Part shown: positions 1 to 33,407 of the stretch, one piece after another
How positions within the stretch are numbered: position 1 is the first letter of the stretch
How the letters are laid out: each line of letters begins with the position of its first letter
Source: Gemmataceae bacterium
GTDB taxonomy: Bacteria > Planctomycetota > Planctomycetia > Gemmatales > Gemmataceae
Length of the DNA: 33,407 bases
Direction: 5' to 3'
NCBI GenBank assembly: GCA_022614915.1
Contig: JAKEHV010000095.1
Location: 1-33,407 of the forward strand
The notes under the pieces: model-generated
Seen by the model: only the letters and a program-made list of their open reading frames with translations
Told to the model about the DNA's origin: nothing
Database searches by the model: none
Position numbers and translations under genes: made by a program

Positions 1-509
1 ACCTGGCTCTTGGCGTCGGGGCGTAGGAATTTCAACTCGCCGGATTCGCGCATCTTGGCGTGGTTTTCCACCAGGCGATGTGCGAGGTAGATGGGCAGCG
101 GCATGAGCGTGCTCGTCTCTTTGCAAGCGAAGCCGAACATCATGCCCTGATCACCCGCGCCACCGAGGTCCACGCCTTGGGCGATATTGCCCGATTGCTT
201 GTGCAAATGCGACAAGACCTGGCACGTGTCCGCCGCGAAGCCGATGGTATGGTCGGTGTAGCCGATCGCTTTGATCGTGTCGCGGACGATCTTGTCGATG
301 GTCGAGCGCGACAGGTCGGCGTTCGTCGTGATCTCGCCGGAAACGATGGCGAGCTCGGTGGTGACCATGGTCTCGCAAGCGACCCGGCTCATGGGGTCGG
401 CCGCCAGGCAGTGATCGAGAATGGCGTCGCTGATCTGGTCTGCCACCTTATCCGGATGGCCCATGGAAACCGATTCGCTGGTGAACAAATACCGATTATT
501 GCTGGACAC
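1..509 (-). CDS. metK: S-adenosylmethionine synthetase (methionine adenosyltransferase), N-terminal part
   Basis: Cytoplasmic enzyme making S-adenosylmethionine from methionine and ATP. The window holds the first 169 codons; the gene runs off the left edge. Visible signatures are G-H-P-D-K at residues 17-21 followed by [11 protein letters not shown] (ATP/methionine-binding N-terminal motif) and the family hexapeptide G-A-G-D-Q-G at 117-122. The start is taken as GTG at 507-509 because the conserved N-terminus begins there and an AAAGGGAG ribosome-binding site lies about 6 nt upstream; an ATG at residue 16 would cut into the conserved block. A TATAAT hexamer lies about 45 nt upstream. Identification is certain; only the C-terminal part is unseen. 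Confidence 0.97.
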
Positions 510-554
510 GGGAACTCCCTTTTGAATCCGTTGCGTTGCTCCAAATTGGCTGTC

Positions 555-560
555 ATTATA
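555..560 (-). promoter_or_regulatory. Putative -10 box of metK
   Basis: A perfect TATAAT reads on the minus strand about 45 nt upstream of the metK GTG. No good -35 hexamer is present at 16-18 nt. The short leader leaves no room for a SAM riboswitch. Confidence 0.4.
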
Positions 561-712
561 AGGAACGGGCGAGAAAGTGAAAGAGAGAGTTGGCATGTGG
601 CTCTCGCCCAGGTCCTGTTTGATAACTCCATCGATTGAATAACGCGGCTTTAGCTAACGTGGTTTTGCCTGAGCGATGTCGACGGGCGACAGCGCGCGGT
701 CCCATGACCACG

Positions 713-1230
713 TCAATACGACGGGCCAAAGGTTACGTGCACCTCCTGGCCGGCGCTGAACTCAATCTGACGGCTGCGCTCAACGGGTTGGCGTTCACCA
801 TCCAGCGCGCGAAGACGTCGTACCGGTAGCTTTGCCCCGGCGCTAAGGTCGGCGTGTCATAAACTCGGACACTTCCCTGTTGTGCGGCTGGCTGTCCGTT
901 GACCCACGCTTCGCCCCCTTCTGGGACGTAGACAATGACGCGCGCGTTGCTCGCCTGGGCCGGCGCAGGTGAGGCGTCATAGTAGCTCGTGGAGGGGACA
1001 GAGTAGAACCGCGACTCGTACGGCCGCCAGTAGCCATAGCTATAGCGCGGGTTCCAGGAATAAGCGCCCGGATACACATAGCCGCGGCGGTAGCCGTCCC
1101 AATTGCGATAGTTTCCGAAATCGAGGCCGCCGATGCGGATGCGCTGCGCTTCGGCTGCGGACGGCGTCAGCCAGAAGCACACCGTCGCCAAAAACAGCGC
1201 GACGCTGGTCCATACAATGTGCCGCTTCAT
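713..1230 (-). pseudogene. TIGR03000-domain secreted protein with an apparent one-base deletion
   Basis: A signal peptide (hydrophobic residues 6-22, ending A-E-A-Q) is followed by a Tyr/Arg/Gly-rich segment and a TIGR03000 planctomycete domain (A-R-V-I-V-Y-V-P, then V-N-G-Q, then Y-D-T-P-T-L-A-P-G). The ATG at 1230 has a strong AGGAGG ribosome-binding site. The uninterrupted frame ends at 733 with an atypical tail. If one G is added after the codon for Asn at 793-795 (minus strand), the frame becomes N-G-Q-P-V-E-R-S-R-Q-I-E-F-S-A-G-Q-E-V-H-V-T-F-G-P-S-Y and stops at 713, which is the normal end of this domain (hydrophobic strand, A-G-Q, V-x-F-G). It is therefore either a recent frameshift or a sequence error. 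The function of TIGR03000 proteins is unknown. Confidence 0.8.
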
Positions 1231-1542
1231 AGGACTATCCTCCTCTTGTTCCGAATAGAGTGCCGGAGGAAGGCCAGCAGCAATGCATGAAGAGGGCAAA
1301 TGTCGTACCACTAGACACCCTTTCTCGGACAGTGTTTGGACTGCTTTTCGTCGAGATTTCTCCACTCTGCGTTCTCTTCGAAAACACAAATCAAAAAACG
1401 CAGCCGAGCCGGCCTCACGAGTCACTAAGAACGCGACGTTATCATGCCAGGCGAGGTCGGCGCCTGCAGTCAACGGGCTTGTATTTGTCCAAACCGGGTG
1501 CGAGAATCCAACCGAGTTAGACATCCTTCGCGGGAGGCACTT
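1231..1542. other. Divergent intergenic region
   Basis: About 310 nt separate the divergent starts at 1230 (-) and 1543 (+), so it should hold promoters for both genes. I see good ribosome-binding sites at both ends (AGGAGG on the minus side, GGGAGG at 1531-1536) but no convincing -35/-10 pair and no short gene. Open frames reading into 1543 from upstream lack a ribosome-binding site. Confidence 0.5.
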
Positions 1543-2583
1543 ATGTTTCGCAAAGCGTTGATTCTGGCCGCCGCCGCGCTGACGGCGGCTTCCGCCGGGC
1601 ATTCGCAAACCGGCGGCACGAAGAAAAACGACCCGGGCGAAGTCGAGATGACCTTCGCCAACGGCAGCCTGGTGCGCATGACGCTCGTGCCCGAGAAGAT
1701 TGAGATCAGCACGCCGTACGGCAAGATGAGCGTGCCGACCCGCGACATTCGCCGTATCGACTTTGGCTTGCACTTGCCCGAAGGCGCGGACAAGAAGATC
1801 GAAGCCGCCGTCAAGCAACTGGGCAATGCCGTCTACCAGCAGCGCGAGTCGGCGGTGCACGAGCTGGTGGCGCTGGGGGCGTACGCTTATCCGGCCCTGC
1901 TGCAGGCGGCCCGCAGCGGCGACCTGGAAACAGCCAAGCGCGCCCAGGAAGCGCTCTCCCGGATCAAGGCCAAGGTGCCGGCCAAGGATCTGCGGCTGGG
2001 CGAGGACGATACGGTGGTGACGCCGCGCTTTACCATCGTGGGCCGCATTCTGCCCACATCGATCAAGGCCACGAGCGAGTATTTCGGAGAAGTTGAGTTG
2101 CCTGTAGCCAAGCTGCGCCACCTGCGCCTGCTGGTCGATCCGCGCGACAGCGAAGTCGTCGTCGATGCCGGCAAGTATGCACAGCCGAATCAATGGCTGG
2201 ACACGGGCATCGTAATTGACGGATCCGGCATTGTGGCCATCCTGGCGAGCGGCGAGGTGGAATTGCGTCCCAGCCAGCCCGGCACGCTCGTCTGTGGTCC
2301 CCGCGGCTACACCGGAGCCGGTGCTGGGCCCGCCGGCGCTGCTGGCTTCGCCGCCGCCGGCTTTGTCGCCAAAGGCAAGAAAGGTATGATGGTCCCCGTC
2401 GGCCGAGCTTATCCGGGCACTCTGTTGGGACGCATTGGTGAAAACGGCGACACCTTTGTCATCGGCGATCGATTCGAAGGCGTCGCCGACCGCGAAGGCA
2501 AGCTGTACCTGCAGATCATGTCCAGCCCGTATGAGAATGCCTCGGCCGGATCGTATCAAGTGAAAGTCCTCGTACGGGATTGA
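1543..2583 (+). CDS. Secreted protein with HEAT-like segment and LecA-like C-terminal domain
   Basis: 346 residues from the ATG at 1543, chosen because GGGAGG lies 6 nt upstream and a signal peptide follows (hydrophobic Leu/Ala stretch, A-S-A-G-H-S-Q). Residues about 25-75 form a beta-rich segment (motif E-V-E-M-T-F-A-N-G-S). Residues about 80-140 look like the short alpha-helical HEAT-like block often seen in planctomycete proteins (A-V-K-Q-L-G ... L-V-A-L-G-A-Y-A-Y-P-A-L). The C-terminal third, starting near W-L-D-T-G-I-V-I-D-G and including T-L-V-C-G-P-R-G-Y and G-T-L-L-G-R-I-G, resembles the PA-IL (LecA) galactose-binding lectin fold. A carbohydrate-binding exported protein is an inference; no enzyme motif is visible. 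It is followed 15 nt later by the SUKH-like gene. Confidence 0.8.
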   Translation: MFRKALILAAAALTAASAGHSQTGGTKKNDPGEVEMTFANGSLVRMTLVPEKIEISTPYGKMSVPTRDIRRIDFGLHLPEGADKKIEAAVKQLGNAVYQQRESAVHELVALGAYAYPALLQAARSGDLETAKRAQEALSRIKAKVPAKDLRLGEDDTVVTPRFTIVGRILPTSIKATSEYFGEVELPVAKLRHLRLLVDPRDSEVVVDAGKYAQPNQWLDTGIVIDGSGIVAILASGEVELRPSQPGTLVCGPRGYTGAGAGPAGAAGFAAAGFVAKGKKGMMVPVGRAYPGTLLGRIGENGDTFVIGDRFEGVADREGKLYLQIMSSPYENASAGSYQVKVLVRD

Positions 2584-2598
2584 ACGGGCCCTTAACGC

Positions 2599-3315
2599 AT
2601 GAACGACTCCGAAATTGCACGGCTCGAAGAAGAATTGCGCTTGAGCCTCCCCAAGATTTATGCTGCCCTCGTTCGGCGCATGATTGGAGACGTTGCCGAG
2701 CTGCCCGGTTCTTTGGAGTACGGCGTGCAGCGGCCGTTTATGATCGGCATCAATGAAATCCTGTCCATCAATCGCAAAGTGCGCGCGACGCCGCAGTCGG
2801 ATTGGCCGGACCACATGTTCGTGTGCGGGTTCGAACATGTCGGCAACGATCTCTACGTGCTGGACTGCCGGGCGAAGAAACCGCGCCTTTTGCACATTCA
2901 CTCGGCGTCGAAAGACCCGTTCCCACCCAGCTCAAAAAAACTGGAGCCGTGCTCGAAGTTTGCCGATCTGGCCGCACTGTACGGTCATGCCTTGGGAAAT
3001 TACCGAGCGTTCGCGGCGAAAGAGCGCAAAGGAAAAAGAGCTCCCCAGCGCGCACCAAGGCCGGCAGATTCCCCTTTATCTGGAAGGAAACGCTCTGCCA
3101 TCGAAGCTGCCGACCCGGATGCGCTCGATTCTCTTGCCAAGCTGCTGGCGGGCTTTGAACTGGTGAAGCCGCGGCGAAAACACTCGATAGCGCTCTTGAC
3201 CAAAGACGTCGTCACCGAGTTGCCCAAGGAGTTATCGCTTAGCCGCCCTGAATGCTTCACGTCGCCCCGGTTAACGCCGCTTGGATTCAAGAGCCGCGCA
3301 CGAAGTAAGCGGTGA
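2599..3315 (+). CDS. SMI1/KNR4 (SUKH)-like protein with repeat-derived C-terminus
   Basis: 238 residues, no signal peptide. The N-terminal 130 residues fit the SUKH fold: I-A-R-L-E-E-E-L with L-P-K-I-Y-A-A-L-V near the start, then a central H-M-F-V-C-G-F-E-H-V-G-N-D-L-Y-V-L-D strand pair. SUKH proteins are scaffold-like and in many bacteria serve as immunity proteins, but no toxin gene is adjacent. Residues after about 140 are Lys/Arg-rich and low in similarity to the family. The last 11 codons and the TGA stop lie in a palindromic repeat (3281-3321) that recurs next to purF, so the present C-terminus was probably created by that element. Start ATG at 2599 lies 15 nt after the preceding stop; no strong ribosome-binding site is visible. 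Confidence 0.65.
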   Translation: MNDSEIARLEEELRLSLPKIYAALVRRMIGDVAELPGSLEYGVQRPFMIGINEILSINRKVRATPQSDWPDHMFVCGFEHVGNDLYVLDCRAKKPRLLHIHSASKDPFPPSSKKLEPCSKFADLAALYGHALGNYRAFAAKERKGKRAPQRAPRPADSPLSGRKRSAIEAADPDALDSLAKLLAGFELVKPRRKHSIALLTKDVVTELPKELSLSRPECFTSPRLTPLGFKSRARSKR

Positions 3316-3321
3316 TTTCAA
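3281..3321 (+). repeat. Half-copy of GCCGCGCACGCAGTAAGCGG-type palindromic repeat
   Basis: This 41-nt stretch (core GAGCCGCGCACGAAGTAAGC) matches one arm of the larger palindrome at 21172-21240, including the flanking TTGGATTCA. It encodes the last residues and the stop codon of the SUKH-like gene. Confidence 0.8.
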
Positions 3322-3327
3322 TAAAAA

Positions 3328-3353
3328 AAGCCGGCCCCTCGCGGGACCGGCTT
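3328..3353. terminator. Stem-loop next to an A-run
   Basis: AAGCCGG/CCGGCTT plus CCC/GGG with one mismatch and a TCGC loop. A seven-A run lies on its left, so the U-tract of a classical terminator would be on the minus strand; on the plus strand the hairpin follows the SUKH-like gene without a clear T-tract. Confidence 0.5.
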
Positions 3354-3475
3354 CGGCACAGCACTGGAATTTGATCAAATTGCGCAAGCTAGGATAAGCG
3401 CCAGACAACCTTGTCTTGCTGCGCCGGCATTTCCTTCTTATGGTGTTGCCGCCACAGGTCCCGGCACGGAAACCC

Positions 3476-4441
3476 ATGGCTTATTTCGCGCGCGCGACAT
3501 CGCTGGATTTGGATTCCACTCCCTCCGAAGTGACATGGGAGGAATGCGCCTGTCCCTTATGCGCCTGTCCGAACTTCGCGCCGCTCGTCGAAGGCCCGGA
3601 CCGCACTCCGGGCAGTGCCGGCCTCTGGTTCATGGTCGTGCAGTGTCAGAGCTGCAGCTTGTGTTACACGAATCCACGCCCCAGCCAAAACGGCATGGCT
3701 CAGTTTTATCGCAACGAGTATCCACCGCATCAGCCGCGCGGCAAGAAGCCCAAAACGATCTGGTGGTGGCGGCGCTTGCCGTATTGGTTTCGCGGCGCCG
3801 AGTGTTACCGTAAAGCGCTGCCTCCCATGGGACAACTGCGGCTTTTGGATTTTGGCTGTGGCGCAGGTGCATACCTTGCGCGCATGCAGAATCAAGGCTG
3901 GCGCGTGACCGGGATCGACGCCTCCGAAACAGCCGTGGACAACGTGCGTGAGCGCCTCGGCGTGAACGCCGTTGTCGGCACGTTGCCGCATCCCGCGCTC
4001 GACGACGGGACGTTCGACGTGGTGACCATGTGGCAATCATTGGAACACACGCACGATCCGCTCCAAGTGCTGCGCGGCGCCTGGAAGCTCTTAGTCCCTG
4101 GCGGATTGCTCGTCGTCACCGTGCCGAACATCGACAGCCTGGCGTATCGCTGGTTCGGCTCAGCCTGGAATGGGCTGGACTTGCCGCGCCATCTCGTGCA
4201 CTTCGCCCCGGGGACGTTGCGACTCATGTTGCATAGCGCCGGTTTTCGCCCCAGCCGCGTCCGCATGGTTCGCCGCGGCGGTTGGCTGCGCGCCTCGGCC
4301 CGGCTCGCCAATCGCTGCCTGCCGCAGGCGCGCGGCTGGCAACGATGGCTGCAAGGCAAAGTCTTCTCCAGCCTCGCGAGTTGGTACGCCGTCTGGACGC
4401 GGCAAGCCGATTGCTTGTCCGTAACAGCGACAAAACCGTGA
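3476..4441 (+). CDS. Class I SAM-dependent methyltransferase with N-terminal zinc-finger cysteines
   Basis: 321 residues from ATG 3476. Residues 24-63 hold cysteine pairs (C26-P-L-C29 and C57-Q-S-C60, plus C24, C31 and C63) like the zinc-binding head of many sugar and natural-product methyltransferases. Motif I is L-L-D-F-G-C-G-A-G at 123-131, followed by an acidic residue in V-T-G-I-D-A-S and the post-motif F-D-V-V-T-M-W-Q-S-L-E-H. The C-terminal half has the P-G-G-L-L-V-V-T-V-P-N block and P-R-H-L-V-H-F typical of Methyltransf_23-type enzymes. The substrate cannot be read from sequence; such enzymes often act on polysaccharide or lipid intermediates. Upstream in-frame TTG 3416 and ATG 3440 would give an extension without a ribosome-binding site, so they are disfavoured. 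Confidence 0.88.
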   Translation: MAYFARATSLDLDSTPSEVTWEECACPLCACPNFAPLVEGPDRTPGSAGLWFMVVQCQSCSLCYTNPRPSQNGMAQFYRNEYPPHQPRGKKPKTIWWWRRLPYWFRGAECYRKALPPMGQLRLLDFGCGAGAYLARMQNQGWRVTGIDASETAVDNVRERLGVNAVVGTLPHPALDDGTFDVVTMWQSLEHTHDPLQVLRGAWKLLVPGGLLVVTVPNIDSLAYRWFGSAWNGLDLPRHLVHFAPGTLRLMLHSAGFRPSRVRMVRRGGWLRASARLANRCLPQARGWQRWLQGKVFSSLASWYAVWTRQADCLSVTATKP

Positions 4442-4517
4442 CAGTCAATACTGCAACTTGCCTCGACTACTCACCCTCTTCTTGGTAGTGTTGGCGACGG
4501 GGCCGGATGGACGGATC

Positions 4518-4937
4518 ATGCCGCTCTTGACCGAACCAACACCCGACGCACCAGAAGCGCCACGGCCGCCGCGCCCTTGGTCGGCGAAGTTCGGCGATGC
4601 CCTGCGCGGCTTGAAGAAAGGCATCCGCGGCCAAAGCAGCTTCTTCGTCCATTTCTTCTTCGCCGCCCTCGTCATCGCGGCGGCCATCGTCCTCCAATGC
4701 GGCCTGGTGGAATGGTGTGCGCTCCTCCTGTGCATGGGCCTCGTCTTGACCGCGGAGCTGTTCAATAGCGCCGTCGAAACGATGTTTCGAGGGCTCGACG
4801 AACCGACCAAGGAAAAAACCTGGCACGCCTTGGACATTGCCGCAGGCGCCGTCCTCGTCGCCAGCGTGGTTGCCGCCGTCGTCGGCTTGGCGATATTTTT
4901 GCATCGACTTTTTGTTATCTTGCAATGGACCTCGTGA
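4518..4937 (+). CDS. dgkA: DgkA-family diacylglycerol/undecaprenol kinase
   Basis: Small integral membrane lipid kinase phosphorylating diacylglycerol or undecaprenol with ATP. From ATG 4518 it has 139 residues, close to the usual 120-140. After a Pro-rich cytoplasmic head come an amphipathic G-L-K-K-G-I-R segment, three membrane helices (about 43-61, 65-85, 107-128) and the signature A-E-L-F-N-S-A-V-E at 79-87, with E80, N83 and E87 matching the catalytic/metal residues of the E. coli enzyme, and A-L-D-I-A-A-G-A-V at 104-112. A TTG start at 4458 would add a hydrophobic stretch not normal for the family. Next gene starts 12 nt after the stop, so the two are probably co-transcribed. Which lipid is used cannot be told. 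Confidence 0.88.
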   Translation: MPLLTEPTPDAPEAPRPPRPWSAKFGDALRGLKKGIRGQSSFFVHFFFAALVIAAAIVLQCGLVEWCALLLCMGLVLTAELFNSAVETMFRGLDEPTKEKTWHALDIAAGAVLVASVVAAVVGLAIFLHRLFVILQWTS

Positions 4938-4949
4938 GGGGAGACGACA

Positions 4950-5414
4950 ATGATCCACCGACTTCTGCTTGGCTTTGTCTTGTTGTGCACTCTGCCCTGG
5001 TGGCTCACCACGGACGCCGAAGCGGGCGGCAAGAAACCGACCAAGGAGGCAGGCGTGCAGCTCTTACGCGATTTCCTGGCTGCACTCGAAGCCAAGGACT
5101 ATGACAAGGCGGCGAAGTTCTTGCACTTTCCGCCGGACGCGAAGATCGACATCCAAAAAGAACTGTCCGTCGGCCTGGAGCGCAAGGAAATCTCCAAAAA
5201 GGGCATCGACATCCTGGCGGCCAAAGGCAAATGGGGCAAACTGGCCGAGGTCTTTGACAAGGACGTGGCCGAACGCCGGGCCAAACGCATGCAGGTCCCG
5301 CTTGACGAATGCTATGGCTTGCGCCTGGACGTGGCCGAAGCCGGTTTTCATTGGACCGGAACGACGTTCAAGCTCATCCGCGTGAACAATATCGGTAAGC
5401 TGGAAGAAAAATAG
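4950..5414 (+). CDS. Small secreted protein of unknown function
   Basis: 154 residues with a signal peptide (L-L-L-G-F-V-L-L-C-T-L-P-W-W-L, cleavage probably after D-A-E-A). The mature part is charged and helical at first (L-L-R-D-F-L-A-A-L-E-A-K-D-Y-D-K-A-A-K-F), the pattern of the first helix in NTF2/SnoaL-like domains, and ends in short strands (F-H-W-T-G-T-T-F-K-L-I-R-V). I would call it NTF2-like only as a guess. A GGGGAG ribosome-binding site precedes the ATG. It follows dgkA by 12 nt, suggesting one transcript. Confidence 0.75.
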   Translation: MIHRLLLGFVLLCTLPWWLTTDAEAGGKKPTKEAGVQLLRDFLAALEAKDYDKAAKFLHFPPDAKIDIQKELSVGLERKEISKKGIDILAAKGKWGKLAEVFDKDVAERRAKRMQVPLDECYGLRLDVAEAGFHWTGTTFKLIRVNNIGKLEEK

Positions 5415-5498
5415 CCTTCGTTTTTGTTTTGCCCTTGCCGCGTGGTCCTGATATTGTCTCCACCGTCGCCACACTTCTTTCCCATAGTGGAGACTATC

Positions 5499-6998
5499 AT
5501 GAATTGTTGCCAACTTCTCCGTTCCCTCGTTGCCCTCGGAGTCTTGCTTTTTGCGGGAAGTCCGCTCTACGCCCAGGTAAAGAAAACCAACATCCTCATC
5601 ATCCTCTGCGACGATGTCGGTTACGGTGAATTCGGCTTTCAGGGGAACAAACAAATCCCCACGCCGAACATCGATTCCATCGCGACAAACGGCATCCGCT
5701 TCACGCAGGGCTATGTCTCTGGGCCGTATTGCAGTCCGACGCGCGCCGGCCTCTTGACGGGGCGCTATCAGACCCGCTTCGGCCATGAGTTTAACGGCCA
5801 GGGACCGAAATTCGGATTGCCGCTCTCGGAGAAAACTCTCGCCGATCTTTTGAAAGCCTTCGGCTACTCCACCGCTGTCATCGGCAAGTGGCATCTGGGT
5901 TTCGATCCGCAATTTCGGCCCACCCAGCGCGGCTTCGACGAGTTCTACGGCACGCTGGCCAACACGCCTTTCTTCATTCCGAACAACTTTGTCGATTCAC
6001 GCCTCTCACCGGACCCCGTGAAAAAGAAGGAAAAGAGCGACTTCTACACCACCGAGGCCTATGCCGACCGCGCCGTGGATTGGCTGGAGCGCAACAAGGG
6101 AAAACCGTGGTTTCTCTATATGCCTTTCAACGCGCAACATGCGCCCTTGGAAGCGCCGCAAAAGTACCTCGACCGCTTTTCCAGCATCAAGGACCAGAAG
6201 CGGCAGACCTTCGCGGCCATGATGTCGGCCATGGACGACGCAGTCGGCCGGGTGCTGGCCAAGATTCGCGATATGGGCCAGGAGGAAGACACCCTGATCA
6301 TTTTCCTCTCGGATAACGGCGGGCCCACCCAGCAGACTTCGTCCATGAACGGCGTCCTGCGCGGGTTCAAGGCGACCACCCTCGAAGGCGGCGTGCGCAT
6401 TCCGTTTTGCATGCAATGGAAAGGCAAACTGCCCAGCGGCAAGAACTACGAGCATCCGATCATCCAACTCGACCTGTTGCCGACCTGTCTGGCCGCGGTG
6501 GGCGGCAAAGTCGATCCGGCGCTCAAGCTCGACGGCGTCAACCTCTTGCCCTACCTGAAAGGGGAAATCAGCGCGCCGCCGCACGATGTGCTCTATTGGC
6601 GCTTCGGCGAGCAATGGGCTATCCGCAAAGGCGACTGGAAACTGGTCGTGTCGCGCATCGACGGACCCCAGCCGCGCTTGTTCAACCTGGCGAAAGATAT
6701 CGGCGAGTCCCAAGACTTGATCGAGAAGAGTCCGGAGAAAGCCAAGGAATTGAAAGGCTTGTACGACGCCTGGAACGCCGAGCAGATGAAACCTCTGTGG
6801 GAGCCGGCCAAGCAGAAGAAGAAAGACAAGAAGAAGGATAAGAAGGGCAACGACGAAGCGGTCTCGGCTCGATTGTTTGCCGAGCACCTCGCGGTCCTGC
6901 GGGATCGGTCACCGGGCTGGGCTGCTTGCGTGGTCGCGCCGGCCGCGATAGACTACTTTCATGACCGCCGCAAAGAAACTGAACCTGGTATCCGTTGA
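5499..6998 (+). CDS. Secreted formylglycine-dependent sulfatase
   Basis: Arylsulfatase-type hydrolase removing sulfate esters, probably from algal or other polysaccharides as is common in planctomycetes. The ATG at 5499 (GGAG upstream) starts a signal peptide ending L-Y-A-Q at 26; earlier in-frame starts are not needed. L-C-D-D-V-G-Y-G-E-F-G (36-46) gives the metal-binding aspartates; C78-S-P-T-R82 is the motif whose Cys is converted to formylglycine; I-G-K-W-H-L-G and S-D-N-G-G are further active-site blocks. After a Lys/Asp-rich stretch (K-K-K-D-K-K-K-D-K-K-G) the last 45 residues are unlike sulfatase C-termini and the frame overlaps the next gene start by 38 nt, so the original stop may have been lost. 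No anaerobic sulfatase maturase or FGE gene is in the window. Confidence 0.93.
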   Translation: MNCCQLLRSLVALGVLLFAGSPLYAQVKKTNILIILCDDVGYGEFGFQGNKQIPTPNIDSIATNGIRFTQGYVSGPYCSPTRAGLLTGRYQTRFGHEFNGQGPKFGLPLSEKTLADLLKAFGYSTAVIGKWHLGFDPQFRPTQRGFDEFYGTLANTPFFIPNNFVDSRLSPDPVKKKEKSDFYTTEAYADRAVDWLERNKGKPWFLYMPFNAQHAPLEAPQKYLDRFSSIKDQKRQTFAAMMSAMDDAVGRVLAKIRDMGQEEDTLIIFLSDNGGPTQQTSSMNGVLRGFKATTLEGGVRIPFCMQWKGKLPSGKNYEHPIIQLDLLPTCLAAVGGKVDPALKLDGVNLLPYLKGEISAPPHDVLYWRFGEQWAIRKGDWKLVVSRIDGPQPRLFNLAKDIGESQDLIEKSPEKAKELKGLYDAWNAEQMKPLWEPAKQKKKDKKKDKKGNDEAVSARLFAEHLAVLRDRSPGWAACVVAPAAIDYFHDRRKETEPGIR

Positions 6999-7551
6999 GG
7001 ATTATCTTGCCGGCGAGTTGGCATCGCCGATCAAGCACGAATACCTGGGCGGCGTTGTCTACGCAATGGCTGGTGCGCGCAACGTGCACAACCTCATCGC
7101 CAGCAACACGCTCGTTGCTCTGGGAGTGCGCCTGCGCGGCAAACGCTGCCGGCCTTATAACTCGGACACTAAAATCAGGGTGCGCCTCCCCAACCAAATC
7201 CGCTTCTACTATCCGGAAGTATCTGTCATTTGCCGACCCAATCCGCCGGGCGACACATTTCAAGACGAACCGGCCGCGCTCTTCGAGGTCCTCTCGCGCC
7301 GAACGCGCCGCATCGATGAGGGAGAGAAAAAGGACGCGTATTTGACGATTCCGTCCTTGTCGCTTTACGTGCTGATCGAGCCGGACACACCGGCCGTCGT
7401 GGCCTACCGCCGCACCGAGCAAGGATTCGTCCGCGAAGTGTACCAAGGCATCGACGCCGTCCTACCGCTTAGCGAAATCGAGATCGAGCTGCCGCTGGCG
7501 GAAGTCTACGACGGCGTGGAGTTCGTGCCCGAGCCTGAGGAAGAAACCTAG
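6961..7551 (+). CDS. Uma2-family (DUF820) putative restriction-like nuclease
   Basis: 196 residues with the PD-(D/E)XK-like Uma2 pattern: H-E-Y-L-G-G-V-V-Y-A-M-A-G near residue 26, a central S-D-T-K-I-R-V strand, Y-Y-P-E-V-S-V where most members have P-D, then F-E-V-L-S-R-R-T-R-R-I-D-E-G-E-K-K-D-A-Y. The Asp-to-Glu change at the usual metal-binding Asp may be tolerated. Uma2 proteins are abundant in cyanobacteria and planctomycetes, mostly as orphans of unknown role. Its ATG lies inside the end of the sulfatase frame. A strong hairpin follows at 7569. Confidence 0.87.
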   Translation: MTAAKKLNLVSVEDYLAGELASPIKHEYLGGVVYAMAGARNVHNLIASNTLVALGVRLRGKRCRPYNSDTKIRVRLPNQIRFYYPEVSVICRPNPPGDTFQDEPAALFEVLSRRTRRIDEGEKKDAYLTIPSLSLYVLIEPDTPAVVAYRRTEQGFVREVYQGIDAVLPLSEIEIELPLAEVYDGVEFVPEPEEET

Positions 7552-7568
7552 AACACCACTCAAGAAAA

Positions 7569-7608
7569 ATGGATTGCATATCACCACCAGCGGTGAAATG
7601 CAATCCAT
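7569..7608. terminator. Strong hairpin between convergent genes
   Basis: ATGGATTGCAT pairs perfectly with ATGCAATCCAT and the stem continues through TCACC/GGTGA with one mismatch. Read on the minus strand the hairpin is followed by TTTTT, so it terminates the protease gene ending at 7641; on the plus strand it also follows the Uma2 gene. Confidence 0.75.
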
Positions 7609-7640
7609 CGAATGGTTTTCAGATCTTCAGCAAGCGCGAC

Positions 7641-10505
7641 TCAAATGCCCCAATTCAAGTCGAAATCCGCAAACACTGCACACAACGCGTCGCTTTGCAT
7701 CGTGTCGTCGCTCGGGTTGATCCACGACGTCGCGGCGAAGTCTTGTTCCACGGCAGTCACGCTGGCGCGAATCGGCGTGAGCGCCGGCGGAGCCGGCTCG
7801 TCGATATCCACTGTCAAAGTCGATTGGACGCCCCAGCTCGGCAACAAGCCGATCCCTTCCGCGCCGATCGACGGCGGAGCATTGGAAACAACCGCGCTTG
7901 CTTTCGGGCTGTCGCCGACGCCAGTTCCGCCGTCTTCGGGAATGGATAGACCGAAGCCGCCTCCGCCTTGCTCTATGGTCAACGACCAGAAATGCAACGT
8001 GCCAACGTCAAAATAGTACGCGTCGTAAACGCGCAGACGCCACTGGCCCCGAGCGTTTTTGCCGTCGAAGCGCGACAAGGCGACCTCGGGACGGTAGGAG
8101 CCGGCAAAGGGGGCCGCGCCGTTGCCGATGAACGTCCCGGCCTCATCGTTGAGGACAGTGTTGGTGAAGTTGTCGCCTGAGCCGCCGCGATAGCGGATTA
8201 AGAGCGCCGTCGTCAGGTCCGGCCCGCGCAGGTCGATGTACAAATCGCTGTCCCAGGTGTGCGTGATGTTGATGCGGACATTGACGTCGGCGATGGTGAT
8301 GTCCTGATTGATGGTGATGAACGAAACGGTGTTGGTCAAGTCGCGGATCGGCGCCGGAGTGCTGTTGGTGAACGTGAAAGTCCCCGTGATGGCGAAGGTG
8401 ACGCGATACGTGTCGCCCACGCTGCCGTTGGCGCCGTCGCCGTTCTGATCCATCTGGTTGCCGGCCAGGTCGAGGACGTCGGGGCCCACGTCGAAGCCGT
8501 ACGTCCCCGGCGTGGAAACGGTCGTCAACATGACGTCGAACTGATTGTTCGTGCCGAGCACGGGGTTCACGCCCGTGATTGTGAAACCGGGTGTGGGATT
8601 GGTGATGTCCGACTCGTCAAAGCTCATGGCCTCGATGGCTTCGCTGAACGTGAGCCTGACGCTCGTGACGCTGGTGCTGCCGTTGGCGACGGCGGTAGTC
8701 ACGCGCGCTCCGGTGGTGTCGCCGATCACGCTGAAGCTTGCCGCATAAGCGTCTTCCGCGTCGCCGTTCATCCCGTCCTGATCCTGATCCATCGGGTTGC
8801 CGGCCAGGTCGAGGACGTGTGGACCTACGTCGAAGCCGTAGTCGCCGACCGTGGCCACAGCGGTGAACGTCACGTCAAACTGCGTGTTGAAACCGGCAAC
8901 GGGACTAACCCCAACGATGGAAATGACGTCCGGGCCGAAGATGTTGGTGATGTCGGATGAGTCAAAACTGTTGGGATCAATCGCTTCGTTGAAAGTAAGC
9001 CGCACGCTGCTGACGCTGGTTGTGCCGTTGGCGACGGCGGCAACCACCCGTGCGCCCGTGGTGTCGCTGGGCGGCGGCGGGGGCGGCGCGATGCTGCGGA
9101 CCGCGTCGTTCACGTTGAGCCGGCCGCCGGTGACGGTCCGGCCCGCCAAGGCGGCAATCGGGTCGGCTGTGCTCAGAAGCGCGGAAATCACTTGTGTGTG
9201 CGTCAACGATGCATGCGTAGACCACACAAGAGCGGCGGCGCCCGCCACATGCGGCGTAGCCATCGACGTGCCGCTGAAGGACGCATAGCCGCCTCCCCGG
9301 ACGGTGCTGAGGATGCTGACGCCGGGAGCGCCCAGATCGACGCTGTTGGCGCCGTAGCTGGAGAAGCTCGCTTTGGCGTCGAAGCGGTCCGTCGCGGCCA
9401 CGGCGATGATGTTGGTGTGCGTGTAGGAGGCAGGGTAGCTCGGCAGGGCGTCGTTGTTATTGTTGGAGTTGCCCGCCGCCGCCACGAACAGGTATCCTGC
9501 GTTCTGGGCCCGGGTCAGCGCCGCAGAGAAGCCCGACGAGAAACCGCCGCCGCCCCAACTGTTGTTGGTGATTTTGATGCCGTTGGCCGTAGCATAATCG
9601 AGGGCCGAAGTTGCAGCGCTGATGGTGCCGGAGCCAGAGGAGTTAAGGAACTTCAGGCCTGCAATCTGCACCTGCCAGTTGACGCCGGTCACGCCCAGGG
9701 CGTTGTTGCCAATGGCCCCAATCGTGCCGGACACGTGCGTGCCGTGGTTGTTGTCGTCCAGCGGGTTGTTGTTGTTGCTCACAAAGTTCCAGCCGATCAG
9801 ATCATCGATCCGGCTGACGGTCGTGGCGCCGACGAGGTAGGGATCCTGGTCAATCCCGTCCAACCAACCGCTGTCGACCAGCAGGTCGCCGCCGTCAATT
9901 CGGCCGTTGCCGTTCCAATCGCTGATCTTGCCCGGCCCTTGATTGTCCGGGTTGTTGAGATCGTAAAAAGTGATCAGGCCGTCTTGGTCCGTGTCGGCGA
10001 GATTGGCTCGAACGCCGCTTGGAATCTCTTCCTGGTTGATCCAGATATTGAGATACAAATCGGGATGCTGGTAATCGACGCCTGTGTCGATGACGCCGAC
10101 CACCACTTTGGCGCTGCCAGTGGTGACATCCCAGGCTTCCGGCGCGTCGATGTCGGCGTCCACCACACCGCCCGATTGACCGGTGTTGTTTAAACCGTAC
10201 AGCGAGCCGAAACTGGTGTCATTGGGAATCACCGCCGCGTGCACGAAGTAGTCCGGCTCCGCGTAGGCCACGTCCGCGCGCGCTTGATATTCGGCCAGGG
10301 CCTCAGCGACGCCGATGCCTTCGGGGATTTCGATTTTCCGAACGCCGCCGGAAAGGTCGCCGACCAAGATGGTCCCTGGCTCATAAAGACAGCCAAGACC
10401 AGTCGCATCGGGAGTGCAGCGATCTTCCAGCAATTCAAGATAGAGACGGGTGCGGGCGGCGGTTGACGGTTTTGGGCGAGTCCGGGTCTTCCAGCGCAGC
10501 GACAT
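7641..10505 (-). CDS. Large secreted subtilisin-like (S8) serine protease with Ig-like and P domains
   Basis: 954 residues; ATG at 10505 has GAGG 7-10 nt upstream. The N-terminus carries R-L-Y-L-E-L-L-E-D-R (20-29), a motif shared with the protein at 26689. A propeptide-like segment (about 45-90) precedes the S8 domain with D140 (V-I-D-T-G), H254 (N-H-G-T-H-V), oxyanion N346 (A-A-A-G-N) and S414 (G-T-S-M-A-T-P-H). Between Asp and His lies an insert with two EF-hand-like loops (171-182 and 196-207). A Pro linker near 475 leads to two bacterial Ig-like repeats (about 485-690), each containing F-D-V-G-P-x-V-L-D-L-A-G-N, then a proprotein-convertase P domain (about 705-835; T-W-D-S-D-L-Y-I-D-L and G-x-W-R-L-R-V-Y-D) and an unassigned tail. 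It is probably exported and Ca-dependent; its substrate is unknown. Confidence 0.95.
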   Translation of the reverse strand: MSLRWKTRTRPKPSTAARTRLYLELLEDRCTPDATGLGCLYEPGTILVGDLSGGVRKIEIPEGIGVAEALAEYQARADVAYAEPDYFVHAAVIPNDTSFGSLYGLNNTGQSGGVVDADIDAPEAWDVTTGSAKVVVGVIDTGVDYQHPDLYLNIWINQEEIPSGVRANLADTDQDGLITFYDLNNPDNQGPGKISDWNGNGRIDGGDLLVDSGWLDGIDQDPYLVGATTVSRIDDLIGWNFVSNNNNPLDDNNHGTHVSGTIGAIGNNALGVTGVNWQVQIAGLKFLNSSGSGTISAATSALDYATANGIKITNNSWGGGGFSSGFSAALTRAQNAGYLFVAAAGNSNNNNDALPSYPASYTHTNIIAVAATDRFDAKASFSSYGANSVDLGAPGVSILSTVRGGGYASFSGTSMATPHVAGAAALVWSTHASLTHTQVISALLSTADPIAALAGRTVTGGRLNVNDAVRSIAPPPPPPSDTTGARVVAAVANGTTSVSSVRLTFNEAIDPNSFDSSDITNIFGPDVISIVGVSPVAGFNTQFDVTFTAVATVGDYGFDVGPHVLDLAGNPMDQDQDGMNGDAEDAYAASFSVIGDTTGARVTTAVANGSTSVTSVRLTFSEAIEAMSFDESDITNPTPGFTITGVNPVLGTNNQFDVMLTTVSTPGTYGFDVGPDVLDLAGNQMDQNGDGANGSVGDTYRVTFAITGTFTFTNSTPAPIRDLTNTVSFITINQDITIADVNVRINITHTWDSDLYIDLRGPDLTTALLIRYRGGSGDNFTNTVLNDEAGTFIGNGAAPFAGSYRPEVALSRFDGKNARGQWRLRVYDAYYFDVGTLHFWSLTIEQGGGGFGLSIPEDGGTGVGDSPKASAVVSNAPPSIGAEGIGLLPSWGVQSTLTVDIDEPAPPALTPIRASVTAVEQDFAATSWINPSDDTMQSDALCAVFADFDLNWGI

Positions 10506-10648
10506 GTGTCATCCTCGAGAAGTGGTTCCCCCCCTCGTTCCGGCGCGCGGAAAGTCGCGCCTTGACGGCAAATTGGAAAGGGTGCCACCGAGAATGTCAA
10601 CAAAAAATCGAAAATACCCGGAAGGCTTCTTGGGTTCACCCCACCGGG

Positions 10649-11005
10649 TTAGCGCATCGATTTTTTCATGACTGCATAAGAGATGCCTGCAATGACCACG
10701 ACCATGACGCCGACGACCGCGATCTTCGTGATGGGGTTGTCTTCGCCGGCAGTAGATCTGCCCGAGGGACGCGAGTTGGAAGTGGAACCGCCGCCCCCGA
10801 ACGGCGAGCGTATAAGCCGGGACTTGCAATGCGGGCACTGGCTGGGCGGATTGGGCCCGCTGCCGACCAAGGCCTTGCACCGGCTGCATTTCCACAAGAT
10901 GGCGGTTTCTTGTCCTTGAGCGCGCAGGCCGGTGCAGAACACTGCCGTCGCAGGTAGAACGAGCGCTGCCAAGAAACCAGCGCGAAACCAGAATGGACGG
11001 GCCAT
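10649..11005 (-). CDS. Small membrane protein with zinc ribbon
   Basis: 118 residues. A signal peptide or first membrane helix (F-L-A-A-L-V-L-P-A-T-A-V-F) is followed by a zinc-ribbon pattern C-S-R-C-K and C-P-H-C-K (about residues 39-60), a Gly/Ser-rich linker, and a C-terminal membrane helix (I-A-V-V-G-V-M-V-V-V-I-A-G-I). ATG at 11005 is preceded by GGAG. It lies 143 nt upstream of the protease on the same strand, so co-transcription is possible. No function is known to me. Confidence 0.72.
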   Translation of the reverse strand: MARPFWFRAGFLAALVLPATAVFCTGLRAQGQETAILWKCSRCKALVGSGPNPPSQCPHCKSRLIRSPFGGGGSTSNSRPSGRSTAGEDNPITKIAVVGVMVVVIAGISYAVMKKSMR

Positions 11006-11221
11006 GGTTGCGGCTCCGGGCAGGGTTTTTGAGCGTTTCGCAAGTCTAGGTCACGCTTTCGGCCTGCGTCAAAAAATCCGACGTTAAGCCAGAGAACATC
11101 GGGACTGGCCGCGAGAAAAGTGACGCCCGCAATATGGGCGGAAGGCACAGGTTGGCGGAATCTCCTGACTTTTGTGGGAATGTCTTGGCTGGTTGGCCTA
11201 GGAACCATGCGCTGCCGCCAC

Positions 11222-11227
11222 TATAAT
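11222..11227 (+). promoter_or_regulatory. Putative -10 box of the ABC transporter operon
   Basis: TATAAT lies 37 nt upstream of the GTG start at 11264, with GGGGAGG between them. No clear -35 hexamer lies 16-18 nt upstream. Confidence 0.45.
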
Positions 11228-11263
11228 CGCCCGTCTTTGGGTCCCGATCGGGGAGGATGCCTC

Positions 11264-12268
11264 GTGGCCGACAACTCGGGCGACCTGGTGGTGGAAACGC
11301 ACAAGCTCACGAAGATTTACCAAAACCGCCAGATCGCTTTGAACGATGTCACGCTCCGGATCGAGCCCGGTTGCGTGTTGGGTCTGTTGGGCCACAACGG
11401 CGCCGGCAAGACCACGCTCTTGCGCCTGCTGCTGGGACTGCATCGGCCGACAGCGGGTTGGGCCAAAGTCTTCGGCCAAAGGATGACGCCCAACGCCGCC
11501 TCGTTGCGCTGCCGCATGGGCTATATTCCGACCAACCCACAGTTTCCGCGCGGCCTGACGCCGATCACCTATCTCGACTACATGGCGCGGCTCTTCGGCC
11601 TGCCCGCCGAGGTCCGCAAACCGCGTTTGGCGTCGCTCATCCGCGCCGTCGATTTGCTCAACGCTTCCGGCGATCCGGTTGACGGCTTTTCCAACGGCAT
11701 GATCGCGCGCCTTGCGGTTGCCACCAGCCTCATCAATGAGCCCGATCTTCTGATCTGGGACGAGCCGACGCACGGTCTCGACCCCGAGGCGCGGCGCAGC
11801 ATGCTGGAGTTGATCAAGACCCTGGCCCGCGAGAAGACGCTCATCGTCTCCAGCCACAACTTGAGCGACATCGACGAGGTTTGCAATCATGCCGCGGTGC
11901 TGAGCAATGGCCACTTGATTTACTTCGGCTCACTTCAGGATTTGAAGGGCCGGATGCGCAAGAACCACTACGAGCTGGACCTGGAAGGCGACCAGAAAGC
12001 GATCGCCAAGGCCATGCAGACGATCAAGGGGCTGTCTGAGTTCAAGGCGGTCAACCTGCGGCAGCGGCGTCTCGAAGTGCGCATGACCGACGACGCCAAC
12101 ACCGCTTCCGCGCTGGCCAACGTGTGCATGACGCTGGCGGACAACCGCATCACGCTCGTGTCGATCCGCAGTATCGGGCAGCAGACCGAACAGGCGTTTC
12201 TCGATCTGGTGGAAAAGGAAGAATCACGCGGCTTCGCGAGGGCCTATCAGGAACGCGAGGCGGCTTAG
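11264..12268 (+). CDS. ABC transporter ATP-binding protein
   Basis: 334 residues, starting at GTG 11264: the conserved ATPase begins just after it, GGGGAGG sits 7 nt upstream and TATAAT a little further, whereas an in-frame ATG at 11120 would lie upstream of that promoter. Walker A is G-H-N-G-A-G-K-T (43-50), Walker B D-L-L-I-W-D-E (161-167), D-loop G-L-D at 171-173, H-loop S-S-H-N near 195. The signature is F-S-N-G-M instead of L-S-G-G-Q and the Q-loop Gln appears to be Thr (G-Y-I-P-T-N). The class resembles NosF/CcmA ATPases paired with ABC-2 permeases. It pairs with the permease starting 75 nt later. The exported substrate is unknown. Confidence 0.93.
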   Translation: MADNSGDLVVETHKLTKIYQNRQIALNDVTLRIEPGCVLGLLGHNGAGKTTLLRLLLGLHRPTAGWAKVFGQRMTPNAASLRCRMGYIPTNPQFPRGLTPITYLDYMARLFGLPAEVRKPRLASLIRAVDLLNASGDPVDGFSNGMIARLAVATSLINEPDLLIWDEPTHGLDPEARRSMLELIKTLAREKTLIVSSHNLSDIDEVCNHAAVLSNGHLIYFGSLQDLKGRMRKNHYELDLEGDQKAIAKAMQTIKGLSEFKAVNLRQRRLEVRMTDDANTASALANVCMTLADNRITLVSIRSIGQQTEQAFLDLVEKEESRGFARAYQEREAA

Positions 12269-12343
12269 ACGGATTTGGGATTTTGGATTGGTGATTTTAG
12301 ATTTCTATGTGCCCGTCGGGGCAATCAAAAACATGGGGATTGC

Positions 12344-13120
12344 ATGGACGCAACTGCGGCCGCGAAGCGGCTGAAAATCAACCGCTTCCTGCCATACTGG
12401 GCAGTGTTCCAAGCCGACCTCAAACAGACGTTGCGCAGTTGGATCTACCGCGTCTGGGTGCTGGTGTCCTTGGGCGCCGCGGTGGGGTGGCTTCTCTACC
12501 GCTTCGGGGCCCGGCAAGTCGGCGGCTTTGTGCAACCCGCGCCGGAAATGATGGGCGACCTCTTGAGCTGGGTGGCGCTCGGCAGTGTTACGCTGATCAT
12601 CGTGCTCACCGCGGGTGCGATCTGCTCCGAGCGCGGCACTGTCGCCGATTCCGTCTTGTCGCGCGGCATCAGCCGTTTCCAATACTTCCTCGGCAAGTGG
12701 CACGCTCGCCTCGTCGTCGTCTTGGGAACGTTTCTCGCGATCGCCCTTTTGGCCTTTGTCGGGTCCTTCTTGATGCTGCACACTGAAAGCTTGTCCTTTT
12801 CCGGCTGCCTGGTTGCCCTGGCGACGGTCGCGGCGCTATTGGTGATGGTCGTGACCTGCGGCGTCAGCGTCAGCGCCTTGTCCAACAACACCGTCGTCAG
12901 CATCGCGGTGGTGTGGATGGCGCTTTATGGCGTGGGCTTTGTGCTGTCGCTGTTGCCGGAAACCATTCCATCGCCGGACCGGACGCTGCAAGCGCTGCCC
13001 AACGTTCTAAAGGGCTTCTACGATTGGCAAATGCTGAGCCGGCTCATCAGCGGCTCGTTGTCCATGTCGCTCTTGGTCGGACTGGTAGGGATGATTGGTT
13101 TCTCGAGAAAAGACGTGTAG
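12344..13120 (+). CDS. ABC-2 type permease
   Basis: 258 residues from ATG 12344 (GGGG upstream). An N-terminal cytoplasmic segment ends in F-Q-A-D-L-K-Q-T-L-R-S-W, as in NosY-like ABC-2 permeases, followed by about six membrane helices, with the A-G-A-I-C-S-E-R-G-T-V-A-D-S-V-L-S-R-G-I block after the second. That block (E-R-x-x-x, then S-R-x-I-S-R) is the usual coupling segment of this group. It forms a two-gene transporter with the preceding ATPase. An upstream in-frame start at 12275 lies in low-complexity AT-rich DNA and is disfavoured. Confidence 0.87.
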   Translation: MDATAAAKRLKINRFLPYWAVFQADLKQTLRSWIYRVWVLVSLGAAVGWLLYRFGARQVGGFVQPAPEMMGDLLSWVALGSVTLIIVLTAGAICSERGTVADSVLSRGISRFQYFLGKWHARLVVVLGTFLAIALLAFVGSFLMLHTESLSFSGCLVALATVAALLVMVVTCGVSVSALSNNTVVSIAVVWMALYGVGFVLSLLPETIPSPDRTLQALPNVLKGFYDWQMLSRLISGSLSMSLLVGLVGMIGFSRKDV

Positions 13121-13706
13121 ACAGTCCGCGACCAGATTGGCGCCAGACCCGCGCGACGTGTCCGTTGCCGTAACTTCTTTTGAGGCCAAGGAAGTTGTGG
13201 GATTGGTCGCGCAACTCATCCACCCCTTCCTGGCCCGAATCGTGCCCCTGCATTGTTGTCGTGTACTAACCACTGAACCATGATGGTCCTTGCCGTGCGT
13301 CTCACGGCACGCCACTTTTTCAATCGGCGAAAAACTGAAATGTGGGTTGGAAAGCCGCAACCCGATGTAAAAATGAGACTTGCGGCAACGGATGACCCCT
13401 CACTTTTCAGATTGGCTGATAGGCCCGAAAGTGAAAAGTGCTACTTTCGCCTATTAGACCATAGAGGCAGCCAACTCGCGAACGTCGCACGCGCTGACCG
13501 CCGGGAAGCAGCGAGGGTCTGACCCCGCTGTTTTGACTGTGCCGATTATGCGGTGTGGGTAGATTGGGAATTGTCGGACCGAGCGCTGACTCCGCATTGA
13601 CTGATGCTCCATATCACTTTACCATTTATCCCAGATTCGCCAGATTGCCTGTTGTTTTCCGTGGGATAGATCCAAGTTTTACATCTTTGAGGCCGGGAGG
13701 TTGTGC
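13121..13706. other. 586-nt intergenic region with several hairpins
   Basis: No gene is supported; an 80-codon frame at 13280 has no ribosome-binding site and no recognisable sequence. Visible structures are TGCCGTG/CACGGCA at about 13294-13312 followed by a short T-run (possible terminator of the transporter operon), CACTTTTCA/TGAAAAGTG at about 13400-13440, and an imperfect AGCG...GGGTCTGACCCC...CGCT hairpin at about 13509-13530 followed by GTTTT. Confidence 0.5.
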
Positions 13707-14390
13707 ATGTATAGCGTGATTTTGATGGCCGCAATGTCCACAGCGCCCGCGGCGGAGGGTACCTGTTTCATGCAGATGTTTCGTTGTCACGGCTGCTCGG
13801 GTTGTCATGGCAACGGCTCCAACTGCAATGGCTGGGGCTACATGACCTACGCCGGCAATCTCTGCTCCGGCTGCTTTGGCTGCCACGGCTGCTATGGCTG
13901 GGGGCACTTTGCGGGTTATGGACATCATCCGTCGTTCAACGTCTATACGCTGAACTACTTCGGCTGCTACGGTTGCTACGGCGGCTGGGCCTGCTATGGC
14001 GCGCCGCTCGCGCAGCGCGGCTGGATTCCCGACACGAGGGGCAAGGAACCCGAGCGAAAACCCGGCGAGCCTGAAGTGACGCCGACCCCGAAAGAGCAAA
14101 AGAAAAAGCTCGACTCCCAAGCACGCGTGATTGTCGAGATGCCTGCCGACGCGAAGTTGTACATCGACGATCAGCCGACGGCCGCGACCTCAACGCAACG
14201 GGTGTTTCACACGCCCGATCTCGTGGCGGACCGGACTTATTTCTATGACCTGAAAGCGGAAGTCGTGCGCAATGGCCAAACGATTGTGCGCACGCAGCGC
14301 GTGATGCTGCGGGCGGGTCATGACACAGTCGCATCCTTTGCCGGCATGGATAATTCGGGAGTGCGAACGGCGCAGACCAGCGCTCCATGA
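13707..14390 (+). CDS. Cys/Gly-rich TIGR03000-domain protein
   Basis: 227 residues from ATG 13707, with GGGAGG 6 nt upstream. The start M-Y-S-V-I-L-M-A-A-M is the typical head of planctomycete TIGR03000 proteins. Residues about 20-90 are dominated by C-H-G-C, C-Y-G-C, C-F-G-C and G-W-G type repeats, rich in Cys, Gly, Tyr and His. A charged linker (P-T-P-K-E-Q-K-K-K) leads to the TIGR03000 domain (about 138-215): A-R-V-I-V-E-M-P-A-D-A-K-L-Y-I-D, T-P-D-L, F-Y-D-L-K-A-E-V-V and R-A-G-H-D-T-V-A-S-F. It is the intact relative of the broken gene at 713-1230. The Cys/His repeats could bind metal or form disulfides, but this is inference; the family has no established role. Confidence 0.85.
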   Translation: MYSVILMAAMSTAPAAEGTCFMQMFRCHGCSGCHGNGSNCNGWGYMTYAGNLCSGCFGCHGCYGWGHFAGYGHHPSFNVYTLNYFGCYGCYGGWACYGAPLAQRGWIPDTRGKEPERKPGEPEVTPTPKEQKKKLDSQARVIVEMPADAKLYIDDQPTAATSTQRVFHTPDLVADRTYFYDLKAEVVRNGQTIVRTQRVMLRAGHDTVASFAGMDNSGVRTAQTSAP

Positions 14391-14400
14391 TTTAGTTTTC

Positions 14401-14454
14401 GTGGGGCGAACATTCTTGTTTGCCCACTTGAGCAATAGGAATGTTTGCTCCACC
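14401..14454. repeat. Imperfect palindromic repeat of the GTGGGGCAGACATT type
   Basis: GTGGGGCGAACATTC at the left end pairs with GAATGTTTGCTCCAC at the right end with two mismatches. A related shorter copy lies at 14556-14579. Confidence 0.65.
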
Positions 14455-14468
14455 AGATCAAACGCGCA

Positions 14469-14498
14469 GCCCGCGCCAAAGCGCGGGCTTTTTTGTTT
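14469..14498 (+). terminator. Rho-independent terminator
   Basis: GCCCGCGC, loop CAAA, GCGCGGGC, then TTTTTTGTTTT. It is a textbook intrinsic terminator closing the TIGR03000 transcription unit and separating it from the MFS gene. Confidence 0.92.
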
Positions 14499-14555
14499 TC
14501 CGCGCACGGATTGTTTGCATCGGTTCCAACACGCCGTTACAGTGGGACGAATCCC

Positions 14556-14579
14556 GTGGGGCAGACATTTCTGTCTGCC
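14556..14579. repeat. Short copy of the GTGGGGCAGACATT palindrome
   Basis: GGCAGACA and TGTCTGCC form a perfect 8-bp stem around TTTC. It shares the GTGGGGC..ACATT start of the element at 14401. Confidence 0.65.
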
Positions 14580-14639
14580 GATGGGACGGCAAGCTCGAAA
14601 ACCTGCCACACGCAGCCGAATTTTCAGGAAGCACCGCGC

Positions 14640-16184
14640 ATGAATCCTTCCGTCGCTGCCCAGCAACCCACGCGCGTCCGTTACGGTGTGCTCGGCTTTG
14701 CCTGCGCTTTGTCGATGATCACGTACTTGGACCGTGTTTGTTTTGGCACGGTGGCGTCGGACATTCAAACTGAGTTTGAGCTTTCGGAGACGCAGAAAGG
14801 CATGCTGTTTTCGGCATTTGCGTTGGCCTACGCCGCCTTCGAAGTGCCCAGCGGCTGGCTGGGCGACGTCTTCGGCGCCAAAAGGACGCTCATCCGCATT
14901 GTGCTCGCCTGGTCGCTGTTCACGGTGCTGACCGGGCTGATTTATCCGACGGTCATGGGGGCGACGCTGGCGTTCGTGGCGATGCTGACGATCCGCTTTC
15001 TCTTCGGCGTCGGCGAGGCCGGGGCGTATCCGAATATCGCGCGGTCCTTTCACAACTGGTTTCCCTTTGAAGAGCGAGCGACCGCCAAAGGCGCGGTGTG
15101 GATGGCGGGCCGGTTCATGGGCGGGCTGTCGCCGTTTCTGGTGATGGCCCTGGTCTTCCAAACCAGTTCCGGCGGGCAGACAGTCACGCATTGGCGGCAC
15201 ATCTTTTGGATCTTCGGCGCTATCGGCGTGTTCTGGTGCATTGTGTTCGCGTGGTGGTACCGGGAACGGCCGGAGCAGCATCCGGGCGTCAATCGAGCCG
15301 AACTCGCGATGATTCAGCGCGGCGAGGAGCACGGCGCGGCGACCGCGGTCCCGTGGCGCAAGATCTTCACGAACGGCAACCTGTGGATTTTGTGCATGAT
15401 GTACTTCTGCGCCGCCTACGGATGGTATTTCAACATCACCTATCTGCCGGGATACCTGCGCGATTATTTCCCGGACCATTTTGGCCCTGCCACGCGTGAC
15501 AAATGGTCCGCGGAATGGTTGACGTTCGGCATCATGGCCGGCGCCCCGCTCCTTTTAGGCTCCGTTGCCTGCTTAGGCGGCGGCTTGCTTTCGGATTTCT
15601 TCATTAAACGCACCGGCAACCGCAAATGGGGGCGGCGCTTGTTCGGCGTCATTGGTCATAGCTGCTGCGCTCTCTGCTTTTTCCTCGCGGTCTTCGCCGA
15701 CACGCCCTATCTGTTTATCCTCGCCCTCGCCTTTGCCGCTTTCTGGAACGACGTCACGATGGGCGCGGCCTGGGCTAGTTGCATCGACATCGGCAGAAGA
15801 TTTTCCGGCATCGTTGCGGGTTGCATGAATACAGTTGGAAACATCGGCGGCTTTTTCGCGGGCTTCATCTCCGGGATGATCATTGACGCGTATCGCACCG
15901 GCCTGCCCGCGCATGCGCCGCGCGAAGAGGTCCTGGAGGCAAGCCGACCCGGTTGGACCGTCAACTTTTTGATTTTTGGCGGCGTGTACGTGATTGCGAC
16001 GTTGCTCTGGCTGCGTTTCGACTCGACGAAGCCGATCGCGCCTGAGGAACCCAAAAAAATCGCCGGTGAGGACGACGAGTGGAGCCCCGCCTACCGGACG
16101 GTTTCGGCAGAATCGAAAGGCGACAAGATCGAACCGCACGGCGACGAACCCACCGATCCCACGAAGCACGGCATCAAGGAATGA
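14640..16184 (+). CDS. MFS transporter, ACS (anion:cation symporter)-like family
   Basis: 514 residues from ATG 14640 (AGGAAG upstream); an earlier in-frame start at 14445 would cross the terminator and repeat region. Twelve membrane helices are readable. The first helices hold M-I-T-Y-L-D-R-V and the loop 2-3 signature G-W-L-G-D-V-F-G-A-K-R, with R-F-L-F-G-V-G-E-A-G-A-Y-P-N in helix 4, as in hexuronate/glucarate-type ACS members. The C-terminus is a 45-residue charged cytoplasmic tail. Uptake of a sugar acid or similar organic anion is inferred from the family only; no catabolic genes are adjacent. Confidence 0.9.
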   Translation: MNPSVAAQQPTRVRYGVLGFACALSMITYLDRVCFGTVASDIQTEFELSETQKGMLFSAFALAYAAFEVPSGWLGDVFGAKRTLIRIVLAWSLFTVLTGLIYPTVMGATLAFVAMLTIRFLFGVGEAGAYPNIARSFHNWFPFEERATAKGAVWMAGRFMGGLSPFLVMALVFQTSSGGQTVTHWRHIFWIFGAIGVFWCIVFAWWYRERPEQHPGVNRAELAMIQRGEEHGAATAVPWRKIFTNGNLWILCMMYFCAAYGWYFNITYLPGYLRDYFPDHFGPATRDKWSAEWLTFGIMAGAPLLLGSVACLGGGLLSDFFIKRTGNRKWGRRLFGVIGHSCCALCFFLAVFADTPYLFILALAFAAFWNDVTMGAAWASCIDIGRRFSGIVAGCMNTVGNIGGFFAGFISGMIIDAYRTGLPAHAPREEVLEASRPGWTVNFLIFGGVYVIATLLWLRFDSTKPIAPEEPKKIAGEDDEWSPAYRTVSAESKGDKIEPHGDEPTDPTKHGIKE

Positions 16185-16251
16185 GTCGCGCTGTAAGAAC
16201 ACGTCCGTGGCTATAGAATGACATTATCCCTGTGGGTATGAGGGCAAAACC

Positions 16252-16635
16252 ATGGCGAAAGGCGCCGGCAAAGCAAGAAAGAAGCTGCCCAAGACGTTGG
16301 CAGTGGTCAACGCGGACAACTGCACCGGCTGCGAGGCCTGCATCGAGGTCTGTCCGGTCGATTGCATCTACAAGGTGCCGGGCGAGGACCAACCGGTTCT
16401 GCAGAGCTTCGTGGACATCGACCTGGAGCGGTGCATTGGCTGCGACCTTTGCGAGCGCTGGTGCCCATGGGACGCCATCGACATGGTGCCGACCGGTCAA
16501 ATCGCGGAGGCGGTGGCGAACAAAGGCGGTCCCGCGGATTACGTGGAAAAGAATTGGGAAAACCTGGTCGCGGTAGCGCAGTCGCTGCAGGACTTGGCGG
16601 CCGAGCAAACCGCGGCGACGCCGGCGAAAAAGTAA
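16252..16635 (+). CDS. 2x[4Fe-4S] ferredoxin-like protein
   Basis: 127 residues, cytoplasmic. Cluster 1 ligands are C24-x2-C27-x2-C30-x3-C34-P and cluster 2 ligands C61-x2-C64-x2-C67-x3-C71-P. An additional Cys38 sits where the second-cluster ligand of simple ferredoxins would fall. The second site has W-C-P-W-D instead of the usual C-P-x-G/x-A. N-terminal Lys-rich residues and a C-terminal helical Ala/Gln tail extend the fold. GAGGG lies about 8 nt before ATG 16252 and a TAGAAT-like -10 box near 16215. It is an electron carrier; its partner is not evident, since the peroxidase downstream acts on the other side of the membrane and a terminator lies between them. Confidence 0.93.
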   Translation: MAKGAGKARKKLPKTLAVVNADNCTGCEACIEVCPVDCIYKVPGEDQPVLQSFVDIDLERCIGCDLCERWCPWDAIDMVPTGQIAEAVANKGGPADYVEKNWENLVAVAQSLQDLAAEQTAATPAKK

Positions 16636-16680
16636 TCGTTCTTGTGCACTTTCGGCGAGCGCGAAACGCAAGCCATCGGT

Positions 16681-16709
16681 CGGGACGCATCATGCGTCCC
16701 GTTTCTGTT
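16681..16709 (+). terminator. Palindromic terminator after ferredoxin
   Basis: CGGGACGCAT and ATGCGTCCCG form a 10-bp stem around a single C, followed by TTTCTGTTT. It lies 46 nt after the ferredoxin stop. Confidence 0.75.
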
Positions 16710-16765
16710 TGCCCTGTATTGGGCCGCATGTATCCTACAATGGTTGCCGCAAGGGAGGGCCGGGC

Positions 16766-18199
16766 ATGCGCCATGGGATCTTGTTGTTGTTGGCGGGGGT
16801 CTCCTTATCGGGTTGCAAGCCGGCCGAGCGCTTCGGGCCCGTCAAAGCCGCTAAGGAGTCTACCAAGAAAGAACGTCCGCAGGATGATCTAAAAAAACAC
16901 TGGGTTTTCATGCTGCCCAAGGAAGCGCCCGACGTGCCGATCGTGTTCGTGGCCAACTCCGCGCCGGAATGGAAAAACCTGACTCGCTTTTGGAATCTCG
17001 ATCCCTCTCCTGCCCTCGGCGCGCGCACCGCACACCTTGGACAAGCGCCTTTGGGCGTCGCCGTCAGCCTTGCCGCAACGCTGCCTTTGGACACGATCAA
17101 GATCAAAGTGCCGCTCGGCCTGCCCGATCCAACGCCGCACATCCCGCCCGGCAACCTACCCACCTATACGAAATGGCGGCTGGGCAAACGGCTCTTCTAT
17201 GATCGGATCTTCCAAAGCGGACCGGACAGATTCTCGTGCGCCACCTGTCACCAGCCCGCACATGGTTTCGCGGAAGAATGGGCTGTCACGCTGCAAGGCA
17301 ACCGCAACACGCTAAGCCTGCTCAATGTCGTTTACAATCGCCAGCAATTCTGGGACGGCCGGGTAGGCTCCTTGGAAGAAGTGCTGGCGCGATCCTTGGA
17401 AGACGAACTTCCTGTGGATGCCTCGGACTCGACGGCCAAAAGGCAGCGAACCCATCGCTGGGGCGGACTGGTCAAGACGCTCGCCGGCGATTCTTACTAT
17501 CAATTCCACTTTAAGGAGCAGTTCGGCATCGCCGTGCCGACGCAGGATGCCATCGCCAAGGTCTTGGCGACTTACCTGCGCACGCTCCTGTCGGCCGGCT
17601 CGCTCTACGATTATGCCGAGCAGGAGCGCCAAGCGCGTGGGGCGGCGGAGTTGTCCGCGCAGCATTTTAGCCGGATGCTCGATGCCGCGACCCAGAAGGC
17701 CCTGGGCGTGCCCAAAGAAAAAAGCGAAGACGTTGCCAATAAATTAGAGCGCGGCCTGCGCTTGTTTCACGGCTCGGCTCGGTGCGGGCAATGTCACAAA
17801 GGCCCGCTCTTCACCGACCAGGATTATCACAACATCGGCATTGGTGAGAGCGAGGAGATGCCGCTCCCGGGCGACGAGAAAGGCCGATTCGCGTTCGTGC
17901 CGATCGGGATGAAGGAGTCGCGGCTGATCGGCGCTTTTCGCACGCCGACGCTGCGCAACCTGCCGCGCACCTATCCCTATTTTCATGACGGCAGCCGGCG
18001 CTCGCTCAAAGACGTGGTGAATTACTACGATCACGCGGTGTTTCCGAGCGCTTTCTTGGCGCAGCCGTTGCGTGCCGGGCTGCACGAGTCTGTCAGCTTG
18101 CATTTGTCCGACAGGGACAAGGAAGCACTCGCCTTGTTTCTGCGTGCGCTGGATGGGGAACCGGTCGACCCCATCGTTTTGGAGAAACGAGAAAAGTGA
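16766..18199 (+). CDS. Di-haem cytochrome c peroxidase (CcpA/MauG family) lipoprotein
   Basis: 477 residues from ATG 16766, chosen for AGGGAGG about 8 nt upstream and the lipoprotein signal L-L-L-L-A-G-V-S-L-S-G-C17. Two c-type haem sites are present: C158-A-T-C-H162 and C340-G-Q-C-H344. Around them are family blocks Y-T-K-W-R-L-G-K-R-L-F-Y-D, N-V-V-Y-N-R-Q-Q-F-W-D-G-R-V-G-S-L and F-R-T-P-T-L-R-N-L. The enzyme reduces H2O2 in the periplasm with electrons from small cytochromes or an electron donor, or oxidises a partner as MauG does. A roughly 100-residue N-terminal part before the peroxidase domain (W-V-F-M-L-P-K ... V-F-V-A-N-S-A-P-E-W) is unassigned. The next gene starts 1 nt after its stop. 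Confidence 0.93.
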   Translation: MRHGILLLLAGVSLSGCKPAERFGPVKAAKESTKKERPQDDLKKHWVFMLPKEAPDVPIVFVANSAPEWKNLTRFWNLDPSPALGARTAHLGQAPLGVAVSLAATLPLDTIKIKVPLGLPDPTPHIPPGNLPTYTKWRLGKRLFYDRIFQSGPDRFSCATCHQPAHGFAEEWAVTLQGNRNTLSLLNVVYNRQQFWDGRVGSLEEVLARSLEDELPVDASDSTAKRQRTHRWGGLVKTLAGDSYYQFHFKEQFGIAVPTQDAIAKVLATYLRTLLSAGSLYDYAEQERQARGAAELSAQHFSRMLDAATQKALGVPKEKSEDVANKLERGLRLFHGSARCGQCHKGPLFTDQDYHNIGIGESEEMPLPGDEKGRFAFVPIGMKESRLIGAFRTPTLRNLPRTYPYFHDGSRRSLKDVVNYYDHAVFPSAFLAQPLRAGLHESVSLHLSDRDKEALALFLRALDGEPVDPIVLEKREK

Positions 18200-18200
18200 A

Positions 18201-19004
18201 ATGCAAACGGACCTCAGACGCGCCTATTTGATCGAGCTAGTGGGTACGTTCGGCTTGGTGTTTTTCTCCGCCGGCGTCGTGTGCATCAATTACCTGGCGG
18301 TTCCGTTCGGTCAGCCGTTCGACTCGCCCTTGAACCAGCATCAACCGGGGTTAGCCGGCGTGGCGTTGGCGCAGGGCTTGATCCTCGCCGTACTGTTATC
18401 GATAACACTGCCTGTTTCCGGCGGCTACTTGAACCCGGCCGTCACGGTCATGCTCTGGACCATGAACCGGATGGACACGCGGCGGATGTCGTGGTTTTTG
18501 GGGGCGCAGCTTTTAGGGTCGTTCCTGGCCGGTCTGTGTTTGCGCTACACCTTTCACGTCGATCTGCTTCAGTCTGCCCGCTTCGGCACGCCGCACCTGA
18601 AAATCGAGGCTTATCACGAGATTAGCCAAAGGACGCTTTTTGCCGGCACCGGCGTGGAACTTGTCTTGACGTTTTTCGTAGTCCTGGCCATGTTCTGCCT
18701 CGCGCGCAAGAAGGCGCTGACTGCGTCCCAACTGGATCAGGATGAGGCGCGGCGCGCCGCCTGGGCCGGGGGAGCGGCGGCAACAGCGGCAACGCTGGTC
18801 GGCTTTTCCCTTACGGGCGCGGCTTTGAATCCGGCGCGCTGGTTCGGCCCCGCGGTCTGGGAAGCCTGGGTCATCGGCGAGACGGTACGCGGCGGCCCGT
18901 TCGTCGACGTCTTAGTGTTCATCGCCGGCCCGACGCTGGGCGCCTTGCTGGCGGGCCTCTTCTACTTTTGGATCTATCGGCCCGCGCTGCCGGACAAACC
19001 GTAG
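18201..19004 (+). CDS. Aquaporin/glycerol-facilitator family (MIP) channel
   Basis: 267 residues, six membrane helices and two half-helices: N-P-A at 78-80 (G-G-Y-L-N-P-A-V-T) and 210-212 (A-L-N-P-A-R). ATG 18201 lies 1 nt after the peroxidase stop, so translation is probably coupled. Gap-free alignment with E. coli AqpZ around each N-P-A places Q58, T198, A207 and R213 at the four selectivity-filter positions (F43, H174, T183, R189 in AqpZ; W, G, F, R in GlpF). This polar filter differs from both. Water, H2O2 or another small neutral solute is possible; coupling to a peroxidase suggests peroxide, as inference. The TAG stop lies inside a palindromic repeat. Confidence 0.9.
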   Translation: MQTDLRRAYLIELVGTFGLVFFSAGVVCINYLAVPFGQPFDSPLNQHQPGLAGVALAQGLILAVLLSITLPVSGGYLNPAVTVMLWTMNRMDTRRMSWFLGAQLLGSFLAGLCLRYTFHVDLLQSARFGTPHLKIEAYHEISQRTLFAGTGVELVLTFFVVLAMFCLARKKALTASQLDQDEARRAAWAGGAAATAATLVGFSLTGAALNPARWFGPAVWEAWVIGETVRGGPFVDVLVFIAGPTLGALLAGLFYFWIYRPALPDKP

Positions 19005-19086
19005 GACAGGATTCCGATCCTGTCCTGAAATTAGGACGGTATTCAAATCCGTCCCAAGTGCGGACAGGAACGGAATCCTATCCTAC
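19001..19086. repeat. 86-bp nested palindromic repeat (GGACAGGATTCC type)
   Basis: The outer arms GTAGGACAGGATTCC and GGAATCCTATCCTAC pair with one mismatch. Inside are AGGACAGGAT/ATCCTGTCCT (perfect 10-bp stem, 19003-19026) and a GGACGG.AT/AT.CCGTCC hairpin (about 19033-19055). It contains the aquaporin stop codon and ends 11 nt before the DUF3501 start. Confidence 0.85.
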
Positions 19087-19097
19087 GGGCTGATCGC

Positions 19098-19727
19098 ATG
19101 GCCCCTTTGACGGTCGATGACTTGCTGCCTCTTGAGGAATACGTCGCGCGGCGGCGCGAGTTCTTCGACGCCCATCGCCGCTATATCGACCGCTGTCGCC
19201 GCGTTCGCATCGGGCCGCAACTCACGCTCGTCTTCGAGAATCGGCGCACGCTCTGGTTTCGCGTTCAAGAAGTCGTTCGCATTGCCCGCTTATCGAGCAC
19301 TTCCGATATCCGACAAGAACTGAATCTCTACAACCGGCTGCTGCCGGGCCGCAATTTATTGCAGGCCGCTTTGCTCATCGAGATCCCCGACGAAACACGT
19401 CTCGCCCAGGAATGGTCCGCCTGGCGAAACCTGAGCGGCGAACAGCTCTGGCTCGATGTCAGCGCCGAGCAGTTTCCTGCGCACTTGGTCACTTGCCGGC
19501 CGGAGGACCGCTGCGTCGGCACGGCTCATTGGGTGCAGTTTCAAATCCACTCGGATGGCCGAGCGCTCTTGGCGGACGTTAATTTGGCGGCGCGCTTCGC
19601 TTTCGACAACGACATCTATCGCCACAAGAGCGCGCTTTTGACCGACGATTTGCGTTTGAGTCTGGTCGATGATCTAGACCTTTCTCATGATCAAGAAGCT
19701 CCCAAGGAATTGCGGCTGGCGGCCTAG
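19098..19727 (+). CDS. DUF3501 family protein
   Basis: 209 residues, soluble. It matches the DUF3501 pattern: L-T-V-D-D-L-L-P-L-E-E-Y at the start, then R-R-E-F-F, the central L-T-L-V-F-E-N-R-R-T-L-W-F-R-V-Q-E-V-V-R, and E-L-N-L-Y-N-R-L-L-P-G with L-L-I-E-I-P. In many genomes DUF3501 genes sit beside an Fe-S oxidoreductase or rubrerythrin-like gene and are thought to be linked to redox stress, but no biochemical function is established. Here it follows the peroxidase/channel pair after the 86-bp palindrome, a context that agrees loosely with peroxide stress. No strong ribosome-binding site is seen before ATG 19098. Confidence 0.83.
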   Translation: MAPLTVDDLLPLEEYVARRREFFDAHRRYIDRCRRVRIGPQLTLVFENRRTLWFRVQEVVRIARLSSTSDIRQELNLYNRLLPGRNLLQAALLIEIPDETRLAQEWSAWRNLSGEQLWLDVSAEQFPAHLVTCRPEDRCVGTAHWVQFQIHSDGRALLADVNLAARFAFDNDIYRHKSALLTDDLRLSLVDDLDLSHDQEAPKELRLAA

Positions 19728-19729
19728 AC

Positions 19730-19770
19730 TCCTGACCCCTGACCCCTGACTCCTGACCCCTGATTCCTGG
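19730..19770. repeat. Heptanucleotide tandem repeat (YCCTGAY)n
   Basis: Five full 7-nt units (TCCTGAC, CCCTGAC, CCCTGAC, TCCTGAC, CCCTGAT) and a partial sixth fill the gap between two convergent genes, only 2 nt from each stop codon. Confidence 0.9.
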
Positions 19771-19772
19771 CC

Positions 19773-20684
19773 TCACAGCGACCACCACGCCTTGTGCCAC
19801 GTGCGCTTCATGTTGGCGATGGCGGTTTGCGGCGACACGCCGGGCGGCGGCTTGATCTCGAAACCGCAGACGGGCCGTCGGCCGGCGCGCAGATAGCCGA
19901 TATCGAAGAGCGTGCGGATCCAATCGCGGAGTTGCGCGGCGTAGTTGTCGCCGCCCGGCATGCCGAACAAGGGATGCGTGTCGCCGAACAAGGGATGCTT
20001 TCTGTCCGAGACACTGCTGCCCATGTGAATGGCGACGAGATATTCCTTGATGATGGGCAGATGCTTGGCCGGCTCTTCGTGACAAAGATAGATGTGGCTC
20101 AAATCGTGCAAGAGGCCGAAATCGGGGAAATCGCGGCGCACCGCTTCGGCCACCTCGGCGGCGATTGCGCAAGTGCCTACTAGCGCCTTTTTATCCATGT
20201 CGTAATCGAAGATTTCCAAGACCACCGGAATGCCGGCACGCTCTTTGGCCGCTATGCAGATCTGGCGGAGCGAATCAACCAGACGATCGACGCCGGCCCG
20301 ACGCTGATCGGGCGGGACATTCTTGCCGCTCATGACGGCGAAGCGGCTCGCGCCCAGTTCCGGGGCCTGCTCCAACGCTTCCAGGACCGCGGCAATCGCT
20401 TTCTTGCGCTCGGCGGCATCAGCAGCGTTGAGATCAAGCTGTCCGCCGAGCAGTACAGGTTGGCAGCCAAGTGTCACGTTCATCGCGCAGTCGCGCAACA
20501 GTGTGGCGCACTCCTTGCGGACGACAGGGTCGTTGATCGGACGAATGTCCACGGCCTCGAAGAAATCGTCGTGGCAAATTTCGCGCAGCGTCTCCCATTG
20601 CGGACCCTCTCCGCCCAGGCATTCGGGAAACGCCATGTTGTGGACCACGCCAAGCTGGAGATAGGTTTGCCAAGGATCTTTCAT
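19773..20684 (-). CDS. Sugar-phosphate isomerase/epimerase-like TIM-barrel protein (AP endonuclease 2 fold)
   Basis: 303 residues from ATG 20684, where the conserved start M-K-D-P-W-Q-T-Y-L lies; a longer frame to 20762 would be encoded by palindromic repeat DNA. No good ribosome-binding site is visible, perhaps because the repeat array begins 9 nt upstream. Xylose-isomerase-like barrel motifs are readable: V-V-L-E-I-F-D-Y-D, F-G-L-L-H-D-L-S-H-I-Y, A-I-H-M-G-S-S and C-G-F-E-I-K-P-P, giving the Glu/Asp/His/Glu metal ligands expected. Planctomycetes have many such proteins; the substrate is unknown. No secretion signal. Confidence 0.85.
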   Translation of the reverse strand: MKDPWQTYLQLGVVHNMAFPECLGGEGPQWETLREICHDDFFEAVDIRPINDPVVRKECATLLRDCAMNVTLGCQPVLLGGQLDLNAADAAERKKAIAAVLEALEQAPELGASRFAVMSGKNVPPDQRRAGVDRLVDSLRQICIAAKERAGIPVVLEIFDYDMDKKALVGTCAIAAEVAEAVRRDFPDFGLLHDLSHIYLCHEEPAKHLPIIKEYLVAIHMGSSVSDRKHPLFGDTHPLFGMPGGDNYAAQLRDWIRTLFDIGYLRAGRRPVCGFEIKPPPGVSPQTAIANMKRTWHKAWWSL

Positions 20685-20693
20685 GGTGAGCTT

Positions 20694-20933
20694 TTGGAGT
20701 GCGGCGCTATTCCGCCGCTTTGGTTTTTGGAGCGTGCGACTTGTCGTGGAACGGATTGACAATCCGTCCTGCTTTAGGCGACTTGTCGCCGCTTTTGGAT
20801 CCTTGGAGTGCGGCGCTATACCGCCGCTTTGGTTTTTTGGAGTGCGTGCGACTTGTCGCCGCTTGGGGTTTTTGGATTCGGGAGTCGCCGCGGTTCAAAA
20901 AACAAAAGCGGCGGAAAAGGGCCGCACTCCAAA
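20694..20933. repeat. Array of GGAGTGCGGCGCTAT / GCGACTTGTCGCCGC repeats
   Basis: Two direct copies of TTGGAGTGCGGCGCTAT followed by CCGCCGCTTTGGTTTTT lie at 20694-20728 and 20803-20837, and a partial inverted copy at 20904-20933. Between them the word GCGACTTGTCGCCGCTT occurs at 20778 and 20848, with a truncated version near 20736, and a GGAACGGATT/AATCCGTCC hairpin lies at 20749-20770. Confidence 0.85.
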
Positions 20934-21114
20934 TCCCAAAGCGCCGAGTCACGATTCCTGCACCTTGAGGCCAAGCCAGGATCAAGTTAGCCAAAGCGAG
21001 ATGGGCGTGCCGCGGCAGCACGCCGCTGCTTGCTTGACTCACCAGCGTGCGTGCGTACTCATCCGCCAACTCGTCCGTCCATTCGAATTCGAGCGTGTAC
21101 TCGTTGGTGGGCAT
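20707..21114 (-). CDS. Small hypothetical protein with repeat-encoded C-terminal half
   Basis: 135 residues from ATG 21114. The first 60 or so residues (T-L-E-F-E-W-T-D-E-L-A-D-E-Y-A-R-T-L and H-A-H-L-A-L-A-N-L) read like a real small acidic helical protein. The remainder is encoded by the palindromic repeat array at 20694-20933 and is Lys/Arg/Ser-rich (S-A-A-L-F-R-R-F, K-P-K-R-R-Y-S-A-A-L). I recognise no family. Either a short gene has acquired a new C-terminus, or it is a remnant. No clear ribosome-binding site; it lies between purF and the isomerase on the same strand. Confidence 0.4.
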   Translation of the reverse strand: MPTNEYTLEFEWTDELADEYARTLVSQASSGVLPRHAHLALANLILAWPQGAGIVTRRFGIWSAALFRRFCFLNRGDSRIQKPQAATSRTHSKKPKRRYSAALQGSKSGDKSPKAGRIVNPFHDKSHAPKTKAAE

Positions 21115-21171
21115 GAAATGGTCTCGTGGAAGGCGCTGGGGTGTGCTTTTTGGATTCACCGCTTACGTTGG

Positions 21172-21240
21172 ATTCACCGCTTACTGCGTGCGCGGCTCTT
21201 GAATTCAGAGCCGCGCACGCAGTAAGCGGTTGAATTCAAT
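21172..21240. repeat. Near-perfect 53-bp palindrome (CCGCTTACTGCGTGCGCGGC type)
   Basis: Arms of about 26 bp (CCGCTTACTGCGTGCGCGGC ... and complement, 21177-21229) meet at TTGAATTCA with a one-base difference. A partial extra copy (TTGGATTCACCGCTTACG) precedes it at about 21150. The purF stop codon lies at the outer end. One arm recurs at 3281-3321. Confidence 0.9.
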
Positions 21241-22831
21241 CTCCATTCACGGAAACCGATGTAGGCAATTCGTAGGTTCGGCCATTGGAGTTGCCGTTGT
21301 TACGATTCATGAGCGCGAGCTGATACAGCTTGTCGCCGGTTGGTGTGGGATATTTGCCCGTCAAACAAGCGCGGCACAGGCGATCTTCGGGCAAACCGAC
21401 GGCTTCGGCAACGGCCTCCAACGGGAGATAATACAAACTATCCGCGCCCAACTCGCGAGCCATGGCTTGCTGCTCTTCCTCGGTAATCCGCGCGCCGTGC
21501 ATGAAGCGGGGCGCGAACAACTCGCGCACCGTCGACATGTCGATGCCGTAAAAGCAGGGCGCGATGATCGGCGGACAGGCGACGCGCACGTGGATTTCCT
21601 TGGCGCCGCCGCGCTCGCGCAAATGGTGCAGGAGCGATTTTAGCGTGGTGCTGCGGACAATCGTGTCTTCGATGAGCAGCACGCGCTTGCCGGCAAGCAC
21701 TTCGCGCAAGGGCGTGTACTTGACGCGGACCCGGTCGGCGCGGTTGTTTCCCTCGATAAAAGTCCGGCCCACGTAGCGATTGCGCATCAAGCCTTCGACC
21801 GACGGCACGCCCAATTCGTACGCCATGGCGTCCGCGGCGGCTTTGCCCGTGTCCGGCACCGGCACCACGATGGTGTCGTCGTCGAGCGGCACCCGGCCCA
21901 AGCTGTGCTCCTGCAGCGCCAGCGCCTTGCCCAGCCTGGCCCGCGACAAGTATACGCTGCGCTCATCGAGCGTGCTGGCCACATTGGCGAAATAGATCCA
22001 TTCGAAAAAACAATGGGCGGGCGTCTGTTTCGGGGCGAAGCGCTCGATCCGCATCATGTTGTCTTGGATGACGATCATCTCGCCGGGCTCGAGCGACTGG
22101 ATGCTTTGGAAGCCGAGATTGGTCAGCGCCACGCTTTCGCTGGCGGCGGCGAACAGCGGTCCGTCCTGGGCGTAGCACAAGGGTCGAAAGCCTTTGGGGT
22201 CGCGGACAATGGCCATATCGCCCATTGCATTGAGGTAGACCAGGTTGTAGGCCCCGTCGAAGCGTTTGCTCAGATTGCGAAAAACTTGCACGAGATCGGG
22301 CCGGTCGTCCTTGCGCAACTCGTAGCTCAGATAGTGCATGATGACTTCCGTGTCGAGATTGCGCGTCAAGTGGTAGTCGGCCAGTGTAAGCAAAGCGTCG
22401 CGCAATTCAGTGAAATTGGCAAGCTGGCCGTTAAAGGCGACGCTGAACCATTTCCACTTGCAGCCGTGGTGTCGCTCGAAGGGTTGCGCGTAACTGCGGT
22501 CGTTTTGGCCGCAGGTGGCGTAGCGGACGTGGCCGATGGCGGCACGGCCCGCATATTCCTTCATGATGCTGTCGTACTTGGCCTGGTGGTTGAGGCGAAA
22601 GGCTTCGATGACCGTGCCGATTTGACGGTACGTGTCGAGGAGCTTGTCACGCTTGGGATTGAAGGTGGAGAAGCCGGCCGCCAACTGCCCGCGATTCTGC
22701 AAGTCCAAGAGCAAACGCGGCATCAGCCGCGACACCTGTTCGGGGCCGGCCGAGGGCGCCAACCGCGCTGGGGTGGGGCTGTCGAAGTGGTAAACGGCGG
22801 CAATCCCACACTCGTGGTGTAATTCGGCCAT
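21236..22831 (-). CDS. purF: Amidophosphoribosyltransferase
   Basis: First committed enzyme of purine synthesis: PRPP plus glutamine gives phosphoribosylamine. 531 residues. Cys8 in H-E-C-G-I-A-A-V is the N-terminal glutaminase nucleophile after removal of a seven-residue propeptide, as in the Bacillus-type enzyme. The glutaminase domain has I-G-H-V-R-Y-A-T and F-N-G-Q-L-A-N-F. The PRPP loop is [13 protein letters not shown]. Cysteines in [13 protein letters not shown] and [11 protein letters not shown] correspond to the [4Fe-4S] ligands of the B. subtilis class. The last 20 residues are Asn/Ser-rich and the stop codon touches a palindromic repeat. GGGGA precedes the ATG and a good promoter lies at 22894-22922. 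Confidence 0.97.
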
Positions 22832-22893
22832 GCGCGGATGTTCCCCGTAAGTCCCGGCGTATTGTCAGAAGGCATCCATGTTCCAACTCTGAC

Positions 22894-22922
22894 ATTATAG
22901 GAAGCGGTTCAGAGGCTTACAA
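22894..22922 (-). promoter_or_regulatory. Promoter of purF
   Basis: On the minus strand TTGTAA, a 17-nt spacer and TATAAT lie about 63 nt upstream of the purF ATG. The -35 box matches consensus at four of six positions. Confidence 0.6.
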
Positions 22923-22967
22923 AGTCGAACTCAAAGATAGGGATGCTCGAACGGCGAAGGCTTGTGG

Positions 22968-23714
22968 CTACGGTTTTTGCAAAGCGGCCAGGGCGGCCGC
23001 GTTGTCGGCATACGCTTCGAACAATCCGGGATTGCCGGGCGAGGGTGCGATCAGCCGGGTGATGGAGAATACTTCGCGCACTTCGGGACTAAGGTTTGAA
23101 AAAACAATGGGAGTCCCTGATTCCTTGGCCTTGGTCCGCAGCTGCAAGATCGGCCGCATACAGGGCGTGGAAACGATCTTCACATGGCGCAGATCCAGTA
23201 CGACTCCCTCTGGCGCGTACTCCGCCCAGACATGTTCCAACTCGCCGGCCAGTTCTTCCGCCAGTTCTTCGCCGTGCAAGCTCTCACGCTGAAACGTAAT
23301 GATCAGGACAGCGCCGGTTTTTGTTTGAGTGAAGTTCTGCAACCGGCGGACAGCGTCGCTCACATTGTCCGCCAACTCAAATGGCGTGGTGGGATTGGGT
23401 GTTGTGGAGACCAGGCGTGTGACCAGAAAAATGTCCAACAGTTCCTTCTTAACGTTGCAAAAAACTACTCGGCCGTTCTTGCTTGTCAGCTGCCGGTGCA
23501 GCGACAACAGCGGCCGCAAGCCGGCGCTGGTGAAAAAGGAGATGTTGCTGAAATCCAGCACCCACTTTTTTTGCGGGAAGCGTCCGACGGCTTCCAGAAG
23601 TTCCTGGCGCAAATCTTCGATGGCGTCGCCGCCGGGCACCTGGACGTCGGTCAACTCCACGACCAGGACCGCATGCTCCGGTTTGCAGGCGATGTGCCGA
23701 AAAGAAGCTTCCAT
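22968..23714 (-). CDS. Tandem STAS-domain protein
   Basis: 248 residues from ATG 23714 (AGGA about 8 nt upstream); upstream frame to 23969 lacks a ribosome-binding site. Two STAS (anti-sigma-factor antagonist-like) domains are fused. In the first (about 1-128) the strand W-V-L-D-F-S-N-I-S-F leads to F-T-S63-A-G-L, with S63 at the position phosphorylated in SpoIIAA-type proteins. In the second (about 132-248) V-V-L-D-L-R-H-V-K-I leads to V-S182-T-P-C-M, keeping a possible acceptor but losing the S-x-G-L pattern. Such proteins take part in partner-switching control of sigma factors or phosphatases, but no anti-sigma kinase is nearby. The promoter of purF lies after it. Confidence 0.83.
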   Translation of the reverse strand: MEASFRHIACKPEHAVLVVELTDVQVPGGDAIEDLRQELLEAVGRFPQKKWVLDFSNISFFTSAGLRPLLSLHRQLTSKNGRVVFCNVKKELLDIFLVTRLVSTTPNPTTPFELADNVSDAVRRLQNFTQTKTGAVLIITFQRESLHGEELAEELAGELEHVWAEYAPEGVVLDLRHVKIVSTPCMRPILQLRTKAKESGTPIVFSNLSPEVREVFSITRLIAPSPGNPGLFEAYADNAAALAALQKP

Positions 23715-23898
23715 GAAGGATCCTTGGGGCAGCAGAGGTATCACAGCAAGGATATGGAGAAGACGGCAGAAGTGAAAGCGTGAAAACGAAATCGCGGCGC
23801 TGGGGACTTGGTGCGAATTCTCCCTGATTTTAGCGAGCAACCGCCGCCGAATGCACGAAAAAAAGAACGATGCTTCGTGTTGCGGGCGGCCTTGCGTC

Positions 23899-25227
23899 TC
23901 ACTCCACGAGTCGGATGTCGCGGAGCCGGGGTATCGGGCCCCCGTTGGCGGTGATTCGGAAGCCGCCATTGCCTGCGACGCGCAGTGTCCCGGTCACGTA
24001 TTGCGAGCCAAGGATTTGGTTGTTCGCCCCGGCGGCAGCATCGCCGTTTCCCTCCACGAACGCGGGTGCGCTGGCGCCGTAAATGGCCCCAGTAATGAAC
24101 GCGTTGCCGTTTCCTTTAATGGTGATCGGCGCAGTGCTGTTGCGATCCTGAAAAATGCTGATGCCGGTATAGACGCCGGTCGTGGGGGGCGTCATGACAA
24201 TCTTGCCTTGTCCCGCAATGTAGACGACATCGGTGTCCTTTTTGGGAGCGTTGTAGATCATCACCCCGTTGGCGCTCAAGTTGGAGGAACCGCTCACGTT
24301 GAAGCCGCCGCCGTCCATGTAATAAATGCCGGGCTCCAGGACGAACGTCGTATCGCTATTGCCGCTCAAGGACAGCCCGTTGGTGTAGATTCCCGCCTTG
24401 TATCTTACCGTGAAAGTGCCGTCGGCGTTCTTGGTTTTCGTTGGCGCGGGGGGCAGGTAAAGAGTCGCTGGATCGACAGCCGGAAGGTACGCCAACGGGT
24501 CGGGCGTGGGAGGGATGCCGGTATGCTTGTTGCCAATGAACTGCTCGCCGCCTTGCTCCGTGATGCCGCCGTAAACGAAGAAATCCGCGGCGCTGATTTG
24601 ACCGCCCGAACTGCCCTGGCCGAGAGCGGCAGTCGTTGCGTGACTGGAGTTCACGATGACGGCCGTGTCTATTTTGACCACGCCTCCGCCGGCCACATTC
24701 AGGGCGCCCTCGGCAGTTTGATCCAGCACGATGATGCCGTAGCGCGAGGAATTGCGCAGGCCACGGGCGACGGCACGCACCTTTACCGGCAGCGTGTTAG
24801 CCCCCCAAATGGCGGAAAAATAGCGCTGCTGATAATAGGTAATCGTGACCTCGACGTAGTCGGTGAGCAACAGCCCATTCGCGTCGGTGACGGTCGGCGA
24901 ATAGAGCAGCGGTTTTTCGCCACCGAGGCGCACTTCGACCTTCGAGGTGCCGGCCGCGCTGCCTTTGCCCGCATCGTTCAGGAAGCCGTTCGTCTTGGCG
25001 ACTTGAAATGCCGCGCCCGCGGCGTTGGAGGAGTTATTGTTCCACATCTCGGTGGCAGCCGCCAGGGCCGCGGCGTCGGCGCCCGCCATGCTCTTCCGGC
25101 GCGAATCGAACAGCAGACCGCCGTCCAGTGCGATGGCCACGAACCCCAAAAGCGCGATGATGGAAAGGGCCACCAGTGGCGCCACGGCCGCGCGACGTTG
25201 GTCTCTTTTGTGCGTGAGCAGCCTCAT
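23899..25227 (-). CDS. TadG-like pilus-assembly/secreted surface protein
   Basis: 442 residues from ATG 25227 (GGGGA upstream), 17 nt after the preceding TadE-like gene. The start R-R-A-A-V-A-P-L-V-A-L-S-I-I-A-L-L-G-F-V-A-I-A-L-D-G-G is the Tad/TadG N-terminal membrane segment, followed by D-A-A-A-L-A-A-A as in putative Flp-pilus-assembly proteins. The C-terminal half has repeated short turns (G-I-Y-Y-M-D-G-G-G-F-N-V-S-G-S-S, G-N-G-N-A-F-I-T-G-A-I-Y-G), suggesting a right-handed beta-helix-like domain. It lacks the von Willebrand A domain seen in some TadG proteins. Forms a cluster with two TadE-like genes. Confidence 0.85.
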   Translation of the reverse strand: MRLLTHKRDQRRAAVAPLVALSIIALLGFVAIALDGGLLFDSRRKSMAGADAAALAAATEMWNNNSSNAAGAAFQVAKTNGFLNDAGKGSAAGTSKVEVRLGGEKPLLYSPTVTDANGLLLTDYVEVTITYYQQRYFSAIWGANTLPVKVRAVARGLRNSSRYGIIVLDQTAEGALNVAGGGVVKIDTAVIVNSSHATTAALGQGSSGGQISAADFFVYGGITEQGGEQFIGNKHTGIPPTPDPLAYLPAVDPATLYLPPAPTKTKNADGTFTVRYKAGIYTNGLSLSGNSDTTFVLEPGIYYMDGGGFNVSGSSNLSANGVMIYNAPKKDTDVVYIAGQGKIVMTPPTTGVYTGISIFQDRNSTAPITIKGNGNAFITGAIYGASAPAFVEGNGDAAAGANNQILGSQYVTGTLRVAGNGGFRITANGGPIPRLRDIRLVE

Positions 25228-25244
25228 AGTTTCCCCGATTACTC

Positions 25245-25709
25245 TTAATAAGACATCGGAATCGTGCACGTAGCGGTCAGATCGATCGGGCCGACCAGGA
25301 ACAGCTCCGGCAGCCACTGATAGGTGACCGTAACGGTAATCGTGTTAACTTCCGCGTTTCCTTGGTTCGAGATGACGGTGTAGGCCTTGTTCAGGTCCTG
25401 CCAGCTGACTTTGACCTGTAAGTCGTTGCCGTTGATCGCTTGCGCCTTACCACGCAGATAGTTGCGAATATCGGCCTCGGTCACGGCTTTGGCCACCAAG
25501 CCGCGGGTTTTCATCTCAATCTCGTAATCCAGCCCGCGGACGACAGCGTAGCGGGCCCCTTCCTGGGCGAGCCAGGACATTTCCTGGTAGCGAAAGATGC
25601 CAATGGCGCCCACGATTAGCGCGATAAGCAGGAAGAAAACCAGTGGGTAGACCACGGCGCCTTCGATGATGGTGACGCCGCTGCGCCGGCTTTGGCAGTT
25701 AAGACGCAT
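25245..25709 (-). CDS. TadE-like pseudopilin-type protein
   Basis: 154 residues; GAGG about 9 nt before ATG 25709. The N-terminus G-V-T-I-I-E-G-A-V-V-Y-P-L-V-F-F-L-L-I-A-L is the TadE hydrophobic helix with its conserved Glu, followed by a W-L-A-Q-E-G-A-R-Y-A-V-V-R segment and a beta-rich C-terminus with V-T-V-T-Y-Q-W. TadE-like proteins are minor pseudopilins of Tad/Flp systems; here no TadA ATPase, TadBC or Flp pilin gene is in the window. Confidence 0.88.
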   Translation of the reverse strand: MRLNCQSRRSGVTIIEGAVVYPLVFFLLIALIVGAIGIFRYQEMSWLAQEGARYAVVRGLDYEIEMKTRGLVAKAVTEADIRNYLRGKAQAINGNDLQVKVSWQDLNKAYTVISNQGNAEVNTITVTVTYQWLPELFLVGPIDLTATCTIPMSY

Positions 25710-25761
25710 AGATCGATTCCTCGTGCAAACGCCTGCTAACCGCTAGCTTGCCTTCGAAAAG

Positions 25762-26202
25762 TTAGGGCGCCAGCTTCATGTGCACCGTACGCGTGATGGT
25801 GTACTTGCTGGGAATGACCGGGAAACTCGCGATCGTCGCGAACTGGTAGCTTACCGTGACGGCTACGTCCGTGCTGCTGGTGGAAGATTTCACGGTAAGC
25901 TTGCTCTGGTCCAGATTGCTGGCATCGGCGCGAACCGCCTTTTCTATGCTGTCGATGCTGCCGCGCCAGGTCGAGTAGTTGTACACTTTGGCGGCGAACA
26001 GGGCGCCGTTGCGCGCGCTGTTTTCCACGATCTGGGACGCGTAAAAAACTCGGCAGAAATCGACGGCTACCAGGAAAATGAACACGAGAAACGGGAGCAG
26101 AATCGCCAGCTCAACGGCAGCGACGCCACGCCGGACGTGGGCTAGTTTTCTGCGCTGCCTTGGGGCGCTTATCGCAACTTCTTGCCCGTGTGGACGGAAC
26201 AT
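25762..26202 (-). CDS. TadE-like pseudopilin-type protein, first of cluster
   Basis: 146 residues from ATG 26202, with AGGTG 6 nt upstream; a GTG two codons earlier is also possible. After about 20 basic residues, R-R-G-V-A-A-V-E-L-A-I-L-L-P-F-L-V-F-I-F-L-V is the TadE membrane helix with conserved E and P, followed by F-C-R-V-F-Y-A-S-Q-I-V-E-N-S-A-R-N-G-A. The C-terminal half is beta-rich. It begins a three-gene unit TadE-TadE-TadG read leftwards, spaced by 52 and 17 nt. Confidence 0.88.
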   Translation of the reverse strand: MFRPHGQEVAISAPRQRRKLAHVRRGVAAVELAILLPFLVFIFLVAVDFCRVFYASQIVENSARNGALFAAKVYNYSTWRGSIDSIEKAVRADASNLDQSKLTVKSSTSSTDVAVTVSYQFATIASFPVIPSKYTITRTVHMKLAP

Positions 26203-26688
26203 GGGCACCTTGGTGGTGTGGTGGGGACACGATTCAGGAGGAATAGGGGAGGGGTCTTGCCCCAGGGACTAGCGGCCGAGGCATTCGACCAACATTACGG
26301 CCAGTCACACAAACGTAGCCCGTGTTGACCTAGTTGTCAAAGTTTGGGAAAACAAAGCGGGAGTTTCGTTGGCTTTGGATTGGAAGCCGCGTCACATCGG
26401 CCAACCGCAAGATTTTATTGTGTAACAACAAGGCTTACGATAATCCCCGGTCCTTTTTTTGCAATTCCGTTGGACTATGCAAGAAAGCTAACCTAGCTTT
26501 CAGTGAGCAAGCATTGCTCGCCTACCAAACGGGCTATGGCAATCCCGGGTCGCAAGCAATTCTCCCCCCGCACCCTCATTCAGGTTGCATTTTAGCCCAA
26601 CTCCCTCGACTCCCTGGCCCGAAAGGATGCTGCGGCGCCTACCCATAAGGATGCCACTAAGTTCCTCCCTCCGTCTGAAGGACCCGTC
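26203..26688. other. Divergent intergenic region with two adjacent hairpins
   Basis: About 490 nt between the Tad cluster (-) and the LamG/RTX gene (+). No gene is supported. Two perfect stem-loops stand 3 nt apart: GAAAGCTA-ACC-TAGCTTTC (26483-26501) and GAGCAA-GCA-TTGCTC (26505-26519). They could lie in the leader of the + gene. AT-rich DNA around 26400-26460 may hold its promoter, but I see no clear -35/-10 pair. Confidence 0.5.
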
Positions 26689-29346
26689 ATGTTCAAACAC
26701 AATTGGTTCAACCCACGACAAAGTATTCCGTTTCCACGCAAGCGCACGCAACTCCGTCTCGAAGTGCTCGAGGATCGCCTAGCGCCAGCGGACCTGATTC
26801 ACATGTATGAGCTAAACGGCACTCTTGCCGACGAACTCGGCGGCCCCGCGCTGGTGGCCGACGGCGGCACGCTGGGCCCTGACCGCTATTCCTTTGGTCC
26901 CAATCAGGGACTCAGCCTGACCGGAGGACTGCTCAACACCGCCGACTATTCGGTCGTTTTGGTCATGCAAATGAACCTGGCGACCGCACCCTTCTTTAAG
27001 AAGGTGCTCGACTTCTCCAACCTGAGCAGCGACGACGGTCTGTACGTTGCCGGGAACCATCTTCAACTCTATCCGGGCGACGCCGGTTCCGATAATGTTC
27101 CATCCAACACCGACTTTGAGGTCACACTGGCCCGCGACGGCCAAAGCGGCGAGACGAAAGTTTATCTGAATGGCGTGCTGCAACAAGCATATTCCGGCGC
27201 TGTCTCCGACGTCGCCATTGCCACCGCCAACATCTTGAAGTTCTTCAAAGACGATGCCGTTTCGGGCGGCTTTGAGTCGTTTTCAGGATCGGTAGATCGC
27301 ATTCTCATTTACAACGGCGCTTTCGATCCCAGCGGCGGCGCCGAGAACCATCCCCCGATGCTGACCGTTGACAGCAATCTCGTCAGCGCGGCGGAAGGCC
27401 AGAATGCGAACAATAGCGGCACCTGGAGCGACCCGGACCTCGACCCAGTGAGCCTAGTTGCGTCTGTGGGCACTGTGACGCAACACGCCAACGGCACCTG
27501 GTTGTGGTCTTTCGCGACCAGCGATGGCCCCGATCAATCGCAACTGGTAACCATCACTGCCACGGACAGCCAGGGCGCTACGGCTTCGACTTCGTTTTCC
27601 CTCGTCGTCAACAACGTCGCCCCAACGATCGGCACCGGCTCGGGCGTGTCCGCGTCACACATTTATGAACTCAACGGCAGCTTGGATGATGCTCTGGGAG
27701 GCCCAAGTCTGCAGGCCGACGGCGGCACCTTGGATGCCGGTCGTTATTTCTTCGGCGCCAACCAAGGTCTGCGGCTGACAGGCGCCCTGGCCGACCCCAG
27801 TACTTACACGATCGTATTCGTCGTGGAGCTCGACGCGCTTACGCCCCAGTTCAAGAAGCTGCTCGATTTTCAAAGCCGCGCCAGCGACTACGGCTTGTAT
27901 GTTTCCGGGTCAAGTCTGCAGCTGTATCCGGGCGGGACGGGGCCAGGCACGGTCAGCGCCAACACGGATTTTCAGGTGGCGATCGCGCGCGACGGCCAAA
28001 CCGGTGAAACCAAAGTCTACCTCAACGGCGTCCTGCAGCAGACCTACGTCGGCCTGCCGTCGGATGCCGCCGTGGCCACGGCCAACGTCCTCACGTTTTT
28101 CGAGGACGATAATCTCACGGCGGGAACCGAGGCCGTCGGCGGATCGGTAGACCGCATTCTGCTGTTCGACACGGCTTTGACCGAGCAGCAAATCGCCAAT
28201 CTGGACCACAGTTCGCCCCCCGTCACCGAAGTCGAATTGAACGAGGGCGAAACGGCGGCGGTTACCGGCTTTTGGAGCGACCCCGGCAACGATGAAGTCA
28301 GCTTGTCGGCTTCGGTCGGCAGCGTCGTCAAGCACGACGACAGCACCTGGTCCTGGTCTTTCAATGCCCAGGACGGCCCCGATCAATCGCAAACGGTTGT
28401 CATCACCGCTACAGACAGCGACGGCGCCACGGCGTCCACGTCGTTTGCCCTTGTGGTGCACAATGTAGCTCCTGTGCTGGTGAATGTGACGTCCAGCAAT
28501 CCATCGCTCGAAGCAGTTTCGCCGGACGGCAACGTCAGCGTCACCGGTGCATTCACTGATGCCGGCGCCCTCGATACGCACTCGGTTACCGTCGATTGGG
28601 GCGACGGCAGCGGCACGCAGACAGTCAGTGTCGATCAGGACGCCGACACGTTCGCCGGCAGCCATCACTATGCTCAAGGCGGATTTTTCACGATTACCGT
28701 AACGGTGTTCGATGACGACGGGGGCGCGGATTCACAAAGCACGACGGCCGTAACCGCCGGCGCTGCTCTGAGCAACGGCACGCTATTCGTGATTGGCACG
28801 AATGCCACCGACCAAGTGAGCGTCGATTTGGTGCAAAGATTGGACGACCAAGGCCAGACGCGGACTTTTGTCGAAGTGGAAATGACTTTGTCTGGCATTG
28901 CTTCTGTCGCGCTCTTTGATGCCGCTCAAGTTGGCAGAATCGTCGTATATGCCGGCGCGGGCGACGACGACGTCCGCATCGACCGCGCCGCGCACCTCGA
29001 CGCGTTTCTGTTCGGGGGCGCGGGTAACGATTACCTGCAAGGGGGCAATGGCGCGAACCTGCTCGACGGCGGCGCCGGCAACGATACCCTCAAGGGGGGC
29101 GATCGTGCCGACATCCTGATCGGCGGAACCGGCATGGACCGGCTCTTTGGAGGCGGCGGCGATGATTTGCTTATCGGTGGCTCGGCAGCCTTCGCCACCG
29201 ACTTGGACGCGCTGGCACTGGCCTTGGCAAGTTGGCAAGCGGGCGACCTTGAGCAGACCTTGGCCGCTTTGGGCGGCATCATCGACGACGGCGAGATGGA
29301 TCAGTTCATCGGGCAAGGAGGCAACGACACGATTATCGAAGGCTAA
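26689..29346 (+). CDS. Large surface protein: two LamG/Ig-like units, PKD domain and RTX calcium-binding repeats
   Basis: 885 residues; AAGGA about 8 nt before the ATG. N-terminal R-L-E-V-L-E-D-R (23-30) matches the motif of the protease at 7641-10505. The body has an internal duplication with an offset of 286 residues: LamG-like domain 36-213 plus Ig/cadherin-like domain 222-311, then LamG-like 324-499 plus Ig-like 508-597. Shared words include [17 protein letters not shown] and D-G-P-D-Q-S-Q. A PKD-like domain (about 600-690, V-D-W-G-D-G-S-G) follows. The C-terminal G-G-x-G-x-D nonapeptides (about 770-830) are haemolysin-type calcium-binding repeats, usual in type I-secreted proteins. Probably an exported adhesin or matrix protein. 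No transporter genes for it are adjacent. Confidence 0.9.
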
Positions 29347-29525
29347 CGCCCCGCCTCAACCTTGACGGCAAGCAATGTCGATCCTGTGCGTCACGAAGCC
29401 ATCCTGCAATAGTTAATCGGACACCACGTTCGCCAGGTGCTGCCCTGGAACGATTCGTGATGCACTTTCAAAATTGGATCATCTACGAGCAGCCCCGAAA
29501 CGGCCGGCTTTCATAAACTGCCTTA

Positions 29526-30452
29526 ATGAGCCGACATTTTGCCGACCGCTTGGCGGAAGCGTGCCGCGCCAAAGGCAACGCGCTGTGCGTCGGGCTGGAC
29601 CCGCGCTGGGAACAGTTGCCCAAAGCGCTGCGGCAAGGGCATGGGCGTCAAGGACTCGAAGGCATGGCCCGCGCCTTCGAGGAGTTTTCGCTGCGCGTGT
29701 TGGAGTTAGTCGCGCCCTTGGCGCCCCTGGTCAAACCGCAAAGCGCGTTCTTCGAGGCTTGTGGTCCGGCGGGCTTGGCGGCATTGCAAAACGTGTTGCG
29801 TCGGGCCCGAGAGATGGGCCTCATTACGATCCTTGACAGCAAGCGTAACGACATTGCTTCCACTGCCGAGGCTTATGCCGACGCCGCCTTCGCCGGAATC
29901 TTAGTCGAAGGGCAACGTCATCCCGTGTGGGCCGCCGACGCGCTGACCATCAATCCGTATCTGGGGCGCGACGCCGTCGAGCCGTTCTTGGTAAGCGCTC
30001 GGCAAGCGCAGGGCGGCGTGTTCGTCCTGGTTCGGACCAGCAACAAAGGAGCGGGACAGTTTCAAGATTTGCGCGCCGAGGGCAAGCCGCTCTTTGAGCA
30101 TGTGGCCCATGCGGTCGGCGCCTGGGCCGAAGAGAACCCGGGCGCATGCGGCTTTGGGGACGTGGGCGCCGTCGTGGGCGCCACGCATCCCGCGGAATTG
30201 GCCCGGCTGCGCGAGTTCATTCCGGATGTCGTTTTCCTCGTCCCCGGTTTTGGCGCTCAAGGCGGCAGCGCCAAAGACGTCGCCGCCGCGTTTCGCGGCG
30301 ACGGCCTGGGCGCGATCATCAACAGCTCGCGCGGCATCATCGCCGCGTTTCGACCCGATGCCGCCGATTGGGAGGAACAGGTCATTCGAGAGGTGCAGGA
30401 AGCCATCCAGGTGTTGCGTAGTGAAACGCCTATGGGAAACCTAAAAAGCTGA
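29526..30452 (+). CDS. pyrF: Orotidine 5'-phosphate decarboxylase, type 2
   Basis: Last step of UMP synthesis (OMP to UMP plus CO2). 308 residues, the longer Mycobacterium/Myxococcus-type form. N-terminal N-A-L-C-V-G-L-D-P-R-W, active-site Lys in L-D-S-K-R-N-D-I, T-I-N-P-Y-L-G and the C-terminal phosphate-binding V-P-G-F-G-A-Q-G-G and N-S-S-R-G-I-I are all present. No ribosome-binding site is obvious before ATG 29526, but the N-terminal family motif leaves little room for a later start. It is followed by a terminator at 30470. Confidence 0.96.
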   Translation: MSRHFADRLAEACRAKGNALCVGLDPRWEQLPKALRQGHGRQGLEGMARAFEEFSLRVLELVAPLAPLVKPQSAFFEACGPAGLAALQNVLRRAREMGLITILDSKRNDIASTAEAYADAAFAGILVEGQRHPVWAADALTINPYLGRDAVEPFLVSARQAQGGVFVLVRTSNKGAGQFQDLRAEGKPLFEHVAHAVGAWAEENPGACGFGDVGAVVGATHPAELARLREFIPDVVFLVPGFGAQGGSAKDVAAAFRGDGLGAIINSSRGIIAAFRPDAADWEEQVIREVQEAIQVLRSETPMGNLKS

Positions 30453-30469
30453 ATCGTCGCTTTGTCAAA

Positions 30470-30507
30470 AAAGGTGCAGAGACCTAGGAGCCCCTGCACC
30501 TTTCTTA
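30470..30507. terminator. Bidirectional terminator between pyrF and the Spy-like gene
   Basis: AAAGGTGCAG and CTGCACCTTT make a perfect 10-bp stem, with an A-run before and TTTCTT after, between convergent genes. Confidence 0.88.
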
Positions 30508-30551
30508 TCAGCACAAGCTAACAACCCTGACGCTGCTGTTGCCAACAGACG

Positions 30552-30917
30552 TTATCCTTTCCCCTTCTTGTTGTCGGTGGACTCGGTCTTTTTCTTGTCG
30601 GGCGGTCCCTCTTCGCCTGTGGCCAGCTTGCGCAGTTTCGTCTTCTGGTCTTCGGTCAAAAGCTTGACCATTTCCTGCTTCGCTTGCGTCTTCAAGCCCT
30701 CAATCTGTTCCTCAAGCGCATGAATCTTGGTTTTGAATGAGGCATCGACGCTTCGGATCTTGATCGCTTGCTCCTCAGTCAAATCGAGCCCTTTGCCCCA
30801 ACCGGCCGGCACTTGGCCTTTGACTGTCTTTGGCGTTTTGACTTGCGACTCTCCTGTTCCGACCAGCCAGATCAAGCCAAGTAAACTCAGAGACAGCACG
30901 GCGAAAAGACGGGTCAT
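30552..30917 (-). CDS. Small secreted Spy/CpxP-like protein
   Basis: 121 residues. Signal peptide (L-F-A-V-L-S-L-S-L-L-G-L-I-W-L-V-G), then a short linker and a helical segment L-T-E-E-Q-A-I-K-I-R-S-V-D, E-E-Q-I-E-G-L-K and L-L-T-E-D-Q-K-T-K-L-R-K-L. The two L-T-x-x-Q motifs are those of Spy/CpxP-type periplasmic proteins, which act as chaperone or stress sensors; many planctomycete genomes have small relatives. The C-terminus is Lys-rich. GGGAGG lies 4-6 nt before ATG 30917. Confidence 0.75.
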   Translation of the reverse strand: MTRLFAVLSLSLLGLIWLVGTGESQVKTPKTVKGQVPAGWGKGLDLTEEQAIKIRSVDASFKTKIHALEEQIEGLKTQAKQEMVKLLTEDQKTKLRKLATGEEGPPDKKKTESTDNKKGKG

Positions 30918-31035
30918 GTGACCTCCCGAGCATGAGGTTAACGTCCTTGGGTGGGTTTAGGTGGGAGTCCAATCCGCCGGGACAGATATTGATTGGGGGA
31001 AATCAAAACGTCAAACAAAAAATGAGAATTTTCTA

Positions 31036-31117
31036 ACCACGGATTACACGGATAACACGGATAAGGAAGTGCTTGGACAGTTTTTCCTTGTCCGTGCTGA
31101 TCCGTGTAATCCGTGGT
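31036..31117. repeat. Large inverted repeat (ACCACGGATTACACGG type)
   Basis: Left arm 31036-31068 (ACCACGGATTACACGGATAA...) and right arm 31084-31117 (complement) pair over about 32 nt with few mismatches and one extra base, around a 15-nt loop. It lies between the Spy-like and dus genes. Confidence 0.9.
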
Positions 31118-31133
31118 CAAATCTTTGACGCGT

Positions 31134-32249
31134 TCACCAGTGCGACACGGGTCCCTTGGGGACGGCGATTTCCGGCAATGCATCTCGCTGCCAAGACGCG
31201 GGCGGTCCCAGGTCGCGCAAGCGGGCGACGATGTCCTCGAAATCCTGGGCGCGCTCGAGCATCACTAGCTGCCGGTGCACTTCTTTGCCCGGCTTTAGGA
31301 CGCGCGTGTACCAGGCGGCCATTTTGCGGAATGTGAGACAGGCGTGACGCTCGCCGCGTTGCTTTAGCAGCAAATCGAAATGGCGGGCCATGAAGTCGAG
31401 CCGGTCTTCGTAGCCCGGACTGGCTAAACCGACTTCCTCCCCGTAGCCGCAGGCTTTAGCCTGCGGATTGTCCGCAGCCTGAAGGCTGCGGCTACGCGTT
31501 TCAGCGTGGACGAGTTGGGGGAAGATCCACGGATTGAGCAAGGCGCCGCGGCCGATGCTGATGCCCGCGCAGCCGGTTTCCCCGAACATGCGCTCGGCGT
31601 CGGCCGCAGTGCGGATGTCGCCATTGCCGATGATCGGGATGCGTTCGACCGCTGCGACGACGGTGCGGATGCCGGCGCGATTGACCTGACCGGAGAAACC
31701 TTGGGCGCGGGTGCGGCCGTGGATCATGACGGCGGCCACGCCCACTTGCTCAAACGCGCGCGCAAAGTTCGGGGCGCTTAGGTCGGCGTCGTCCCAACCC
31801 AAACGCATTTTGACTGTGACCGGGATCTTCACCGCGTTGACGACCTGGCGGACCAGGTCGACGGTGGCGGACGGGCTGCACATCATGGCCGAGCCGCCGC
31901 CGGTCTTGGTGACCTTGTGGACCGGACAGCCCATGTTGATGTCGATGGCCTGTATTCCATAGCCTTCGAGCCATTGCGCGGCGTCGCGCATTTCCTCCGG
32001 AACGCTGCCGAAAATCTGCACCGCGAGTGGGCGATCGTCAGGGCAAGTGTCGATCAGCTCGAGCGTCTTGGGACTGCGATTCACGAGGGCGCGGGCATTC
32101 ACCAGGTCCGTGGTAGCCAGACCGAGGCCGCCCAACTCGCGCACGGCCCGGCGAAAAGGCCAATTGGTGTAGCCGGCCAGCGGAGAGAGAAGGTAGCGCG
32201 ACTCCAGGCGGAGGGGGCCGAAGTACAGTGGCTGAGGTTGCAAAGTCAT
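31134..32249 (-). CDS. dus: tRNA-dihydrouridine synthase with an in-frame palindromic insertion
   Basis: FMN enzyme reducing uridine to dihydrouridine in tRNA. 371 residues, somewhat above the usual 320-350. Motifs are L-S-P-L-A-G-Y-T-N at 21-29, the catalytic Cys108 in D-I-N-M-G-C-P-V-H-K-V, K-M-R-L-G-W at 147-152, I-H-G-R-T-R-A-Q-G-F-S-G and I-G-N-G-D-I at 207-212 and G-I-S-I-G-R-G-A-L at 229-237. Residues about 252-270 (R-S-R-S-L-Q-A-A-D ... C-G-Y-G) are encoded by a 55-bp palindromic repeat lying in frame after N-P-W-I-F, where relatives have a short loop; this accounts for the extra length. The DusB-like subgroup is likely. No strong ribosome-binding site precedes ATG 32249. Confidence 0.94.
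   Translation of the reverse strand: MTLQPQPLYFGPLRLESRYLLSPLAGYTNWPFRRAVRELGGLGLATTDLVNARALVNRSPKTLELIDTCPDDRPLAVQIFGSVPEEMRDAAQWLEGYGIQAIDINMGCPVHKVTKTGGGSAMMCSPSATVDLVRQVVNAVKIPVTVKMRLGWDDADLSAPNFARAFEQVGVAAVMIHGRTRAQGFSGQVNRAGIRTVVAAVERIPIIGNGDIRTAADAERMFGETGCAGISIGRGALLNPWIFPQLVHAETRSRSLQAADNPQAKACGYGEEVGLASPGYEDRLDFMARHFDLLLKQRGERHACLTFRKMAAWYTRVLKPGKEVHRQLVMLERAQDFEDIVARLRDLGPPASWQRDALPEIAVPKGPVSHW
31442..31496. repeat. Palindromic repeat inside dus
   Basis: Two hairpins, GCCGCAGGCT-TT-AGCCTGCGG and CCGCAGCCT-GA-AGGCTGCGG, with outer ends CGTAGCCGCAG and CTGCGGCTACG also complementary. The element is read through in frame by the dus gene. Confidence 0.9.
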
Positions 32250-32297
32250 TAATATTCAGGCTATCGGAGCGAGCGCGAAACCGCCAAGCGCGGGACT

Positions 32298-32924
32298 TTA
32301 CGTGTGGCTGGAGTTTGAGTTCTTGAACGGCAGGGCATAGGCCACCAGCAATGCTAGTAAAGCTCCTGTGGCCACGTCGATCAAATGATGTTGGCGCGTG
32401 AACAGGGTCGCGAGCCAAACAAGAATCACGCCGGCGGTAGTGACAGGCCACCAGCGCGGGAATTCACGGATTAGCGCCAGGGCCAAAAGGCATGTCAAAC
32501 TGACGTGCAGGCTGGGAGCGGCGTTGGCCGGCGGCTCGTCGATGGCAATCATCCAATCATACAGCGCCGCGGTCGGTCCCGTAAGGTCATGGCTCGCCGG
32601 CCGCGGAGCGGTATGCGTGGGCAAGGCAACGAAAATGAGCAAAGTGACCACAACCGTGACGAGGCCGCGCTGGACATACCAGCGGAAATTCGCGGCCGAC
32701 ATGAGGCCGACAATGGGTGGGCCAACTAGATACGGAATGAGATAGACCCAGACCCACGCCGGTTGATATGGGAAAAAATCGTCCCACGGCGTCCAGGTGA
32801 AAAAGACGGCATGCCAGCCGCGCGTTTTCAAGACCACGAGATAGCCGCCGAGCGCGGCGATCATGATGGCGGCGAGCGTGAGCGATTGCCGCACAAAACG
32901 GGCGAAGCTGAGCGGCTCATTCAT
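32298..32924 (-). CDS. PAP2-family membrane protein
   Basis: 208 residues, about six membrane helices, related to PAP2/inositol-phosphorylceramide-synthase-like phosphatases. The acid phosphatase-type motifs are A-P-S-L-H-V-S (the catalytic His, about 137) and R-Q-H-H-L-I-D-V-A-T-G (His and Asp, about 175); an F-F-P-Y-Q-P-A block precedes them, as in the AUR1-like group. It probably dephosphorylates or transfers a lipid head group at the membrane. ATG 32924 is not preceded by a good ribosome-binding site. It lies 48 nt upstream of dus on the same strand. Confidence 0.85.
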   Translation of the reverse strand: MNEPLSFARFVRQSLTLAAIMIAALGGYLVVLKTRGWHAVFFTWTPWDDFFPYQPAWVWVYLIPYLVGPPIVGLMSAANFRWYVQRGLVTVVVTLLIFVALPTHTAPRPASHDLTGPTAALYDWMIAIDEPPANAAPSLHVSLTCLLALALIREFPRWWPVTTAGVILVWLATLFTRQHHLIDVATGALLALLVAYALPFKNSNSSHT

Positions 32925-32954
32925 GAATAGCTAACCACACACACACCGGAATTG

Positions 32955-33101
32955 AACCACAGAGACACAGAGGCACAGAGAAGACAAAAACGAAGAATGA
33001 AGAACGAAGATTGAATTGCATCCGACCGCTCATTGTTGATTCTTCCTTCTTCATTGTTCATTCTTCATTTGTTTTCTCTGTGGCTTTGTGTCACTGTGGT
33101 T
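32955..33101. repeat. Long imperfect inverted repeat (AACCACAGAGACACAGAG type)
   Basis: The left arm AACCACAGAGACACAGAGGC... pairs with ...CTTTGTGTCACTGTGGTT at the right end. The arms continue inwards through GAAGAATGAA and its complement, giving an imperfect stem of about 60 nt around an unpaired middle. Confidence 0.8.
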
Positions 33102-33105
33102 AGCA

Positions 33106-33407
33106 TTAGTGTTTGCCAGACCGGCTGCGTAACAAGTTGAGATGCCGGTCGAAGCGGTCCTCCATGTAGCGGTGAATGTTGGACAAGAAACGATTGTCGC
33201 CGGCCGTGAAGGGCCGGCCGGTGGAAAACTCGGCGTCGGCGTCCGCCAGCTTGCGATCGAGGTCCATGAAGAACTTGCGGATGTCGCGAAGGCGATCATC
33301 GAGAAGGTCGCCTTTCATGTTTTCGGTCACGCCCCAAAAGCGGCAGGCGTCCGCGAAGGTGAGGTCGCCTTTGCGATTCTCCTCAAATTTCTGGTAGGCG
33401 CTGGAAT
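33106..33407 (-). CDS. Conserved hypothetical protein, C-terminal part
   Basis: 99 codons are visible; the gene continues past the right edge, so the start is not known. The readable part begins S-S-A-Y-Q-K-F-E-E-N-R-K-G-D-L and contains C-R-F-W-G-V, D-D-R-L-R-D-I-R-K-F-F-M-D-L-D-R-K-L and a basic C-terminus L-N-L-L-R-S-R-S-G-K-H. It looks soluble and alpha-helical. I do not recognise a family. A short GTG or ATG start inside the window (33330, 33318) is possible but the open frame upstream continues with similar composition. Confidence 0.6.
   Translation of the reverse strand, partial: SSAYQKFEENRKGDLTFADACRFWGVTENMKGDLLDDRLRDIRKFFMDLDRKLADADAEFSTGRPFTAGDNRFLSNIHRYMEDRFDRHLNLLRSRSGKH

Follow-up and report, generated by a model that had tools for sequence, protein, structure and literature searches.

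An aquaporin-family channel of Gemmataceae inherited with a divergent di-haem CCP_MauG subfamily and linked to DUF3501: a possible peroxide-related module

A physiological partner is known for only a few aquaporins of bacteria. Water channels of the AqpZ type carry Phe/His/Thr(Cys)/Arg at the four positions of the selectivity filter and GlpF-type aquaglyceroporins carry Trp/Gly/Phe/Arg, while the filters described for TIP/AQP8-type channels are H66/I192/G201/R207 in human AQP8 and H63/I185/G194/R200 in AtTIP2;1, and H2O2 conduction has been reported for His/Ile/Gly/Arg channels such as AQP8 (excerpt of PMC5816522). Among bacterial aquaporins proposed for H2O2 flux, the peroxiporin So-AqpA of Streptococcus oligofermentans is of the water type, has a functionally important Phe40 and exports H2O2 (excerpt of PMC6912568). 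As for haem enzymes of peroxide metabolism, a distal Gln, Pro and Glu are conserved across bacterial di-haem cytochrome c peroxidases (bCCPs), MauG and BthA, variation at these positions is thought to be detrimental to peroxide binding, and Met-His ligation is the rule for the high-potential haem of bCCPs (excerpt of PMC6405878). DUF3501, a functionally uncharacterised family with ties to peroxide defence, has been reported to occur almost always, or almost only, with the peroxide-scavenging aerobic rubrerythrin (Cardenas 2016; excerpt of PMC5114695). In the literature searched on aquaporin/peroxidase clusters or operons, on planctomycete aquaporins and on peroxide defence in Gemmataceae, a pairing of the kind presented here is not described.

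The window, i.e. the whole stretch of 33,407 nucleotides analysed, belongs to a draft genome (G000; 601 contigs, 86% complete) of a Gemmataceae bacterium, which holds three MIP genes including the channel considered here. On the + strand an MFS transporter, a two-cluster ferredoxin, a di-haem CCP_MauG lipoprotein, the MIP channel and a DUF3501 protein follow one another (Table 1); the MFS transporter is syntenic with the ferredoxin in some relatives, and, of the 14 genomes holding the di-haem subfamily described below, 8 have the ferredoxin 5' of the di-haem gene. As the preliminary description had stated, the channel starts 1 nt past the di-haem gene (stop ending at 18199, ATG at 18201). The gap between channel and DUF3501 is filled by an imperfect hairpin (z -6.8 against shuffles); it could serve as a terminator, stabilise the mRNA or represent a small palindromic repeat.

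Table 1. Features of the locus; positions are counted from the first letter of the window.
Feature	Position	Strand	Basis
MFS transporter (longest frame; true start probably further in)	14445..16184	+	Pfam search
Two-cluster 4Fe-4S ferredoxin	16252..16635	+	Pfam search
Lipoprotein-type di-haem CCP_MauG-family protein, 477 aa, channel-linked subfamily	16766..18199	+	Pfam, motifs, tree
First haem motif CATCH, residues 158-162	17237..17251	+	sequence motif
Altered distal pocket: Val206 (for Gln), Ser210 (for Pro), Asp213-Glu214	17381..17407	+	alignment
Second haem motif CGQCH, residues 340-344	17783..17797	+	sequence motif
MIP-family channel, 267 aa	18201..19004	+	ORF, Pfam, AlphaFold2, fold match
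Gln58, filter H2 (Phe in AQP5; His in HIAR relatives)	18372..18374	+	alignments
Thr198, filter H5 (His in AQP5; Ile in HIAR relatives)	18792..18794	+	alignments
Ala207, loop-E filter position	18819..18821	+	alignments
Arg213, filter arginine after second NPA	18837..18839	+	alignments
Imperfect hairpin, very stable, filling the channel/DUF3501 gap	19001..19086	+	folding, -51.8 kcal/mol
DUF3501 protein (PF12007)	19098..19727	+	Pfam and neighbourhood survey

The channel is a member of the MIP/aquaporin family (Pfam PF00230, 121 bits, E 6e-35), with NPA motifs at residues 78-80 and 210-212; its AlphaFold2 model (mean pLDDT 92.6, pTM 0.90) has the aquaporin fold, matching AqpM (2evu; Z 31.9, rmsd 2.3 Å, 236 aligned) and AtTIP2;1 (5i32; Z 29.9, rmsd 2.1 Å, 222 aligned), and it scores only 59 bits with the AqpZ model, the cut-off of which is 256. 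The preliminary description had placed Gln58, Thr198, Ala207 and Arg213 at the filter; the same assignment is returned by a phmmer alignment with human AQP5 (5c5x and others), in which these residues stand opposite the H2 Phe, the H5 His, the loop-E Cys and the Arg, and by MAFFT alignments of relatives. The family, the two NPA motifs and the filter Arg are shared with AqpZ and GlpF, but Q/T/A/R differs from both F/H/T/R and W/G/F/R, and assignment to either the AqpZ-type water channels or the GlpF-type aquaglyceroporins is rejected. The earlier claim of a filter unlike those of water and glycerol channels is thus correct as far as it goes; the proper comparison, however, is with the HIAR and HIGR filters of the TIP/AQP8 type. 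The window channel resembles AtTIP2;1 and human AQP8 in its fold, its Arg, its small loop-E residue and a non-His H5, but over the four filter positions compared it has Gln for the H2 His and Thr for the H5 Ile, and its clade is a bacterial one with links to DUF3501 and a di-haem protein.

Q/T/A/R cannot be called a conserved signature, being found in 3 of the 81 rows of a filter scan (the window, G018 and G044); these rows, 80 loci from named genomes plus the window, are a biased sample, as the scan patterns contained NPARW, and include 44 with HIAR, 6 with HVAR and 6 with HIGR. At the 63 scan loci outside the 17 planctomycete orthologues neither DUF3501 nor the di-haem gene was found nearby. 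The orthologues have QVAR, QAAR, QTAR, EVAR, EVGR, ATAR, ITAR and, in G023, QVAC, in which the filter Arg itself has become Cys; HIAR is kept by G012 alone, 20 of the 21 orthologues read having departed from it, and over the clade H2 is Q, E, H, A or I and H5 is T, V, A or I. Phylogenetically (16 of the 31 channel sequences of A1 were taken into A2, and 54 of the 81 filter-scan rows into A3), the Gemmataceae channels form one clade (100/100) whose sisters (99/95) are channels of another family of the same order, represented by three sequences (HIAR in G061 and G064, QIAR in G063), and the nearest relatives outside the clade are mostly HIAR. Since the tree places the clade beside mostly-HIAR channels, the Gemmataceae filter is a derived, relaxed filter of the TIP/AQP8 type; a descent of the clade from HIAR channels is supported by this topology, and, to judge from the small side chains at its H5 and loop-E positions, the pore may be polar and fairly wide.

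Orthologues of the channel (E 1e-20 or better, a cut-off that sets the count) occur in 21 of 95 Gemmataceae genomes. The di-haem gene of the window belongs to a subfamily delimited by a gap in E value from 1.6e-78 to 6.6e-67, present in 14 genomes, every one of them among the 21 with the channel, and in none of the 74 that lack it; the corresponding Fisher probabilities, 5.7e-12 by genome and 1.6e-6 by genus, are both too small, the genomes being related. The only further row under E 1e-66, from G039, lies beyond the gap (6.6e-67) and falls by score in the general group. The subfamily is monophyletic (one clade, 100/100), and none of its members turned up beyond Gemmataceae when 248 genomes of the class were surveyed. 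Physical adjacency is looser: the di-haem gene is directly upstream of 6 of the 21 orthologues, at distances of 1 (G000), 91 (G004), 25 (G027), 19 (G043), 76 (G121) and 87 nt (G124), and with G038 and G044, where one lipoprotein gene intervenes, the two are adjacent or one gene apart in 8 of 21. Five genomes carry them on separate contigs (G040, G122, G003, G012, G036), both lie at contig ends in G017, and seven channel genomes are devoid of the subfamily (G123, G018, G051, G034, G035, G024, G023). The proposal that channel and di-haem gene make up a unit is supported by their inheritance, 14 of 21 against 0 of 74, and only in part by their order. In G043 the ferredoxin, the di-haem gene, the channel and DUF3501 are in line, and in two channel-less genomes of the same genus (G116, G056) the ferredoxin directly abuts DUF3501, so that di-haem gene and channel are missing there as a block; this suggests that the pair is gained or lost as such.

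The tightest partner of the channel is DUF3501: for 18 of the 21 orthologues the two genes are neighbours and run in the same direction; G051, G034 and G018 are without DUF3501, the contig of the last ending 175 bases past the channel match. That channel, di-haem protein and DUF3501 are functionally linked is very probable, and the roles of all three become testable together. The aerobic rubrerythrin-DUF3501-RFO cluster (excerpt of PMC5114695) is similar in that DUF3501 lies in a small conserved cluster of redox proteins, but the neighbours here are the channel, the di-haem lipoprotein and the ferredoxin, and no match to rubrerythrin (PF02915) was found in the window's genome as assembled. Across the 95 Gemmataceae genomes DUF3501 is present in 52 and rubrerythrin in 19, a departure from the near-strict co-occurrence given in that excerpt. 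The only structure to resemble the DUF3501 model (pLDDT 78.5) is 3fjv, a functionally uncharacterised protein (Z 19.3, rmsd 2.8 Å, 187 aligned), other structures staying under Z 7, and a search with DUF3501 against plasmids gave no match.

The di-haem protein has a lipoprotein-like start (LSGC), two CXXCH haem sites and a CCP_MauG domain (PF03150, 109 bits), and shares with bacterial di-haem CCPs, MauG and BthA this domain, the two motifs and a Tyr at the second-haem ligand position. The linked subfamily differs in that the distal Gln, Pro and Glu are all replaced and that the Tyr is kept in only 7 of 14. At the family spacing (Gln, Pro four residues on, Glu ten residues on) all 15 other members that were compared, a sample drawn from a larger set, have the three residues, whereas not one of them is kept by any of the 14 linked proteins; the window protein has Val, Ser and an Asp-Glu pair, the latter invariant in the subfamily (14/14). 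The distal Glu may have shifted by two residues. In an alignment read by eye a Tyr stands opposite the Met of 3hq6 that we take to be a haem ligand, and the Met ligand expected on the high-potential haem is accordingly missing. The MauG equivalog model (NCBIfam TIGR03791) gives 116 bits against a cut-off of 444, and a match to hydrazine synthase gamma is marginal (E 5e-4, 19 bits, cut-off 625). The partner had been called an H2O2-reducing enzyme; with none of the three family-conserved residues in its distal pocket, that label is premature. To judge from its sequence, the linked di-haem protein is not a standard peroxidase, and a subfamily which has lost the standard peroxide-binding residues in 14 of 14 members would today be misannotated as ordinary cytochrome c peroxidase.

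A separate pairing occurs elsewhere in the class. A query with a channel of the HIAR lineage gave matches at E 1e-40 in 7 of the 248 class genomes, and in three of these (G097, G240, G202), from three other families, the channel is followed by a CCP which is canonical, with Gln, Pro and Glu kept; the filter is HIAR in G097 and G240, the two channels in which it was read. In G240 the gene of a thiol peroxidase (204.8 bits, cut-off 123) stands before the channel, whose frame shares 8 nt with that of the CCP, provided that the longest CCP frame is the true one. The CCP family of this pairing is present in 111 of the 248 genomes, so that the channel is the rarer partner; among the best 30 of the 111 CCP loci a channel was found at two, G240 being a third outside those 30. 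A HIAR channel paired with a canonical CCP, once beside a thiol peroxidase, favours peroxide handling.

The reading we prefer, although only tentatively, is that of a peroxide-related channel/enzyme module which has diverged in Gemmataceae, the solute being suggested mainly by the neighbours and by the second pairing. The channel would be an inner-membrane aquaporin derived from HIAR channels, with a fairly wide polar pore, through which a small uncharged polar solute, most likely H2O2, would equilibrate between cytoplasm and periplasm; the di-haem lipoprotein, on the periplasmic face, would consume or use this solute, and DUF3501, with the ferredoxin, would represent the cytoplasmic side of the same stress response. 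This reading is favoured because the subfamily is found only with the channel, even on separate contigs in five genomes; because DUF3501, which adjoins so many of the channels, is tied to peroxide scavenging by rubrerythrin (excerpt of PMC5114695); because a methionine sulfoxide reductase, MsrB, directly precedes the channel in G018; and because AQP8 is reported to conduct H2O2 and a streptococcal aquaporin exports it (excerpts of PMC5816522 and PMC6912568). So-AqpA differs from the window channel in that no enzyme partner is described for it in the excerpt of PMC6912568. The peroxide theme proposed at the outset is supported for the surroundings of the channel, by DUF3501, by MsrB in G018 and by the thiol peroxidase-channel-CCP order in G240. 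The strongest argument against peroxide as the solute is the altered di-haem pocket; the seven channel genomes without the subfamily, the variable filter, the damaged-looking channels of G027, G003 and G002 (all in draft assemblies), the stress-unrelated genes (beta-lactamase-family, SASA esterase or DUF6807) upstream of the channel in G051, G034, G040 and G003, and the lack of a rubrerythrin match in G000 (86% complete) also weigh against the module.

That pocket leads to the first alternative, rather unlikely in our estimate, according to which the module handles another small polar solute, pore (His and Ile lost at H2 and H5) and di-haem pocket having both been re-tooled: the enzyme would act on, e.g., a nitrogen or one-carbon compound arriving via the channel, or oxidise a partner protein in a MauG-like manner. 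The replacement of Gln/Pro/Glu throughout the subfamily with gain of an invariant Asp-Glu, the departure from HIAR in nearly all orthologues, the inclusion of MauG in the CCP_MauG superfamily together with the weak hydrazine synthase gamma matches, and the carriage of ammonia by HIGR channels such as TIP2;1 (according to a PDB title) are all consistent with it; the DUF3501, MsrB and thiol-peroxidase neighbourhood nevertheless points to peroxide, the hydrazine synthase match is marginal, and G012 keeps HIAR though its di-haem pocket has already changed, so that filter and pocket changes are not strictly coupled. The narrower version, a co-evolved pair re-tooled (Gln/Glu and a small H5 in the filter, Asp-Glu in the pocket) for a substrate other than H2O2, is unlikely; if true, the pair would represent a di-haem enzyme of a new class, supplied through a pore of its own.

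Quite unlikely, too, is a general osmotic or solute channel (for water, glycerol or urea) in a loosely conserved MFS-ferredoxin-DUF3501 housekeeping neighbourhood, with the di-haem gene as a passenger. Proximity of the pair in only 8 of 21 orthologues, the varying upstream genes and the presence of MFS or ferredoxin beside DUF3501 in 8 of the 20 DUF3501 loci without an intact channel (ferredoxin in two, MFS in six; a broken-looking channel in one, G002) agree with such a view, but the confinement of the subfamily to channel genomes even where unlinked (14/14), the linkage of DUF3501 in 18 of 21 and the separate channel-CCP pairing in other families argue against it. That annotation coincidence or an assembly artefact brought the neighbours together is hardly credible even for a draft in 601 contigs, and is refuted by the same order in G004, G027, G043, G121 and G124, a rough estimate that assumes 12 such genes in 5500 predicting 0.02 directly upstream di-haem genes against the 6 observed in 21.

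Some further observations concern individual loci. Channel copies at L043:6391-7014, L051:6330-7169 and L133 look damaged, with an internal deletion, a frame change and fragments, their neighbours being intact; channels of this appearance are those of G027, only 207 aa long and lacking the filter position of helix 5, of G003, with its frame change, and of G002, true decay and draft-assembly error giving the same picture. The MsrB of G018 (L037:3160-3693) has an N-terminal hydrophobic stretch. The protein encoded between di-haem gene and channel in G038 and G044 (L036:5457-6305, L038:1367-2218) is a CarboxypepD_reg lipoprotein, and a MauG-like enzyme could have it as its protein substrate. An MFS transporter related to that of the window lies directly 5' of DUF3501 at the channel-less loci L128, L129, L130, L131, L134 and L139.

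Follow-up and report, generated by a model that had tools for sequence, protein, structure and literature searches.

The window, the whole 33,407-nt stretch of DNA analysed here, contains a single gene for a tRNA-dihydrouridine synthase, whose reading frame encloses a compact pair of inverted hairpins. The gene and the parts of the embedded element are as follows:

31134..32249, minus strand: dusB, tRNA-dihydrouridine synthase, 371 aa (TIGR00737, E 1e-92; Pfam Dus, E 1e-73)
31443..31495, no strand assigned: 53-bp REPIN, GTAG...CTAC, built of a pair of GTAG-tagged REPs in inverted orientation and coding for DusB residues 252-269
31443..31466, plus strand: first REP, GTAGCCGCAGGCTTTAGCCTGCGG, a perfect hairpin, among the commonest copies in the genome (exact copies C227, C313 and C462)
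31467..31471, no strand assigned: spacer ATTGT between the two REPs, as read from the sequence
31472..31495, minus strand: second REP, GTAGCCGCAGCCTTCAGGCTGCGG, a perfect hairpin and the other common variant (exact copies C10, C224, C451 and C462)

In a profile search, the product scores above the curated cut-off of NCBIfam TIGR00737, and on this ground a spurious open reading frame was rejected. No other dus-like match occurs in the same assembly.

Anatomy of the element within dusB

Positions 31443-31495 read GTAGCCGCAGGCTTTAGCCTGCGG-ATTGT-CCGCAGCCTGAAGGCTGCGGCTAC, that is, two perfect 24-nt hairpins that are mutually inverted across a 5-nt spacer, with the GTAG tags outermost. Each half begins with its tag and continues directly into the hairpin, an arrangement that falls within the definition of GTAG REPs (tag 0-2 nt 5' of the hairpin), and the 53-bp GTAG...CTAC unit consists of two inverted REPs able to fold together. 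By this anatomy, the element in dusB is a GTAG REP doublet (REPIN). The earlier note had described a 55-bp double hairpin at 31442-31496; the inverted repeat is confirmed (arms 31442-31467 and 31471-31496, 26 nt each, 88% complementary), and those coordinates include one additional pairing base on each side of the GTAG-bounded unit. A start-to-start spacing of 28-29 recurs in several doublets of the same genome (G000) and of a relative, G027.

Other repeats are scattered through the window. A second GTAG-tagged inverted repeat, CCGTAGGACAGGATTCCGATCCTGTCC, lies at 18999-19088 with its partner 36 nt away and looks like a REP doublet of a different family. A palindromic unit, TTGGAGTGCGGCGCTATWCCGCCGCTTTGG, is repeated at 20693-20933 as two direct copies and one inverted copy, and a further element (GAGCCGCGCACG...AAGCGGT) occurs in opposite orientations at 3282-3321 and 21168-21230, the latter of which contains a perfect 24-nt inverted repeat. 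The dusB gene itself is flanked by two other palindromic repeats, AACCACGGATTACACGGAT... downstream (31036-31118) and AACCACAGAGACACAGAG... upstream (32955-33101).

Dispersal of the repeat family

Pattern searches of the source assembly, a 601-contig draft that is 86% complete, returned 25 dispersed copies of the half-element at three or fewer mismatches and none for a reversed-pattern control; seven doublets of about 51-61 bp are present. A looser pattern also recovered two more abundant GTAG REP families in this genome, GTAGCCGAAGTCGTGAGACTTCGG and GTAGCCGCATTCGCAAGAATGCGG (C93, C319, C448 and others). In a search of 59 genomes, the dusB-type REP was found outside its own genome only in G027 (77 matches), G028 (79) and G042 (4). 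The first two of these represent two other genera of the same taxonomic family, and most relatives lack the repeat; the distribution of the family is thus patchy. The prediction that copies would be present elsewhere in the parent genome is therefore upheld. The view of a dispersed element that entered a conserved gene in frame is supported as well, with the refinement that it is a GTAG REP doublet rather than an unnamed planctomycete element.

In G027, a 169-aa REP-associated tyrosine transposase (RAYT) is flanked on both sides by this REP in inverted orientation and matches NF047646 with an E value of 2e-21; its 76 bits fall just short of the cut-off of 80. The window's own genome, at its 86% completeness, has three Y1_Tnp matches, none of them flanked by the dusB-type REP, and only weak matches to the RAYT of G027. 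In G028 (93% complete; loci L088-L108), which holds 79 REP matches, no Y1_Tnp gene was found. Mobilisation of the family by a RAYT (a Y1 HuH transposase) is presumed.

Insertion into dusB and its likely consequences for the enzyme

The element covers DusB residues 252-269 in frame, downstream of the NPWIF block at residues 239-243, and the earlier claim of an in-frame gain of about 18 residues at this point is thus borne out. In a protein alignment, all 29 relatives of the same class lack residues at the insertion site, and DusB of the window is longer by a net 19 residues, or exactly 19 codons; at the DNA level, each of the nine relatives compared has a plain short linker. A similar peptide in all relatives, which the earlier note had named as a refuting outcome, is thus not observed. 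That the peptide might be a native, lineage-specific feature of DusB that is palindromic by coincidence derives some plausibility from the variable length of this linker in some Verrucomicrobia, but the suggestion was rejected because the segment is absent from the 29 same-class relatives and each half matches dispersed genome copies exactly, and we regard it as having almost no chance of being correct.

These features very probably reflect the insertion of a REPIN of a dispersed family into the interdomain linker of dusB, where it is read through as 19 extra residues in a protein that likely still works. In the proposed sequence of events, a REPIN from a family dispersed in a Gemmatales-type planctomycete would have inserted into the only dusB copy, at the point where the catalytic barrel passes into the C-terminal helical domain; the ribosome would then read the element through as 19 additional residues, since two of the three frames of each REP are stop-free and the net gain is 57 nt, and insertions in other frames or at other sites would have been lost. 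The net gain exceeds the 53-bp GTAG-to-CTAC unit by 4 nt, which could stem from a compensating small indel or from part of the target. No target-site duplication is visible in the dusB doublet or in other doublets laid side by side.

Because two of three element frames are open, an uninterrupted frame is in itself weak evidence for a working gene, and an insertion whose halves both match common genome copies exactly may be too young to have decayed. It could accordingly be supposed that DusB has been inactivated and is a pseudogene in the making, its frame kept by luck. Against this, all 371 codons are free of stops and frameshifts, the net gain is divisible by three despite the 53-bp unit, and the insertion lies at the sole internal site at which other lineages accept long insertions. 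The motifs NMGCP, KMRLGW, HGRT and GNGD are all present, and every column invariant in 36 sequences is kept, as follows by construction from how these columns were counted; the catalytic motifs are hence intact, as first proposed. We consider inactivation unlikely. An AlphaFold model of the protein has a mean pLDDT of 90.1. In it, the insert first lengthens a helix and then runs on as a loop that separates the barrel from the helical domain; pLDDT in this loop is near 50 and drops to 51 at residues 261-270. This is in keeping with the anticipated loop, and the two domains on either side are modelled with confidence. DusB with the insert very probably still folds and works, since the element lies in an exposed linker that shows no conservation. 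Intact motifs and the single gene copy suggest that the insert is tolerated, and we infer that it is neutral and that enzyme activity is retained.

A repeat copy misjoined into dusB during assembly also deserves mention, as short repeats can mislead assemblers and the draft comprises 601 contigs. Sequencing reads are, however, usually longer than the 53-bp repeat, the reading frame is exactly restored, the assembly has no insert-free dusB, and the same in-frame pattern recurs in other genes, all of which make such an artefact very improbable.

Many copies of the REP overlap either no open reading frame or frames without a known family, and at least four are located in conserved genes. In the same genome, at least three further conserved genes carry the family in frame, and the translated peptides are alike among genes (e.g., DRSLKAAAT...VAAGFSLR). 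In an MlaF-like ABC ATPase, the REP lies just ahead of the signature motif ELSGGM, and relatives align to residues 6-135 and 181-305 with next to no gap between the two stretches on their side. A SirB1-like transglutaminase/TPR protein contains three REPs that add about 35 residues, and a REP is likewise read in frame in the type VI secretion protein TssG, an assignment made from TssG itself rather than from an alignment with relatives. Several REP-spanning frames of this genome were left out of the count for want of a Pfam match, and REPs in frames of L015 and L011 were set aside as probably extragenic, since they lie upstream of the likely start codon. In G027 and G028, five frames that were candidates for conserved genes with an intragenic REP gave no Pfam match.

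The fold of the dusB element raises the prospect that it has been retained for a function, with an mRNA hairpin or the peptide tuning dusB expression or activity. The coding-strand RNA is predicted to fold at -43.3 kcal/mol, compared with -23.7 for shuffled sequences (z = -7.4; 0 of 200 shuffles as good), and for REPs elsewhere an influence on mRNA stability and on transcription has been put forward as a hypothesis (PMC3733652). Yet no relative keeps the insert, the structure model gives the peptide low confidence, and the same REP family occurs in unrelated genes of the genome, which favours chance and tolerance; a retained function appears quite improbable, and insertion of a REPIN that is tolerated in the linker is the reading we adopt.

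The DusB linker in other bacteria

The comparison was widened to 80 DusB relatives of Planctomycetota and Verrucomicrobiota. Counted from the phenylalanine of NPWIF as far as the conserved FRK motif, 73 of these proteins have 45-46 residues, and DusB of the window has 64. All insertions of six or more residues that were counted in this set follow query residue 251, apart from those at the N-terminus and one six-residue case at residue 18. Proteins with an insertion after residue 251 are that of the window, L183, L201, L203, L214, L215 and L224, and the L225 protein is also six residues longer between NPWIF and FRK. In four Verrucomicrobial proteins (L201, L203, L215 and L224), the inserts are palindromes, and each repeat family recurs elsewhere in the genome concerned; the insert of L201 carries a GTAG-tagged hairpin and that of L224 a longer, unrelated palindrome. 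Part of the L224 insert, LLTPALSPFGEERE, resembles a second insert, RPLTPDPSPPQGRGE, which the MlaF-like ATPase (L017:1101-2060, minus strand, C477) has in addition to its REP doublet, and given this similarity the peptide may be a widespread coding repeat.

On a tree, the eight lengthened linkers together require five changes, and well-supported branches force four of these. Since L201, L203, L215 and L224 fall together in one Verrucomicrobial group, a single early lengthening followed by the arrival of different repeats is possible there. At least two separate origins are nonetheless clear, because the window protein and the Verrucomicrobial proteins belong to different phyla. We put at about even the proposition that the linker after NPWIF is a recurrent landing site: Planctomycetota and Verrucomicrobiota would have taken up unrelated dispersed palindromic repeats there independently of each other, with translation into new protein segments, and some shared feature of DNA or selection would turn the linker into a natural experiment, open to repetition, on which protein sites tolerate mobile DNA. 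If one linker is reused by different repeat families across two phyla, its natural variants can test whether insertions survive only in flexible linkers.

The palindromic elements of Rickettsia are found in frame within conserved proteins, and the units of RPE-1 are longer. The earlier comparison with them holds as an analogy, in that the dusB element is likewise a palindrome inserted in frame in a conserved protein, but not as family membership: the Rickettsia elements, from another phylum, have a CGTC tag or the longer RPE-1 units, whereas the dusB element is GTAG-tagged, and no kinship of sequence is claimed. RPE-4 and RPE-6 are CGTC repeats (PMC3733652). The closer counterparts are GTAG REP doublets, or REPINs (PMC3116915, PMC3733652), which share with the dusB element the GTAG tag, the perfect short hairpin, the inverted pairs, a similar spacing and the tens of copies per genome. 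Their RAYT genes are flanked by copies, and for the dusB-type REP the same arrangement is seen in the relative G027. The dusB REP family, GTAGCCGCAGGCTTYAGCCTGCGG, is placed here by anatomy, not by a match to any of the 24 published GTAG families.

That a mobile palindrome should be translated within a gene is an already known kind of event. A 2013 study described REPs within conserved genes of many species, where they add 20-30 residues, with tRNA-modification genes and a PVC bacterium included (PMC3733652), and the dusB case is therefore a further example. It is a clean one, with empty sites: a mobile palindrome has been turned into a protein segment of a tRNA enzyme that is conserved and encoded by a single gene copy, and three sister cases accompany it in one genome. 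A literature search on dihydrouridine synthase together with REPs returned a single paper, which concerns an E. coli repeat. The enzyme is unnamed in the main text of the paper on intragenic REPs (PMC3733652). A limited literature search found no account of different repeat families occupying the same DusB linker in two phyla, and such cross-phylum reuse appears to be undescribed. The nearest parallels are the in-frame REP doublets in conserved genes, tRNA pseudouridine synthases included, of Opitutus terrae and others (PMC3733652). The dusB doublet resembles those of Opitutus terrae in being in frame in a conserved gene, and differs in that the empty site is seen in 29 relatives and the same linker has been used in another phylum.
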